Part shown: in pieces, positions 1 to 64,000 of the stretch | Numbering within the stretch: position 1 is the stretch's first letter | Layout of the letters: the number at the start of each line of letters is the position of its first letter | Virus record (IMG/VR): IMGVR_UViG_3300049043_000070 | Location: 1-64,000 of that record | Strand: one strand, 5' to 3' | Origin: a virus | DNA: 64,000 bases | Notes under the pieces: model-generated | What the model saw: the letters and a program-made list of their open reading frames with translations, nothing else | Databases searched by the model: none | What the model was told of the DNA's origin: nothing | Position numbers and translations under genes: made by a program

Positions 1-1
1 T

Positions 2-94
2 GGTGGACAACAGGCATCCCCAACAAGCAATGCGTTGTCTCCCGGACAAAGTGCTTCAAACACATTATTCAACTGGAAAGCTGCTAGGAGATAA
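2..94 (+). CDS. C-terminal end of an upstream structural gene (partial)
   Basis: An open frame enters from the left edge and stops with TAA at 92-94, giving about 30 residues ending in SNTLFNWKAARR. It lies 2 bases before the hub gene, whose AGGAGA ribosome site (86-91) overlaps its stop region. Position suggests a tail or baseplate protein. Too little is visible to name it. Confidence 0.5.
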   Translation, partial: GGQQASPTSNALSPGQSASNTLFNWKAARR

Positions 95-96
95 AC

Positions 97-1516
97 ATGG
101 CAGAATTTCAATCAACAACCGACTTTCAACTTTCAAGTGTTATAATTTCTCCTTCTGATGGATCTAATGGGTATCAGATCAAGCAACTTGTTCAGGTGTT
201 TTCTTATATTGAAAGTGTGGATTATCCATGCGTAATGGGATCAATGATTGTTGTTGATAGTGGTGGTCTATTAAATAGATTGCCAATTCAGGGCGGAGAA
301 ATTGTAAGAATTAAGGTTAAAACAAACATAGATCCAGATGGATTCAGAATATACGATGCGTGTCTGGAAAATTGCTAACAGATACGTTAAAAACCAAGAT
401 CAAGCATACACATTAGGTGTGGTTTCTGAAGAAGCATTGAATGATGAATTTGCGAGAATTGTTCAACCATTGGAAGGAAAACCAGATGAAATCATCGCAA
501 AGATGCTCAAAGAAATTCTGAAAACATCAAAGGCATTTTATTCTGAACCATGTCTTTTCTCTACAAGATTGATTGCTTCTAGAAGAAGGGTTTTTGATGT
601 GGCATCAATGCTAATGGCAAAGAGTGTTCCTGCTATAAATCCAAAACCAAAGACTTCATCAAATAACTCAAACACATCAACTCAGCAACAAGAGCAGAAG
701 ATTTCTGGAAGCGCAGGTTATTTCTTCTGGGAAAATAGAAGAGGATTTAACTTCTTCTCAGTTGACACGTTATGTTCAGAGAAATCAACCGGTGCTTATG
801 ATGGGAAACCATGGGGACCATATGTTGAAAAAATTGTTAATCAATCTGATGGGGCAGATGATAGATTTACAATTTCAAGTATAACGTATGGATCTGAAAT
901 TGATTTAATTACTGGTTTAAGAATGGGAAGATATTCAACAAAGATGTGTTTCTTTAATCATTCCACTGGGCAATATGACGAATATGTTTACAACATGAAA
1001 GACGCATTTCAAGATATGAAGCATCTTGGAAGTCAAGAAGAACCATCTTTAATTAAGTTGGGCAGAAACAAAACGTTAGCAGATTATCCAACTGGTCTGA
1101 TGACATTTTTGTTGGATCACGAGACTTGGTATAACGAACAAACTCCAGCATCACCATATGATAAGGATGGGAGCAAAAATCCTTCACCATATTCTGATAG
1201 ACACTTGGAGTTTGCTGCTCAGTCAATTGTAAGATATGATACATTATCAAATCAAACAGCAACAGCAGTTATTCCTGGTAACTCAAAAATTTGTGCCGGA
1301 GATAAAGTAGACATCCGAATTATCAACAAATTGCCATCAGAAACTGCCAAGAAAGATCCATTTGATCCAGAGAACAGTGGTGTATATCTTGTCATGGAAG
1401 TAACGCATGAATACAATACTTTGATTGGATCAAACGGTAGATTTACAACAACACTTCGTCTTGCTAGGGATACTCACGGAATTAAGAACCGCGTATCGCA
1501 GCATGGCACTAAATAA
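97..1516 (+). CDS. 27: Baseplate hub subunit, gp27-like (one frame break)
   Basis: About 470 residues once two frames are joined. The N-terminal part (97 to about 372) has MAEFQSTTDFQLSSVIISPS and the second frame continues from there to TAA at 1514-1516. The break is near 372, where RIYDA runs into RVWKIANRYV, so the ATG inside the second frame is not a real start. An AGGAGA site precedes ATG 97. Length, mixed beta-rich composition and the gp5-like gene just downstream match the hub trimer protein of T4-like cyanophages, which seats the spike under the tail tube. The family call rests on position and general resemblance, with no catalytic motif. The break is most likely a sequence error. Confidence 0.65.
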
Positions 1517-1536
1517 TGTGTTGGCAGGTAACCAAT

Positions 1537-1749
1537 ATGAATAGTATTGATCAACATATACAGAAAGATAAATCAATCCTTGATGATCCACAAATATCAT
1601 CACAATCACGTAGGCACATTGAGCAAGAGTTGGCAGCACTAGAAGCTTATAAAAAAAATCATCCAGATAGACATCAAGATCCAACTTCTTTGGATCTATA
1701 TTGTGATGCTCATCCTGATGCTCCAGAATGTAGAATTTATGATAACTGA
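1537..1749 (+). CDS. Small conserved-looking protein between hub and spike genes
   Basis: 70 residues starting MNSIDQHIQKDKSILDD. The ATG at 1537 was chosen because the longer frame from 1516 adds only MCWQVTN. The middle is charged and helix-prone (SRRHIEQELAALEAYKKN), and the end holds two cysteines (LYCDAHPDAPECRIYDN). It sits between hub and spike genes with a 5-base gap to the next start. No family recognised. Confidence 0.5.
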   Translation: MNSIDQHIQKDKSILDDPQISSQSRRHIEQELAALEAYKKNHPDRHQDPTSLDLYCDAHPDAPECRIYDN

Positions 1750-1754
1750 GTGAT

Positions 1755-4607
1755 ATGGATCAGGCATTAGCTCAAATATATCCAATCAATAGAATTGGAA
1801 GTGATGGTTTTAATTGGTGGGTAGGTCAAGTAGAAGGGACTGCTGCCGATGAACCAAATAACAAGGGAGGAACTCGCTATAAAGTAAGAATTGTAGGCGA
1901 GCATCCTCAAAGCAAAGAGCTGCTTGATACAAAAGATTTACCATGGGCAAATGTAATGATGCCCGTGACTGTTCCTTTCATGCCAGGAAATGAAGGCGGA
2001 GCAAATTCACAGTTAAAACCTGGATGCTGGGTTGTCGGATTTTACTTAGATCCGGAGAGACAAAAACCATTGATCATGGGATCTATTGGTCAAACTCCTG
2101 GTGCCACAACAATTGTTAAAAATGCTAGACCAGATGATTTACCATTTACAACTGCTATTCCGGCAACTGTAAATCCAGCGACGGATGGACAACCAGCTCC
2201 AGAAAATCCTCAGGGAGGACAATCTGAAGAAACAAATAAAAGTACTGGTGGAATGCCAGATGGGACTGTTGATAAAGATGGAAATCCAAGAGTACCAATC
2301 AGTACAAAAAAAGAAAGCGGAGCAAGCAGAGAGAACTGGTGTCAAACAGTAGCAGAAAAGTGTTCTAAAGAAGACATTAAAACAAAAGCAACAAGTATTC
2401 TTGTTGAATTATTCAACGAACTGAAAAATAATGGCGGAAATATAGGATCATACCTTATCAATAAATCAACCGGTGCTGTCTATAGCACTGTCAATATTGT
2501 TAGAAGATACATCAATAAATTTTTGAGAGTAATTAATCACTTTATTGCCAAAGTTAAAGGATTTATCATTGATAAACTAAAAGCAGCAGTTAATGATTTA
2601 ATCAAGGCATTAATTTATCCATCAGAAGAAGGCAATGTTTTAACACCAGTGACGCAGTGGTTTAATAATCTCCTGAAAGATCTTGGATGTAGAATGGCAG
2701 ATCTTGGCGATCGTTTGGCAGAGTGGTTAACAAACGTGTTGATGGACCTTGTTAATCAGATTTACCGTGTTGCTGCTTGTCAAATTGATACACTTGTCAA
2801 TGGTATTTTATCAAAGATGAATTCGTTGATGAATGAATTACTGGATGCTATTTTGGGACCATTACAAGAGATCCTACAAGCAATTGCCGGACCATTGGAC
2901 ATTATTGGTGGAGCAATTAGTTTTGTTCTAAATCTTCTTGGGATCTCTTGTTCTGGTCCAGATCAAACGTGCGCCAAATACAAAAGTGTTTGTGTTGATG
3001 GAAGTAAGAAAGAAGGAGAAAATGATCAAGACTTCTTAGATAACTTGTTATCAAGTATTGATAACCTATTCCCAGCAACTGGAGCAGACTATACTCGTTA
3101 TACATGTGCTGAAGCATACTCTGGTGGTCCTTTGGGATTGACTACAATTGGATTTACTGGTGGAATACCAATAATTGGTGGAACCGGATCTACAACTCAA
3201 GTACCAAAAATTAATTACACAATTGATGATATTGATGTTGAGGAAGGAGATGATGCCTCATTTACAGTAACAAGATCTGGATATACTGAAGGAGCTTCTT
3301 CTGTCACATATAAAACTTTAACAAAAGGAACAGCTACACCAAACATAGATTACTATTCCGATCAAGGAATTCTTGGTTTTGCTCCCAACGAAACACAAAA
3401 GAAAATTACAATTAAAACATTCTATAATGTTCAGTCCGAAGGAGATGAAGATTTCTTTGTTTCTCTTTCATTGAACACACCAACTCCATCTGGCGGTATA
3501 AAATCAAATTTCTCTAAAAATATTGGAAGGTGTCGTATTGTAGAGAGAAATATTTTAGAACCAGGAAATCCATATACTCCAAAAGATGTAAATCCAACTG
3601 GATCTTTGCCAGATGTATTTCCAACAGATGAAGTAGACATATTAAGTGATGGACCAGGAACAAAAGATCCTTCGCAATCTAATAGTGAATTAACACCAAC
3701 ATATAAAGTTACTTCTGATAGAAGCACAGTTAAGGAAGGAGAATTTGTTATCTATACAATTACTACGACAAATGTAAGAAATGGCACAATTGGTTATTAT
3801 ACTTTATCTGGTGATGGCATATCTTCAACAGATATTATTGGTGGAAAACTTACAGGAAGTTTTGTTGTAAATAACAGTCTTGCTTATGTAACAGTCGGAA
3901 TTGAGGAAGACAATACGCCAGAAGATGAAGAGACGTTAATATTTACAATTAATGGCACTGGTGCTGCCGTGAGTGTATTAATTCTTCCAAATGATGGAGA
4001 TGGAGCAAATCTTGATGATTTTGATACATCAATTGGTGATAGTCCAGAAACGGTCTTTACACAATTTACAGAACCTACAGTGAACCCAAACAAAATTATT
4101 ACTGATGATAATGGTGGGATTATTGATATACCAATTGATAATCCTGGTTCCCAGTGGGCAGAACCACCATATGTCTTTATTGGCGGAGAAGGATTTGGAG
4201 CCACTGCTACAGCACTCTTGGATCAGAATGGTTTCCTTACAGAAATTCGTGTTAAGTCAAGTGGATACGGTTATCGTAAAAACTTGGCGGAAGATAATGG
4301 TGTTCGTTGTATTATTGATACCTTTACTGTGATCCGACCAGGAATTGGGTATACAAAAACTCCTGATCTATATGTGAATGGAGAACTTGGAGTTGCTGAG
4401 GCAGTTATTGATGACAAAGGATTTGTGATTGGGGCAAGAATTTTAGATAGACAAAGAACGTTTAATGAATTTCCAGAAATCGTTGTTGTTGGCGGTGGTG
4501 GATATGGAGCAAAACTTCTTCCATCTCTTGCTTGCCTAGATACAGAAGCACTATCTACCATTGGTTCTACGAAGATTGGAACTGGACGTTACGTTGATTG
4601 CCCATGA
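1755..4607 (+). CDS. 5: Central spike/hub protein, gp5-like, with Calx-beta-like domains
   Basis: 950 residues in one uninterrupted frame. Residues about 15-115 resemble the gp5 OB-fold (WWVGQVEG, then RYKVRIVGEHP, ending PLIMGSIGQTPG), the module that plugs the hub. Residues 195-400 are helical and amphipathic with a cysteine cluster near 395-410. Two Calx-beta-like segments follow, about 484-582 (VEEGDDASFTVTRSG, then SEGDEDFFVSLS) and 648-743 (VKEGEFVIYTITT, then PEDEETLIFTI). The C-terminus (about 795-925) repeats a PPYVFIGGEGFGATATALLD-like unit with GYGY-type turns. No lysozyme domain is visible, unlike T4 gp5, so a membrane-piercing or calcium-stabilised scaffold role is inferred. Its stop overlaps the next start (ATGA). 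Confidence 0.65.
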   Translation: MDQALAQIYPINRIGSDGFNWWVGQVEGTAADEPNNKGGTRYKVRIVGEHPQSKELLDTKDLPWANVMMPVTVPFMPGNEGGANSQLKPGCWVVGFYLDPERQKPLIMGSIGQTPGATTIVKNARPDDLPFTTAIPATVNPATDGQPAPENPQGGQSEETNKSTGGMPDGTVDKDGNPRVPISTKKESGASRENWCQTVAEKCSKEDIKTKATSILVELFNELKNNGGNIGSYLINKSTGAVYSTVNIVRRYINKFLRVINHFIAKVKGFIIDKLKAAVNDLIKALIYPSEEGNVLTPVTQWFNNLLKDLGCRMADLGDRLAEWLTNVLMDLVNQIYRVAACQIDTLVNGILSKMNSLMNELLDAILGPLQEILQAIAGPLDIIGGAISFVLNLLGISCSGPDQTCAKYKSVCVDGSKKEGENDQDFLDNLLSSIDNLFPATGADYTRYTCAEAYSGGPLGLTTIGFTGGIPIIGGTGSTTQVPKINYTIDDIDVEEGDDASFTVTRSGYTEGASSVTYKTLTKGTATPNIDYYSDQGILGFAPNETQKKITIKTFYNVQSEGDEDFFVSLSLNTPTPSGGIKSNFSKNIGRCRIVERNILEPGNPYTPKDVNPTGSLPDVFPTDEVDILSDGPGTKDPSQSNSELTPTYKVTSDRSTVKEGEFVIYTITTTNVRNGTIGYYTLSGDGISSTDIIGGKLTGSFVVNNSLAYVTVGIEEDNTPEDEETLIFTINGTGAAVSVLILPNDGDGANLDDFDTSIGDSPETVFTQFTEPTVNPNKIITDDNGGIIDIPIDNPGSQWAEPPYVFIGGEGFGATATALLDQNGFLTEIRVKSSGYGYRKNLAEDNGVRCIIDTFTVIRPGIGYTKTPDLYVNGELGVAEAVIDDKGFVIGARILDRQRTFNEFPEIVVVGGGGYGAKLLPSLACLDTEALSTIGSTKIGTGRYVDCP

Positions 4608-5645
4608 CAAAATATTCTTATGCTGCCAGTAAGAGAGTATACGATACTTTATACAAAAATGGTCCAGCAAAACCAACTACACCAGATGAAACTCAGGAGT
4701 TAACCAAAAAACCAAGATACAACACTTGGTATAAAGGAGCTCTAACTAGATCTGAGATTTATGAAAGAATGTTTCCTGATGGGCAGACATGTGCTCTGCG
4801 TATTGATGGTCCCAGTGATGGATTTATCGCATTTGATAATACTGGAAGCATTAAGATTGTAACAGGAATACATGACCCAGAGATTGGTGCTGGTAGTGGT
4901 AAATTAGCAATCAGAACTTATGGTCAGCAACAACAACATCTTGAAAGAACTGATATTGAATACAATGCTGGAACTGATGGGGAAGGACAAGCATTAAACA
5001 TTATTGCTTATGGTGATGTAATTGAAAGTGCCACTGGAAGTGAAAGGCATATATACGCACAAAAAATTATTATATCCGCCGCAGAAGAACTTATTTTAGC
5101 AGGTCAAACAGTAAAAATTCAAGCTGAATAATGGTGCTGGCAGTATTGAATTATATGCTGGAAATGTAGAAAAAATTACAACAAATGATAAGGAAGTTGT
5201 AACAGGTCAAAAGATGACATTTGGAGCATCTGAAACTACTAACTTACAATTTGATCCTCGTGCTTCTGTCAATTGGGTATCTCCTGGGCATGTAAATTGG
5301 AAAATACTTGGAGATTATAAGCAATGGGTTGGTGGAGCATCTCAGCAGGTTGTTGCTGGCGGAAAACCAGTTCCTCCGTTGATCAAAGACAGATCAGAAA
5401 CATATCAAGTTAGCACTCTTCTTGGCGGTGTCAGATTTACTGCTGCTACAGAAGATATTACATTCACATCAAAAACTGGTGGATTTTATGGTTATGGTGT
5501 CGCTGGCATTGATCTGGTATCTACTACTGGAGATATCCTTATCAGCACTGGAGCAGGAAGCATTGATATTATTTCTGGAACTGATGTTAATATCACTGCC
5601 ACTGCTGATGTTTCAATCAGAGGTGCTCTTATTCTCCTAAACTAA
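4604..5645 (+). CDS. Beta-rich baseplate spike protein (one frame break)
   Basis: The start is ATG 4604, overlapping the preceding stop. The first frame ends at 5131 after KIQAE and coding resumes directly in another frame as NNGAGSIELYAGNVEKITT. The joined protein has about 346 residues. The second half is a run of short strands (ITFTSKTGGFYGYGVAGIDL, then GDILISTGAGSIDIIS, then DVNITATADVSIRG) typical of a phage beta-helix or spike shaft. Position after the gp5-like gene suggests the needle or a C-terminal spike module encoded separately. No enzyme motif seen. Confidence 0.55.
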
Positions 5646-5729
5646 GATAAATCAGAAGATTGACGCCAAAGGGATTGACAGAACCTCAGAAACCGAGTAG
5701 GATAACTCTGTTCAAGGTTCAGAAAAGTA

Positions 5730-5921
5730 ATGGCTTTAGGTAAACAAGTTGAAACCAACCTACAGGAAGCATCTGCTTCTCTTCGTAATGCTCTGGCATA
5801 TGCTGCTAGACAAGAACGACCGATTGTATGTAAGCAAATCTCTAATCTGATTAGTGAGATAGAAGGTATCGGATCATTTGACACTATTATGGATAAACTG
5901 GAGGAATTGAAAAGTGAGTAA
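5730..5921 (+). CDS. Small helical protein of unknown function
   Basis: 63 residues, MALGKQVETNLQEASASLRN, almost entirely helix-forming and ending in an acidic KLEELKSE tail. It lies downstream of the spike gene, and its stop overlaps the GTG start of the next small gene. No family recognised. Confidence 0.5.
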   Translation: MALGKQVETNLQEASASLRNALAYAARQERPIVCKQISNLISEIEGIGSFDTIMDKLEELKSE

Positions 5922-6054
5922 TCCTAAAAAGCAATGGATTGATAAGAAGGGTCGTACCTGGGAATGGGAAGAAACGCCAGAGCTTCGTGCCTTCATCGCG
6001 CAGCAGAGTGCCAGAAAAGCAACTGTCACACTACCCTTGACAACTGCCCAGTAA
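5914..6054 (+). CDS. Very small basic protein, GTG start
   Basis: 46 residues read from GTG 5914 (MSNPKKQWIDKKGRTWEWEE). It overlaps the end of the preceding gene by 8 bases and ends at TAA 6052-6054. The sequence is charged with two Trp-rich turns. The start was chosen because translational coupling is common here and no ATG lies nearby. Confidence 0.4.
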   Translation: MSNPKKQWIDKKGRTWEWEETPELRAFIAQQSARKATVTLPLTTAQ

Positions 6055-6091
6055 TCGGGTATTATATATACATACAGAACACGAGAGAACG

Positions 6092-6181
6092 ATGAAAGTT
6101 CCGAACTGGCAGCACCACTCCAAAAAAGAGCAGAAGCGTTCTCTCAAGCCACAAGCATTGAGAGCGGCTGAAAAAGCGTAG
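6092..6181 (+). CDS. 29-residue basic mini-protein
   Basis: ATG 6092 gives MKVPNWQHHSKKEQKRSLKP and ends AAEKA at TAG 6179-6181. The upstream stretch 6061-6091 contains TATATATAC followed by an A/C/G leader with GAGAG before the ATG. It is too short to assign, and coding is possible but not certain. Confidence 0.3.
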   Translation: MKVPNWQHHSKKEQKRSLKPQALRAAEKA

Positions 6182-6226
6182 GCAGGCATTAAAGGTCAAA
6201 CTATTGGTCAGTATATGACCCCATGT

Positions 6227-6297
6227 GGGGGTATAGCTTAATGGTAGAGCGGCCTGCTTATAACGGGTTGGTCTGGGTTCAATTCCCAGTATCCCTA
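6227..6297 (+). tRNA. tRNA with anticodon UAU (Ile, AUA codons)
   Basis: A full cloverleaf folds: acceptor GGGGGTA with TATCCCT, D-arm GCTT/GAGC, anticodon stem GCCTG/CGGGT with loop CTTATAA (anticodon TAT), T-arm CTGGG-TTCAATT-CCCAG, discriminator A. Two G-T pairs occur in the acceptor. AUA is common in AT-rich phage genes and rare in many hosts, so a translational boost is plausible. Confidence 0.8.
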
Positions 6298-6299
6298 TC

Positions 6300-6373
6300 G
6301 CTCCTTTAGCAATCTGGTGAATGCACCGAACTCATAATTCGGTGAAGGTGGGTTCGATCCCCTCGAAGGAGCA
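6300..6373 (+). tRNA. tRNA with anticodon CAU (Met or modified Ile2)
   Basis: Acceptor GCTCCTT/GAAGGAGC, anticodon stem CCGAA/TTCGG with loop CTCATAA, T-arm GTGGG-TTCGATC-CCCTC, discriminator A. The stem does not carry the three G-C pairs of an initiator, so it is an elongator Met or a lysidine-modified Ile tRNA. It starts two bases after the previous tRNA. Confidence 0.85.
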
Positions 6374-6378
6374 CCTAT

Positions 6379-6451
6379 GCCCGTGTAGTCCAACGGCAGA
6401 GACAGGGGACTTAAAATCCCTCCAGTGTCGGTTCGAATCCGACTACGGGTA
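6379..6451 (+). tRNA. tRNA with anticodon UAA (Leu), short variable arm
   Basis: Acceptor GCCCGTG/TACGGGT, anticodon stem GGGGA/TCCCT with loop CTTAAAA (anticodon TAA), T-arm GTCGG-TTCGAAT-CCGAC, discriminator A. The variable region is only about five bases (CCAGT), whereas leucine tRNAs normally have a long class II variable arm. The fold is otherwise sound. Confidence 0.8.
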
Positions 6452-6491
6452 TTCTTGTTAAATAGTAACAAGAACTACTAGATCAAATGTA

Positions 6492-6773
6492 ATGGCAGTT
6501 TTCAGGTACACCATCACTCGTAAGCACGTCTTTGTTGACAACGAACCTGTGTTGATGTATTATATTGAAAACATTCCATTTGCGTTTGATATTTTAGAAG
6601 AAGACCAGAAACATGATAAATGGATCTTGTCTGAGGCGGCACTCAACCAAGAATATACTATGGAAGAGATCTTTAGATACTCTGATTACTTGATTGCTGA
6701 AGAGTGCCACCCTGTATTGTTTGAACTAGACTTAGTTAATCCAGAAGTTTTACCCGATGAACCAGTTTCTTGA
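6492..6773 (+). CDS. Conserved-looking protein upstream of cpeT
   Basis: 93 residues, MAVFRYTITRKHVFVDNEPV, acidic, with alternating strands then helices. It overlaps the cpeT start by 17 bases, so the two are probably translated as a coupled pair. No domain recognised. Confidence 0.5.
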   Translation: MAVFRYTITRKHVFVDNEPVLMYYIENIPFAFDILEEDQKHDKWILSEAALNQEYTMEEIFRYSDYLIAEECHPVLFELDLVNPEVLPDEPVS

Positions 6774-7275
6774 ATACTTGGAGGGAACCTTTGCCAACAA
6801 AAGGCAAGCACAATCTCATCCTACTCGTTATGCTCATATTCGGGTACAACATCGGAAAATTTCCGATTTTCGCTTCTATGGCGAACAAGCATACAACTAT
6901 CTTCTAAATAACCCATATCGTCAATTTGTCATTGATGTAGAGGTTGAGAAGGGGCAGTTTCGTCTCAAAAATTATGAAATCGCAGATCCGCAAAGATTTG
7001 CTGAGTGTAAAAACCTTGAGCTCATCACAGATGACATCTTGACGTATCGGGAAGGATGTGATATAATTATCACTCAAACTGGTCCAGAAATGTTCCAGGG
7101 TGGCACATCTACTTGTGAGTGTTGGGTTGATTGGCAAGGTGTAAAAACCTATGTTCAAAATGAACTCACACTCACAAAAGATGAATACCACGTTATTGAT
7201 CGTGGACTTCATGCCGAAACCCATGCTAAAGTGTGGGGATCTGATTGGGGAGCGTTCAAGTTTGTTAGAATGTAG
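6757..7275 (+). CDS. cpeT: CpeT/CpcT-type phycobiliprotein lyase
   Basis: 172 residues matching the T-type bilin lyase pattern along the whole length: EGTFANKRQAQSHPTRYAHI at the N-terminus, NPYRQFVIDVEVEKGQFRLKN in the middle, a YREGCDIIIT segment, and a C-terminal LDRG-like DRGLHAETHAKVWGSDWGAF. Members of this family bind a linear tetrapyrrole and attach it to phycoerythrin or phycocyanin cysteines. Cyanophages carry the gene as auxiliary metabolism, presumably keeping light-harvesting antennae working during infection. Its presence points to a phycobilisome-containing host such as Synechococcus. It sits inside the tRNA cluster, 8 bases before tRNA-Thr. Confidence 0.88.
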   Translation: MNQFLEYLEGTFANKRQAQSHPTRYAHIRVQHRKISDFRFYGEQAYNYLLNNPYRQFVIDVEVEKGQFRLKNYEIADPQRFAECKNLELITDDILTYREGCDIIITQTGPEMFQGGTSTCECWVDWQGVKTYVQNELTLTKDEYHVIDRGLHAETHAKVWGSDWGAFKFVRM

Positions 7276-7283
7276 ACCTTCAC

Positions 7284-7354
7284 GCCCTATAAGCATTGTG
7301 GTGATGCAGCAGTTTTGTAAACTGCAGAGAACAGTTCAATTCTGTTATGGGGCT
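7284..7354 (+). tRNA. tRNA-Thr (UGU)
   Basis: Acceptor GCCCTAT/ATGGGGC, D-arm GCAT/ATGC, anticodon stem GCAGT/ACTGC with loop TTTGTAA (anticodon TGT), T-arm AACAG-TTCAATT-CTGTT, discriminator T. It begins 8 bases after cpeT. Confidence 0.85.
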
Positions 7355-7518
7355 TCGGTACTCGTCATGCAGATAGCATAGAAGGAGGCCGAGGGGAAAG
7401 TCAGCATAAGGCTTCCCGCCAACTTCTACTACGGGTATCTTCCGTAGGGTCGTATGGGGATGATTGGGCAGGGTCTTAAGGACTTTGCCTTCTGGGCGAA
7501 GTCCGATCATCCCCTCAT
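7355..7518 (+). ncRNA. Candidate structured RNA between two tRNAs
   Basis: No sensible reading frame fills this 164-base gap, but it is packed with complementary arms: CTTCGG 7353-7358 with CCGAGG 7389-7394 enclosing ATGC/GCAT (7367-7370/7376-7379); GGGAA 7394-7398 with TTCCC 7413-7417; CTACGG 7429-7434 with CCGTAG 7442-7447; and a 9-bp stem GGGGATGAT 7456-7464 with ATCATCCCC 7506-7514. The last encloses GGACTT 7480-7485 with AAGTCC 7499-7504 and GCC/GGC. None of the hairpins is followed by a U tract. T4 also has two stable non-tRNA RNAs in its tRNA cluster, so an analogous processed RNA is plausible. Confidence 0.5.
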
Positions 7519-7590
7519 CGTGGGGAAGTGTAACGGTTGCACAGAAGTCTCATAAGCTTCAGGTAGATGGTTCAATTCCATCCCCCGCCT
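7519..7590 (+). tRNA. tRNA with anticodon CAU, mismatched first acceptor pair
   Basis: Acceptor CGTGGGG/CCCCGCC, where positions 1 and 72 are both C and do not pair. D-arm GTGT/GCAC, anticodon stem GAAGT/GCTTC with loop CTCATAA, T-arm GATGG-TTCAATT-CCATC, discriminator T. An unpaired first position is an initiator hallmark, but the anticodon stem lacks the three G-C pairs. Met or Ile2 are both possible. Confidence 0.7.
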
Positions 7591-7596
7591 CTATAT

Positions 7597-7668
7597 CCTC
7601 TGTTAGTCTATTGGTAAGGACGGGTGGACAACACACATGGAAACTAGGTTCAATTCCTAGACAGAGGA
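7597..7668 (+). tRNA. tRNA, identity undetermined (damaged anticodon arm)
   Basis: Acceptor CCTCTGT/ACAGAGG, D-arm GTCT/GGAC, T-arm CTAGG-TTCAATT-CCTAG and discriminator A are all clear, and CCA is encoded at 7669-7671. The anticodon arm is abnormal: GGGTG-GACAACA-CACAT has a mismatch and no T at the position before the anticodon. Read as is, the anticodon would be CAA. A small indel here is likely. Confidence 0.6.
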
Positions 7669-7672
7669 CCAC

Positions 7673-7745
7673 GGGGAATTAGCTCAGTTGGTAGAGCACC
7701 TGCTTTGCACGTAGGTGGTCAGGAGTTCGAGTCTCCTATTCTCCA
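7673..7745 (+). tRNA. tRNA-Ala (UGC)
   Basis: Acceptor GGGGAAT/ATTCTCC, D-arm GCTC/GAGC, anticodon stem CCTGC/GTAGG with loop TTTGCAC (anticodon TGC), T-arm AGGAG-TTCGAGT-CTCCT, discriminator A. A canonical cloverleaf directly after the previous tRNA. Confidence 0.9.
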
Positions 7746-7764
7746 TGAGTTCTTATTACTCATT

Positions 7765-7920
7765 ATGTCCTTGATTTCAAAAGCAGACAGACAATTAGCA
7801 CTAGAAGCAATTGAGTTTTATCTTTTCAATAAACAACATGACTTTACTGAAGACAAAAGAATACAACTCAACGCTCTTGCCAACTGGATTCGATTGGAAA
7901 GTTTCAAACATGAAAATTAA
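7765..7920 (+). CDS. Small unknown protein
   Basis: 51 residues from ATG 7765 (MSLISKADRQLALEAIEFYL), helical. The upstream extension runs through tRNA-Ala and is not used. It overlaps the next small gene by 11 bases. No family recognised. Confidence 0.45.
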   Translation: MSLISKADRQLALEAIEFYLFNKQHDFTEDKRIQLNALANWIRLESFKHEN

Positions 7921-8080
7921 TCTGTGGTATTGTGCTATAATGAAGCAGTGGCGCTGGTCTCTTACCGATGATCACCGTCCAATCGTTCGCCAAGAAAGCG
8001 GACAACAACCACATCTACGTGATGCTATGAATGACATAGCAAATACTGTAGAATTTCTTATGGACACTAAACAACTATAA
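7910..8080 (+). CDS. Small unknown protein
   Basis: 56 residues from ATG 7910 (MKINLWYCAIMKQWRWSLTD), rich in Trp near the N-terminus and charged after it. Its stop lies 6 bases before tRNA-Asn. No family recognised. Confidence 0.45.
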   Translation: MKINLWYCAIMKQWRWSLTDDHRPIVRQESGQQPHLRDAMNDIANTVEFLMDTKQL

Positions 8081-8086
8081 TTTCAT

Positions 8087-8159
8087 TCCCTTATAGCTCA
8101 ATTGGCAGAGCACGGAGCTGTTAACTCTGGGGTTCCTGGTTCGAGTCCAGGTGGGGAGT
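8087..8159 (+). tRNA. tRNA-Asn (GUU)
   Basis: D-arm GCTC/GAGC, anticodon stem CGGAG/CTCTG with loop CTGTTAA (anticodon GTT), T-arm CCTGG-TTCGAGT-CCAGG. The acceptor TCCCTTA/TGGGGAG has one C-A mismatch and two G-T pairs, weaker than in the other tRNAs. Confidence 0.8.
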
Positions 8160-8172
8160 TTTGGAGAAAAAT

Positions 8173-8292
8173 ATGTTAAATAAAATTCGTGGAGATGTAA
8201 CTTGGAGAGAACAGTTTAATTATATTTTCATTTGCCTTAGAGAAATTTCAAAAATTCTAATATTGCGGAACAACTACAATCCTGGCGTATAA
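8173..8292 (+). CDS. Possible 39-residue protein
   Basis: ATG 8173 gives MLNKIRGDVTWREQFNYIFI with a hydrophobic middle. Its TAA overlaps the late-promoter motif at 8288. Coding is uncertain. Confidence 0.3.
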   Translation: MLNKIRGDVTWREQFNYIFICLREISKILILRNNYNPGV

Positions 8293-8295
8293 ATA
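8288..8295 (+). promoter_or_regulatory. T4-type late promoter
   Basis: A perfect TATAAATA lies 41 bases before the giant fibre gene. T4-like phages use this octamer as the whole late-promoter core, read by a gp55-type sigma factor. Confidence 0.75.
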
Positions 8296-8335
8296 AATCC
8301 AAGGGTAAATTATAATCTACGGGTCAGTATTAATC

Positions 8336-11300
8336 ATGCCATTAACACGTCTGGATAACCTTATCAGCCTCAAAAACTGGTAAGTATCTTTATGTTTCTC
8401 CTGATGATTTTAACGCGACAGATGCGTTATCCAACAGAGGCAATTCACCAATTACACCTTTCAAAAGTATCCAGCGTGCTTTCCTAGAAATCGCAAGATA
8501 TTCTTACCTTCCTGGTAAGGATAATGACCGTTTTGACCAGTTTAGCATCATGCTAATGCCTGGTATTCACTACATTGATAACCGCCCTGGTCTTGTAGAT
8601 ACCAACGGAATTAGTGTATTTGGTTTTGATCAAGCACTGAATGCTTGGACTGATAATAGTATCCTTGATATCTCCAATCCAAACAACGTACTTTATAAAT
8701 TTAATAACACGGAGGGTGGTGCGATCATCCCCCGTGGTTCTTCACTTGTTGGTTATGACCTTCGTAGAACAACGATCAGACCTCTCTACGTTCCTGATCC
8801 TGCTTCTGTAACTGTTCCTCGTTCTGCAATCTTTAATGTAACTGGTGGATGTTACTTCTGGCAGTTTACTATTAAAGATGGTCAGACAACTTCAGAATCA
8901 CCACTTTATAATTCTGCTGCTGGAACTGGTGAAGTTTATTATGATCCTAATGATTTTACCAAACTTACTGCTCCCAACTATTCTCACCACAAACTTACAG
9001 TATTTGAATATGCTGATACTGAAGAGTTAGGACTATTCTATAGAAAGATTGCTAAGGCATTCTCGGCATATCAACCAACTATTGATGATCCAGGTGAATT
9101 TGGTTTCAACATTCAAGAAAACAGAATTGTTGGACCTCTTTCTGATAGTCGTGTTATTGAAAGTTTGAAACTTGTTGATGCGACAACTGATCCAAGTATT
9201 CCTGCTTCTACAACCGAAGTTCAAGTAACAACTAAAGTTGATCACGGATACTTTGCTGGTCAGTTTGTCTCAATCTCAAACACCAACATTGATGATGTTC
9301 TTGAAGGATTTTTCCCAATTAAAGAAATTGATGAAAATGATCCTCGTAAGTTTACATATGAAGTTCCTTTCGTTGTTGGTGGAATTGGCAATAATATTGT
9401 ATCTGGACAAACAATCAGTGTAGATACAACTCCTGCTCTCGGACAAAACGCACAAACTCTTGCTGAGGTTGATAGCGTTGAATCTGCTTCTCCATACGTC
9501 TTCAACGTTTCAATTCGTTCAACTTGGGGTATTTGCGGTATCTGGGCAAATGGTCTAAAAGCCACTGGATTTAGATCCATGGTTATTGCTCAGTACACTG
9601 GTGTTTCTCTACAGAAAGACGATAGAGCATTCATTCGTTACGATGAGTATTCAAACACTTGGAACCAAGCATCACTCACTGACGCATTTGCTACTGTTCC
9701 TTATCACGCAAAGGGTGATAGTGACTGGAAAGATGAGTGGAGAAACTTCCACGTTCGTGCTTCTGAAGATGCTTTCATTCAGAACGTTTCTATCTTTGCT
9801 GTTGGTTTTGCTGATCACTTCCTGATGGAAAGTGGTGGTGACATGTCAATCACCAACTCTAACTCTAACTTTGGTAATACTTCTCTACATGCGATTGGTT
9901 TCAAAGGATTTGCTTTCAACCAAGACAAGGGTGGATACATTACTGACATTATTCCTCCAAAAAAAGCAGTAGAAGGATCTGAAAATATTCAAAAGATTGC
10001 TTATTATACTGTTGATATTCAGGGAACCATTCAAAACCCTAACAACTATACAAAACTATTCTTGGGTAGTGATGATATCATTATTCCTGCTGAGAGACCA
10101 GCTGCTACAATTGATGGATATAGGCTTGGTGCTAAATCAAACGATAAACTTTATGTAAAACTTGATCCAGCACCTGGAACTGGAGAAGTCTTCAATGTTG
10201 AATTAGAACCAACTGGTTTCTTAAAGTACATTGCTAAAGGATCTATTTTAAATCCGAGTGGAATTTCTATCAACAGTGTCTATGCCGATGCTGCTAACTT
10301 GATTGAAAGCAATCGCACAATGATCCAAGAAGAAGTTTTTGGATATATTCTTGAAAAGTATCCAAGACTTCAAAACATTCCTTACGTTAATCCTGGTCTA
10401 AATCCAGCGTGCTGGTCGTTACTTTGATGCTCGTAATCTAATTCTTAACAACCGTCAAGAGATTGTTGATACAGCATTCCAGCAGATGGTTGATACATTT
10501 GGTATTGGTAACATTCAAGGTGTTGCGAATGGTAAATGTAAGCGTGATATTGGATTTATTGTAGATGCTATCGCAGAAGACCTTAGAGACGGTGGAAATC
10601 TCAATACGATTGAAGCTACCAAATTCTACTTCAATGGCGATGGAACGCCACTACAGAACGGTCTGGTGGGAGAAGAGAACTATGCTGTCTTTGCTTTTAA
10701 TAGAGCAAGAGATCTTTGTAAGAAAGCAGTTGCTAACTTACTAACAGTAAAAGCAGACATTTATGATCCAGATCCAACCAGTATTCTAGCTCCTTATGGT
10801 GTGATTGCTGGTAGCACTGGTTCCGCTGCTCTCGGACTAAACAGCGAAGGCGTAACTGTTGATGCTTCCAACAAAGAAGATCCTGCTGGTCGTTACAAAG
10901 ATGCTCGCAATAGAATTATTGACAACAGAGAGTTTATTCTTGACGCAGCACTTGCTGAGATTGCTGTTTATCATCCAGATTTCTATATTCCTGGAGATAC
11001 TCAGAGCAACGCACAATCTCGTTTTGCTGATGCGTTCCGTCTCATTCGTCGTAATAGCAAGGAAATCACTGATAGAGCACTTGCTAAGATTGCTGTTGAT
11101 TACCCAGACTTCTATTTCCCTGGTGACGCACAAACCACAGCAGATTCGCGTTTCTATGATAGCTACCGTTTAATTCAGCAGAACAAGACAGAGATTGTCA
11201 ATACTGCTTGGACTAACATGGTCACTCAGTATCCTGGCGTTGCCTCTACTGAAACCAAGTGTAAAAGAGACCTTGGATACTTTGTTGATGCGATTTCACT

Positions 11301-14300
11301 TGACTTGTTCATTCGTGGTAACGAATATTCATACAGATTTGCTGCTGAGTATTTCTCAAATGCTACAACTCCAATCAGCAATGGTTTAGTTGGCGAAGTC
11401 ACTGAGAGTGTTTTTGCTTTCAATCAAGCAAGAACTTTAATGAAGTCTGCTGTTACAAACCAATTAACAGTAAAAGATCTTACTATTACTGCTGATCCTG
11501 CTACTGGTAGTAACACAAACGTAAACTCTTGTGCTAACGTTCGTTCTGCTATTGATACATTGAGCGGAATTGTTACTACAATTGTCAATGCTGGCAATCT
11601 CAATTCAATGCCACAGACGATCAACAAAGGATCTGCCCCTGCTGGGATGAAGAAGTGTGCTCGTGATATTGGATACTTCATTGATGCTATTTCCGTTGAC
11701 GTATTCACTGGTGGAAACAAGCATACTAGAACTTTCATTCAGCAATATTTTACAAATGCTACAACTCCAATCAGCAATGGTTTAGTTGGAGAAACTGCTC
11801 AGAGCAATACAGCATTCAATGAAGCCGCTGAGTTCATGCGTAGAGCAGTTACAAATCAACTCTACCATAAGGATCTTACCGTCACAGCAGATCCTGCGAC
11901 TGGCAATAATCAGAGTTCATCTTCATGTTCAAATGTCCAGTCAGCAATCACCACTCTTGCTGCCATCGCAACAACTGCTGTATCTGCTGGAAATCTAAAT
12001 TCACTTCCTGCTGAGAATGCCGGAACGTTCTTGACTGGAGAAACCAAGTGCCGTAGAGATATCGGTCACGTTGTTGATGCTGTTGCTCAGGATCTCTGGT
12101 TTGGTGGTAATGAATACACTATCGCAGCAACGAAGGAGTATTTCACTAACGCAACAACTCTACTTACAAATGGTGTTGCTGGTGAAACCGGACCTTCTAT
12201 CACAGCATTTAAGAGAGCAGCGGATTTAATGAACCGTGCTGTAAATAACCAGTATTATGATAGAGATCTAACACTTACGCTTGATAATACAGAGGATCCA
12301 GCATTTGTTGCTGATATTCATGCTGATGCTTATAATCTTGTTCTTGATAACAAGGAATTCATTGCGAAGGAAGCATATCTACGCATGAAGGCAGCATATC
12401 CTGCTTATACTCCACAAACTGGAAATACGGAGCAAGATTGTCTAGATGATGTTTATGATGTCTTAGAAGAAGTAATGTGGGATGTCAAGTTTGGTGGTAA
12501 CTCAAAGACTTATGATGCCGCAAATGTTTATGTAACCAACACTCTTAACGGACAACCAATTCAGACATTTATTGATGCTGAGCGTGATGAAGCTGCTAAA
12601 GTATTCACTGAAGTTAAGAACATCGCAATTCAAGTTCTCAGGAATGAAACAGTAACAGTTACATCTGGTAATACTTTCACACAGAAGAAAGATCTTACAA
12701 TTGTTAATGATTGGGATACTGAAGAACTACTTCCTAAGTGTGGTTCTGCTGTCGGCGCTGTTGATACTCTCATGGGTATCATTGTTCAAGCAATTGGTAA
12801 TGATGGTGGTGTAGGAAATCTAACCGGAATTACCAGAACTGCTCCAGCACAACCAACAACATATACTCTCGGCAATTGTTCCGACGTTTTAGCAACAATT
12901 GATACCTTGATTGGCATTATTTGTGACGCTCTTCAAGCTGGCAATCTTAATACTCTTCCACCTTTAACTAATGGTGAATGGGATTGTGCTAACGTCCGCT
13001 CATCAATTGAAAACCTATTTGATATTGTTACTGATGCTATCAGCACAGGATCTCTTGCTCAATTACCAATAGCAAACCCAGGTGACTTTATTGTTAATGC
13101 TACACAGTCTAAGTGCTATCGTGACGTATCTTACATTGTTGATGCGATTGTCAATGACCTCAGACTTGGTGGTAACATTAACAGCATTCAAGCAGGTGAA
13201 GCATATTATGTTGGAAACAATCTAACTTATATTGATGGAGAAAAACCAGAAACAATTGATGCTTGGAACTATGTTGGTCAGTTAGCAACAGCTGCCGATG
13301 CGTAATTTTGATGTTCTTGCTGTAAATTGCGTAACAACATCTGGATCGGCAATTGTGAATGTTGCTGATACTCGTGGCATCGTAATTGGAATGCGAGTTG
13401 TTGAGTATGCTAATACTCCAACTCCATATGTCAATGGATTGCTTCAATCAAATGCTGTTCCTATTTTACAGTAATATTCCGAAAGATACATTTGTTAAGA
13501 GAATTGTAAGTAATACTCAAATTGAATTGGGTGTTGCTAACGCAAGACTTACTACTGGCAATACAGTAAATTCTCTACAGAATAGTACCACAACCAGACT
13601 ATACTTTACATTTGAGAAAGGTCAGTGGGCAAATATTCAGACCAAGAACGGTTACGGTAGGACCAGAAGCATCTAATCCAGATGTTATTCAAGACACTCA
13701 GGCATATACACCTTCTTCTCCAACACAAAGAGAATGTGCTGGTGTTGCTAACGCAATTGAAACTCTGGTTGGAAACATTACCACGATCATCAACAGTGGT
13801 TTAGGAACTGTTGCTCGCCAAGAACAAACTGTAAATACGGCACTTCTTTCTTCAAGATCTACTGTATTTACAATTGATACAACTGGTTATGGTTCTACCA
13901 ATGCTCATAACTTTGAGACTGGAACACCAGTAAGACTTGTTCCACGTCCTCGCTTTGATGTGACGACTGGTAAGTATGTTGAAATTGATAAGCGTCTCAT
14001 CAGACTTCCAAAAGGATTTGAGACTAATAGAACATATTATGTCATTGCTCCTGGTAGAAGAACTCAACCAGAAGATTATAGTGGAACAACATTCTTTAAT
14101 GGAAGTGATCAGACAAAACTGATGCTCGCAACTTCTAAGGAGAATGCTGCTGCCGGTATTTACATCTATGCCGCTGAAACAGAAAGCATTGATCCTAATG
14201 TAGAAATTGATCTTTATCAGTTCATTCTTGATGACAAATATACACTACACAACTACAAGTGTAATCTAACTAACACTGTTAATGCTGGTATTGAAACTGA

Positions 14301-17300
14301 CGTATCACACATTTTTGACGTTCCATCTGCTTCTACAACACCACATAGAGTGTTCTTCAGAGTCTATTGAGGGTGGTCAGTTACCTCTTGTAGCATCAAC
14401 GTATTCTAACGATGCTACAGTCGCTGTTACAAATCCACAAAACGCGAATATAGGTAGAATTAATCCTCAGATTGAATTCTTTGCTCGTTATCAGAACGAC
14501 AAAGTATTCACCATTCACAAGACACATGCTGATGCGATCAACAATGTAAATCCAATTACATTTGCTTCTGGTCAAGTTGGTCTTATCTTTGACGTATTTG
14601 CTAACAAGCGTAGATCACCAATGAAGTTTGATCCAGCATTTACTGATGCTGTATCAACTACTGGTAAGTGGTATATTCAGTGTAAGGATCAAGTAACTTC
14701 TCAACCATTGTCGGTTCAAGAAAGAACATCTTCTGGAGATTACATCAATCAGATTATTCTGACAGACCAAGAACTACTGATATGTGGTATCAGCGTCTTG
14801 AAGATACGAGGAAGCTGATGATAGAACTTATAAGATCCGTTACGTCATTCCTAAGTATCTTGAGAACGCAAGAGATCCTATTAATGGATTTGTTCTTAAG
14901 ACAAGAACTGACGATACTCGTAAGTTAATTCCACAAAAAGTTCTTCTCAAGCCAGTCACTGGTTCAGTATATGGCGCTAGATTTGAGAACCCAGTTCAAG
15001 CTGGAGAATACATTGGTTATACGGCGGCACAATTTGCGTCAAACAATCTTAATACATCTACCGCATATGATCCATACAAAAAGGATTTAACAGGTCAAGG
15101 TATTGAGTATCGTGCTTTTGCTCGCTTTACCTCTGGTATTCAAGCAACTATTCAAGGTGGTCGTTATGTTCAAGACGCACTCAATCCAAACATTAAGTAT
15201 CTTGAACTTACTGTTTATGACCATGCTGTAGATGCTACAAATTTCCCTGGTCTAAGAAATGAAATCTTTACGACTGTTAAGATTACTGCTCCTCAGGGCG
15301 GTGAGTTTGTAACTAACAAGACACAGAGCATTACTGCTAACCAAGTAAGTTTCTCTGGATATTCTTCTGGTCTTGCTAACATTCATGCGTACTACAGTGT
15401 TGGTGGCGATCACTACCTCATCATCAAGAACATTCGTGGTGGTAAGTTAGAGTACAGTGAATATGATAATGTAAGATTTACTCAAGGTTCTGTCTTCGCA
15501 GATATGCTTGAAGATCAGGATATGGGCAAATCATTGCCACTCAAGACACTTATTCGTAAGGGATATCCTGAGTACTACTGGAGACAGAATGGTGCTAACG
15601 TTTATACAATCACTCCTGGCGATCGTATTCAGGACGATGCTGGTGTTGAATATTATGTTGAGAAAGTTGAAGATGCTGGTATCATTGAAGATACATTCTA
15701 TATTTTCGCTTCTGAGACACTACAGCGTCGTATTGCTGGGCAGCAAGATGGTATCTATTATCTTACAGCTCTTCGTGGTAATATTTCTCCATTCCCAACT
15801 GGTGCTGGTGTTATCAACAACTTCAAGAACTACAAGTTCTCGCAACCAGTTAGCAGACTATATCCTCTAAACTATAGAAATGATCCTCTCTGGTTCCAAA
15901 AGAATGGAACAACCAATGAAGAGAAAAATTACTATGCGGCATTGATTGACCCACCACAAGCATTCTCTGCTGCCGATAACTACACTCACGGTCTTGTTAC
16001 CGTTAACGACAATAAGAACTCTGTAACAAGAGAACTTGTTGAAGATATGATCACTCAGAGTGCTTTCATTGAAAATGAATACTCCGGAGCAAACGCAATT
16101 GAAGCACAGGATGGTAACGCAACTTCTGGTTCAGAAGATCGTCGTATTCCTATCTCTGGTAATAGCACCGTTCTTTCTGATCAGAGATACTATGTTGAAC
16201 TCCGTAGACCATCTATTGCTCGTGCTGGTAACCATACGTTTGAATATCTTGGTTTCGGTCCTGGTAACTATTCCACAGGTCTCCCAGCACGTCAGGAAGT
16301 CGTTCTAACTCCTGATGAAGACTTCTATGCTCAATCTAAGAAGCAAGATGCTGGTATCGTCTTCTACACTGGTATTAACTCTCAGGGTGATCTCTACATT
16401 GGTAATAGAAGAATTAATGCTATCACTGGTGAAGAAACATTCATTGATGCTGCTACACTTGTTGACGATGGCGATACAAATGATGTAATTGGCGGTCTTG
16501 TTACAACATTTGATACTCCAGTTACTTTCAACCAAAACATCACAATTGTTGGTGGAGATGGTTCGCTAGTAAGTTCTGTTGAAGCTCCTCTTGTGATTGC
16601 TGTACAAGATGAAGATCTTACACAGCAACGTGATGTACTTATCATTCGTTCAAATGTTTCTTCTGTTGATCCAGTAACACAGCTGCAACAAGACGAAGGA
16701 CTTGATAGAACAGCATTTAGACCTCCAACTAAGGGAGATGTTCGTATCAGCAAGAACAGAGTTCAGGTTGCTATTTTTGGATTTAATGCGAGAGGAAATG
16801 GTCAGGAATACATGTTCCAGACCCACACTTCTTCCGGAATTCCTTCAAATCTAACACCAAACCAAACTGCTCTAATTGCTCAAGGTGGAACTCGTATTTC
16901 AGCAGCACAGTTTGTAACTTATGGTGGTGTATTAGCACGTCCCGGTGATGTTCTTCTTAAGGGCACTGAAATTGGTAAGACTGGATCACTTGGCTGGATC
17001 TTAGCAAATTACTATCAACAAATTCCAAATTCTAGCATCTTTACGATTACATTTGATGGTAGCAACGTAGTTAAACTAACCTTCAAATCTGCTGGTACTG
17101 GTGTTAACATCAGTAACCAGGACATTGGAATTACTTCTGGTTCTCAAATCAGAGTTAATAACTTCTACTATGATCCAAGACTAAATCTAACCTGGGTTGT
17201 TTATTCACCACCTGGCGATGCTTTCTCGCCAACAAATAACTATGTTCACTTCCAGGTAATTGATCAAATTCCTCAAGCAGTAGAGAATTGGGCGGATATT

Positions 17301-20300
17301 ATTGCTGGTACTGCTGTTGGTTCCCCACAACCAAGCATTGAATTTTCAAATGCTACATGGAAAGAAGTTGGAGTTCTTGGCGCTGAAGCTATCAGAACAG
17401 AAACTGAGACAATCGGTAATTACAAATTAGGTATTAATACGATTGCCCGTGCCCCACATAGCGCACATACAAACGCATTTGTTGATCCTGCTACAACAGA
17501 TCCTCGTGCTAACTTGGATCTTGTTGGTAAGGCATATATCAGTGGTAAAACTCTTGCTACTACACCAAACAATTACCTATCAAATGCCAACCCAGTAAAC
17601 AGAACATTTAATGCTATTTCTGATGCTCTCGTGGTTGGTGGAGATAGTCTTGCTCCAACAAACTATAGCACCCTAAGAGTAGATACCAGAACAGTTGCTA
17701 TTACTGAAGCTGGTAGAGGAAATAACCTCGGTAGAGTTGGCATCAACACAGATGAAACTGTAGCAGACAAGCAACTCAATAGAGCATTAGTTGTTGTTGG
17801 TGATGCTCGTTTTACTGAGGATGTAAGGTTCCAGAGAGATATTGAAGTTCATGGTAACGGAACCACATCTGGATCTATTGCCGAAATTAGAACCAATATT
17901 GCTTTAGGAACATTCAATCTTTTAACTGACACTTCATTTACTGGAACTTTAAATCTTGGTAATAAAGTAGAAAATATCTACATTGGTGATTTCACAACAA
18001 ATGATCAGTTTATTCATGTTGGTGGAGATTCTCTACATAGTAATCTATTCCTTGGTGATACACCAGATGCTAGACCTTCTGATGGTGCTTTAACTATCAG
18101 TAAAGTAACGATTGGTGGAGCATATCTAAACAATGAATCGCAGTCATTCACCAGAATTAAGACAAAATCCTTTAAGGTTGATGGTGACTTCCAGTTGGGA
18201 GCAAGAAGAACAATCAATGATACTGTTCGTTTGTCAACCACTGCTGGAACTGTTAGTTTCTTCTCTGATTCTGGTTCAGCATCTACAATTGATTTTGCTC
18301 TTAATGCGTCTGAAATCAATATTGCTGGACAGGGTGGTACAACAACAATCAATAACCAACTTGAGGTTATTGCTTCTGCTAAGTTTAATGGAGACGTTCT
18401 GGTTTGTGGTGGAGTTGCTTCCTTCTTCATTTGTTGGAAGTAGAGGACAGTTCAGGATCAGCAATTGCTTCTCATCAAGATGGAATTATTAATGAGACAA
18501 CATTCAATAAGAATATTGATATCGTTAATGTCTTAGTCAAGAGCAATACTGATGAAGGATATAATGAGGTAGATACTGCTGGTGATGGAGCATGGGGAGA
18601 GCTACGTTCCAAGCACCAATTCTTAATATTGGCGGAACACCAGTTGTTGAACCACAAAGTCTACCAGCACTGACTGGAAATCTATATTATCTACCACTGC
18701 TTCGTGCTCCATTGAAGCAAAATGGAGAGCCATATTTTGTAGAAAATGATTATATCATTATCAACAGTTCTGTTTCTCCTTCTGGACACCCAGAAATCTT
18801 ACAGGTCGTTGAGTTAACAAGAGCAAATGTTGCTCCTTATTATATCAAAGTAAGACGCCAACCACTAGGAACATTTACTGCAGTTCTAAGCAACCATCCT
18901 GATAGAACACCAATTTATAAAGTTAATGTTCAGTTTGATTCTACTTGGACTGAGCAATCTCTTGATAATACTGGACCAACAGATAATGTTTATCTTGCTG
19001 AGTTTGGTGGCACTTTAACAAGTAATGACTATGTAATCATTGATAGAACTGATACAAACAGTGATGGTATTTTTGATCAAGGAGAAGTTATTAAGGTTGT
19101 CTCTCCTCTTGAACAACAAGTTCAGAAATTTAGAATTTCTAGCGATTGTTCTAGTGATCAAAATGATGTATTTGTTGTTAATTCTGTAACTGGTGAAGTT
19201 CAAATTGGCAACCCGAACGTTTCTGGATCTCAGTTAACTCTTAATTCAACACTTAAGTTGAATGGTGGTTGTGGAACATTAAGTAAGATACAGTTTACCG
19301 CAAGTGCTACTGCTGGATCTAATGTATTAAGTGGTATAACTGTAACCAGCGTTGGTAAAACAATTAATGATATTCAAATTGGAGATTATGTACACAATAT
19401 TACAAATCAGTCTCCACTTGAATTTGATAAAGATACTAAGATTGTTGGCATTAACTCTTCTACAAATGAACTATATTTGAATGTTCCTGCCCTTGGATCT
19501 TCTTCAGTTACAGCAACGTTTGAAGCTAGAAGAAATGAAAAACTTGAAGTTACAAATGGTCAAGGTATTACAACATTTGCGGTTGATAGTTGTACTGGAA
19601 CAACACATATTGGATCACAATATGGAAGAATTGATATTGAATATGCTTTCTCTGGAAATAATACTACAAATACAACAACTTCTTCTATTGTAACTGCTTT
19701 CAACAGTGGAAATATTACAAGAGCATATGGTTATTGGTATGATCCACAGATTGCTGCTGAAGGTGGTCCAGATACAACAATTAGAGCAACTGCTACTGGT
19801 TCATCTAACCAAGTTCAGGTTCCTGTTCAATCTCTTGGAGTTGGAACTGGAAGATTTTATATTGATGATCTGGTTTTCATTGGCACCTCAACTGCTGCTT
19901 CTACTGGTGTTGGTAGATTTGTTATTGGTAAAGTCGTACAAGTTATTACTGATGCCCTAAATCCAACAATTGTTGTTTCTGCTCCTGGTGATGGAATAGA
20001 CACCAGTGCTTCTTTCGTCCCTGGCGATAGTGTATTCGCAACAGGAAATGTAGTTAGAAGAGTTATCAAGCATCGTGAGTTTGCGAATATTATTGATGTT
20101 CAAATGAGAACCAGAGTTATTTCTGGAAGTTCTTCTCAATATTGCTCAATTATTCTTGATAAGGGTTATATTGTACAGCAAAAACTTGATTATCAAGGAT
20201 GGATTGCTCTTTCTAATAATTCTGGTGCTCAAATTTGGGCTTCTGTTGAAGGAAGACTTCAAGGCGTCGTTCATGAAACAAGCATGAACGAGCAAAGAAC

Positions 20301-21153
20301 AGATGGTGCTATTCCTTACAGATCAGGAAAACTTGAAGTTGCTAGCGATGTTAAGTTAATTGGCGGAAATCTTGAAATTTACGATTCTGTAAATCAGACA
20401 AGACTATTTGGATTTATAAATGATGATGGACATGCTGATCACCAAGGATTACTTGTTTGGGATGCTGGTGTTGTTGCTCGTGGAGACTTCTTCCTGTTCA
20501 GCGGTCAGGATCCAGAAAACGTAATTACTGATCCATATTCATACGTTCCTTCTTTCTCTGCTGACAATCTAGGAAATGTAACCGCAAGAAAAACTCTAAC
20601 GGTAACTGGTATTCCTGCCGCTGCTCCATCAACAACACTGAAACAGTTCTCTGTTGAAAATCTTGGTCAAAATGGAACTAGAGAATTTGCTATTAAGCAA
20701 GATAACTCAATTGATAGCTTTGGACTTGAAAACTTCTACACTTCAAGTGGAGCAAGACATACTAGATATATTTCTGCTTCATCTCCGGAGGAGGATCTAA
20801 CATTAATTCCAAATATTATGTACATGGTTAATGTACAAGCATCTCAAACTCTTGTACTTACGCTTCCAACATCTCCAGTTACTGGTGATATTGTGAGAAT
20901 TGTTGAAGTTGGTGGAAATCTTAACTTTAATACATCTCTTGTGTTAAGAACTGCTGAAAGTTCTGGAGTGCGTATTCAGGGTGATGCTACTGGAACATTA
21001 CTTGGAGGAAGATTAACACCATATCCTTCCGGTGAACTTGTTGTTCAGACTGCTAATGCTGCGTTTGGATTGATTTATCTTGGAGGAACTGATAGTAATG
21101 GACAAGTAGGTATTCCAACTGCCGTCCAAGGATGGTGGTTGATGGAGGTTTGA
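8336..21153 (+). CDS. Giant virion structural / tail-fibre protein (about 4,270 codons, about 11 frame breaks)
   Basis: The ATG at 8336 (MPLTRLDNLIS) follows the TATAAATA motif. Coding runs with no plausible internal start to TGA 21151-21153, with frame changes near 8372, 10410, 13303, 13465, 13645, 14365, 14780, 14805, 18410, 18447 and 18603. The start resembles giant cyanophage structural proteins (KTGKYLYVSPDDFNATDAL, then SPITPFKSIQRAFLEIARYS). The region 10.5-13.3 kb is built from cysteine-bearing repeats, and 15.5-21.1 kb is beta-rich with many GG and TT turns. The C-terminus (PTAVQGWWLMEV) borders collar-domain fibres. I infer a long fibre or baseplate-anchored structural protein, exported in the virion. 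Splitting it into several genes would need starts and ribosome sites that are not there. Confidence 0.65.
10528..13236 (+). repeat. Tandem protein repeats (KCxRDxGYxxDAI module) inside the giant protein
   Basis: A repeat beginning with a Cys-Arg-Asp motif recurs at about 10528, 11260, 11653, 12046, 12433 (diverged) and 13111. It is followed by a GGN or RGN, an aromatic-rich EYF or KYF segment, an NGLVGE-like turn and an AFNxAxxLMxxAV helix. Copies 2 and 3 are nearly identical over NATTPISNGLVGE. The unit is about 130 codons where complete. A related module reappears at 62.9 and 63.4 kb in another gene. Confidence 0.75.
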
Positions 21154-21156
21154 TCA

Positions 21157-22412
21157 ATGGCAAGTTACGATAGGATACGAGCATCTAAGGCAGTTTCAAT
21201 TGGAACAATAATGCCATGGACAGGATCTTCATCAACTACTACGTTGACAGATTCTGGAATTCCAAAAGGTTGGATTGTGTGTAGAGGTCAAACTCTTAGA
21301 GCTATTGATTATCCACTTCTTGCCAGATTACTTGGCAATACCTATGGTCCATTTCCAGAACCGGGAGGTCCATTCATTGGAATATCTAATAATTATCCAT
21401 TATACGACGAAAATGATGTGTTCAATCTTCCAAATTTAAATAATATTTCACTTGTTGATTTGGAAGGATCTAGATTAGATCCAAGTGATTTGGTAAAAGT
21501 CGGAACTTATATTACAGAAAATGGTTCTGATGCTGCCCCATTAACAAATATTGTTTCTTATGTTGACGTTAATTTTTCAATTGAATCTGATTCACAATTA
21601 GCAGGAAAAATTACTGGAATTACAATACAAGATCCAGCATATTTTGATACTATAAGAACAATTCCTAGGAAACTTGGAGTTGATCACACACCATCACACT
21701 CTCATGCTCAACCTGCTGGAAGTCCTTATCCATCAACTTCTGTTGGTGGTGGATATGTTGCTCTATTTGAAGCTGGTAATTTTGATACACAAGATGCTGA
21801 ATTTCAAACTGTAAGTTCTAAACCTGTAAATCCCAATGAAACAACAGCAGATAGATTTAATCCTGGAGTTGCCGAAGTTACTTGGTATGATGAAGCTGGA
21901 TTTACTCTTCCAGTAATGGATTTCTTTTAGAGATTTTACTAGTGCTTCTCCTGTTGTTCCAGTAATTCCTGGTGCCGCTAGGGCAATTCCTGGATATGGA
22001 AATACCATTGATTATCAAGATCCAAATACATGTATTATTAATGTTCAACAACCGTGCTGTTACTGCCCCATTTCCTCCGGCTGGACTTTATCAGGGATTG
22101 AGAAATCACTATGCTTCTACTGATGTTCCGAGCGAACCAGCAGATAGACGAGGACAAAATGCGAGCAAACCGTATCCGGTAACTCTTAATCACAATGCTG
22201 ATACATGGAATTCTGAAGCACTGGCATCACATAATCATTTTACAGTTGACATATCTATGAACAGAGGTCAAATGCGTCTTCCTGGAACAATTCTCATAAA
22301 TAATATGACTACAGGAACCATTTCTCCAGTGAGTGTTGACAAAGCTTTAAGTATTCAAATCAACCCAAATACTCCTTCTCTTACCACTCTGGTTATAATG
22401 AGGGCATTCTAA
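21157..22412 (+). CDS. Tail collar-domain fibre protein (two frame breaks)
   Basis: About 418 residues after joining across breaks near 21918 and 22055. The N-terminus has the phage tail collar signature (GTIMPWTG, then PKGWIVCRGQTLRAIDYPLL, then FNLPNL). His-rich DHTPSHSHAQP and ASHNHF lie in the centre and C-terminus. It starts 3 bases after the giant gene and its stop overlaps the next start. Collar domains form the receptor-proximal end of fibres in many myoviruses. Confidence 0.7.
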
Positions 22413-23722
22413 TGGCAGTATTTTATAACAGAGAAAAGTCTAAAGTAGGAACTTTGACGGGAACAATTATTAATTGGTCAAAACAATTACCTTCAAATGA
22501 TCCAGCAGATCCGGTAGTTGTAGATGATTTACCATCTGGATATTTGAGATGTGATGGAACCATTTATTCTGCTGAAGTTTTTCCACAGTTGGCAGAAATT
22601 CTTGGTACAGGATCTCAGTCAAGATATAGAAAGCCAAATGTTACTTTATTGCCAAATCAATTTCAAGTTCCTGATTTTGGATCTGAAAAGTTAAGGGCTT
22701 CTAGTGGCGCCAACCTTGGCGACTATATTGATTTGTATATTCAAGACGATAATGATGAAGAGATAACAAAATCTGGAGTTGGATTAGAAGTTCAAAGTAA
22801 TATTGGAACCACTTATGAAATTCAATATCAAGGAGATTTCTTTTTGCCAGCACAACAAATAGAAATTACAGGACAACCAGGATTTACAAGATCAACAGGC
22901 AATTATACAGAAAATTCTGATGTTCTTGCGAATGCATTTATGCCACATGCACGCTTTCACGATGGAACAAGAACTAGAGTTAGTGCGCCGTCTGGCAATG
23001 AATTTGCTCCATTTGGAAGAAATTCTTACACGAGAAAATCTACCCTTTGTGTTTTAAATTGGGCAAATAATACGAGACAAGATCTTTGCTATTATCAAGC
23101 AACTAGAAATTTTGCTGCGGCAGATGTCCTACCACCATATGAATCGAATGGATTTTGTGAAAGAGTTATTTATGGTGGTTGTGTTGCTGGTGGTTGTGGA
23201 TTTTTGGCATCTAGTGAGTGTTTAATTCCTACAGGATTTACATGCGGATTTCCAATGCATAGTGGAATGCAATACTGGTTGTCAGGGCGGTGGAGCAAGG
23301 AATTCCACAACATGTGGTAATATTTCCTATGCTGGGACATACGCCCAAAGATGTACCGATCTGTCTTGCAGGTTGCTTCTTTGGTGGATTGTTGCCCAAG
23401 ACTTTATCTGGATTTACACAATTAACACCAAATTATACTGATTTAAACGTTCCATTTGATGCCAACATTGACAGTAATAGAGAAACATATGCCGCAGTAA
23501 ACAATGTTATCAACCAAACAACTGCTTTTGGAAATGATGGTACTCACCGTCACTTCATTAACTTCCAATGCTCAACCACATACATATCTTGTGAACACAA
23601 GCCAACATTTATTCCGTGCTGCTCCTCTCGTTTCAACAATTTCTGTTGAAGTTAATACCGAAAATAAAGCAGATCAGTTTATTCAACCTTATATCGTTCA
23701 AGAGTTCCTAATAAAATATTAA
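22412..23722 (+). CDS. Second collar-domain fibre protein with cysteine-rich segment (three frame breaks)
   Basis: About 436 residues joined over breaks near 23283, 23352 and 23608. A collar-like start is visible (LPSGYLRCDGTIYSAEVFPQ, then QFQVPDFG). Between about 23040 and 23600 the protein is unusually cysteine-rich (CERVIYGGCVAGGCGF, SSECLIPTGFTCGF, then further Cys in the next frame), which is rare for a phage fibre and suggests metal binding or disulfide knitting outside the cell. The order after the first collar gene suggests a fibre paralogue. Confidence 0.6.
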
Positions 23723-26700
23723 ATGACTGTCTCATATAGAAATAAACTATCCAATTATATGAGTGATGCCAATGGGAAACATGCTCCCATAGGATCTATT
23801 GTCACGTCTCTTGTTGACGTTAACTCTGATAATGGTGTAAGATCCCCAGAATATTCATATAAAGGGTATCTTTATTGCGATGGCAGAACTTTAAACATTA
23901 GAGATTATCCACAACTCTATGCCGCAGTTAGAAACACCTACGGAGGTAACACTCAAGTAACAAAAACTCAGTCTTCAAATCCTGGTGGAATTAGAAGAAG
24001 TTATTGGATTAATAATAAACTATTTTTCAATTTGTATTATGATCCTTCTGTTAATTCTACAGTGAAACTTCCATATCCATATGGAACAAATTTTAGAATA
24101 ACAACTGCTGGAACTGGTCGTGGTTCTTTTCCAAATGGAATATTTGTTAATAATACATTTTATCAACTAAAAGAACCAACAGAAAATGTTTCTGCTTTTC
24201 TTCCGTTGATGGAACTGTTTTTGCGTATGAAGTTGTATTTCCATCTGCTGTAAATCCAGCAACTTTAAATCAAGCGGGATCAACATTAAATTTTACTCAG
24301 GGCGGTGTAATTCATCCGAATATAATTTTCGCAAAACAATTCACACCAAGAGATTATCCTTATAATGTTGGAACGTTTAATTTACCAGATTACCGTGATA
24401 GAGTAATTGTTGGATATGGTTCTGTTGATGGATTGGGATCTCCAACTGTAGAAAATGCTCTAGTTAATACTGTTGGACAAAAGGGAGGCAAATGGTTTAT
24501 CAGCAAAAATAATTTGCTTGATGGTGGAGTATTCTTTTCGGTTGGAAATGTAAAAACAAGAGGATATTCAAATATTACTTCTGACATAACAAGTTTCCGA
24601 TGTGGAAATGTTCAGTATACTTTTGGACCACTGGATGACTATGTATTTGCGAGACCAGTTGAACATTTTCATTATATTCTTTCTTCTGAACCCAACGAAT
24701 CATTTCTTGTTGAATTTTCTGGTGTTCCTGCTGATCGATATGCCGTTGCTTATACAAAAACAAGAGCAAATATAATACCATTTGAACCAGCAGTTACTGG
24801 TGGAATTCCTTATGGACATGCTCATGGACTTGTCGGTTCGTCTTTAAATGATCCGAGACTTGCTAGTATAGGTAACACTTCTGGAATTGGAGCACGAGAT
24901 GTAAATGGAAATTATCTAGTAACATCTAGTCCTGCCATTTCTGTAACTTCAATTACATATGATGCTCCCAATAATGCTTGCGTTGTAACGACAGCAACCA
25001 ATCATGGATTTTCTGCTGGAAACTTTGTAACCATAACTGGTGCTACACCATCACAATATAGTGGATCATTCCAAGTTTTGTCATCTGGATTGTTAGCACA
25101 ATCTTTTAGATTTACACCAGCATCAGTTCCGACATCTTCACCACTTGGCGGTGTAATTATAGTTAGATTGGCAGCAGGAACATTTGATGAAGTACAGGTT
25201 ACTCCAAATCCAATCGCTTATGTTGTTGATGCGGCAACTGTCATTGGTGGCAAAGAACAATCATTTGATATTCCTGGAACTGGTGTTGTCTTCAGTTCTA
25301 GAAACTTAACTTCTCCCGGAACTATTAATACTAATCCCGTTCCTCCTGCTACTGGCGAAGTAAAAAGAGTTGAGATTAATTTGATTGGTCCTGGGGGTGG
25401 TGGAGCTTGACAGTAACACTGATGGTGGTACTGGTGGTTTTGCTTTTGCTACCTTTAACATTGATGGTACTGAATACACAATTTATGCTTATGGCGGCGG
25501 CGGAGGAAGATCTGGAAATTCTGGTGGGTCTGGTGGCACTGGCGGAACATTTTTGGTTCCTGCCGCATTAATTGCTTTGGGTGACACTGTAGTTGAATAT
25601 GCCGGTTCAAATGGAGCAAACGGTCAGAATGGCGGCGGAGCAGGAAGCTTACTTCTACTGCCACTGGTGGCGGTCTTGCTGGTGTTTCTGGAACTGGGGG
25701 AACTGGTAGATCTTCTTCTTTTACAACATCATCAAATGATCCAACTCAAACATATACTTCAAGCGGAACTTGGAATTTACCGAGCTGGGGCGCCTGGAGC
25801 AATATCAACTACGGTTACTGTAAGAGCATGTGGTGCTGGGGGTGGAAATGGCAACCCGAACGCCAACTCAGGTTGCGAAGGAACAGGAGCAATTGGAGGA
25901 AATGCTAATGATGGCGCTTTAATTACAGCAACTCTTACTCAACTTCCAAGTAGTTTGAGTTTTACTATTGGGCAACCAGGAGCACAAGGATTTAATAATG
26001 TAGATGGAAACATAAATGGAGCTGGACCTGAATCTGGTCCTTCTGCCGGGGGGTCTGGAGCATCATTTGGTGGTGGAGGAGGAACTGGATATTGGGGAAA
26101 TGGTGCTACCGGTGGCGGTGGTGGTGGATCTACTGGTGTATTTTTTAATGGGGCAAATGCTATTATTGGTGCCGGAGGTGGCGGCGGCGGCGGAGGTAGC
26201 GGTGGCGGATATAACGGCGCCGGAACAACTGATGGTTGTTATGCTGGGGGCAACGCCGGACAAGCAACTACTAATCTTGTTGCTATGTCATCCGCAATGG
26301 ACTTTAATAATGGTGGATCCGGTACTAGTGGTGGATGCTCTGCTGGCGGCGGCGGAGGTGGTGGTGGTGGATGTGGACCTACATCTGTAGCAAACGGTGG
26401 AATTGCTGGACAGGCTGGTGTTGGACATAATGGAAATGGCGGAGGCACTGGTGGAACAAGAGGAAATTCTGCTTATAGATCTGACTTTTGTAATGCCTCG
26501 TGGTCTCCTGGTGGCAGAGGTGGTGGTCTGGTGGATATGTTCAAATTGATGTTGCCAGAACATTTTTGAGTTATGGGCCAACTGGCGGTGGAGGTGGTCA
26601 GGGCGGATCTCTCAATTTTACAATTAAAGGAAGAAATATATCTGTTACTGCTGGTCTCCAAAATTCTGGTAATGGTGGTGGAACTGGGACCGCAGGTAAT

Positions 26701-27565
26701 AATGGATTTGTTGAAGTTAGATATATTGGACTAGAAGGTGGTGGAACTGAAACTGGTGAACCAACTGTTCCTTTTGCTAAATTTTATGATTGTAATTCTG
26801 CTGGCGTTCCACAAGGAGGACCCAGAAATGATCAAGCATGGCAATCATCATCGTTTGATGGAATGATACCTGTTAGTCCGGGTCTTGGAACCAACGCAAC
26901 AAATAAATTTTCAATGATAACTAGTGCTGGTTTACCAACTTATGGTGGATTGGCAAATAGATATTTGCCTTTTATTGGAGGACCGGGAAATCGAGAATAT
27001 ATCATTGGTCCACTTGATCTTACTGGTGTAAATAGAATTCGTTTTACTGCGATTAAGGGAACTAATTTCAACGGCGGCGCAACTCCAGAAGAAGATTTAA
27101 TTTTATATTGGAGAAATGCTGGCAGCAATACAGTTAATTTATTAAACACCGTGGTATCTTCTACTGTTACAAGTGGTTCTTGGCAAGAATATTCAATTAA
27201 TCTTGAACAAGGATCTGCTGCTCGTGGAGCATCAGTTGAATTAATTTTACGGCAAACCAGACCACAAAATCAGGATGATAACTCTGTTGTTACGGAAGAT
27301 AATTATGGCGTGTCTATGATTACATTTTTCTATGATACCAGAACAGAGTTGGTATTTACTCCGGGAAATGGATCTACTCTCGCTAATATTGCTTCCGTGA
27401 CCAGAAACATTTCTGCCATTCAATCTGGTATAGTAACTACAGATGGAACATTTGAAATGAGCTGCGTCTACGCCAGTTTCTACAACTGCTTTGGTTGTCC
27501 CAGAAAATGACATTCCATTGATTACTAGATATCATAGAGTAAAATATTTAATTAAAGCGATTTGA
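23723..27565 (+). CDS. Glycine-rich tail-fibre adhesin with collar domain (about six frame breaks)
   Basis: About 1,280 residues after joining breaks near 24213, 25408, 25645, 25783, 26530 and 27440. It opens with a collar-like domain (YSYKGYLYCDGRTLNIRDYP, then GTFNLPDYRDRVIVGY). The part from about 25.4 to 26.7 kb is a long series of polyglycine runs separated by short linkers, the pattern of polyglycine-sandwich adhesins at the tips of T-even-like fibres. The C-terminal third is a beta-rich non-repetitive domain ending at TGA 27563-27565. I infer the receptor-binding tip. The gene continues directly into an oxygenase gene. Confidence 0.65.
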
Positions 27566-27568
27566 ATT

Positions 27569-28181
27569 ATGTCAAATAATGAATATATTTTTCCGATCGA
27601 ACATATGGTTGGAGAATTTGACGACTTTATTGCGTTGTGGAAAAAATTTGTTCCTAAACAAATTTGTGAGGAAATTCTAGAAGAAAATTGATGAAGTCCT
27701 ACAAAATTCTGCTCAAAATTGTAATGTTGGCAAAGAACAATTTCCGTCAAGGAAAATGGGAAGGGATGATTTACAAATCATCTTAAATGACTATGATGTA
27801 AATCTTGCTAACACAATCAATGATTATCTTAAGTGCTGCTTGACCCATTATTGTCAAGAATATAGTCAGCTGATCGGTGTTAAATTAATGTCATATGCCA
27901 TCAAAGCTCAAAAAACACCCCCTGGAGGTGGATATCATGAATGGCATTATGAAAATGCTTCATATCAGACAAGTAATCGTGAATTGGTGTGGACAATTTA
28001 TTTGAATGATATGCCAGATGGAGAAGCAGAAACAGAATTTTTGTATCAAAGACGAAGGATTAAACCACAGCAGGGAATGGTTTGTGTATTTCCTGCCGGA
28101 TTAACTCATGTTCATAAAGGTAATACCGTTTTTACAACAGATAAATACATTCTGACTGGATGGGCGCACAAAGTTCAATGA
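27569..28181 (+). CDS. 2OG-Fe(II) oxygenase (prolyl-hydroxylase-like), one frame break
   Basis: About 204 residues. The first frame from ATG 27569 breaks near 27690 (CEEILE runs into KIDEVLQNS). The core shows YHEWHYE (first His and acidic ligand), then DGEAETEFLYQRR, THVHKG (distal His) and KYILTGW (2-oxoglutarate-binding basic residue), the standard double-stranded beta-helix ligand set. Such enzymes are common in cyanophages and may hydroxylate fibre proteins, which fits its place between adhesin and fibre-chaperone genes, but the substrate is unknown. Confidence 0.75.
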
Positions 28182-29008
28182 CAGAATATGCTTCTACTGC
28201 TTCTGTGGCATTATATGTAAATGCCGTAAACAGAACAATTCAACAAAATGGAGTAACCAAAGTTATTCAAGATGATTATTGGAATGAGAACATTATTCCC
28301 ATCTTGTATCCTATTTGGGATTCTGATAAAGACAAATTAGAGACTTTTGTATATTACAAAGATGATACTGCTTTTATGGCAAAAAACAAGTATCAGAGAA
28401 ATCAAAAAACCGGTGAATACAAATGGGTCTCATATGAATTTGATCTGACATCTTTTCCAAAATCTGAAATTACTGAATTATACGAAAAACTTCAAAAAAA
28501 TATATTGAATATAGAGACATTGAAGATTTTAATTTAGATAATGCCTTGAGAAAAATTTATCAAAGAGATAATATTATCAATTGGAATAAACTTGTAATGA
28601 TCCGAAAATTTCTTCTCATGGATAGTGATTGGACAGTTGGTAGAGACAGTCCACTTACAAAAGAACAGCAAGAATTGTGGATTTCTTATAGAGAAAAATT
28701 GAGAAATATCCCACAAGATCAAAAAGGAGTTCCATCTGCTGAAGTGGTGTTTCCAATTACACCAACAAAGTATGAAAAAATGGTTGAGGAAAATGAGACA
28801 TCAGAAGAATATCTTTCTGATTTGACAAATCATTTCTTCCATCTCAATCAAAGTGTATATACAAAATATTCTGATAGAATATTGTTATACCTGTCAATTG
28901 CTATTTCAACAGAAACAATTGACGAAAATTCCAGTTGTCAAGAGACAAGACAACACAATTACTCTTGATGACATTCTAGATAATATTGTGAGTGGAGGAT
29001 TAAATTAA
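28178..29008 (+). CDS. Tail-fibre assembly chaperone-like protein (two frame breaks)
   Basis: It starts at ATG 28178 overlapping the oxygenase stop, with breaks near 28498 (an A7 run) and 28930. The joined product has about 275 residues. The segment DSDWTVGRDSPLTKEQQELW then YREKLRNIPQDQKG matches the short domain of phage tail-fibre assembly chaperones (a W, a D, then a WxxYRxxLRxIP motif). It lies just after the adhesin, the usual place for such a helper. Its stop overlaps the next start. Confidence 0.6.
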
Positions 29009-29412
29009 TGCCATTAATATCATTACAACCAAAAAGCATTTACGAGATTTGTGCTCGTTTGGCAGCATTTGAAAATAAGTACATTTTAGTAATTGATAAT
29101 CATCATTTTCATGAATTGCCAGTTGAAAAACAAAAGGAAATTTATGAATATTATAAAGATCCAATTGATGAAGATTTCGCAAACTGGATTATTCCCGAAA
29201 CAGAAATAGATGCTATTTTTGAAGCAAAAGATATTTTTTATATTTTTGACACTGAACAACAAGCAGTAGATTGTTGTTTTGATTGGTTTCCAAGACCAGA
29301 AAATCTTCCAGATCCAGACTATAAAATTATCGCATACATCATTAAACCAGATGGAACCATTCCATATGTTAATGACAATGCTGCTCCCCCATTGACAGAA
29401 CCAGAGGAATGA
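29008..29412 (+). CDS. Unknown acidic protein downstream of fibre genes
   Basis: 134 residues (MPLISLQPKSIYEICARLAA), with aromatic and acidic residues and a paired Cys-Cys near residue 90. The start overlaps the preceding stop. It is probably the last gene of the fibre transcription unit. No family recognised. Confidence 0.45.
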   Translation: MPLISLQPKSIYEICARLAAFENKYILVIDNHHFHELPVEKQKEIYEYYKDPIDEDFANWIIPETEIDAIFEAKDIFYIFDTEQQAVDCCFDWFPRPENLPDPDYKIIAYIIKPDGTIPYVNDNAAPPLTEPEE

Positions 29413-29442
29413 TTTAGACTGCCGAAAGCAATCTAGAATTAA

Positions 29443-29692
29443 ATGAAAGTCCCTACACAATTTGAACTGACGCATCTACAAATGCAGGCGATGCTTCGTG
29501 ACAACAATATCCCAGAGACTGAGGCTGAAGTATATTGGCGAACGTGTCTATCCAGAAAACTTCCAAGCACATCCAGAGTATCATGGTATGATGATGCATT
29601 GGTATCTGATTGCTGGTGAGCATGAGGTGCCAGTCTGTGACATCGGATCTGTTGATTGCGTGGACGATGAGGAAACTGTCACAGGGGGTTGA
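29443..29692 (+). CDS. Small unknown protein, one frame break
   Basis: The N-terminal frame reads MKVPTQFELTHLQMQAMLRD. After a break near 29522 coding continues as LKYIGERVYPENFQAHPEYH to TGA 29690-29692, about 83 residues in all. The C-terminus is acidic. The end overlaps the -35 box of the next promoter. Confidence 0.45.
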
Positions 29693-29717
29693 CAGACCCA
29701 GAAATCTCTGTTATATT
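29677..29717 (+). promoter_or_regulatory. Early promoter with dyad right arm and -35/-10
   Basis: AACTGTCACA ends at 29683, 28 bases before TATATT 29712-29717. A consensus TTGACA at 29689-29694 is spaced 17 from the -10, so this copy also has a normal sigma-70 core. The left arm of the dyad is poor. The downstream start is 29746. Confidence 0.75.
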
Positions 29718-29745
29718 GTAAAAGTACTGACTTACTCAGTTTATC

Positions 29746-30645
29746 ATGACAACTTATACAAACACAGATGTTTTAAACATCTTAGGATTTAATCCAAAAA
29801 GTGATATCACTAAATGTTTTATCATCCATCTCACACCAGCACAAGCACGACACATTCTTGATTATTATAATCGAGATAATCGTAAAATTTCTAGGTCACA
29901 GGTAAATAAAATTTATCGTAGTATTGAAAACGATAATTGGTTGTTTGATGGACAACCCATGACCTTTAATAAAGAAGGAAACCTGACAGAGTTTCAACAT
30001 CGTCTTTGTGCGATTGCGAAATGTCCCGAAGATCGTACTTTTGAAGTTGTTGTAGTTCTTGGTGTTGATACTGAATGTTTCACCAAAACTGCTACCAACA
30101 AAGCTCGTAAACCTATTGATGAGATCCAGCGTAAACACGATAAAGCACATAAAGATGAAGTTTCTATCCTTGGTGACATTCTAAAGCGTCAACGTCGCTG
30201 GCGTCTTTCTATGCAGAATGCCATTTCCAGTTATGAATACTGGTATGCGAATATTACTCGCTCGTTGAAACTTAGTGGTGATTATGAAAATGTGCTTGAC
30301 AAATTTTCTCTTCAACGTAAAACAGTTCGTGCATATATTTCTTTGTGTGATCGTTACGGTTTGACTGAAGAATGCCTTACATTTCTTGAACTGCTTGATG
30401 ATGAACTTGCAGAAGACAGCACAGAAACTTCTACTCTAACTTCTCAGTTTGTTGAGTTTTGGAATGATAATGCTGTGGATTTAAGTAATGAGAAGCGTAT
30501 GGACTTTTTGTTTGCTATGCTCTGTGTTGCTACTGATCGTATTATTATGCGTGAAGATGGTATGATTGAATTTGGTGTCAAACCCAGACAACTTGAACAC
30601 GAAGAGATGGAAAAGAAAGGAATTTATCGAAAGTTCCTTGCCTGA
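29746..30645 (+). CDS. ParB-like (ParB/sulfiredoxin superfamily) phage protein
   Basis: 299 residues, uninterrupted. Residues 25-100 resemble the ParB N-terminal fold as used in phages: helix-rich lead-in, SIENDNWLFDGQPMTFNKEG, then LTEFQHRLCAIAKC where partition and nuclease relatives have LxDGQHRLxA. The Asp-Gly of that motif is replaced by Glu-Phe. The remainder is helical (KRQRRWRLSMQNAISSYEYW). It is the first gene of the early region behind a strong promoter. DNA binding is inferred, and a partition role is unlikely in a lytic phage. Confidence 0.6.
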   Translation: MTTYTNTDVLNILGFNPKSDITKCFIIHLTPAQARHILDYYNRDNRKISRSQVNKIYRSIENDNWLFDGQPMTFNKEGNLTEFQHRLCAIAKCPEDRTFEVVVVLGVDTECFTKTATNKARKPIDEIQRKHDKAHKDEVSILGDILKRQRRWRLSMQNAISSYEYWYANITRSLKLSGDYENVLDKFSLQRKTVRAYISLCDRYGLTEECLTFLELLDDELAEDSTETSTLTSQFVEFWNDNAVDLSNEKRMDFLFAMLCVATDRIIMREDGMIEFGVKPRQLEHEEMEKKGIYRKFLA

Positions 30646-30701
30646 ACCAGTTTCTAAACTGTCACATGGGGTCTTCGGACCCCTTTCTCATGCCCTATAC
30701 T
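30643..30701 (+). promoter_or_regulatory. Dyad/-10 early promoter before the helicase gene
   Basis: The arms TGAACCAGTT and AAACTGTCACA form the dyad (right half TGTCACA 30660-30666). 29 bases separate it from TATACT 30696-30701, and ATG follows 22 bases later. No -35 box is seen. Confidence 0.7.
30668..30686 (+). terminator. Rho-independent terminator inside the promoter spacer
   Basis: GGGGTC-TTCG-GACCCC followed by TTT. The UUCG-capped stem ends transcription of the ParB-like gene and lies wholly between the dyad and the -10 of the next gene. Confidence 0.75.
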
Positions 30702-30723
30702 ATTCTCATCAACAGCGAACCGC

Positions 30724-31972
30724 ATGACCCTCACTCTTCGCCCCCACCAGCAGCGTATGCTCGATGCTATGCTGACTGCTGTCATGGGTCGCCTGACCTG
30801 CCCTACGGGCGGCGGCAAGTCCCTTGTGATGATCCTTGACTGTCTGCGTCGTCTTCAGGCAGCAGAGACGCCCCAGACCGTCGTAGTGTGCGCTCCTAGG
30901 ATCCTGCTGGCAGTCCAGTTGTATGAAGAGTTCTTTGCTGAACTCAACGGTAAGGTTGATGTTACTGTGCTTCATGTTCACAGCGGTGAGGTTGATTGCC
31001 ACCACACTACCAAAGTGCGTGAGATTGTCATTCATGATAGCATCTGTAAAGCCTGCCAATTCTCACCAACTGATCTTTACCACCTACAACTCTCTGCGTC
31101 GTATCAACGAAGCAGGTATTGATGTTGACCTGATCTATTACGATGAGGCACACAATTCTGTTCGTCGTGACTTCTACAAAGAAGTTGCTGCTGCTTCAGT
31201 CTGACTGCCAAGAACGCATACTATTTCACTGCCACTCCTAAGTATCGTGGTGGTCAGATCAGTATGAACAACACTACTGTGTACGGTAAGGAACTGATCA
31301 ACGTTCCTGCTCCTGAACTGGTTGCTAACGGTAGCATCATTCCTCCTACCATCAAGTCCCACGTCGTTGACATTGAGCGTAACAAGTCTCTGCTCGCCGC
31401 AGAGAATGACCGTGAGGTGTTGATTGATATTGTGTCCCAGCTTGATGAGGACAGCGCACAGAAGATCCTGGTTGCTGCTCCTAACACTCGTGTACTGTGG
31501 CGCCTGCTCTCTAACACTAATGTGATGGCAGAGTTTGGTGCTCGTGGTTACGATGTGCTGCACATCACCAGCAAGCATGGTGCTTACATCAACAAACAGA
31601 AGGTTGGTCGTCAAGAATTCTTTGACACTCTTGATGCCTGGGGTAAAGATCCCAGCCGTAAGTTCATCATGTTCCACTATAGCATCCTGTCTGAAGGCAT
31701 CAACGTTCCTGGTCTGACCCATTGTATCCTGCTGCGTAACCTGCCTGTCATTGAGATGGCGCAAACCATCGGTCGTGTCATCCGACTTGACAAACAGGAC
31801 GCTGCTGATATACAATCTGGCAAGATCCCTGCTGGTCAACTCAATCTGTATCGTAAATCTACTGGTTTTGTGACTGTTCCTGTGTTCAGCAACTACGGTC
31901 AGCAAACTGGAGAAGCGACTGCAGCGTGTGGTTGACAGCATCTTTGTCAAAGGTATTGCCCCTACTGAATGA
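30724..31972 (+). CDS. SF2 DEAH-type helicase (about three frame breaks)
   Basis: About 415 residues once joined across breaks near 31000-31050, 31198 and 31890. Motifs in order: Q-like RPHQQRMLDAM, Walker A CPTGGGKSLV, DEAH in IYYDEAHNSVRRDF, FTATPKYRGG, FHYSILSEGINVPG and motif VI MAQTIGRVIRLDKQ. It resembles the compact SF2 translocases of T4-like phages, but the Walker A surroundings differ from UvsW, so I leave it unnamed. A role in replication, recombination or RNA unwinding is likely. Codon use is somewhat more GC-rich than in the fibre genes. Confidence 0.75.
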
Positions 31973-31982
31973 TTGTGCTAAA

Positions 31983-32297
31983 ATGAAACTCAACCCCAAC
32001 AATCCATACGAATTCACTATGACTACTGTAGAAGGACGCCCCAATATTGAACATGATTGGGAAGCAGAATATAGAAATCAGCGTAAAAATCGTCTGACTG
32101 ATGCTGTCCATGACTATCTGGATGATAACGACACATCTATCCTTGAATTCTACAACGATCTGCGAGATATTATCGTAGAGATGAACAACTATCATAAAAA
32201 GTTTGCTGATAAGGCCGAGGGTGCCCTGCTGCTCGTCCACGGCAAACCCAGCGTGGACAAATGTGATGATGACATCCCAGGCGATCCTTCCTACTGA
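31983..32297 (+). CDS. Unknown acidic protein after the helicase
   Basis: 104 residues from ATG 31983, although ATG 32020 (MTTVEGRPN) is an alternative. The centre is charged and helical (RNQRKNRLTDAVHDYLDDND). A -10-like TAAAAT lies just upstream inside the helicase end. No family recognised. Confidence 0.45.
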   Translation: MKLNPNNPYEFTMTTVEGRPNIEHDWEAEYRNQRKNRLTDAVHDYLDDNDTSILEFYNDLRDIIVEMNNYHKKFADKAEGALLLVHGKPSVDKCDDDIPGDPSY

Positions 32298-32303
32298 TAA
32301 ATA
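32296..32303 (+). promoter_or_regulatory. Possible late promoter (GATAAATA)
   Basis: GATAAATA overlaps the end of the preceding gene and lies 21 bases before ATG 32325. It matches the core used before the late genes at 53-54 kb, so the next small gene may be expressed late. Confidence 0.4.
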
Positions 32304-32324
32304 TTCTGACGCACTCAAATTACC

Positions 32325-32522
32325 ATGAATGAAGAAGAACTGAAACAAGTTATTGACAATCTGCTACAAATGCAGAGCAATAATGAGTATAATTTTCAAT
32401 TGCTACAAGCACGTATTGATATGCTACAGAAGCAATTAGATGATCTCAATGATGTTAGAGAAGTTTTTAGGCTTCCTAAACCAGAAAATCAAAATCGTGA
32501 AGCATTTGAACAAATCAATTGA
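32325..32522 (+). CDS. Coiled-coil mini-protein
   Basis: 65 residues, MNEEELKQVIDNLLQMQSNN, with heptad-like Leu/Ile spacing from residue 5 to 45. The stop overlaps the next start. Confidence 0.45.
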   Translation: MNEEELKQVIDNLLQMQSNNEYNFQLLQARIDMLQKQLDDLNDVREVFRLPKPENQNREAFEQIN

Positions 32523-32791
32523 TGAAATTCAAGCAAGGTCAGTACATAATCTATCGTGGAACTACAGGATGGGTTGATTTTATTGATGATCAATACATCA
32601 CCATTTGTTTTCTTGACAAAGTAGATTTCACCAAGCATAATGGTAGGTATCAAGTATCGTTATTAGTTTTTCGTGAGAATTGGCATGAAGTATGCAGTTG
32701 TGTGGATGAAACAAAAGAAGAACAAGAAAGCAAAACAACAAGCTATTTTCTTCAATCTAGAGGATGCGATTATGTGGGAGCAGCATGTTAG
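32522..32791 (+). CDS. Small SH3-like unknown phage protein
   Basis: About 89 residues from ATG 32522. The N-terminus (MKFKQGQYIIYRGTTGWVDF) is a strand-rich barrel-like segment of a type I recognise from other cyanophages. The C-terminal 30 residues overlap a better frame starting at 32685, so the real end may be earlier. Confidence 0.45.
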   Translation: MKFKQGQYIIYRGTTGWVDFIDDQYITICFLDKVDFTKHNGRYQVSLLVFRENWHEVCSCVDETKEEQESKTTSYFLQSRGCDYVGAAC

Positions 32792-32843
32792 CATGACTGA
32801 GCATGTGAAAACCGAGATCCATCCCGTATTTGAGAACAGTTGA
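32685..32843 (+). CDS. Small charged protein overlapping the preceding gene
   Basis: 52 residues, MKYAVVWMKQKKNKKAKQQA then AIFFNLEDAIMWEQHV, ending TGA 32841-32843. It overlaps the preceding gene by over 100 bases. The C-terminal composition looks like real protein, so the upstream gene may be shifted by an indel. Confidence 0.4.
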   Translation: MKYAVVWMKQKKNKKAKQQAIFFNLEDAIMWEQHVSMTEHVKTEIHPVFENS

Positions 32844-32940
32844 ATAAGTGTCACATCGCAAGTCCTATAAGGTCTCAGAAACCTTGACCCCACCTACGCT
32901 TTTCTCTACTATATACTAATAAGGCAATCCAAACAAACCA

Positions 32941-33200
32941 ATGACCAACTACGAAGTCCTTAAAAATCTCGCTACAGGTGTTTTAGATGATGTTAACCCA
33001 GGCAAGATCAGAATTTATCTAGATTCAAGCATATGGTTTAACGCAAGAAAATTACATGCCTTTAGTCAAGAAAAATCCTTTCTCTTCAATCATTTACGAA
33101 TCTCGACTTCGGAAATCAGACAGAAATTCTTGTTAATAAGATGGTTTCTCATCTGGGCATCAATCTCATCGAGGATGAAGTTATTGTTGTTGGCAAATAG
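32941..33200 (+). CDS. Small unknown gene, two frame breaks
   Basis: The start MTNYEVLKNLATGVLDDVNP is clear. Coding then passes to a frame reading AYGLTQENYMPLVKKNPFSS and finally to NLDFGNQTEILVNKMVSHLG, ending VVGK at TAG 33198-33200. About 86 residues when joined. -10-like TATACT at 32912-32917 precedes it. Confidence 0.4.
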
Positions 33201-33243
33201 AAGACAGGCAAGAAAGAAGGTCAAGAGTGGTAGAACTTAAGGT

Positions 33244-33639
33244 GATAAAAAAACGAATAAAGTTAAAGTTGGAAATAAAAATCTTGTCAAGTAGATCACT
33301 ATATTCGTATCAAGCGTAAAGATGGAGTTTGGAAGTTGTATTTGGAATCGAAATGGATCCTGTATTGCCACACGGAGGAAAAGGAGAATCTAATAGATAA
33401 AGTGTTAGCAGTTTGCGAAGACTCTTGGTGCTGATGAAGGAGTGTATTTTATTCCTGTATTGAAAACTATTCCTCCAGAACTTGCTGGCACAATGTCGCA
33501 GACATAAAAATTACTTGGAACTTCAAGATCTTCTCGATCTAGATTTCCAGATTGTCCGTTTACTGCTGATATGGTTTTTGAAGTGTATAAAGAGTTCGCT
33601 GAAGAATTTCTTGCTAAACTTGAAAAAGATGAAGTATGA
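33244..33639 (+). CDS. Fragmented unknown gene (at least three frame breaks)
   Basis: No single frame spans this stretch, but protein-like pieces follow each other: DKKTNKVKVGNKNLVK, DHYIRIKRKDGVWKLYLESK, QFAKTLGADEGVYFIPVLKT, and RFPDCPFTADMVFEVYKEFA to TGA 33637-33639. The product would be about 130 residues. Its start is not certain. Its end overlaps the methylase ATG. Confidence 0.35.
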
Positions 33640-34525
33640 AACCTCTAAGTTAAGTATCAAGGTGGCAAATCTCGTGCAAGATTAAGATTATCTCAGCAGT
33701 TGATGCCCGAAAGAATACGATCGTATTGTGGAACCATTTTGTGGTGGCGCATGCCGCTTCTCTTTACTTCGAGAAACCAGCAGTGGTTTGTGAGTAGAAG
33801 ACTGGGAAGTCATTAACCTATACAAATCTGTTGCTGACAATCAAGGATTGCGTCGGAATTATGGTTTCCAAACTCATGAAATCAAACAGTATGATCATGA
33901 TAGGTTGGAGCAGAAAAGTATTATGCACCGTGCAGGGAGAATGATCAGACAAGGGGTTTGATCATGAGCGAGATGTTGAGTGGGCGAGAGCTCTTGCTTA
34001 TGTTGTTGTTCGTCAACTTTGTTTTAGTGGCATGGAGCGATATAATTCTAGTGGTGAATTTAATGTTCCATTTGGTCACTACAAAAATTTCTCCTGTGAC
34101 ATAGACTATGATAATTCTGGTCAGTATTGGAGTCTTTTACCAAATCCAAAATTATTCAGCGGTGATTTTGGAACTAGCACTCAATGAAGCAACTGAAAAT
34201 GACTTTGTACTCATTGATCCTCCTGATCTTGAACGTCTTGGGTATCATCAGTGGTGATGGAGGCGATGATGTCCACTCGTTGAGCCGTGAAAAGTTCTAA
34301 AGAATTCTTCATACAAATGGATGATTGTTCACTCTGACCATGAGTTCTATTCGTGAGCAATACAATGACTTCAACATATATGCGGAGGACTTTATACACT
34401 GTCAGCGATTTGGTTGGAGCAGGAAACCCATTCTAATGCCAAAGTTCAGCACCTCGTACATCACGAACTATCCAGTTGAGGAACTGGCACGCCCCACAGT
34501 GACGGACCACCTTGAGGATGTATGA
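33636..34525 (+). CDS. D12-class N6-adenine DNA methylase (Dam-like), many frame breaks
   Basis: Pieces in several frames line up as one enzyme of about 295 residues, the usual D12 length. They are VKYQGGKSRARLRL (AdoMet-site start), IVEPFCGGA (motif I), SLYFEKPAVVC, EDWEVINLYKSVADNQGL, ERDVEWARALAYVVVRQLCF, SGMERYNSSGEFNVPFGHYK, DFVLIDPPDLERLGY (motif IV as DPP), and KWMIVHSDHEFYREQYNDFN near the end. At least eight frame changes occur in 890 bases, the densest in the window. If real it methylates adenine and may protect phage DNA. The stop overlaps the next ATG, supporting the 3' end. Confidence 0.6.
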
Positions 34526-34610
34526 TGACAAGGGGAATTGCGAGACACCCATGCAACTCGTCCAAGGCGCCATGCAGGTTGTCAACTACACTACCCCGCT
34601 GCTGGTATGA
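34518..34610 (+). CDS. 30-residue protein after the Dam-like gene
   Basis: MYDDKGNCETPMQLVQGAMQ, overlapping both neighbours by ATGA-type junctions. It may be the start of the following gene separated by an indel. Confidence 0.35.
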   Translation: MYDDKGNCETPMQLVQGAMQVVNYTTPLLV

Positions 34611-34841
34611 CCGATAAGTTCGTTCAAGTTGCACCTCGTTTGATGGTGCTGATGATCGAGCGAGCGTCTGATCTCCAAGCGTGATACGGAGCGTCAGGCG
34701 GATCGAGCGTATCAATCAGTGTGGTCATCAAGTGGTGAAGCTCCACGCCCAACCCCGTATCAAGATGATGGTGTGCTGCTGATGCTTACTGTTCTACTCT
34801 CCACCGTTCTGACGCACACAAGATCCATATGTTGCTCCTGA
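34607..34841 (+). CDS. Unknown protein, one frame break
   Basis: ATG 34607 gives MTDKFVQVAPRLMVLMIERA. After a break near 34665 coding continues as SKRDTERQADRAYQSVWSSS to TGA 34839-34841. About 78 residues. No family recognised. Confidence 0.35.
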
Positions 34842-34969
34842 AAACATCCGCCGCCATTGTGCTATTGCTGTTGGCATTCCTTATGCTTTCAGACAACTTT
34901 ACCGACCAAGAGTGGTGGCAGTTCGTAGGACGCGTCCGTGGTCATTTGAAGATGCTCCAACGTGTTTGA
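34829..34969 (+). CDS. Small single-pass membrane protein
   Basis: 46 residues. MLLLKTSAAIVLLLLAFLML is a clear hydrophobic segment, followed by a charged tail with DQEWWQFVGRVRGHLK. It overlaps the next gene's GTG start. Confidence 0.45.
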   Translation: MLLLKTSAAIVLLLLAFLMLSDNFTDQEWWQFVGRVRGHLKMLQRV

Positions 34970-35247
34970 ATTTCCGCACAAACCTCCGCAAGGTTATTCA
35001 TATGAGATCAGTGAGCACAAACGTAATGTGATTGCTATTTGGATTTGTAATCACGGCAAATTTAGCTGACACTGATGATAGTCCTGTTAAATCTATATGG
35101 GGATTTTATGATACCAAAAAAAGGTGTTATCATGCGCCTATTAACTCCACCAAGCATGGAGATAAGGTAGAGTTTGAGAAAACCACTCCATACTCTGCGA
35201 TGCTAATCAAAAAACCACTTCGCCCTTCCGTTCTTTCTTTCGTTTGA
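34962..35247 (+). CDS. Unknown protein, GTG start, one frame break
   Basis: From GTG 34962 the frame reads FEFPHKPPQGYSYEISEHKR to KFS near 35070. It then continues in another frame as DTDDSPVKSIWGFYDTKKRC and ends at TGA 35245-35247, about 95 residues. It lies 2 bases before the putative endonuclease. Confidence 0.4.
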
Positions 35248-35249
35248 TC

Positions 35250-35781
35250 ATGAAATCTTTTTGGCAAGAAGTTCTTCTTCTCCCATATCAATCAAACTCT
35301 CAAGATAATCCTCTTCATGAACAACAGGTTCGTGAATTGCTTGATAAGTACGGATATACTTATGTGTATCAACCGAATGGATCTCAGGCATCACCTGATT
35401 TTCGTGTAACACTTCCCAGTGGTCAGTATTGTGGACATTGAATGTAAATCTTCCAGACAAACTTTTCCGACCTACAATGGAGGTCTTCCTAAAAAAGGTG
35501 TAGTCTATATTTTTAGTGCCAAGAAGTACAATGAAACTACAATCTTCTTTGCTGATGACATTGTAACGGACAGAAAACGTGATCTTTATTCTCAACTGGT
35601 CGAAGATCTCAACGCCGTGTTGAAGACATATCAACTGGATGAAAAATGGCAGAATGATCCTCGTGGATTTGACTTTTACATCCGTAACATGTATACTCAA
35701 ACTGGTAAAGGTAAAAGAGATTATTTCAAACACCCAGATCGCCAACACTGTGAACAAAATGTACTCAATTTTGACTGGTAA
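35250..35781 (+). CDS. Putative type II restriction endonuclease, PD-(D/E)xK fold (one frame break)
   Basis: About 177 residues, with a break near 35425. The N-terminus has HEQQVRELLDKYGYTYVYQP. The active-site signature follows as SPDFRVTLPSG, then VDIECKSSRQTF, that is PD-x(n)-ExK with a preceding beta hairpin. Next comes NGGLPKKGVVYIFSAKKYNE, a stretch like that of many type II enzymes. It overlaps the methyltransferase start by 23 bases, the classical R-M arrangement. A Vsr or Holliday-type nuclease is less likely given the ECKS context. Cleavage specificity cannot be read from sequence. Confidence 0.6.
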
Positions 35782-36626
35782 TTGCCAAGAAGTTCTCTCT
35801 ACCTATGATGAGAACTCATTTCATTCATGTATTACTGATCCTCCCTACGGTATGGGTATGGATCACTGGGATCATTCTGTGCCCAGTGTAGATATCTGGC
35901 GTGAAGTGTATCGTACACTGCGCCCTGGAGCGTTTTGTCTTGCTTTCTGCTCACCTGAGTTGTATCATCGGTTAGCAGTGAATGTTGAAGATGCTGGATT
36001 TCAAATCAAAGACCAGATTATGTGGATGACTACCACAAAAATGCCAAAGTTTAATCGTTTAAAACCAGCACATGAGCCAATTGTTGTGGCACAAAAACCA
36101 TATGAAGGTACTTTAAAAAGTAATCATGAAGAATTGGGGATGTGGTCTGATTGATACAGAGAATACCCGTGTGCCCTGGGAGAAAGAACCACCCAAAGGT
36201 TGGGTTGCTCAAGGTGCCAAGCGTCGTACATTTGGTCGTGATGGTAACACTACTGGTAGTGGTGCTGAGTATGGAACTGTAGATGCTAATCCAGCTGGTC
36301 GTTATCCTTCTAATATCATTGGTGAGGTAGAACCAGAACATCAAAAGTATTTTTATGCTCCGCGAGCAACGCGGAAAGAAAAAGGAGTAGATAATGATCA
36401 CCCCACAGTCAAACCACTCAGTTTGATGGAATACCTTATCAGGATCTATTCTCCAGTTAATTCTACTGTTTTGGATCCATTTTGTGGTAGTGGCAGCACT
36501 GGTGTTGCTGCTGTTCGGACTGGACGCCAATTTGTTGGTGTTGACCTGGAAACACATTATTGCCAGCTTGCCCAGGATCGTATAGCATCTGAGATGCGCC
36601 TGGAAGCGCCTGTAACCCCCCTCTAA
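35759..36626 (+). CDS. Beta-class DNA methyltransferase (N6A or N4C), one frame break
   Basis: About 288 residues across a break near 36137. Motif IV appears first (CITDPPYGMGMDHWD, residues 25-38). A target-recognition stretch follows (RRTFGRDGNTTGSG, then GRYPSNIIGE), then HPTVKPLSLMEYLIR and motif I LDPFCGSGSTGVAAVRTGRQ. The order IV before I defines the beta class. DPPY fits N6-adenine or N4-cytosine methylation. It is coupled to the nuclease gene upstream and would protect DNA from it. Confidence 0.78.
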
Positions 36627-36631
36627 CCCCT

Positions 36632-36826
36632 ATGACCTACCCTTGCCCCTCTGTGGTCACCAACGTGACCCTGGACACCCAGCAGATCAAGTTTCTGATT
36701 GACCTGATGTGGGGACACGATGCCCGTGATGCCCGCAAGACAGCGAAGCACCATGGCGTTGATGACATCGCTGTGCAGTGCCAGTTGTGGAACTGTCTAC
36801 AGAGTGCCCTTGCTGAGCTGGATTGA
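36632..36826 (+). CDS. Small unknown protein
   Basis: 64 residues, MTYPCPSVVTNVTLDTQQIK, with a helical C-terminus. The dyad of the next promoter (36777-36800) lies inside its last codons, so its C-terminal residues and the operator share bases. Confidence 0.5.
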   Translation: MTYPCPSVVTNVTLDTQQIKFLIDLMWGHDARDARKTAKHHGVDDIAVQCQLWNCLQSALAELD

Positions 36827-36835
36827 CCCTATAAT
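36777..36835 (+). promoter_or_regulatory. Dyad/-10 early promoter
   Basis: AGTGCCAGTT-GTGG-AACTGTCTAC dyad at 36777-36800, then 29 bases to a perfect TATAAT 36830-36835. ATG 36864 follows after 28 bases. Confidence 0.75.
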
Positions 36836-36863
36836 TACAAGGTAATCAACGGAGCACCACCCC

Positions 36864-37007
36864 ATGTGGGACGAAATCCAAGATATGCCTGCTGAGATCT
36901 TTGACATCTCTGACGAAGATCGTGATGAGAACGGCGAAGTTTTTGCCATGTCTGAAGAAGAGTATTTTGAATACTGGAACCCAGAATGTGTTGCTTACGC
37001 TAACTAA
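36864..37007 (+). CDS. Acidic 47-residue protein
   Basis: MWDEIQDMPAEIFDISDEDR, with about a third of residues Asp or Glu. First gene behind the 36830 promoter. Highly acidic small phage proteins can mimic DNA, which is speculative here. Confidence 0.5.
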   Translation: MWDEIQDMPAEIFDISDEDRDENGEVFAMSEEEYFEYWNPECVAYAN

Positions 37008-37009
37008 TT

Positions 37010-37168
37010 ATGAAAACTCAAACTTGGTTCTTTTTAGTCATCGCCATTCTGATGTGGAATGGTATGCTGATCAAACGAGATCAGCAGATGTTTGAGGCAT
37101 ACGACCGAGCGTGTGCTCAACTGCCTCAAGGTCACCCCGATTGTCGTTATTCACCTTATCACAAATAA
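37010..37168 (+). CDS. Small single-pass membrane protein
   Basis: 52 residues. MKTQTWFFLVIAILMWNGML is an N-terminal membrane segment or signal anchor, followed by a soluble tail with two cysteines (RACAQLPQGHPDCRYS). Two-base gap to the next gene. Confidence 0.5.
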   Translation: MKTQTWFFLVIAILMWNGMLIKRDQQMFEAYDRACAQLPQGHPDCRYSPYHK

Positions 37169-37170
37169 TC

Positions 37171-37302
37171 ATGGAAGAAGTTTTGCTTGATCGTTACATT
37201 CTGGATCAACTGGACAAGTATGATCTAGACCTGTCTGAGCACGAATGGGATAGTGATGTGCCAGTTGAACAACTGTCCCCAGAGGCGCTAGAGCTGCTCT
37301 GA
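37171..37302 (+). CDS. Acidic 43-residue protein
   Basis: MEEVLLDRYILDQLDKYDLD with a helical acidic body. The next promoter's dyad (37257-37280) is embedded in its codons for VPVEQLS. Confidence 0.5.
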   Translation: MEEVLLDRYILDQLDKYDLDLSEHEWDSDVPVEQLSPEALELL

Positions 37303-37314
37303 TTGCCCTATACT
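37257..37314 (+). promoter_or_regulatory. Dyad/-10 early promoter
   Basis: TGTGCCAGTT-GAAC-AACTGTCCCC at 37257-37280, 28 bases, TATACT 37309-37314, then 27 bases to ATG 37342. Confidence 0.75.
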
Positions 37315-37341
37315 GATTACATCAGCGAAAGACACCACGCC

Positions 37342-37695
37342 ATGACCACCACCTTCGCCCAGTTCGCTTCCGAGCAAACCGCCCGTAACACCATTCAACT
37401 CAACATCGTCAAGTATTGCTTGATGCTCTGTGATGCTCTCAAGCAGGTTGCTCCTGATGGTTACGGTTATGAACTGAATAGCTCTGGTCGTAAGTATCAC
37501 AAAATCTACATGTGTATCAACGGTCAGCGTGATAGCATCCACGCTTTTATTGACAAGACCAACGGTTATGTGTACAAACCTGCTAGCATCAAAGCTCCTG
37601 CCAAAGGTGTACGCTACAACCTGCTCGTTATGAGCGAGCGTGAGCAGATGCTTGAGAAGTGTGACTGGGCAGGCGGTTACCTTTACATGCGGTGA
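37342..37695 (+). CDS. Conserved cyanophage protein of unknown function
   Basis: 117 residues, MTTTFAQFASEQTARNTIQL. I recall near-identical proteins in other Synechococcus phages, with conserved GYGYELNSSGRKYHKIYMCI and KPASIKAPAKGVRYNLL and a terminal CDWAGGYLYMR. The start was chosen downstream of TATACT. Function unknown. Confidence 0.6.
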   Translation: MTTTFAQFASEQTARNTIQLNIVKYCLMLCDALKQVAPDGYGYELNSSGRKYHKIYMCINGQRDSIHAFIDKTNGYVYKPASIKAPAKGVRYNLLVMSEREQMLEKCDWAGGYLYMR

Positions 37696-37749
37696 TGCTT
37701 GACATTCCGCATCATCCCTGCTAAATTATCTACAGAGTTCGTCTTTACC

Positions 37750-37977
37750 ATGCACTACATCGTTACTAACGGCAACGCATACGCTATTGATCACCCGCAA
37801 GATGCCATTTATGGTGCTCCTGTGCTTGAAGATGGTACTGTTGATTGGGATGGTTCATACGACATTGTGTGGGACTATCTTGGTGAAGAAGAGCGTGAGT
37901 ATGTAGCTCACCTTGCTTATCATCTTCAAGAGATTGCTAAACTGTCAGAAGAGCACACGGAGGTGTTTGTCAAATGA
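37750..37977 (+). CDS. Acidic unknown protein
   Basis: 75 residues from ATG 37750, MHYIVTNGNAYAIDHPQDAI. Its stop overlaps the next start. No family recognised. Confidence 0.45.
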   Translation: MHYIVTNGNAYAIDHPQDAIYGAPVLEDGTVDWDGSYDIVWDYLGEEEREYVAHLAYHLQEIAKLSEEHTEVFVK

Positions 37978-38229
37978 AGTACAATCCACTGGTTGAATAC
38001 ATCCAGACGTTGGTAGAACCATTCCCCAATCGTTATACGATGGGTGAATATAGTATCAGTGTGGCACCACGTCAAGACCTGACATATGAGGAGAATGCCA
38101 AATACTGGCGCGTATTCAGTAGATTTCCTGAATGAATTTGCTGCAGCACTTGCCAGATCGCTTCCTCGTGATGTAGAATTCAAGTCTTACGACCACCTCC
38201 AGAACAAACTTACACTTTTTAAGAAATGA
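37974..38229 (+). CDS. Unknown protein, one frame break
   Basis: MKYNPLVEYIQTLVEPFPNR to KYWRVFS near 38120, then DFLNEFAAALARSLPRDVEF to TGA 38227-38229. About 84 residues. Overlaps both neighbours by 4 bases. Confidence 0.45.
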
Positions 38230-38387
38230 ACAATGAAGACTGCCTGCGTATCTCTGAATACCGTGATGATGTGTATGACTGGGCGTGTACCCGCTTTAAG
38301 CAATTGATTGCTGAGGGTGACAATGACCATGCGTTAGCACTTGCTGACGAGTTCTTTGAGTGGTTGGATCCAGAACAGCTAAGATAA
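38226..38387 (+). CDS. Acidic 53-residue protein
   Basis: MNNEDCLRISEYRDDVYDWA, helical. The ATGA overlap with the previous gene suggests coupled translation. Confidence 0.45.
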   Translation: MNNEDCLRISEYRDDVYDWACTRFKQLIAEGDNDHALALADEFFEWLDPEQLR

Positions 38388-38391
38388 TGAG

Positions 38392-38457
38392 GTGACTTTG
38401 TTTTTTAATGAGGATGAACTTAGAGAACACTACGCAGAAATCAGTCAGTGGTCTTAG
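38392..38457 (+). CDS. Short fragment, GTG start
   Basis: MTLFFNEDELREHYAEISQW then stop. It may be the start of the next gene (38468) cut by an indel, since the two together would make a protein of about 55 residues. Confidence 0.25.
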   Translation: MTLFFNEDELREHYAEISQWS

Positions 38458-38467
38458 ATCACTGATT

Positions 38468-38569
38468 ATGAATTATATTAAGGCATATAACAACGATAAT
38501 CATTCTCTTGCTGAACAGTTACTTTTTCAAATAAAGACCATCCGAGAAAAAAATGAAAGTAACAATTGA
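38468..38569 (+). CDS. 33-residue protein or fragment
   Basis: MNYIKAYNNDNHSLAEQLLF, overlapping the next start by 17 bases. See the preceding fragment. Confidence 0.3.
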   Translation: MNYIKAYNNDNHSLAEQLLFQIKTIREKNESNN

Positions 38570-38723
38570 ACTTGGAGAAGATCTACAGGAAGAGTATTTG
38601 TCCTGGATTGCCGTCAAAGATAGTTTGAAGATTGACAAGACCATCAACTCCTTTCTATACTACACATATTATTATGGAACATTCAAGAACCCCAAAAATC
38701 CAGACGATGTGGAGGAGCAATGA
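38553..38723 (+). CDS. Small unknown protein
   Basis: 56 residues, MKVTIELGEDLQEEYLSWIA, with an aromatic run LYYTYYYG. The stop overlaps the next start (ATGA). Confidence 0.5.
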   Translation: MKVTIELGEDLQEEYLSWIAVKDSLKIDKTINSFLYYTYYYGTFKNPKNPDDVEEQ

Positions 38724-38995
38724 GCGAAATTCCTAATTTTAAAAATGGTGACGATGAAAACTTCTTTTATGATATTTTTGATGAGAAACTAATCCAGTAC
38801 AAGTTCTTGCTGGATAAAGTTCGTGACACGATGTTTGCTGGAACTGGAAACGGATCTTACGCAAACGTTCCTGGATCATTTTTGGATGTTCTTCATCGGA
38901 TTACCAGAGATCTATTGTATGATACTTGTGACCGATTTGAAGAAGAAAAACCAGAATACAAAAAGAATGTCAGGTTAACATGCGAAATGACCTGA
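38720..38995 (+). CDS. Unknown protein
   Basis: 91 residues, MSEIPNFKNGDDENFFYDIF, mostly helical. It overlaps the following start by 16 bases. Confidence 0.5.
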   Translation: MSEIPNFKNGDDENFFYDIFDEKLIQYKFLLDKVRDTMFAGTGNGSYANVPGSFLDVLHRITRDLLYDTCDRFEEEKPEYKKNVRLTCEMT

Positions 38996-39084
38996 TAACC
39001 AAAGATGAACTCAAACAGAATATCAAAGAAGCTTTGAAAGAAGTTTCACCTGAAAATTTATCGCTATTTACTCTCGGTTCATGA
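38980..39084 (+). CDS. 34-residue helical protein
   Basis: MRNDLITKDELKQNIKEALK. It is linked to neighbours by overlaps on both sides, which supports translation. Confidence 0.4.
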   Translation: MRNDLITKDELKQNIKEALKEVSPENLSLFTLGS

Positions 39085-39341
39085 CAATCTCTGTAATTGA
39101 AAACACTGATGGCACGTTCACAATCGACTGGGACGAAAACGACCCCAAAGAAAAAGTCCTCAACGACTGGACAGAAGAAGACTTCATCGAGTGTATCCGC
39201 TCGCACTGCGAAAAAATTATCGCAAAATCTGACGACCCTGACAACGAGCAAGTCGCCATCGAAGACGCCATCCAAGCGCACATCGACGCCCAAATTAGAA
39301 AAGACGAAGACCCAGAAAACGTCCCTCGTCTATTCTTCTGA
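39081..39341 (+). CDS. Acidic unknown protein
   Basis: 86 residues, MTISVIENTDGTFTIDWDEN. Strongly acidic, with a strand pair then helices. Overlaps the previous stop. Confidence 0.5.
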   Translation: MTISVIENTDGTFTIDWDENDPKEKVLNDWTEEDFIECIRSHCEKIIAKSDDPDNEQVAIEDAIQAHIDAQIRKDEDPENVPRLFF

Positions 39342-39343
39342 TC

Positions 39344-39493
39344 TGGAATTGTTTCCATACGTGGATACATTTCCATATCGTCTAGAAGATCAATCCGAAA
39401 AGAAAACCTGTTATTTCCAATGTGAAGAGCCATGCTAGAAAGTACATCGAACGATACAAACCAGAATACAGATTATACTGTTACACTAGATGA
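39344..39493 (+). CDS. Small unknown protein, start lost and one frame break
   Basis: The frame reads LELFPYVDTFPYRLEDQSEK then TCYFQCEE, and after a break near 39430 it continues as RKYIERYKPEYRLYC to TGA 39491-39493. No ATG is in frame at the expected start, so an indel or substitution probably removed it. It overlaps the AbrB-like gene. Confidence 0.35.
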
Positions 39494-39626
39494 AGATGAG
39501 AATGGTGATCTGTTTATGCCCATTCCAGCAGATTTCCTCACTGAACTTGGTTGGACTGAAGATGATTTGCTGGAATGGATTGTAGAAGGTGACCAAATTA
39601 TCCTCCGTAAGGTAGAAGAAGAGTAA
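39432..39626 (+). CDS. AbrB/MazE-like swapped-hairpin protein
   Basis: 64 residues. The core YTVTLDEDENGDLFMPIPAD, then LGWTEDDLLEW and QIILRKVE follows the SpoVT-AbrB pattern (strand, hinge, IPxxxLxxLGWxxGDxL, strand). These DNA-binding domains serve as antitoxins or transition regulators. No MazF-like toxin is next to it, so it may be an orphan antitoxin or a transcription factor. It is a candidate, among others, for the dimer that binds the dyad promoters. Confidence 0.6.
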   Translation: MLESTSNDTNQNTDYTVTLDEDENGDLFMPIPADFLTELGWTEDDLLEWIVEGDQIILRKVEEE

Positions 39627-39637
39627 ATGTCATGGGC

Positions 39638-40042
39638 ATGTTTGATTACTTCAGATCATCATATGATCTTGGACCACAACTCACAAATGTAGAGTGTCAG
39701 ACAAAAGATATTGAAGATGGTATTGGTGGTACGATGACACAATACTGGTTGGATCCTGCTGGTTACCTGTATTACATTGATTACTCACATACACTCGACT
39801 TGAAGATCTATGAACCAGGGGATCCAGAGTATAATGAAGAACGATCATGGTTGAACTTTGAATGGGTGCCAAATGGTACTCGTGGTAGGGTAAATATATT
39901 TCTGCTCACCAAATATGTTGAAGTCTACACATCAACATGGGGTGGTGCGTGGGAAGACTGGCCTCGTGCTAAAATACATTTCAAACATGGCAGGTTGATT
40001 GACTATGAGCTTTTCACTCGTAACACTAAAACACAGGAATGA
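39638..40042 (+). CDS. Conserved cyanophage protein of unknown function
   Basis: 134 residues from ATG 39638 (MFDYFRSSYDLGPQLTNVEC). An ATG six bases earlier is less likely. The N-terminus is one I associate with small T4-like phage proteins (T, C and a GIGGTMTQYWLDPAGYLYY segment). Trp-rich C-terminus. Function unknown. Confidence 0.5.
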   Translation: MFDYFRSSYDLGPQLTNVECQTKDIEDGIGGTMTQYWLDPAGYLYYIDYSHTLDLKIYEPGDPEYNEERSWLNFEWVPNGTRGRVNIFLLTKYVEVYTSTWGGAWEDWPRAKIHFKHGRLIDYELFTRNTKTQE

Positions 40043-40298
40043 TTGGGGTAATGACTGGTACATCCAGATCATCAATACTGGCACACATTTCCCCAGACCA
40101 CTTAGGAAGAAATCACTACTACAGGTGTCATTATCATGGAACGATGATCACTGTTGGCCATATCTACAGATCAATTCTGGTGGTGGCACATTGTTTGGCA
40201 TGATGTTCTGGGTGTATAAGTTTGGATTTGACATTAGCATTTGGAGCAGAACTTGGACCTGGGAACATCTGAGAGATAAAGCAAATGAAACTGTTTGA
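40005..40298 (+). CDS. Trp-rich unknown protein
   Basis: 97 residues from ATG 40005 (MSFSLVTLKHRNDWGNDWYI). Strand-rich with many Trp. It shows the same aromatic style as the two genes that follow, so the three may be diverged copies. Confidence 0.45.
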   Translation: MSFSLVTLKHRNDWGNDWYIQIINTGTHFPRPLRKKSLLQVSLSWNDDHCWPYLQINSGGGTLFGMMFWVYKFGFDISIWSRTWTWEHLRDKANETV

Positions 40299-40561
40299 TT
40301 ACTACCACTACGAAGATTATGGGCACGAATGGTATTTCCAGTTGCTCTCAGTTTATCCACACTTCGCACTGATTAGATTGTGTCATTCAGTGGGATGAAT
40401 ACCCAGCAACAGAAGTATTCCCCATGCTACTGATTAGCTTTGGTAGTAGATCAGTCACAGGGTTCTCATTCCGCTGGAAGTGGTTTGAAATTCGCTGTGA
40501 TTTTCTCACATCAGAACCACGCAACTTCAACAAATACCATCGTAGAGACACATACCTATGA
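40285..40561 (+). CDS. Trp/Tyr-rich unknown protein, one frame break
   Basis: MKLFDYYHYEDYGHEWYFQL to about 40365, then VIQWDEYPATEVFPMLLISF and RWKWFEIRCDFL to TGA 40559-40561. About 91 residues. Confidence 0.4.
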
Positions 40562-40731
40562 CATTCAGCACACCGCTCAAAGGAACTAACAAGAAGAAAA
40601 CTACTCTGAACTGGTGGGAATACTGGATTGGTCATTGCTGGATGACAGGATGGCAGAGCATTAGCATGAACTTCCGCATGTGGGGAGATCTCATGACATC
40701 AAACTACCATCAGCTACGCTCTCATGCGTGA
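40558..40731 (+). CDS. Trp-rich small protein
   Basis: 57 residues, MTFSTPLKGTNKKKTTLNWW, with WEYWIGHCWMTGWQS. Possibly membrane-associated. Overlaps both neighbours. Confidence 0.45.
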   Translation: MTFSTPLKGTNKKKTTLNWWEYWIGHCWMTGWQSISMNFRMWGDLMTSNYHQLRSHA

Positions 40732-40930
40732 AGATGACCCAGAGGAAGAGTGTAAAGAATGGTTCTGGGTATCGTTGAATGAAGATGATGTTTACCCCAA
40801 AGAGTTTCTAGAGTATCTACTACAAATGTGCGAGGATATAGAGCTGGGCAAAGTAGAAACATATTCCATAGATGAAGTTATGGATAGACTAAAAAATGAA
40901 TTGGACATAGACGATGAAACAACTACCTGA
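40724..40930 (+). CDS. Very acidic 68-residue protein
   Basis: MREDDPEEECKEWFWVSLNE, helical C-terminal half. Overlaps the next gene by 17 bases. Confidence 0.45.
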   Translation: MREDDPEEECKEWFWVSLNEDDVYPKEFLEYLLQMCEDIELGKVETYSIDEVMDRLKNELDIDDETTT

Positions 40931-41090
40931 TAAGAAAGCACTGGATATTATGTGGACAGTGGCAACGAGTGGCAGTTTAGAAACTGGCACACGTCCCCAT
41001 TACGGTTTCGCTGATCTGTTGTATGATTACCTCACAGACAACCTCAAAAACACCTACGGAGTAGAACTCAACCATGACTTACGAAGTTAA
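40914..41090 (+). CDS. Small unknown protein
   Basis: 58 residues, MKQLPDKKALDIMWTVATSG. A promoter dyad and -10 (40968-41027) lie inside it. The gene overlaps the next start. Confidence 0.45.
   Translation: MKQLPDKKALDIMWTVATSGSLETGTRPHYGFADLLYDYLTDNLKNTYGVELNHDLRS
40968..41027 (+). promoter_or_regulatory. Dyad/-10 promoter inside a coding gene
   Basis: AGTGGCAGTT-TAGA-AACTGGCACA at 40968-40991 is a near-perfect dyad. TATGAT at 41022-41027 follows after 30 bases, and ATG 41074 after 46 more. The whole element is within the previous gene. Confidence 0.6.
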
Positions 41091-41490
41091 AGTTCAATTC
41101 AAGTTTGATGCTACTTACACTTATAACTATAATTCCAGCTATGATGCTGATGATTTTATCCCAGAAGAGCATTATTTGATTACTGCTCCCGCTGCTGATC
41201 TGAATGCCAAACAGTATTTCAAACTGTTTGAGAAGTTCTTGCTGTGTGTGGGTATGTGCCCCAGTTCTATTCGCTCTGGTGCTATGTCGTTGGTATTCAA
41301 TGACTGGACTGGTGAAGAAGAGCAGCGTAAAGTGTGTAAAGAGTATGAGATCACGATGGATGAAGACCTTGATGAGAAATTCAAGGAATGGAAGATCCGT
41401 GATGAAGAGATTGCCCGTCTTTTGAATAGCAAGAAAGGTCCCATGGGGACTGTATTACAACAAGAAGAAGACCTGATCGGTCTGGAGTGA
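41074..41490 (+). CDS. Unknown acidic protein
   Basis: 138 residues, MTYEVKVQFKFDATYTYNYN, an N-terminal strand-rich region then acidic helices (EYEITMDEDLDEKFKEWKIR). Monocistronic between two dyad promoters. Confidence 0.55.
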   Translation: MTYEVKVQFKFDATYTYNYNSSYDADDFIPEEHYLITAPAADLNAKQYFKLFEKFLLCVGMCPSSIRSGAMSLVFNDWTGEEEQRKVCKEYEITMDEDLDEKFKEWKIRDEEIARLLNSKKGPMGTVLQQEEDLIGLE

Positions 41491-41544
41491 CAGTTGGATA
41501 AGTGGCACAGGGGGTGCTGAGATGCCCTCCTGATGCCCTATACT
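41486..41544 (+). promoter_or_regulatory. Dyad/-10 early promoter
   Basis: AGTGACAGTT-GGAT-AAGTGGCACA at 41486-41509, 29 bases, TATACT 41539-41544, then 22 bases to ATG 41567. The left arm overlaps the previous stop codon. Confidence 0.75.
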
Positions 41545-41566
41545 TATTTCATAAGCGAGACACCCC

Positions 41567-41770
41567 ATGCTTCCTTCCTACAACGCTCTCCAGTTCAGTT
41601 CCAAAGAAGAGCACCTTGCTGCTCTCTATGATGCCTGCCTGCTCATCGTGAATACCTACAACGGTTCTGATGTGCTTGATGGTGTTGATATGGGACTCTA
41701 CACTCCGTTTCAATTCATGAAATCTGCCCGTAACGTTATCAACCAGATTGCTGAAGGTAACATCGTATGA
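41567..41770 (+). CDS. Small unknown protein
   Basis: 67 residues, MLPSYNALQFSSKEEHLAAL, helical. Overlaps the next gene by ATGA. Confidence 0.5.
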   Translation: MLPSYNALQFSSKEEHLAALYDACLLIVNTYNGSDVLDGVDMGLYTPFQFMKSARNVINQIAEGNIV

Positions 41771-42000
41771 GGAAAGTAATTGTAAAACCGAAGAGTAGCA
41801 AGGCGAAGAACCGTCTTGCTAACACCATGGATGGTAACCCTGTCTGTGTTGTAGAGCAAGATACTGGTGGTGAGTTGTTCCTTGCTGCTGAAAATCGCAA
41901 ATACTTCTTCTGGGTCAGCACACGGACTGGTAGCAATCGCTTCGGTGACAAAGCTGACAAAGATTGGGAAGTTATCACTGAAATCAACGCAATCCAATGA
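41767..42000 (+). CDS. Small basic protein
   Basis: 77 residues, MRKVIVKPKSSKAKNRLANT. Basic N-terminus, then an SH3-like strand region (NPVCVVEQDTGGELFLAAEN). Coupled to both neighbours. Confidence 0.5.
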   Translation: MRKVIVKPKSSKAKNRLANTMDGNPVCVVEQDTGGELFLAAENRKYFFWVSTRTGSNRFGDKADKDWEVITEINAIQ

Positions 42001-42167
42001 CTGACCAACATACTCTCAACGTCAAAATCGCTGACACTCTAGAGAAGATCCAACCTATCAATCCAGAACTATACGGTTTGTTGTATAGTAGATTGTATCC
42101 TCCTCATGGAGATATCAAACACTGGAACATGGAAACTCTCAATCTCTTGAATACTATACTGAAATGA
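41997..42167 (+). CDS. Small unknown protein
   Basis: 56 residues, MTDQHTLNVKIADTLEKIQP. Coupled by 4-base overlaps. Confidence 0.45.
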   Translation: MTDQHTLNVKIADTLEKIQPINPELYGLLYSRLYPPHGDIKHWNMETLNLLNTILK

Positions 42168-42379
42168 CCTTGATTGACACATTAGAATACTTCATAGATG
42201 ACACTAGAGCACGGCTATCTGATGTAGAATGGGAGATCCGTGAAGAAACAAACTTCATGGATGATGGACACATGGAGCGCATGGAAGATTTCTGTGAGCA
42301 GTATGATGAAATTCAAACACGGCTACAAGATCTAGAAAAGATCAAATCTATTATTCAAATCATGGAGATTGATGAATGA
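42164..42379 (+). CDS. Coiled-coil acidic protein
   Basis: 71 residues, MTLIDTLEYFIDDTRARLSD, with heptad spacing in two helices. Overlaps the SPFH-like gene start. Confidence 0.45.
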   Translation: MTLIDTLEYFIDDTRARLSDVEWEIREETNFMDDGHMERMEDFCEQYDEIQTRLQDLEKIKSIIQIMEIDE

Positions 42380-42792
42380 ACTACGAAACTAAACCTGATC
42401 ACACTGTTCGTAACGCTGGTATTATTGGCGTATCCTTTATTCTGACGCTGTTTATCATCAACGCTGTTGCTGGTCCGCTGTATAATGTGTGGGCACAATC
42501 GCTACAAGGTAAAGCAGAACTTCAGAAAGCAGAATACACACGTCAAGTTGCTGTGTTGGAAGCACAAGCAAAGAAAGATAGCGCACAACAGTTAGCTGAT
42601 GCTGAGGTTATCCGTGCTCAAGGTGTTGCGAAAGCAAACCAGATCATCGGTAACTCACTGAAAGATAACCGTGAGTATCTTCAGTACCTGTATATCACTG
42701 GACTGGAAGAAGGATCTAACAAAGGTAACGTGACGATCTATGTGCCTACCGAGGGTGGTATGCCTGTCCCGACTTTACAGATGAACAAGTGA
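42376..42792 (+). CDS. SPFH/prohibitin-like membrane protein
   Basis: 138 residues. A membrane segment (residues 14-35, AGIIGVSFILTLFIINAVAG) is followed by a long Ala/Gln-rich coiled coil (KAEYTRQVAVLEAQAKKDSA, then VIRAQGVAKANQIIGNSL). The ending YLQYLYITGLEE then VTIYVPTEGG is the C-terminal pattern of stomatin/prohibitin/HflC proteins. The globular SPFH domain itself is missing, so this is the stalk half. It may form a membrane ring or modulate FtsH-type proteases of the host. Confidence 0.6.
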   Translation: MNYETKPDHTVRNAGIIGVSFILTLFIINAVAGPLYNVWAQSLQGKAELQKAEYTRQVAVLEAQAKKDSAQQLADAEVIRAQGVAKANQIIGNSLKDNREYLQYLYITGLEEGSNKGNVTIYVPTEGGMPVPTLQMNK

Positions 42793-42846
42793 CACTTTGA
42801 GAACTGGCACAGGGCACCTTCACGGGTGCCCTTTTTACTCTATAAT
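42788..42846 (+). promoter_or_regulatory. Dyad/-10 early promoter
   Basis: AGTGACACTT-TGAG-AACTGGCACA ending 42811, 29 bases, perfect TATAAT 42841-42846, 21 bases to ATG 42868. Confidence 0.75.
42812..42836 (+). terminator. Terminator nested in the promoter spacer
   Basis: GGGCACC 42812-42818 pairs with GGTGCCC 42825-42831, followed by TTTTT. It occupies nearly all of the 29-base spacer between dyad and -10. Confidence 0.8.
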
Positions 42847-42867
42847 AACTACATCAACGAAACAACC

Positions 42868-43070
42868 ATGTCTAACAACTCCACGACTGTCCGCTCTGGT
42901 ATGGGTTTCTCTGGATGGTCACTATTCTGTTTATTGGTCTGAAACTGACTGGTTTTATTAGCTGGTCCTGGTGGTGGGTTCTGTCTCCTCTGTGGATCAG
43001 TGCTCTGTTTGTTCTTTCTATTCTTGCTCTCATTCTTCTTCTCACCATTATTACTGAGTTCTGGAAATGA
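42868..43070 (+). CDS. Small membrane protein, one frame break
   Basis: MSNNSTTVRSGMGF then, after a break near 42910, LWMVTILFIGLKLTGFISWS and a second hydrophobic segment ISALFVLSILALILLLTIIT. Two membrane spans are predicted in about 67 residues. Confidence 0.5.
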
Positions 43071-43240
43071 ACTACCTATGCCTTGTTGATGGACTTTTAG
43101 AATACATGAGCACTTCTGAAAGTCACTTTGCTCACTATCAGTTAATGTATGCCGAAGAACACCGTGATGCTGATGTTCAGTATCTCACTCTGACTGATGA
43201 AGAGTATGATGAAATGTTCCCTTATGAGGAAGAAGAATGA
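43067..43240 (+). CDS. Acidic small protein
   Basis: 57 residues, MNYLCLVDGLLEYMSTSESH, ending EEEE. First of a train of ATGA-overlapping genes. Confidence 0.45.
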   Translation: MNYLCLVDGLLEYMSTSESHFAHYQLMYAEEHRDADVQYLTLTDEEYDEMFPYEEEE

Positions 43241-43419
43241 AAGCTAAAACTCGTGTCATCTTAGAGATGGCGATTGAAGAAGGTGTGCGTCGTGGTTATT
43301 CTCGGGCACACAAACATGTTGAAAATCCTACTGAGGGTGCTATCATTGAATCCATTGAGGAGCATGTAATGTCTGCTATCTACGAATACTTTACCTTTGA
43401 TGAGGAAGATTACCAATGA
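43237..43419 (+). CDS. Small conserved-looking protein
   Basis: 60 residues, MKAKTRVILEMAIEEGVRRG, helical, with acidic end. Coupled to neighbours. Confidence 0.5.
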   Translation: MKAKTRVILEMAIEEGVRRGYSRAHKHVENPTEGAIIESIEEHVMSAIYEYFTFDEEDYQ

Positions 43420-43640
43420 CTTACGACGAACTCTACGACCACATCGTAAACTATGTTGCGATGCCACATACTACTATCACAGAGCATGACAAACGCCGTG
43501 CTTGTCTTATTCTTGGAGCATTTGTTGAGTTTATCCTTGACTGTGCTGATCAAGGTATAGATCCTCGCACACTTGATCTGACTGATTATGCCGAGGGTAA
43601 AGTGAATGATTTAGTTGCTGAGATGGAGGAAATCAAATGA
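43416..43640 (+). CDS. Small helical protein
   Basis: 74 residues, MTYDELYDHIVNYVAMPHTT. Acidic helices. Coupled to neighbours. Confidence 0.45.
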   Translation: MTYDELYDHIVNYVAMPHTTITEHDKRRACLILGAFVEFILDCADQGIDPRTLDLTDYAEGKVNDLVAEMEEIK

Positions 43641-43897
43641 GGTTCCGTAACATAGAGTTCCGTTGGAGCAAATGTAACAACAAATATGAACTTGTCAAGT
43701 GGTTTCAACGAAATGGTTCTGTAGAAGAGAGTTGTTATGTGATTGCTTTCTTTGATAAAGACACAGAATGCTACAATATGAGAACCGTAGGGGATAGGTT
43801 CTTTGAGGATAAAGATGCATTTGTAGTTGCCAAGTATGGACTTGAGTTTCTAAATGCCATCTATTATATTGAGAAACAGGAAGAGGAACTGGAATGA
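43637..43897 (+). CDS. Small unknown protein
   Basis: 86 residues, MRFRNIEFRWSKCNNKYELV, strand-rich N-terminus then a helix with YYIEKQEEELE. Confidence 0.45.
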   Translation: MRFRNIEFRWSKCNNKYELVKWFQRNGSVEESCYVIAFFDKDTECYNMRTVGDRFFEDKDAFVVAKYGLEFLNAIYYIEKQEEELE

Positions 43898-44079
43898 CTG
43901 ATATGAAAGAAAAAGCAAGAAAAGTATTCTCTCATTATTATTATGACCCACAACACGACCCTAACTTACATCTTGCTGCTACTCTCCGTGAGGTGATTAA
44001 CCAACTCCAACAAAGCCCTGGTGTGATTATGTGTTATGATTTATTGAAACTATGTGAGGAGATTGAGAACCTTGAATGA
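43894..44079 (+). CDS. Small helical protein, paralogue family member 1
   Basis: 61 residues. The central ATLREVINQLQ and final LLKLCEEIENLE match AALREMAKQLQ and LEQLCKELEVYD of the gene at 44562, in the same order and spacing. Confidence 0.5.
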   Translation: MTDMKEKARKVFSHYYYDPQHDPNLHLAATLREVINQLQQSPGVIMCYDLLKLCEEIENLE

Positions 44080-44134
44080 CACTTAAAGAACTGGCACAGG
44101 GCATCTTCACAGGTGCCCTTTGATGCCCTATAAT
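44075..44134 (+). promoter_or_regulatory. Dyad/-10 early promoter with hairpin spacer
   Basis: AATGACACTT-AAAG-AACTGGCACA ending 44098, 30 bases, TATAAT 44129-44134, 23 bases to ATG 44158. The spacer holds GGGCA 44099-44103 pairing with TGCCC 44114-44118, followed by TTT, almost a copy of the 42812 terminator. Confidence 0.72.
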
Positions 44135-44157
44135 ACTCTCATACACAACAGAAACCG

Positions 44158-44331
44158 ATGGACTACGAAACTTACATCGACATCCACCAGTATTCCACTG
44201 ATGATAGATTTTATTACAAACTCAAAGTCACAGATGTAATGAATATGGATTACTACTATGAGGGTAGTGCCAAAACTCTTGATGATGTTATGGATTGTAT
44301 CAAACTTCATCTCAAACAACACCACATCTAA
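44158..44331 (+). CDS. Small unknown protein
   Basis: 57 residues, MDYETYIDIHQYSTDDRFYY, strand then helix. First gene behind the 44129 promoter. Confidence 0.5.
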   Translation: MDYETYIDIHQYSTDDRFYYKLKVTDVMNMDYYYEGSAKTLDDVMDCIKLHLKQHHI

Positions 44332-44332
44332 A

Positions 44333-44569
44333 ATGACTACTCTCTTTGAAAAAACTATTCCTAAAATGTCTTGGGATACTCAATATCCCGAAGCACACGC
44401 AAAGGAATACTTTCCTTACAACAACTCTGAAGCAGAAGACATTATTTCTGCTATTTCAGAAGATAGTGGTGAAACCATCTGTGGTCGTTCGTTGATTATG
44501 CTTCTTCACCAAATGAATGAACGCATTTATGAACTTGAAAGTGAAATTCGTCAATTGAAAGGTGAATGA
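44333..44569 (+). CDS. Small acidic protein
   Basis: 78 residues, MTTLFEKTIPKMSWDTQYPE, C-terminal coiled coil (MNERIYELESEIRQLKGE). Overlaps the next start. Confidence 0.45.
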   Translation: MTTLFEKTIPKMSWDTQYPEAHAKEYFPYNNSEAEDIISAISEDSGETICGRSLIMLLHQMNERIYELESEIRQLKGE

Positions 44570-44756
44570 AATGACTAAAACAGAAAGAAAGGTAATGGAA
44601 GCATTTTGGAACTCTCATCAACAAGATAGATTTTATTGGCATCGTGATGGTGTTGCTGCTGCTCTCCGTGAAATGGCAAAACAACTTCAAAAATATGGTA
44701 CAATTGATGTGATTGAACTTGAACAACTGTGTAAGGAATTGGAGGTCTATGACTGA
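44562..44756 (+). CDS. Small helical protein, paralogue family member 2
   Basis: 64 residues, and a second ATG at 44571 is possible. Shares the ALREMAKQLQ and LEQLCKELE blocks with the gene at 43894. Overlaps the next gene. Confidence 0.5.
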   Translation: MNEMTKTERKVMEAFWNSHQQDRFYWHRDGVAAALREMAKQLQKYGTIDVIELEQLCKELEVYD

Positions 44757-44934
44757 ACGAGTAAAATTTGTATCAATCTCCCGCACAATTAGTGATGCTT
44801 CTGGTATTCATTACTTGGATGCGATTGATGAAAATGGGCAACACTGGACGGGACAAATGGAAACAGGTGTAGAAAAATGGATCACCTGGAAAGAAATGTG
44901 GAAGAAAAACACTCAACAACCTTATGACTTATGA
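44749..44934 (+). CDS. Small Trp-rich protein
   Basis: 61 residues from ATG 44749 (MTERVKFVSISRTISDASGI), beta-like then WITWKEMWKKN. Confidence 0.45.
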   Translation: MTERVKFVSISRTISDASGIHYLDAIDENGQHWTGQMETGVEKWITWKEMWKKNTQQPYDL

Positions 44935-45362
44935 ATAACGATTGGAAACCATTTGGGATCAACGAAGGGCAAGGTTCCAATACAGTATCTTCATATTCCA
45001 CTTGGGATTATATGAGAATTGAACAACCAAAACGCATTTGTCGTTGTGATTTGTTTGGACAGGGACAAATGGTAATCAGTTTTTATGATGCTCAATCTAA
45101 CCTGTTCCCAATCGTTGGATTAGATTTTGGACACGAGTATTCTTCAATAGTAAATGGAACTTTGAAAATGAATAGAAAACTCTGGGATATTATACGGGAT
45201 GATTTGGGGTATAGTATTGACTGTACCGATGAGATTGTAGATGCCGTTGAGAAATGGTTGCCAAAACCACAATCTGCTGCTGGTTCTCAAAATGTTTATG
45301 TAGAGTGTACTGTTGAAGGTTTCAACGATTGTGTGCGTGAAATGAAGGGTATGTTACGATGA
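44931..45362 (+). CDS. Unknown 143-residue protein
   Basis: MNNDWKPFGINEGQGSNTVS, strand-rich centre, acidic C-terminal helix. Coupled by ATGA overlaps. No family recognised. Confidence 0.5.
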   Translation: MNNDWKPFGINEGQGSNTVSSYSTWDYMRIEQPKRICRCDLFGQGQMVISFYDAQSNLFPIVGLDFGHEYSSIVNGTLKMNRKLWDIIRDDLGYSIDCTDEIVDAVEKWLPKPQSAAGSQNVYVECTVEGFNDCVREMKGMLR

Positions 45363-45508
45363 CTGACGAACAAATTGAAATTCTACGATCACTAATCAAA
45401 GCAGAAGTAGAGCTGGGACTACAAAATGAAAATGGATATATGTGGGCATTTGAACAAGAGAAATCAAATGACCAGGCATGGGAAACATTCAAGGAGACAT
45501 TCAAATGA
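45359..45508 (+). CDS. Small helical protein
   Basis: 49 residues, MTDEQIEILRSLIKAEVELG. Overlaps both neighbours. Confidence 0.45.
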   Translation: MTDEQIEILRSLIKAEVELGLQNENGYMWAFEQEKSNDQAWETFKETFK

Positions 45509-45930
45509 CTGAACCACTACACGCAAAAGTAACAGACGAAGACTTCCAAAAGATTGTTGAGGCATTTGATAATCCTCAACCATATCCAGAGGAAATGTTG
45601 GATGCTGCACGCACAGCAAACAAAGAACGTGAAAAGGAAGAATGGGAACGCAAAGTGAGAAGTGATCGTATTCTTCAACGATACAACACTTACCATAATC
45701 TTGAAACTTCTGGACTTCCTCACGGCACACCAATCACACCAGAACAGCAACAAATGATTGCGTTTCGTTCTATGATTGATGCCTTTAAGTGTGACCATCT
45801 CAATCAAGAATACACTCATATTGCGATTGATGATATTGAGGATTTGATTGAGGGACTTTATCAACAATCTATTGCTTTCTTGGACAGAGTTAAAAAACTT
45901 AAAAAATCAAGGTATAATACTAATGACTGA
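45505..45930 (+). CDS. Helical unknown protein
   Basis: 141 residues from ATG 45505 (MTEPLHAKVTDEDFQKIVEA). Charged helix ANKEREKEEWERKVRSDRIL in the first half, acidic helix then basic tail at the end. Confidence 0.5.
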   Translation: MTEPLHAKVTDEDFQKIVEAFDNPQPYPEEMLDAARTANKEREKEEWERKVRSDRILQRYNTYHNLETSGLPHGTPITPEQQQMIAFRSMIDAFKCDHLNQEYTHIAIDDIEDLIEGLYQQSIAFLDRVKKLKKSRYNTND

Positions 45931-46222
45931 ACCATTTTATCGTTTCTTTGTTGTAGATTATTGTGCCACTGGTGAAGGTAGATCTATTTGGTTGAGAATT
46001 TGTCGTTACTATGAACCTTACGATGGTAGGGATCGTGAAAAAGAACGGTGGGAAAAGTTTGTTGGTCATGAATACTATCTTCAGTGTTCAGAAGAACCAA
46101 CAGAAGAAGAATTCTTCAAAAAATATGACAATCTCATTCCAGAACGTGTTAGAATGATGGTTGAGAAGCGTGACCAACCAATCTTTACCTGGGAAACACA
46201 TTACCATTTTAATTACTCATGA
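45923..46222 (+). CDS. Unknown protein
   Basis: 99 residues from ATG 45923 (MTEPFYRFFVVDYCATGEGR). Shares MTEP with its upstream neighbour but no further similarity was seen. Confidence 0.5.
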   Translation: MTEPFYRFFVVDYCATGEGRSIWLRICRYYEPYDGRDREKERWEKFVGHEYYLQCSEEPTEEEFFKKYDNLIPERVRMMVEKRDQPIFTWETHYHFNYS

Positions 46223-46419
46223 ACGACAAAACACTCTACAATCCAGATGAATTTCTGCTGGATAATATCAAGAGCTATCACTATGAGGTGATGGATGAAG
46301 GGCATCATGTGTGGATGGCATTCTATCTTGAGAATGGTAACACAGGGCACTTGAATATTTTCCTGAATGCTGGTAGAATACAGACACGATATGAGGAATG
46401 GGATGAAACGCTGGATTGA
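46219..46419 (+). CDS. Small unknown protein
   Basis: 66 residues, MNDKTLYNPDEFLLDNIKSY. Overlaps the next gene by 17 bases. Confidence 0.45.
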   Translation: MNDKTLYNPDEFLLDNIKSYHYEVMDEGHHVWMAFYLENGNTGHLNIFLNAGRIQTRYEEWDETLD

Positions 46420-46735
46420 AGATTCACTCTGGGCAATCAGAAATTGTTTCTCATTTAGGTTTATACATTATGATGATAACATTGATCGGTTAGCATTCTT
46501 TGAAGAAATCAATTGTGGTTGGTATCAAATGTATATCTACCCCTATGATGATCTCTATGTACCAATCATATCAGAAGAAAGAAGATTACGGTTAGATCAG
46601 CATCCCATCACATTCTATGTGACACAAGAAGAATTTTATGATATGATGGATATGATTGAAAATCCACAACCAATCTCATCACAACTCAAACAACTGTTAG
46701 AAAGACAACCACCATGGGATACAAATCATGACTAG
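46403..46735 (+). CDS. Unknown aromatic-rich protein
   Basis: 110 residues from ATG 46403 (MKRWIEDSLWAIRNCFSFRF), C-terminal helices with MMDMIENPQPIS. Overlaps the next gene. Confidence 0.45.
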   Translation: MKRWIEDSLWAIRNCFSFRFIHYDDNIDRLAFFEEINCGWYQMYIYPYDDLYVPIISEERRLRLDQHPITFYVTQEEFYDMMDMIENPQPISSQLKQLLERQPPWDTNHD

Positions 46736-46977
46736 AGCACAACAAACAAAAGAAGAATTACTCTACCCAACACCATCAATTAATCCAGATGCTGATCTAA
46801 GTTTTCCCAGAAATTGCTCAAACAAATAATCTCAACAATTTCTCTCATCATGTTAGCTATCTCGCCAATCTTGTTATTGGTGGTAAGATTAAACCAGATG
46901 AAGCATATAAAGAGATTAAGAAACTGTATAAAGCATTAAAGCATTCACATAAGTCACTTAATGGTTCATGGTTCTGA
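46728..46977 (+). CDS. Unknown protein, one frame break
   Basis: MTRAQQTKEELLYPTPSINP then, after a break near 46805, FPEIAQTNNLNNFSHHVSYL and KLYKALKHSHKSL to TGA 46975-46977. About 83 residues. Confidence 0.4.
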
Positions 46978-46978
46978 T

Positions 46979-47183
46979 ATGACACTTAGAGCACAACAAT
47001 TCATGGATGAAGTCTGGCATGAACGTAATACATGGGCAGATACAGAAACTAAACTTGTTGCCGCTATCATTCGTAAACTCCTTACCTCATGCTAAAACAT
47101 ACACAGCATCAACACTCAATAACCTAGAAGTGATTGATAAGAATGATCTCATTACTCTATCAGTAGAACTAGAAAAGTTATGA
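46979..47183 (+). CDS. Small helical protein, possible paralogue member 3, one frame break
   Basis: MTLRAQQFMDEVWHERNTWA to IIRKLL, a break near 47082, then PHAKTYTASTLNNLEVIDKN and LSVELEKL to TGA 47181-47183. It follows the same plan as the genes at 43894 and 44562: helix, short loop, final leucine-rich helix. Confidence 0.4.
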
Positions 47184-47358
47184 TCACATTCTCACAAACA
47201 TGTCATCAACCATACGATAGACATAAGTACAAACTGTTTCTCACTAATGGTAAGGTAGAACAGTATGAACATTATGAAGATGTACAAGTACGATGGTTTC
47301 AAACACCAAAACAATTTCTTCTCACATTGAAGTGATAGATAGAAAGAAAAAGAAATGA
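47180..47358 (+). CDS. Small unknown protein, probable frame break near its end
   Basis: MITFSQTCHQPYDRHKYKLF to QTPKQFL. One frame stops at 47333-47335. A shift near 47318 would extend it as SHIEVIDRKKKK to TGA 47356-47358. Confidence 0.4.
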
Positions 47359-47361
47359 CTA

Positions 47362-47532
47362 ATGATTGATGAGAATACACCTTACAAACTAGCAGAAATC
47401 ATACGAAATACATGGCCTCAGTTGTTTCGTCATAAGAAGGTTGTTAATGATAATCAACAAGATGTTACGCACTGCTCCGCACCAGTGATACCAAGGGTTC
47501 TCAATAATAAAGACCTTATTGATAATCATTAG
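47362..47532 (+). CDS. Small unknown protein
   Basis: 56 residues, MIDENTPYKLAEIIRNTWPQ, with two short helices. It ends at TAG 47530-47532, before a 150-base non-coding stretch. Confidence 0.4.
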   Translation: MIDENTPYKLAEIIRNTWPQLFRHKKVVNDNQQDVTHCSAPVIPRVLNNKDLIDNH

Positions 47533-47591
47533 TAAGAAATAGTTAAAAAAATATGGTATATGTGAGCGAATGAAGATATTAGAGAGATATT

Positions 47592-47651
47592 GTGCGGTGG
47601 AGAGAGTTAAGGTGCGGTAGTGACTAGTAAGGTGCGGTGGAGATGTTGGCT
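47592..47651 (+). repeat. Three 20-bp iterons
   Basis: GTGCGGT occurs at 47592, 47612 and 47632, exactly 20 bases apart. Each is followed by a purine-rich stretch, and AAG or AA precedes the second and third copies. The stretch 47533-47683 has no convincing frame. Spacing near two helical turns is typical of protein-binding arrays. Confidence 0.5.
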
Positions 47652-47683
47652 TAGCGTGCTTGCTACCGAAAGTCAACTGAGTG

Positions 47684-47742
47684 TGTGCCAGATCTCAAAG
47701 TGTCACATAGACCCTCAGAGACCCTCCCAGATGCCCTATACT
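47684..47742 (+). promoter_or_regulatory. Dyad/-10 early promoter
   Basis: TGTGCCAGAT-CTCA-AAGTGTCACA at 47684-47707, 29 bases, TATACT 47737-47742, 26 bases to ATG 47769. Confidence 0.75.
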
Positions 47743-47768
47743 ACCTAGGTAATCAAAAGACATCCCAG

Positions 47769-47942
47769 ATGCTCACTAAGATCCAGACCATTGAGACTGA
47801 CCTCTCCCCTCAAGAGAAGATTGCCCTAGATGATCTGAAAGTTTGTGAGGCGTTCATGGAAGCACGTAAAGCAGGTGACAAGCAGACTGCCCTTCAGTAT
47901 GCTAAAGTGATGATGCTGAAAGCTTTCAACACTGGTTTCTGA
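47769..47942 (+). CDS. Small helical protein
   Basis: 57 residues from ATG 47769 (MLTKIQTIETDLSPQEKIAL). Starts upstream of the -10 were rejected. Helical, with KQTALQYAKVMMLKAF at the end. Confidence 0.5.
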   Translation: MLTKIQTIETDLSPQEKIALDDLKVCEAFMEARKAGDKQTALQYAKVMMLKAFNTGF

Positions 47943-47944
47943 AG

Positions 47945-47983
47945 TTTTCCACAACCTGTGGAAACTGTGGAAACTGTGGAAAA
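47945..47983 (+). other. DnaA-box cluster (cyanobacterial type)
   Basis: TTTTCCACA 47945-47953 is followed by TGTGGAAA at 47957, 47966 and 47975 (the last is TGTGGAAAA, a perfect inverse of the first). TTTTCCACA is the DnaA box form used by cyanobacteria. The first two also form an inverted repeat with a 3-base loop. An AT-rich tract follows. Confidence 0.5.
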
Positions 47984-48101
47984 CTCAAAATCTTAAAAAT
48001 CTCATTTTTTTGATTTTTTGAGTTTTTTAGAAATCTTAGAATTTAACTTTTTTAGTTTTTTAAGATTTTTCATTTTTTTACCAATTAAACTTTAAAGATT
48101 A
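47984..48101 (+). other. AT-rich non-coding tract (possible unwinding element)
   Basis: About 118 bases that are almost all A/T, with repeated T5-T7 runs. A terminator-like pairing of CTCAAAATC with GATTTTTTGAG is imperfect. It separates the DnaA-box cluster from ATG 48110 and fits either a duplex-unwinding region or a terminator plus leader. Confidence 0.4.
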
Positions 48102-48109
48102 ACACACAC

Positions 48110-48358
48110 ATGACGAAATCATTTCAAAAGCTTAATAGTTCTGCTATTAATAGTGTAGAAGTAGATGAAAATGTAGTTAAAGTAGTGTATAATAGTAACT
48201 TAGATAAAGAATATACATTTAACTGTGAAAATGTAGAAGAATTTGTAGAGAATTTGAGTAAAGAACTTGTAGATATTGAACTAGACAACAATAAAGGATC
48301 TGTTGGTCGTTTTATTAACCAACAGATCAAATCTGGTGTTCTAGTTCAATCTAAATAA
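48110..48358 (+). CDS. KTSC-like small phage protein
   Basis: 82 residues. The pattern SAINSVEVDENVVKVVYNSN then KEYTFNCENVEEF and GSVGRFINQQI resembles the KTSC fold (strands with a final helix and GRFIxxxI). These domains occur in phages and toxin-like proteins without a fixed biochemical role. Strongly AT-rich leader. Confidence 0.5.
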   Translation: MTKSFQKLNSSAINSVEVDENVVKVVYNSNLDKEYTFNCENVEEFVENLSKELVDIELDNNKGSVGRFINQQIKSGVLVQSK

Positions 48359-48392
48359 TCACACACAATTTGAGTAACTAAGACCAGAAACA

Positions 48393-48554
48393 ATGACCAA
48401 ACAAAACTATCGCTACAACAACAACGATAAGTTTAAACAATTTGATGAAGATTTTGAAGACTATGGATACGATGTAAAGAATATTCGTAGGCAGACTAAA
48501 AAGAAAGTTACCAAATTTAAGCGTGAAGTAGATGAATGGTATGACAGTTATTGA
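48393..48554 (+). CDS. Small charged protein
   Basis: 53 residues, MTKQNYRYNNNDKFKQFDED, acidic centre, basic helix NIRRQTKKKVTKFKREVDE. Its last codons overlap the next promoter dyad. Confidence 0.45.
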   Translation: MTKQNYRYNNNDKFKQFDEDFEDYGYDVKNIRRQTKKKVTKFKREVDEWYDSY

Positions 48555-48598
48555 AGTGGCACAGTAGTCTCCCAATTGCCCCTGATCTGACCCATACT
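48540..48598 (+). promoter_or_regulatory. Dyad/-10 early promoter
   Basis: TATGACAGTT-ATTG-AAGTGGCACA at 48540-48563, 29 bases, CATACT 48593-48598, 25 bases to ATG 48624. Confidence 0.7.
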
Positions 48599-48623
48599 AC
48601 CTAAGTCAACCGCAATTCAACCA

Positions 48624-48953
48624 ATGCGAGTTATCGAACGCAAGATGAACGCTGCCATTCACGCTGGCAAAGATTTCAAACTTGATAACACTCAAGTGGT
48701 TTCGTACACTAACAGCTCTGATGTGTACCTGCATGGTAATCTGATTGCTCGTGTGGGTGAGACTTGGGTGGAGATCTTTGATGGTGGTTGGCAATCTAAC
48801 ACCACCAAATCTCGCCTGAATGCTATTCTGCGTGAGCATGGTTGCCCTGGTGATTGTGTCTTCCAGAAGAACTATACGTGGTTTGTGACTTTCACAGATT
48901 GTAAAAATCAGAAAGTTACTGTTCCTTTCTTTTCTGGTATGCGTTTGAATTAG
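48624..48953 (+). CDS. Conserved phage protein of unknown function
   Basis: 109 residues, MRVIERKMNAAIHAGKDFKL. The block LHGNLIARVGETWVEIFDGG then TTKSRLNAIL is one I recall from small proteins of diverse phages. Beta-rich with a short helix. A strong terminator follows. Confidence 0.6.
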   Translation: MRVIERKMNAAIHAGKDFKLDNTQVVSYTNSSDVYLHGNLIARVGETWVEIFDGGWQSNTTKSRLNAILREHGCPGDCVFQKNYTWFVTFTDCKNQKVTVPFFSGMRLN

Positions 48954-48963
48954 TGAAATTTCA

Positions 48964-49014
48964 AAATATCGGAAATCTCAATATTTTCATTTTATTGGGA
49001 TTTCCGATATTTTT
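48964..49014 (+). terminator. Strong rho-independent terminator
   Basis: A 14-bp perfect stem: AAATATCGGAAATC 48964-48977 with GATTTCCGATATTT 48999-49012, followed by further T. The loop is 21 bases and AT-rich. Confidence 0.75.
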
Positions 49015-49100
49015 ATAAATTATAAATTATAACTTATAACTTATAATAGGTTATATGTTATAATATACTATTAACATATTAATACTCAAAGAGGTTTATT

Positions 49101-49232
49101 ATGACTATTCAAGAGATGTATCAAGAGATGAAAGAACAAACTCTAGAAGATATCTTGAATGGATATAGTGATCTAGATATCTACGATGATAACTATACTA
49201 TCGTAGATATTGATTATACTACTCAAGAATAA
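49101..49232 (+). CDS. Acidic 43-residue protein
   Basis: MTIQEMYQEMKEQTLEDILN then a Tyr/Asp-rich tail. Unlike its neighbours it has a Shine-Dalgarno-like GAGG (49091-49094) and a very AT-rich leader with TATAAT-type boxes at 49059-49069, so it is regulated differently. Short direct repeats ATAAATT and ATAACTT precede it. Confidence 0.5.
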   Translation: MTIQEMYQEMKEQTLEDILNGYSDLDIYDDNYTIVDIDYTTQE

Positions 49233-49252
49233 TCAATATTGTCAAGCTATAT

Positions 49253-49311
49253 TGTGCCAGTTTCTGAACTGTCCACTATCACTTGAAACTGGCACAGTTT
49301 GCTGCCATACT
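49253..49311 (+). promoter_or_regulatory. Dyad/-10 early promoter
   Basis: TGTGCCAGTT-TCTG-AACTGTCCAC at 49253-49276, 29 bases, CATACT 49306-49311, 21 bases to ATG 49333. A second right arm AACTGGCACA (49287-49296) lies inside the spacer. Confidence 0.75.
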
Positions 49312-49332
49312 AACAACATCAACACAAATCCG

Positions 49333-49566
49333 ATGAACCTGAAGATCACTCACATCGTCTTTGATTGTACCTGTGACGATGAAGATTGGACCGATTATGA
49401 TGCTATTGAAACTGCCGACATGTTGGCATCTCGTTATGTAGAAACTGTGTGGGCAGTTGATAACGAAGATGATCTCGTTGAGTTTGTATCATCTAAGTCG
49501 GGATGGTGTATCAATGAGATAGATTATGTGCCAGTAAATGAAGTGGCACAGTATCCTACCAAATGA
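49333..49566 (+). CDS. Acidic unknown protein
   Basis: 77 residues from ATG 49333 (MNLKITHIVFDCTCDDEDWT). A ferredoxin-like strand-helix-strand plan is possible. The codons for YVPVNEVAQ carry the next promoter dyad. Confidence 0.55.
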   Translation: MNLKITHIVFDCTCDDEDWTDYDAIETADMLASRYVETVWAVDNEDDLVEFVSSKSGWCINEIDYVPVNEVAQYPTK

Positions 49567-49585
49567 CCCTTAGGGGTGCCATACT
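49527..49585 (+). promoter_or_regulatory. Dyad/-10 early promoter, best dyad
   Basis: TGTGCCA-N10-TGGCACA at 49527-49550 is a perfect inverted repeat inside coding sequence. 29 bases later is CATACT 49580-49585, then 21 bases to ATG 49607. Confidence 0.78.
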
Positions 49586-49606
49586 TAACAAGTCAACACA
49601 AAACAC

Positions 49607-49732
49607 ATGCCTGACACTTACAATTTCACTGGCGATGGTGTTACTTTCCTTGGTTTGGTTGGTGTTATCTCCACCGCCATTATCATCGTAACTGCCTTCA
49701 CTCGTTACTACAATTCTCCCCTTCGGAAATGA
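49607..49732 (+). CDS. Small single-pass membrane protein
   Basis: 41 residues. The hydrophobic stretch FLGLVGVISTAIIIVTAF is flanked by a polar N-terminus and a basic C-terminus. The stop overlaps the next start. Confidence 0.5.
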   Translation: MPDTYNFTGDGVTFLGLVGVISTAIIIVTAFTRYYNSPLRK

Positions 49733-49881
49733 ACACTCAACTTCTTTCTGTTCGTGAGCAAATCCAACAGGACATTCTCACTTACGCTTCATTCATTGAT
49801 GATGAGAAAATCTTTTTTAATGATGAAGTTTTAGTTGAACTTTGTGAGATTGTTGTCCGTAACTTTGAGAAACTGAACTGA
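49729..49881 (+). CDS. Small acidic helical protein
   Basis: 50 residues, MNTQLLSVREQIQQDILTYA, coupled to the preceding gene. Confidence 0.45.
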   Translation: MNTQLLSVREQIQQDILTYASFIDDEKIFFNDEVLVELCEIVVRNFEKLN

Positions 49882-49883
49882 TT

Positions 49884-50153
49884 ATGTACCGTACACTTTC
49901 TGAACTTCGTGATAGCATCAACAGTATGATTGATGCTCAAGGTGAAGATGCTGCCTGTGCTGCATTTGTATTCACTCAACACGATGTCTTTGAGTTCAAC
50001 GAAGACACTAACCAAGACGACTATTTCTCTACACTTTTCACTCAAGATGTGCTCGCTGATGTAGGTGGTTCCGACTACATTTACGAACAGGTTGGTGAGA
50101 TGATTGATGATGCGATTCGTCTCCGTAAAAAACTTCCCCTCTACGCTAACTGA
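49884..50153 (+). CDS. Acidic unknown protein
   Basis: 89 residues, MYRTLSELRDSINSMIDAQG, acidic helices (NEDTNQDDYFS). Two-base gap from the previous gene. Confidence 0.5.
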   Translation: MYRTLSELRDSINSMIDAQGEDAACAAFVFTQHDVFEFNEDTNQDDYFSTLFTQDVLADVGGSDYIYEQVGEMIDDAIRLRKKLPLYAN

Positions 50154-50156
50154 ACC

Positions 50157-50342
50157 ATGAGCAACACTTTTGACCGTCAGGCACTCGTTGAAGCATACAT
50201 CGACCGCCTGCTTGATAACATGAGCACCAAAGATTTGCTGCAGATTGTTGGTGACCAGATGGAAGAAAACATCACCAGCTATACTGATGAGGAACTGATT
50301 TCTGAGGTTGAGTCTTACTATCCTGATTTGTTGGAGGATTGA
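50157..50342 (+). CDS. Small acidic helical protein
   Basis: 61 residues, MSNTFDRQALVEAYIDRLLD. Its last base is shared with the next ATG. Confidence 0.5.
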   Translation: MSNTFDRQALVEAYIDRLLDNMSTKDLLQIVGDQMEENITSYTDEELISEVESYYPDLLED

Positions 50343-50527
50343 TGATGACTGACCCAAACCAACTCAATCTCTACAAAATGTACGATCACCTAAATCAAAC
50401 TTGCAAAAAGTGTGGTGAAGGTTACTATAAAGAAACGAGCATTCATGATGATTGGGATGGTGTTCTTCATTGCTCTAAGTGTGCTCATGAAGTGAAACGA
50501 CACATAAAAGTTTGGGACACAAAGTAA
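50342..50527 (+). CDS. Zinc-ribbon-like small protein
   Basis: 61 residues. Two CxxC pairs, CKKCGEGYY and CSKCAHE, 24 residues apart, form a likely zinc ribbon. The rest is polar. Nucleic acid binding is a plausible inference. Confidence 0.55.
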   Translation: MMTDPNQLNLYKMYDHLNQTCKKCGEGYYKETSIHDDWDGVLHCSKCAHEVKRHIKVWDTK

Positions 50528-50550
50528 CACAAACTGGGCGGCCGCTTCGC

Positions 50551-50609
50551 TGTGCCAGTTGGCAGACTGTCCACCAATCCCCCCAGACTGCCCCTGGGGG
50601 TGCCATACT
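50551..50609 (+). promoter_or_regulatory. Dyad/-10 early promoter giving a near-leaderless message
   Basis: TGTGCCAGTT-GGCA-GACTGTCCAC at 50551-50574, 29 bases with a CCCCAG/CTGGGG hairpin, CATACT 50604-50609. ATG 50616 is only 6 bases after the -10, so transcription should begin at or near the start codon. Confidence 0.75.
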
Positions 50610-50615
50610 AGTCTC

Positions 50616-50780
50616 ATGAAAACAAACAACCCCTACGTCGCTCAGATCCTCGCTAAGGGTCGGGACTATGTGCCCACCCCTGCCCCTAAGGCAGAGTACC
50701 CCCGTACCATCCATGGTCGGGTCTTTGAGACTGAGGCAGACTATCAGGAAGCGATGGCAGACTTCCTAAACGGTCTGTGA
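50616..50780 (+). CDS. Small unknown protein, probably leaderless
   Basis: 54 residues, MKTNNPYVAQILAKGRDYVP, Pro-rich centre. It begins the GC-rich stretch of the window. No ribosome site can fit between -10 and ATG. Confidence 0.5.
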   Translation: MKTNNPYVAQILAKGRDYVPTPAPKAEYPRTIHGRVFETEADYQEAMADFLNGL

Positions 50781-50834
50781 CACTTGCGGGGGTGTCCACT
50801 GATGCCCCCATCCTGCCCAAATCCATTCTATCAT
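50776..50834 (+). promoter_or_regulatory. Dyad/-10 early promoter of the ArdA-like gene
   Basis: TGTGACACTT-GCGG-GGGTGTCCAC at 50776-50799, 29 bases, TATCAT 50829-50834, 21 bases to ATG 50856. Confidence 0.68.
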
Positions 50835-50855
50835 TCTCTCAGTTCAAACAAACAA

Positions 50856-51284
50856 ATGTCTGTCACCTTGACCGCTAACTATAAAGAAGTGCTCTCTGCC
50901 GATGCTGTAGAGAAGGTGGATGAGTTGCTCGAAGAGAATTATGCTCTCGACGACATGTTGGAGTTCATTGATAACTACAACGAAAACGATTTTGTTGCCT
51001 ATTATGAAGAGTATGTGCGCTGTGGTGAAGCGATCGGTTATGATGCCGTTGATGCTTTGATCGGTGAGATGGGTTGCGTTTCTGACATCGAAGGGTGTGA
51101 TGAACGCTACCGTGGTTGTTACGAATCCACCGCTGATTTTGCTGAAGAGTTTTACAACGACATCAGCGATGTGCCCTCTGCTTTGGTGATTGATTGGGAG
51201 GCGACCTACGATAGTTCGCTGCGCTACGATTTCACCGCTTGTGAAGTGAAGTATCGTGTGGTCTACATCTTCAGCGACTACTGA
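50856..51284 (+). CDS. ArdA-like antirestriction protein
   Basis: 142 residues, strongly acidic. The second half follows ArdA: YNENDFVAYYEEYVRCGEAI, then DERYRGCYESTADFAEEFYN and IDWEATYDSSLRYD. ArdA proteins mimic B-form DNA and block type I restriction enzymes and some modification. Early expression from its own promoter suits a role soon after DNA entry. The N-terminal ArdA domain seems shortened. Catalytic residues are not expected in this family. Confidence 0.7.
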   Translation: MSVTLTANYKEVLSADAVEKVDELLEENYALDDMLEFIDNYNENDFVAYYEEYVRCGEAIGYDAVDALIGEMGCVSDIEGCDERYRGCYESTADFAEEFYNDISDVPSALVIDWEATYDSSLRYDFTACEVKYRVVYIFSDY

Positions 51285-51439
51285 TCTTCACCCCACAAAG
51301 TATACCTAACTCACCATGACGCATTTTACCATGCCCACCCTGCCCGTGATCCGTCAGCGAGGGACACTTGCCGAACTGGTCTACCTGTGGGCGATGCAGC
51401 GCCTGGGGTCTGTAGGATACGATCAAACAAACAAACCAC

Positions 51440-51628
51440 ATGACCAAGACAGAAGCAACCGCCCTCGCCATCGCCATCGTTCACAGCAACTGCCCCAACG
51501 CTGCCAACGGGCATGTGCGGATGCTGCATCAGACCCCTGAGGGTGCTGAGATGCTGCGCCTGATTGTTCGTGATGATCTCTGCGGTGCTGCTGACATCAT
51601 CGCCAACGCCCTGTGGCACAATCTCTGA
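51440..51628 (+). CDS. Small unknown protein
   Basis: 62 residues, MTKTEATALAIAIVHSNCPN, Ala-rich helical. A longer frame at 51316-51540 overlaps it in another phase and looks less protein-like. TAGGAT at 51413-51418 with a weak dyad arm upstream could be its promoter. Confidence 0.45.
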   Translation: MTKTEATALAIAIVHSNCPNAANGHVRMLHQTPEGAEMLRLIVRDDLCGAADIIANALWHNL

Positions 51629-51672
51629 ACTGTCCACCATCCCCCAGGATCTGACCCCAGACCCTGTAGGAT
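51614..51672 (+). promoter_or_regulatory. Dyad/-10 early promoter
   Basis: Right arm AACTGTCCAC ends at 51637, 29 bases, TAGGAT 51667-51672, 23 bases to ATG 51696. The left half is replaced by TGGCACA in direct orientation. Confidence 0.62.
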
Positions 51673-51695
51673 ACAAACAACAAAGCAAACACCCC

Positions 51696-51872
51696 ATGTC
51701 GTTTCTCGCCAAATCAATTCTGGTCATGCTGATGGGCAGCGTGACCATCGTGGCAGGTGCCCACGTCATGGATGCCGCCCTTAAAGTTCGGGATAAGATC
51801 GACCATCGCAACGCCCTAACCTGCCAGCAGATCAACGAGATCACCCCTGGAGGGTGCCACATGGGCAAGTGA
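51696..51872 (+). CDS. Small membrane or exported protein
   Basis: 58 residues. Signal-like N-terminus SFLAKSILVMLMGSVTIVAG, then ALTCQQINEITPGGCHMGK with two cysteines. It may be exported to the periplasm or stay anchored. Confidence 0.5.
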   Translation: MSFLAKSILVMLMGSVTIVAGAHVMDAALKVRDKIDHRNALTCQQINEITPGGCHMGK

Positions 51873-51911
51873 CCACCAGCCCCCAGGATCTGACCCCAGA
51901 CCGTCTAGACT
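51853..51911 (+). promoter_or_regulatory. Dyad/-10 early promoter
   Basis: GGTGCCACAT-GGGC-AAGTGACCAC at 51853-51876, 29 bases, TAGACT 51906-51911, 24 bases to ATG 51936. Confidence 0.62.
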
Positions 51912-51935
51912 GATCACAACGAAACGAAACGACCC

Positions 51936-52127
51936 ATGACCGTTCGAACCAACGTGCTTCCCCTTGACCTCTGCACCGTCACCCTGACTGAGGCGCAGTG
52001 GTCTACGATCCGAACCGCTTTGCTGTGTCTCGCTTGCGACTGCCGTGTTGCTGGCAAGTCTACCGACGCAGACTACTACCTGAACGCTTACAACAACCTG
52101 AAGGCAGCGATGGGGATGGACGCCTGA
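51936..52127 (+). CDS. Small unknown protein
   Basis: 63 residues, MTVRTNVLPLDLCTVTLTEA, helical C-terminus with CLACDCR. GC-rich codon use. Confidence 0.5.
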   Translation: MTVRTNVLPLDLCTVTLTEAQWSTIRTALLCLACDCRVAGKSTDADYYLNAYNNLKAAMGMDA

Positions 52128-52132
52128 GGCAC

Positions 52133-52175
52133 TGTCCACCAGCTGCCCCATCGGGCACTGCTGACCCCTTATACT
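52133..52175 (+). promoter_or_regulatory. Right dyad arm/-10 early promoter
   Basis: CACTGTCCAC ends at 52139, 30 bases, TATACT 52170-52175, 21 bases to ATG 52197. The left arm is not recognisable. Confidence 0.6.
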
Positions 52176-52196
52176 GATCACATCAGCAAACGACAC

Positions 52197-52465
52197 ATGA
52201 CCAACACCCTCAGCACCTACAACGGTTGGGCAACCTACGAAACCTGGAATGCCGCCCTGTGGATTGGCAATGATCAATTCCTCTACAACACCGCTAAGGC
52301 ATGTGTAGAGTACTGCGGCGATGATGAGACCCCTTGGGATAAGTTCGTTCGCTGCATGACCGATGGCATCATCGGGCGCCACCTTGTTCAGACCCGTGAC
52401 GGTGTGCGTTGGAATTCCCCGCCATTGATGCAGATGAGATGAACGAGATGATGGCAGAGCTGTGA
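52197..52465 (+). CDS. DUF7249-like phage protein (one frame break)
   Basis: The block TYNGWATYETWNAALWIGND then CVEYCGDDETPWDKF is typical of a small family found in many T4-like phages. A break near 52417 shifts to AIDADEMNEMMAEL, ending TGA 52463-52465. About 89 residues. Function unknown. The family name is from memory. Confidence 0.55.
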
Positions 52466-52520
52466 CGATCGAAGGGGTGGCACAGTCTGCCCCCGATCTC
52501 CCATCCTGACCCTGTAGACT
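52461..52520 (+). promoter_or_regulatory. Dyad/-10 early promoter giving a near-leaderless message
   Basis: TGTGACG left half at 52461, right half TGGCACA 52478-52484, 30 bases, TAGACT 52515-52520. ATG 52527 is 6 bases after the -10. Confidence 0.65.
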
Positions 52521-52526
52521 AACAGC

Positions 52527-52721
52527 ATGAACAAACAACCCCTCCAACAGCAAGGCGCCTTCCTGGTCAACGAGACCGCCGCCAACGACCCCATCATCCA
52601 GCAGGTGATGGCATCCTACATGGAGCGCCTCGCCCAAGAGGCAGCATACCGCGAGGATGTGCGCTCTGGCAAGGTCGCCCCTGTCCAGACTGGTAGCTGG
52701 CACATCAGCGACCGCCACTGA
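52527..52721 (+). CDS. Small unknown protein, probably leaderless
   Basis: 64 residues, MNKQPLQQQGAFLVNETAAN, helical. The next promoter's right arm lies in its final codons. Confidence 0.5.
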   Translation: MNKQPLQQQGAFLVNETAANDPIIQQVMASYMERLAQEAAYREDVRSGKVAPVQTGSWHISDRH

Positions 52722-52740
52722 GGGGTCGCCCCTGTAGACT
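52698..52740 (+). promoter_or_regulatory. Right dyad arm/-10 early promoter
   Basis: TGGCACA 52698-52704 inside coding sequence, 30 bases, TAGACT 52735-52740, 26 bases to ATG 52767. A TGTCCAG-like left half lies near 52682. Confidence 0.6.
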
Positions 52741-52766
52741 AACCACAGATCAAACGAACCCAACCC

Positions 52767-52955
52767 ATGGCAATCTACTCTCAGTGCTCTGACCTCGAAA
52801 CCCGTGAGACCATGTGGGTCGCTCGCAAGACAGAGACCGCCCGACAGACCCGCTACGCTGGCATGATCTGCCCTGCTGAGGGTTGGTGGTGGGCAGGCGT
52901 TCATGCCGATGCCTTCCATGAGGAGGCAGTCTCCAAACTCCCCACCTTCGGGTGA
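52767..52955 (+). CDS. Small Trp-rich protein
   Basis: 62 residues, MAIYSQCSDLETRETMWVAR, with ICPAEGWWWAGVHADAFH. GC-rich codon use. Confidence 0.5.
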   Translation: MAIYSQCSDLETRETMWVARKTETARQTRYAGMICPAEGWWWAGVHADAFHEEAVSKLPTFG

Positions 52956-52994
52956 CCCCCCATCCTACCACACCCCCATTTCTCTACACTAACC

Positions 52995-53174
52995 GTGACA
53001 ACCAAACAACTACAGAAATTGGCAAAGGTGCATGGGTGGACATTACATAGAAACGGTGGCAAACATTACATCTATCGCCACGAAGATGCAAGCAAACAAA
53101 TCACAATCCCCTATCAAGTTAAGTCATTCGTAGGGCGCAACATCGCCAAGCAGTTAGTGACAGTGGGGCAGTGA
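52995..53174 (+). CDS. HicA-like mRNA interferase (toxin fold)
   Basis: 59 residues read from GTG 52995. LQKLAKVHGWTLHRNGGKHY then IYRHEDASKQITIPYQVKSF follows the HicA double-stranded RNA-binding-like fold. The His in GGKHY sits at the catalytic position of HicA (G-S-H in most). No HicB is adjacent, so it may be an orphan used against host mRNA or as a small RNA-binding protein. It is the last gene of the early region. Confidence 0.65.
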   Translation: MTTKQLQKLAKVHGWTLHRNGGKHYIYRHEDASKQITIPYQVKSFVGRNIAKQLVTVGQ

Positions 53175-53257
53175 AATTGCCCCCTTAAGTATAACGGGGC
53201 GGCCAGAGCGGGTCCCATACAGCACCTCCCCTAACCTACAAAAGTATCCAGACGACC

Positions 53258-53265
53258 GATAAATA
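53258..53265 (+). promoter_or_regulatory. Late promoter (GATAAATA)
   Basis: The motif lies 61 bases before ATG 53326 in an otherwise non-coding gap 53175-53325. The gap also holds a short AAAATGG/TTTTGAAAACC pairing. Confidence 0.6.
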
Positions 53266-53325
53266 TTGTTGAAAATGGTTTTTTGAAAACCTCAAAAAAT
53301 AAAAAATTTTCCCAGAAAAAAAATC

Positions 53326-53565
53326 ATGAAAAAACCCGACTTTGAAGACTTTGATAGTATTCTAAATAACTTTGATGCCTTCTGTGACGAGTTTGAAAGT
53401 CGTGCTGCAGAGGCATTCCTACGAGGAGATCAAAATGATGGAAGAGTTACAAAGGCAACAGCAGAAATTGGAACAAGCACTCCTAACGCTGTCAGAGAGA
53501 TTACAGAGCCTGGACCAGCGAATATCACAGTTGGAGAGACCTACATTGATGTATCGTCGTCCTGA
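53326..53565 (+). CDS. Small late acidic protein
   Basis: 79 residues, MKKPDFEDFDSILNNFDAFC. The second half overlaps the next gene in another phase and may not be real. First gene after the late promoter. Confidence 0.4.
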   Translation: MKKPDFEDFDSILNNFDAFCDEFESRAAEAFLRGDQNDGRVTKATAEIGTSTPNAVREITEPGPANITVGETYIDVSSS

Positions 53566-53665
53566 GAGTAAGAATTACGAGAGTTTGTCTGATACATTAG
53601 ATTATCTACACAACAATGTAGCTGGTATTAAGAAAGATCTGATTAGAGTTGCACAGACGGTATAA
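53435..53665 (+). CDS. Late coiled-coil protein
   Basis: 76 residues from ATG 53435, with AGGAG at 53424-53428. MMEELQRQQQKLEQALLTLS continues as a coiled coil to about residue 35, then YRRPESKNYESLSDTLDYLH. The stop overlaps the next ATG. Probably an assembly or baseplate helper. Confidence 0.5.
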   Translation: MMEELQRQQQKLEQALLTLSERLQSLDQRISQLERPTLMYRRPESKNYESLSDTLDYLHNNVAGIKKDLIRVAQTV

Positions 53666-54048
53666 TGCCAAATATTGTAGGACCAGATACAGTTGATACA
53701 TCAAGTACAGATGGCAATTGTTTGTATCCAGCAAAAGCATTAGGAGGATCGCCTTTTATATCTTCTAATGTAAGAATGGAAGGACAGCAAGTAAAGTTTT
53801 ATAATTCTACAAATTTACCTTCATCTGTGGAAGGTTTAAAAATTAATCCTGCTATTCCTATTCCATGTCAACCTGGAATACGAAGAATTGAACCAGTAAT
53901 TAACAATAGTGTGTTGATCAATGGTCAACTTTTCGCAGTTACTGGTGATGAAGCAGATTTAATTCTTGGAGCAACAACACCTAGGACCTTGACAGGACCG
54001 TTTAGTTATCCTACAATAAAGATTGGTACACGATTACAAAATTCATAA
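53665..54048 (+). CDS. PAAR-like baseplate spike-tip candidate
   Basis: 127 residues. Strand-turn repeats with SSNVRMEGQQVKFYNSTNLP, then INNSVLINGQLFAVTGDEAD, recall PAAR proteins that cap the spike (NVxxxGxPxxxxGD). The metal-binding His/Cys triad is not clear. It is placed just before the gp25-gp6 baseplate genes. Confidence 0.45.
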   Translation: MPNIVGPDTVDTSSTDGNCLYPAKALGGSPFISSNVRMEGQQVKFYNSTNLPSSVEGLKINPAIPIPCQPGIRRIEPVINNSVLINGQLFAVTGDEADLILGATTPRTLTGPFSYPTIKIGTRLQNS

Positions 54049-54049
54049 T

Positions 54050-54194
54050 ATGTCAAAAGCAAAAGGTGGTTTAGTCAAGACTGGTTACGTTGAGGGAACA
54101 CCAAAGAAGACCCGTCAAGGCGTTCAAAGAACACGACCTAAGTGCTACTTCTAGGAATGGTCGCAGTAAGCGTTATCGCGGTCAAGGTAGATAA
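54050..54194 (+). CDS. Small basic late protein (one or two frame breaks)
   Basis: MSKAKGGLVKTGYVEGTPKK then TRQG. Coding resumes as RNGRSKRYRGQGR to TAA 54192-54194, giving about 48 residues. I recall this Lys/Arg-rich mini-protein in the same place in other cyanophages. DNA binding or capsid packing are both possible. Confidence 0.45.
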
Positions 54195-54200
54195 TAAATA
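54194..54200 (+). promoter_or_regulatory. Late promoter (ATAAATA)
   Basis: ATAATAAATA overlaps the preceding stop and lies upstream of the hairpin and ATG 54260. Confidence 0.55.
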
Positions 54201-54214
54201 GTAGTAGAGATAGC

Positions 54215-54259
54215 AACCTCTCTAAAAGTTCTGGAAACAGTACTTTAGAGAGGTTTTTT
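54215..54259 (+). promoter_or_regulatory. Hairpin covering a ribosome site (or terminator)
   Basis: AACCTCTCTAAA 54215-54226 pairs with TTTAGAGAGGTT 54244-54255, followed by T to 54259 and then directly ATG 54260. The Shine-Dalgarno AGAGAGG is inside the 3' arm. Confidence 0.65.
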
Positions 54260-54460
54260 ATGGGATTACACCCAGTTGATAAAGGTAATGAATTTGTTGA
54301 AAATGGTATGACGCTGATTACTGAAACTGACAGCGACAAATATTTAAAACTTGTAAAGAAAAGAAAAGACGAGTTATATTCTATTCCAGAAGATCGCTAT
54401 AGCAAACCATGTGGTGGTTCTGGCGGGTTTGATGATTTTGTTGAACGTTGGCACGAGTGA
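54260..54460 (+). CDS. Small late protein behind an RBS-masking hairpin
   Basis: 66 residues, MGLHPVDKGNEFVENGMTLI, charged middle, ending GGSGGFDDFVERWHE. Translation should depend on opening the upstream hairpin or on readthrough. Confidence 0.5.
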   Translation: MGLHPVDKGNEFVENGMTLITETDSDKYLKLVKKRKDELYSIPEDRYSKPCGGSGGFDDFVERWHE

Positions 54461-54467
54461 ATAAATA
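54461..54467 (+). promoter_or_regulatory. Late promoter (ATAAATA)
   Basis: GAATAAATAATA directly after the preceding gene, 21 bases before the gp25 start. Confidence 0.6.
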
Positions 54468-54488
54468 ATAGCAACTTGCTGTGTCTAA

Positions 54489-54881
54489 ATGCCCGAATTT
54501 CAGACGTTCAAAGATTTGAGCGTTACTTTTAAGAAGCATCCTGTCACTGATGATCTTGTCATTGTGAAGGATAAGGCTGCGATTACACAATCAATTATAA
54601 ATTTGCTTCTTACGAATAAGGGCGAGCGTATGTTTCAACCAGAATTAGGTTCTGGAATATATGCCACACTATTTGAACCATTGGATTATGGTACTGCCGG
54701 TATCATTAGATCTACTGTAATTGATGTTCTAGAACGTTATGAACCGAGAATTGTCGTTTCAAATGTTATTGTAATACCAGATTTTGATTCAAATGGATAT
54801 TCGGTTGAACTAACTTATGTAATTCGTGGTAGAGAAGACACACCAGTAGCAGTAGAATTCTTCTTAGAGCGTACACGATAA
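54489..54881 (+). CDS. 25: Baseplate wedge subunit gp25
   Basis: 130 residues with the gp25/lysozyme-like signature: DKAAITQSIINLLLTNKGER, then MFQPELGSGIYATLFEPLD and a final strand pair. gp25 joins the wedge to the inner hub and carries the conserved EPR-type motif, here RYEPRI. The stop overlaps gp6 by one base. Confidence 0.85.
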   Translation: MPEFQTFKDLSVTFKKHPVTDDLVIVKDKAAITQSIINLLLTNKGERMFQPELGSGIYATLFEPLDYGTAGIIRSTVIDVLERYEPRIVVSNVIVIPDFDSNGYSVELTYVIRGREDTPVAVEFFLERTR

Positions 54882-56675
54882 TGCCATACACTCAACTTGC
54901 TAATCTAGATTTCACGGAAATTAAAACTGCTCTGAAGGATTATCTCAGGGGGCAGTCCGAATTCACTGATTATGATTTTGAGGGTTCGGCATTATCCAAC
55001 TTACTTGATGTGCTTGCCTATAATACCTACTACACGGCGTTTAATACCAACATGGTAGTCAATGAACTATTCATTGATTCTGCCACCTTGAGAGACAACG
55101 TAGTGGCGATTGCGAAGCAATTAGGTACAGACCAAAGAGTGCGACCTCACCGACAGCTTATATCTCATTTACTGTTACATATACCAATTCAACAACTGAT
55201 ACACAGTTAATTCTTAAGAAAGGAACTGGATTTGTTGCTTCTTATGATAATGTTCTTTATCAGTATGTTGTATTAGATGATGCGAAGGCACAAGTTTCAA
55301 ATGGTGTTGCTACTTTCTTGAACGTTCCCATTAAAGAAGGAACACAACTAGTTAACACATTTACTGTCAACACAGCAGTAGCATCACAAAAATTCATTCT
55401 TGATAACTCAAATATTGACACGAACACCATCCGAGTAAAAGTATTTCCTGCCGGTGGATCTTTCTCCGAACCTTATTTGGTATCAGATAATATTCTTGGT
55501 GTTGATGGAAATTCAAAAATATTTTTCTGAATGAAATTGAAGATGAACGATACGAGATTATCTTTGGTGATGGAGTGTTGGGAAAAAAATTAGAAAACAA
55601 TGCAGTTGTTGAAGCTTCTTATCTTGTTACATCTGGACCAGCATCAAATGGTGTAAGAACATTTGTATTTTCTGGTGTATTAGAAAATCAGGATGGAGCA
55701 ACTCCTGGTGGATTTACTGTTACAATCAATTCTACGGTTGCTGCAGCAGGCGGTGAAGAGATTGAAACCACGAAGAAGATCAAATACAATGCGCCGAAGT
55801 CATATGGCACACAGGACCGTGCTGTGACCTCTCAGGACTATACTGCGATCGTTCGTAACATCTATCCTGCCACAAGCGACATTATCATCTTTGGAGGCGA
55901 AGATCAGGTTCCTCCGCAATATGGTAAGGTGTTTATTGTACTCAAACCAACAGATGCAGCATATCTCACCTCCATCACGAAGCAAGAAATTGTATCACAG
56001 TTGAAAAGATATGTTGTTGCCTCTGTTGAACCAGTCTTGGTTGATCCATCAATTCTTTATGTTGAGCTTGATAGTAAGATTTACTACAACAGTCAAATCA
56101 CAGATCAGACACCAGCACAGATCAGAGACAAAGTAATTACATCGTTACAGAGTTACATTGAAACATCAGATACTGAAAAGTTTAATGGTAAGTTTCGGCA
56201 CAGTAAAGCAGTTGGTGTGATTGATGATGCTGATAAAAGCATCAATTCTAATTTAACTTCTGTAATTATGAGAAAGGATTTCTATCCTCAACTCAATTCA
56301 ACGTTCTATTACGAAGTGTGTTTCCAGAATTCTTTTGACGAAGACTGCGATAATCCAGTCCTGTCGTCAACTGGTTTTAGAGTGACCGAATACCCAAATT
56401 TTGATGTTTATGTTGAAGATAGGGGTGGTAAAATTATCCTATATAGACTAGACGCTATAACTGGTGAAAAGATTGTCCTGGATAGGGAAGTTGGTGATAT
56501 TGATTATGTGAAAGGTGAGTTAAAAATGTATGATTTAACTATCATCAAAGGAAGCTTCTTTGATAACAGAATTTCACTCAGAGTTAAACCTCTATCTAAT
56601 GATATCAAAGCGATAAGAGAGGTTTATCTAGATGTTGATATAGCAAATTCCACCTTCATTGCGTACAAAGAGTAA
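54881..56675 (+). CDS. 6: Baseplate wedge subunit gp6 (two frame breaks)
   Basis: About 598 residues joined over breaks near 55140 and 55525. It begins like gp6/gpJ wedge proteins (FEGSALSNLLDVLAYNTYYT, then FNTNMVVNELFIDSATLRDN). The core has a beta-rich middle and APKSYGTQDRAVTSQDYTAI, and the C-terminus has SNLTSVIMRKDFYPQLNSTF. gp6 forms the ring that holds wedges together. It follows gp25 directly, as in T4. Confidence 0.82.
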
Positions 56676-56679
56676 GTAG

Positions 56680-59600
56680 ATGGCAGTCAAGACCAAAAGA
56701 ATTTCTACTCTTATTGAGTCACAACTTCCAGAGTTCATTTCAACAGAATATGAACTTTTTGGTAAGTTTGTTGAAAAGTATTATGAATCTCTAGAAGTTC
56801 AGGGTGGAGCACTTGATATCGTTAGTAATGTCCAAAAATACTTGGACATTGATTTTTATGAGAAGAATTTACTGAAGCAAAATGATATTTTAGCTTCAAG
56901 TATTTCTTCCACAGATACATCAATTTATCTGATTGATGCCAGTTCTTTTCCAGAGAAGAATGGATATGTAAGAATTGGCAGCGAGATTATCTTCTATGCT
57001 ACAAGAACAAACAATCAACTTCAAGGATGTTCCAGAGGTGTTAGTGGCAATACAACACTTGGAGATCTTTATGATCATTCAGATTTTCAAAGCACCGAAG
57101 CAGCATCTCATATTTCTGGTGAAATTGTTTATAATATCAGCAATCTTTTCCTGTATGCTTTTGTTAAAAACTTTGAATCGCAGTATCTAGGTTCTTTTCC
57201 GGAGAAGTATCTTAGGGGGAAGTTGATAAGAGAACTTTAATCAAAAATATTCAGAAGTTCTATAAAGCAAAGGGAACTGATAGTTCAATCAAGTTTATCT
57301 TTAATACGATCGTATCAAGAGATACTAATAACAAACCAGATGTATACAAACCAAGAGACTTTACTTACAAAGCATCTGAAGCAGATTGGATTAACATTTA
57401 TGCGCTAAAAGTAAAAGTTGTTTCTGGAAATCCAAAAACTCTCATTGGAAAGCAGATTGTACAACTTCCAACTGACGAATATGGTTATGCCTCTGCTGTA
57501 GTTGATAATGTTTTTGCCGATGGTACTTTTGATGATGAGCAAATTTGGAATATTGTTCTTGCTCCTGAAACTGTAAATGGTTCCTTCTCTGTTTCTACAA
57601 AAACCCGTTTAGAAAAAGATCTATTATCATCCAGTGGTTTAGGCAAAAGAATTGATGTATTTTCAACGATTGGATGGGATCTAACCGGCGAAGTATTAAT
57701 CAATGACGAGAAAATTTCGTTTGATGATAAAAATATCACACAATTCATCATTAGAGCAAGAGGACAAAATCCTGTATTACATCTAGCTGGTTCAACCGTT
57801 TATAAACCAGTTATCATAGAAGGTTCTGGTGTATCTTTATTAACGCTTGGTGTTGCTTATAACTTATCTCCGCAAGATGCTCATCCGTATGCTTCTGTTG
57901 GGGATCAGATACAGATTTCAGAACCAGGATTTCAAACTTCTGATCCAAAAATTGTAATCACCGGAACAAACCAGACAAGATGGATTGTTGGTGACGGAAA
58001 TCCAGTATTTACACCAACAAACACTTCAGTGTCTACTTCTCTAAATGAAGTATCTACTAATGTTTCTGCTATTTTTGAGGACGACCAATACTATTATATC
58101 ACGAGCTCCAGTTATCCATCATACAAAATTTTAGATGGTTCTACTGTAACTCGAAGAAGTAAAGGATCAAAAAATACTTCGTATTATAAGAAAAGAAGCA
58201 ACAAAGACGACAGAGGTTTACAAAACACCAAAGAGATGTTGGTATTCTATTAAATGGTGTCCCAATCTATGGATTTCGTGATGAAGAAAGTATTCGTTTT
58301 GGATTGCTTGAGAGCATTGCTGTAGATAGTCAAGGAACTGGTTATGTAAATCCTCCATTTGTTCTTTTAGATGATGTTCCAAATCAAGCAAGAGCAATCT
58401 TATCTGGGCAAGTAGTTGAAAGAATTATTGTTGATACAACTACAGTGTTTCCGAGAACTCCATGAAGTTACAATTACTTCAGGACGAGGAGCTGTTGTTC
58501 GTGCTGTAGTTACCAGAGGAAAAGTAACCAGTTTAATCATTGATAATCCAGGTGAATACTATTCATCCCCACCAATTGTCAGAATTAGAGATAACGCTGG
58601 AAGAGGAAGATTTGCTGATTATACCGCTATAGTAGATACGGATGGCAAGATAACAGGATTTGTGAAAAATGATGAAGGCAATTTTTACAATCAAGATACA
58701 GTAATTGTAGACATTATTCCAATTGGTCAAGGTGCGATTGGTGTTCCTTATCTAAAAGAGTGGAACAAGAATAGATTTAAAAAACTCTCAAACGTGCTAG
58801 ACACTGAATATGGTTACCTATTTGAAAACTATAATCAAGTATTAAAGTATGGATATGGTCATGTTGGTAATCCAAAAGCACTGAGAGTACTTCTTAATGA
58901 TAATTTAAATGGAGCTGGTACTGAACCAACAACAAAAGTACATTCTCCAATTATTGGATTTGCTCATGATGGAAATCCAATCTATGGTCCATTTGGCTAT
59001 CAGGATCCTTTAAATCCACAGTCATCTATTATTAGAATGACAACGAGTTATTCATTGAATAACAATAGACCAAAAGGACCATCAACTGTAACCTATCCAC
59101 TGGGAACTTTCACCAACGATTACCGATATGTTCATAAGAGTGGAACGCTTGATCAAAATAATGGAAGATTTTGTATAACTCCAGATTATCCAAATGGAAC
59201 ATACGCTTATTTCCTGACAATTGATGCCAATCAAGTACCACAGTTTCCATATTTTATTGGTGAGAATTTTTATTCATTGCCGGTTGATAGTAACTATAAC
59301 TCTGACATCAATCAGAATGATATTCCAAAGAAATCCAGAAGATTATTTTCTTCCGGAATGCCAAGAAATGGCGAAGGTGTAATTGCTCAGATTGCTGAGG
59401 TAAAGCCAGGAGTGGTTGATAGTGTTTCCATTGAAAATTCTTCTGATAACTTTTCTGTAAATTCAAAACTCTATTTTGATAATTCTAGAACAGAAGGTCA
59501 AGATGCCGAAGCAATCGTTTCTTCGGTAAATGGCAAAACAGTAAATTACCTACAGAGCAAAGAAACAAAGGTTGTACAACTAACTACAATTCAGAGTGCT

Positions 59601-62600
59601 TATTTGTTTGCTAATGATACATTAAGACAACCTGCTACCGGTTCTTATGGTGAAATTGTTGGTACTGTTTCCAATGACAATACTATTGTGTTAAAAAATG
59701 TTTCTGGTACTTTCAATACAACTGGAACATTTTCGGCAGACATTAAAACATTTTCAATCTTAATTGATCAGGATAGCAATTATACAAAAGGTGCGATTTT
59801 ATCTTTAACTGATGGTATTAATCCTCCAATTGCTACAGGTGAAGTTTTAGAAGGAACATCAAGACAGAATGTTGTAAAAATTAAAGTTTTAACTGGTACG
59901 TGGGCAGTTAATGACGATTATTTTATTCAATCAAACGATTTATTCAATACTTCTGGATCTAGAATTATTCGTCTTACATCGTTAAGCGATAATCTAGAAC
60001 CGTTTGTTGTAAATCAAAATGTTGCGTTGGTTGAAACTATTCAACCACATGGTTTAGGAATTGGTGATGAAGTTAGTATTGATATTCTTCCAAATGACGC
60101 AATAAAAACAAAAACCTATTACGTAAGAAAAAGACTTTATCAAAAAGTAAAGTTTTCATCTCCAGAGTACATATCAAATATCAATTACACTGGTGTAGGG
60201 AGATTTGAAATTCTAAATGGCGGAGCAGATTATACTCCAGGAACTTATAACAATATTTCACTCACTGGCGGATCTGGAACAGGAGCTACTGCTAGCATCA
60301 TTGTATCTGCTGCTGGAATTGTTTCCTCTGTTGTAATTCAGAATGGCGGATCTGGATACAAAAAAGCGGATTATCTAAGTGTAGATGATGAAGATCTAGT
60401 GAGGTCATTAGCATCTCTTGGAAATGCCAGATTAACAATTTATGTTGATCATGTCGGATTTGCTGCTGGATCTACGGCACTGTTTGTTGATAGTTCTATA
60501 GGTGCTTCTAACGGCAATCTACTTAAAATTGGCAACGAAATTGTACAGGTGTCATCAATTTCTGGCAACAGAATTAATGTAATTAGAGCAAGAGAAGGTA
60601 CACAAAATACAGACCATTATGATGGTCAAGAAGTTTCTCTATACAAACCAAGATACAACTTTGCCAACAATTATCAGATATCTTCTTCTAGTTTCTCTGG
60701 ATTTATTAAGTCATACGATCCAAATACACAAGAAGCTGATAATTGTTTTTTCTTATTCTACTGAAAAAGCAAATGCTGAAGATGTAAAGATTAGTACTAG
60801 TTTCTTTGATACCAGCACTCCCACTAAAATTGGTTTCTGTAGAAACTGCCGAAACTGTTGATTATAAATTTGAATTCTCTACAGATAACGTAAACTTTAC
60901 TCCAAATCCAAATATTGATATTCAGGAATACTATAGATACAAATTTGACACATCGCATTCTTCTTTAACTGGAACTTACTTTGATTTAAGTCCAAGTAAA
61001 AATTACAATATTGTAACAGAAGAAAAAACAACATCAACTATTTTACCTGGAAATTCTGGATCATTTACTGATGTTAAATTTGGATTTGGTCCAAGATTAT
61101 CTGTAAATACATACACGCAAAAACAACAAACACAGTTTGCTAATTTTTACTACTTTGATAAGAATGGCGTTGTAAATTCAGATGAAAAATATCTTAAAAT
61201 TATTTCCGATCCTTTACAAGGAACCAAAACGATTACTTATGTAACTTCAACTCGTTTTGTATATCAATTAAGTTCTGTTCCTTTGTGGGATGGATCTGGA
61301 TCTATAACTTATACAACAACTGGCCAATTTGCTATTGGTTCAATAAACTCGTTTGATGTCATAAATTCTGGTCTAAATTATAAGAAGTCACCAATTGTTG
61401 TTGGATGTGACCCATCTGCTCCTTTTAAGGCACAAGCAACTGTATTGTTTGATCAAATAACAAAAACAATAACAGATGTCAGAATAGATAACGAAGGATC
61501 AAATTATCACAACCCAAAGATTGTCATCACAAATGGAGATGGAATTAATGCTGAATTTAAAATTATTGTTAGGCAGGGAAGAATTTTTTCAATAACCGTA
61601 GAAAATCCGGGAAAAAACTATACGTTTGCTCCAGAAATTGAGATTGTTGAAGGAGATGTGGAAGCATACGTCAATAGCAATTCTATTGGTGTTCCTCAGA
61701 GTATTTCTATACTTAAGAACGGTGGATCATTCCATCTTGATAAAACAGTATCTTCTGACTTTACTTCAAAATATGTTTTTTCGCTTGTTAATTTTTCTGG
61801 TCAGTTTCAGAAAGGCGAGATTGTAATTCAAACAATTTCTGGTGTAGAAGTTGCTAGAGGCACAGTATCGGAATGGAGAGAAGGATCCAATCTACTGAAA
61901 GTAGAAAATATAACAGGAATTTTTAGAAAAGATTATACCGTAACATCAATTGATGGCAATTCAACTGGCACAATCAAATCCGTGTTTGTAACAGGATTAT
62001 TGCCAGATATTACAAGTTTTTATAATAACTTAGGATATTATAAATCTGATAAGGGAAAACTTGGTGTTTCTAATCAAAAGATTACAGATAGTAATTTCTA
62101 TCAGGATTATTCTTACGTTATCAAATCAAAAACTCCTATTGAACAGTGGAGAGAGTTGATTAAATCAACAACTCACCCAGCTGGATTTAAATTATTTGGT
62201 CAAGTTGATGTTGAAACAAATAGTTCAACATCAATGCCCCAACAAACGGCAAAGAATGGACATTTTTCAATTATTCAATTATGGGATCCAGAAAAAAATG
62301 TCGTCACGATTGAAAATACAAGAAGAATTGTAACACAAACTATACAAAAGTAGAGAACCAAAGAATACGTAGAGGTTTTGGTTCGGCATCTCCATCAGAG
62401 TTTAATTTTAGTGAATATCGTGCGTTTACTGTATCTCTTGCTCAACCATTTAATGGATATTATGATAGTGACGGTAGATTACAGGGAAGAACAGTATTCC
62501 AAATAAGAAATGATGCTGGAGTACCATTCACTCCGATCAGCGCCAAGAGTTTGATTATTACCTTAGATGGAATTCTCCAAGAACCAGAAGTAGCATATAC

Positions 62601-64000
62601 AGTACAAGGAGATACAATCGTATTTTCAAACCCACCACTTGGTCCAGGAACAGAAAGAACTGGTAATGATTTAAATGATCTTACTTCTTATAGAGGAGTG
62701 ACTTTCTATGGTAAATATTTTGCTTTTAAAAATAATCAATACAATACAAGATATCTAAGAAAAATTAGAAATATCTATCAAAGAAGTGGTAGGTGGTTAG
62801 ATGCTGCTAATCAGATCGAAAGAAATAGAACTTTCATTATTGAAGAGGCAATTGGATACGGAAAAGCAAAATACTCATCACTTGATTGGAGTTCTAAAAT
62901 TGATGATTATCAAGAAGACATTGGTTGTGTCTTAGATGCTTATCAGCATGACATAAGATTTGGTGGAAACATAAAAACCGTTGATTATGTTAATATTTTT
63001 AGAACCAATACTGAATATGATTATATCACTAAGAACAAGGCAAGCTCTTTAGATATCTTTAGATATGCTACTAATTTAGCAACTCTTGCGATAAGAAATT
63101 GGGATATCGTTGAAAGCAATGTTGTTTATAACTTAGGATCAGCAACAATTACAATTTCTGATACAAATAGAGTTGCCATTGGAATGTATGTCAGTTGTGG
63201 TAGGGCATTCCCAGCAAACACCAGAATAACCGCAATTACTAGCGCAACACAAATAACAGTATCAAATACCGCATTAGCATCTTCGGTATCTGATCAGATT
63301 ACATTCTATTTCAGTGGTATCAATAATGGAACGTTCTATGATGCTTCTAATTTAATTCAATCAAACAAAGCATATCTACAGGATGAAATTGGCGAATACA
63401 TTTATGATAATTATACTTTACCACCAACAGATAAGCAAAAGTGTAAAAGAGATCTCGGATATCTCATTGATGCTATCACTTATCACTTAAAGTTTGGTGG
63501 AAATAGAAAAGTTGTAGAATTTGCTAGATCTTATTATACAAATGCTGGATATCCATACGGAGAAGAATTAACTTACATTAACAGAACACCAGAAGAGACA
63601 GCAGCTGCTATTGATGCTTGGGAAAATCTTGGATCATTAATGATTGCTGCTATGAGAAATCAGTTAACTGCTGGTGCTTATACAACAATCTCTCCTGTAA
63701 TTGATAGCACCGTTCTCACCGATCCGATTTCTCCTATTTGTCAAGAGGTTGCTTCTAGTATCAATACAATGATTAACATTGTTAAAGAAATTATCGCAGA
63801 TGGCGCTGGAAGTGTAGAAATTACAGAAGTAAATCAAAACAAAACAGGATATTGGTCAAACACAGAAACATATTCAAACTACAATCTAATTGATGATCCA
63901 TTACTTCTTTCACAGGAATGTAATGATGTTTCCTCTTCACTCAATTCACTTTATCTGAATGTAAAAGATATTTTAGATAAAAAATCTGTAACAAGATCAC
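56680..64000 (+). CDS. Giant virion structural protein with YHYH-type domain (partial, about seven frame breaks)
   Basis: Starts at ATG 56680 (MAVKTKRISTLIESQLPEFI), 5 bases after gp6, in the position of the gp7 wedge gene. Coding continues past the right edge, so at least 2,440 codons. Breaks are near 57225, 58165, 58230, 58462, 60745, 60830 and 62353. A YHYH-like domain lies near 58.9-59.2 kb (HDGNPIYGPFGY, later YPNGTYAYFLT). Gly-rich GxGYxxxP repeats occur near 60.2-60.4 and 61.3-61.7 kb. Cys-Arg-Asp modules related to the giant fibre protein appear at about 62911 (DIGCVLDAYQHDIRFGGN) and 63441 (KCKRDLGYLIDAIT). Probably baseplate or tail-associated. Confidence 0.65.

Follow-up and report, generated by a model that had tools for sequence, protein, structure and literature searches.

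Replication origins of T4 and cyanobacteria as points of comparison

In phage T4, the origins oriF and oriG each combine a promoter with an A/T-rich unwinding element downstream of it, where the transcript forms an R-loop that primes replication, whereas oriE, which contains iterons and an early promoter, is retained by relatives in syntenic regions (PMC3016281). The cyanomyoviruses lack motA (PMC2984593), and a single theta origin was predicted for Syn9 in work that the same article cites (PMC2984593). In cyanobacteria, TTTTCCACA is the published DnaA box (PMC4674748). Our inspection of the open-licence literature retrieved no paper in which a replication origin had been mapped, or DnaA boxes described, for a T4-like cyanophage. 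To our knowledge, no DnaA boxes have been described at T4 oriF or oriG, and we know of no T4-like phage that recruits the host initiator DnaA for replication. T4-like cyanophages rank among the most abundant viruses of the sea.

The window analyzed here comprises the first 64 kb (64,000 nucleotides) of a 186,293-base virus record, the relatives of which are T4-like Synechococcus phages, with S-WAM2 and S-RSM4 among the near ones. An earlier note, made from the letters of the window, had described an origin-like cluster of iterons, DnaA boxes, and an A/T-rich tract. The alignment of the same place in relatives revealed that this cluster is part of a longer conserved noncoding element, which in short consists of a box array, a core (TTGkCTTAGC..CGAAwGTCAA), a promoter-like stretch, and an A/T-rich tract. 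It is a control element common to T4-like viruses of ocean cyanobacteria, and many of its copies carry cyanobacterial-type DnaA boxes. The explanation that ranks first in our assessment, albeit tentatively, is that this composite cis-element serves as an early T4-type replication origin to which host DnaA is recruited in many lineages. A transcript from the predicted promoter would enter the A/T-rich tract of low stability, persist as an R-loop, and prime leading-strand synthesis; in many lineages, the array of host-type boxes would recruit host DnaA, which may help to open the tract or activate the promoter.

Like oriF (ori uvsY) and oriG (ori 34), the element presents, in a T4-like phage, a promoter-like site followed by an A/T-rich tract of low stability. 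It differs in that the T4 origins use a MotA middle promoter, whereas the cyanophage element combines host-type boxes with a conserved core, and its R-loop is putative. Judged by sequence, a predicted promoter with an adjacent downstream A/T tract is present in S-WAM2 and Syn1, whereas an open reading frame (ORF) intervenes in the window and Syn9, S-RIM2, and ACG-2014d lack the tract. Evenly spaced direct repeats and a predicted early-type promoter are shared with oriE; however, the T4 repeats are 12 nt long and common to relatives, whereas the 20-nt cyanophage repeats are multiplied in few phages. As in the cyanobacterial oriC beside dnaN, TTTTCCACA boxes adjoin an A/T-rich stretch, but the phage element has no adjacent dnaN or dnaA, no GC-skew turning point, and few boxes, many relatives are boxless, and the marine host regions prefer TTTTCCCCA. 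Syn9, for which the theta origin was predicted, belongs to the same phage group and carries the element at ~52.6 kb, and its GC-skew profile has no turning point at this position. The origin proposed in the earlier note thus gains from the recurrence of the boxes in relatives and from the T4-type anatomy (predicted promoter plus A/T-rich unwinding tract) in the window's clade, and it loses from iterons that proved inessential, close relatives that lack exact boxes, a GC skew with no inflection here, and host dnaN-side boxes that mostly read TTTTCCCCA.

Core, promoter-like unit, and A/T-rich tract

The element runs from an A/T stretch (TTAAAAAAATATAGGTAA) and a segment (AGGTGCGsTGGAGATG) to the core (TTGGCTTAGC..CTACC..CGAAAGTCAA), which is followed by a palindrome (TGTGCCA..TGGCACA), a TATAAT-like hexamer, the A/T tract, and a small conserved gene. 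The upstream block (positions 47470 to 47560 of the window, + strand), recognized by word matches in relatives, contains TTATTGATAATCA-type palindromes and the A/T stretch TTAAAAAAATAT, and its words recur in S-RSM4, S-WAM2, S-H9-1, S-B43, and IMG/VR loci. Two Fur-box-like words, TGTTAATGATAATCA (47442-47456) and TGATAATCATTAGTA (47520-47534), lie within this conserved block; comparable weak matches are found all over the window.

The three GTGCGGT iterons first noted in this cluster are indeed 20 bases apart, at 47592, 47612, and 47632, and GTGCGGT occurs nowhere else in the 64-kb window. TRF reported a 20-nt array at 47581-47643, in which the three repeats of (a)aGGTGCGGTGGAGA occupy 47592 to 47643 (+ strand). 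What is repeated in tandem is the GGTGCGGTGGAGA segment adjoining the core, which is normally single-copy: there are three copies in the window and in locus L132, four in L130, and one in most relatives. Because only the window and a small number of its relatives have multiplied this segment, the iterons are not essential. Evenly spaced direct repeats that are kept across relatives, a hallmark of T4 oriE, were not observed, the repeats being present in the window, L130, and L132.

The core, TTGGCTTAGCGTGCTTGCTACCGAAAGTCAA, is located at 47646 to 47676 (+ strand) and is supported by a 54-sequence alignment. It is recognizable in the window's clade as well as in S-PM2, Syn1, Syn9, S-RIM2, S-CAM1, and S-RIM32, and its CTTAG and GTCAA motifs are near invariant among the 54 aligned sequences. 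The same alignment provided no consensus RNA fold for the core region, and no Rfam family scored above its own gathering score at the element. Near-invariant motifs that share no common RNA fold suggest that the core is a site on DNA for a protein.

Downstream of the core are an imperfect palindrome, TGTGCCAGATCTCAAAGTGTCACA (47684 to 47707, + strand), which is common to a local promoter family, and a predicted -10-like hexamer (47737 to 47742, + strand), assigned by eye in the alignment, which reads TATACT in the window and TATAAT in most relatives. TTGACA is absent at the window promoter and present upstream in Syn9, S-RIM2, and ACG-2014d, and a generic promoter scan of the window did not list the hexamer at 47737 to 47742. 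The promoter-like unit, TGwCAGTTnnnnAAsTGGCACAG followed ~10 to 35 nt on by CCCTATAAT/CATACT, was found at 41501, 42804, 44091, 47699, 48555, 49289, and 49542 on the + strand and at 50550 and 50775 on the - strand. The combination of palindrome and hexamer recurs in the small-gene region, with about seven + strand copies from 41.5 to 49.6 kb, and is scarce elsewhere in the 186-kb genome. A small ORF of 57 amino acids (47769 to 47942, + strand) separates the promoter from the box array and places ~240 nt between the predicted -10 and the A/T tract. Comparable ORFs are present in L085, L116, L130, L132, and L142, whereas most relatives have none; the ORF of the window had no match in PHROG and nothing above the cut-off in Pfam.

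The A/T-rich tract at 47984 to 48101, of which 47984 to 48095 is the putative unwinding element, is situated where it had been placed, but its A/T content, initially given as almost pure, is about 85% (0.86 in the best 90 nt). According to nearest-neighbour energies, it ranks third among the least stable 100-bp segments of the window genome, and the corresponding tract holds rank 1 in Syn1, rank 2 in S-WAM2, and rank 7 in S-PM2. The low stability was shown for one clade; the Syn9 clade (Syn9, S-RIM2, and ACG-2014d) has no such tract, with ranks from 77 to 120. As RNA, the window tract forms a hairpin (z of -4.1), and the A/T tracts of 51 loci, several of which are protein-coding or for other reasons no genuine elements, fold somewhat better than shuffled sequences on both strands (mean z of -1.8 and -1.2). 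Considering that no Rfam family exceeded its gathering score and that the core region has no consensus fold, we make no claim of a structured RNA. The least stable 100 bp genome-wide starts at 49007, 1 kb downstream of the element, and lies beside a 46-nt imperfect inverted repeat and a TTATAAA tandem (48938-49046). The first conserved gene 3' of the element (phrog_4357; 48110 to 48358, + strand) is T4-GC 805 in annotated relatives. Further downstream, at 48624-48953, is a Kyano_Gp96 gene (PF23790, phrog_554), relatives of which were identified by tblastn at ~1.3 to 1.7 kb in several short records of Pseudomonas and Vibrio phages.

A role in transcription only ranks close behind the replication origin as a possible explanation. 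The element would then drive the small-gene cluster as a strong promoter region, with a core that binds an activator, boxes that recruit host DnaA as a transcription factor, and the tract as an untranslated leader. Its position 5' of conserved small genes, its terminal TATAAT-like hexamer, and the recurrence of palindrome plus -10 at the seven or so + strand sites agree with this, as does the Syn9 clade, in which the tract is missing but boxes, core, and promoter are retained. Furthermore, the host factor PhoB binds S-PM2 promoters at the DNA polymerase and uvsX genes (PMC10976474). However, the other members of the promoter family contain neither boxes nor core, the stability of the tract, where it is present, is exceptionally low, and some boxes (L043, L067, and L149) sit between promoter and gene, which would be odd for an activator.

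Box arrays among cyanophages

In the window, the array consists of a box and three further copies spaced by 9 bases, at the coordinates given in the earlier note; two of the four are exact matches and two contain one mismatch. An exact TTTTCCACA on the + strand (47945 to 47953) is followed on the - strand by two one-mismatch boxes, GTTTCCACA, in a 9-nt tandem (47957 to 47974) and by a second exact TTTTCCACA (47975 to 47983). The TGTGGAAA starts at 47957, 47966, and 47975 form a perfect 9-nt tandem, in which the two middle boxes read TGTGGAAAC, with one mismatch each. The four boxes directly precede the A/T tract, an arrangement of several boxes beside an A/T-rich tract that characterizes DnaA-dependent oriC regions. 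Single-word counts of TTTTCCACA are unremarkable (4 in the window versus 1.4 expected), and the evidence resides instead in the tight pairing of boxes here and in relatives.

Conservation of the boxes in relatives had been set beforehand as a test capable of refuting the origin proposal; the outcome was no refutation, as boxes recur at the locus in S-PM2, Syn1, S-RIM44, S-RIM32, S-CAM1, Syn33, ACG-2014d, S-RIM2, Syn9, and others. Complete phage genomes contain between 0 and 12 copies of exact TTTTCCACA. In 24 complete genomes, which were picked by a match to the neighbouring sequence or a nearby gene and not by boxes, exact TTTTCCACA boxes form 19 close pairs (within 40 nt), every one of them at this locus, compared with ~0.1 expected anywhere. 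For P-TIM68 and S-SZBM1, which have no clear core, the locus centre used in this count was derived from gene neighbourhood and boxes; when both are left out, the figure is 16 of 16. In S-RIM32 (61859-61880), ACG-2014d (37684-37703), and S-SZBM1 (614-634; all record coordinates), a second TTTTCCACA pair lies ~0.4 to 1 kb from the first.

A set of 27 non-redundant loci, selected blind to boxes and cleared of loci fetched by box patterns, harbored 25 boxes versus 0.5 in shuffled sequences. A cruder, preliminary ratio, in which close relatives and spurious matches to the core are counted too, is 63 boxes in 75 kb versus 41 in 925 kb. When 2.9 million viral contigs were scanned for TTTTCCACA-N14-TGTGGAAAA, irrespective of the core, at least 105 distinct loci were retrieved; among the matches listed, 59 of 105 have a relaxed core 30 to 170 nt away, whereas random positions have one at that distance in 1.2% per strand. 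Only 10 of the 27 non-redundant loci carry any box, and the close relatives S-RSM4, S-WAM2, S-H9-1, and S-B43 have no exact box in their whole genomes, so that the boxes are not universally essential.

The boxes change position and orientation among phages yet remain at the locus. Arrays are upstream of the core in S-PM2, Syn1, S-RIM32, and Syn9, downstream of the promoter and adjoining the A/T tract in the window, L043, L067, and L085, and on both sides in L058, L167, and L170. They are inverted in some phages and form direct repeats with 2- to 3-nt spacing in others, the latter fitting a protein array; such turnover is better accounted for by sites for one protein than by a hairpin. The distances between box and core peak near 48, 57, 66, and 76 nt, with a best-fitting period of 9.2, and a 10-nt helical phasing of boxes versus core is only suggestive, given that the lineages are not independent.

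Readers and roles of the boxes

Host DnaA is a plausible reader of the phage boxes. At 80 picocyanobacterial loci, the 600 nt upstream of dnaN are enriched in exact TTTTCCACA, with 14 copies in 47 kb versus 2 in 610 kb elsewhere. In 79 picocyanobacterial genomes, however, TTTTCCCCA is the commonest box upstream of dnaN (42 versus 12 for TTTTCCACA), and host and phage show no correlation in their box-variant profiles (rho of 0.19, P of 0.34); we therefore consider DnaA as the reader plausible and no more. The wider proposition that T4-like cyanophages start replication at a conserved locus via host DnaA, with an array that is mobile around a fixed core, is doubtful, if still to be taken seriously.

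The mismatch between the profiles, namely, near-invariant boxes in phages and varied dnaN-side boxes with another favoured sequence in hosts, would be expected if a phage-encoded protein read a site that resembles the cyanobacterial DnaA box, at an origin or a promoter that operates without host DnaA. This is unlikely in view of the exact match of the boxes to the published cyanobacterial box (PMC4674748), the enrichment of TTTTCCACA upstream of host dnaN, and the lack of a DnaA-like gene in the seven phages examined. A phage-encoded DnaA was not found in these seven phages, G000 included, none of which has a gene for DnaA domain IV (Bac_DnaA_C).

Slightly less probable still is titration, in which the boxes would soak up host DnaA and thereby block host initiation or alter host gene control. 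A DnaA-titrating locus, datA, exists in Escherichia coli, and the phage boxes, nearly all of exact consensus and variable in place and orientation, resemble simple binding sites. But a phage genome with its two to four boxes would be a weak competitor early in infection, and sequestration needs no coupling to core and promoter, whereas the coupling observed is strong. Least probable of all is an array that acts as an intrinsic terminator or RNA hairpin instead of a set of protein sites: inverted copies do fold as a AGUUUUCCACA/UGUGGAAAACU stem in the window, where the array follows an ORF stop, and in S-PM2 and S-RIM32, but Syn1 (array unfolded, z of 0.2), S-RIM44, S-CAM1, L037, and L115 have direct repeats only, no T-run directly follows the stem, and the terminator scan was blank at 47944-47990, so that a terminator was rejected for the stemless direct-repeat arrays.

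If DnaA is recruited to the element as an early replication origin, phage replication would be tied to the host initiator, the importance of which differs among cyanobacteria. The element offers one short, conserved, and named place for origin work, laboratory hosts exist (S-PM2 or Syn9 on Synechococcus WH7803 or WH8102), and the boxless relatives provide natural comparisons. Cumulative GC skew was dropped as origin evidence because none of the seven genomes examined, Syn9 among them, has an inflection at the element and because the skew is confounded by the orientation of genes on one strand. Between 50000 and 53000, the window has a G+C content of 0.47 to 0.58, compared with ~0.38 around it, and a falling cumulative skew, and this segment is possibly a foreign insert.
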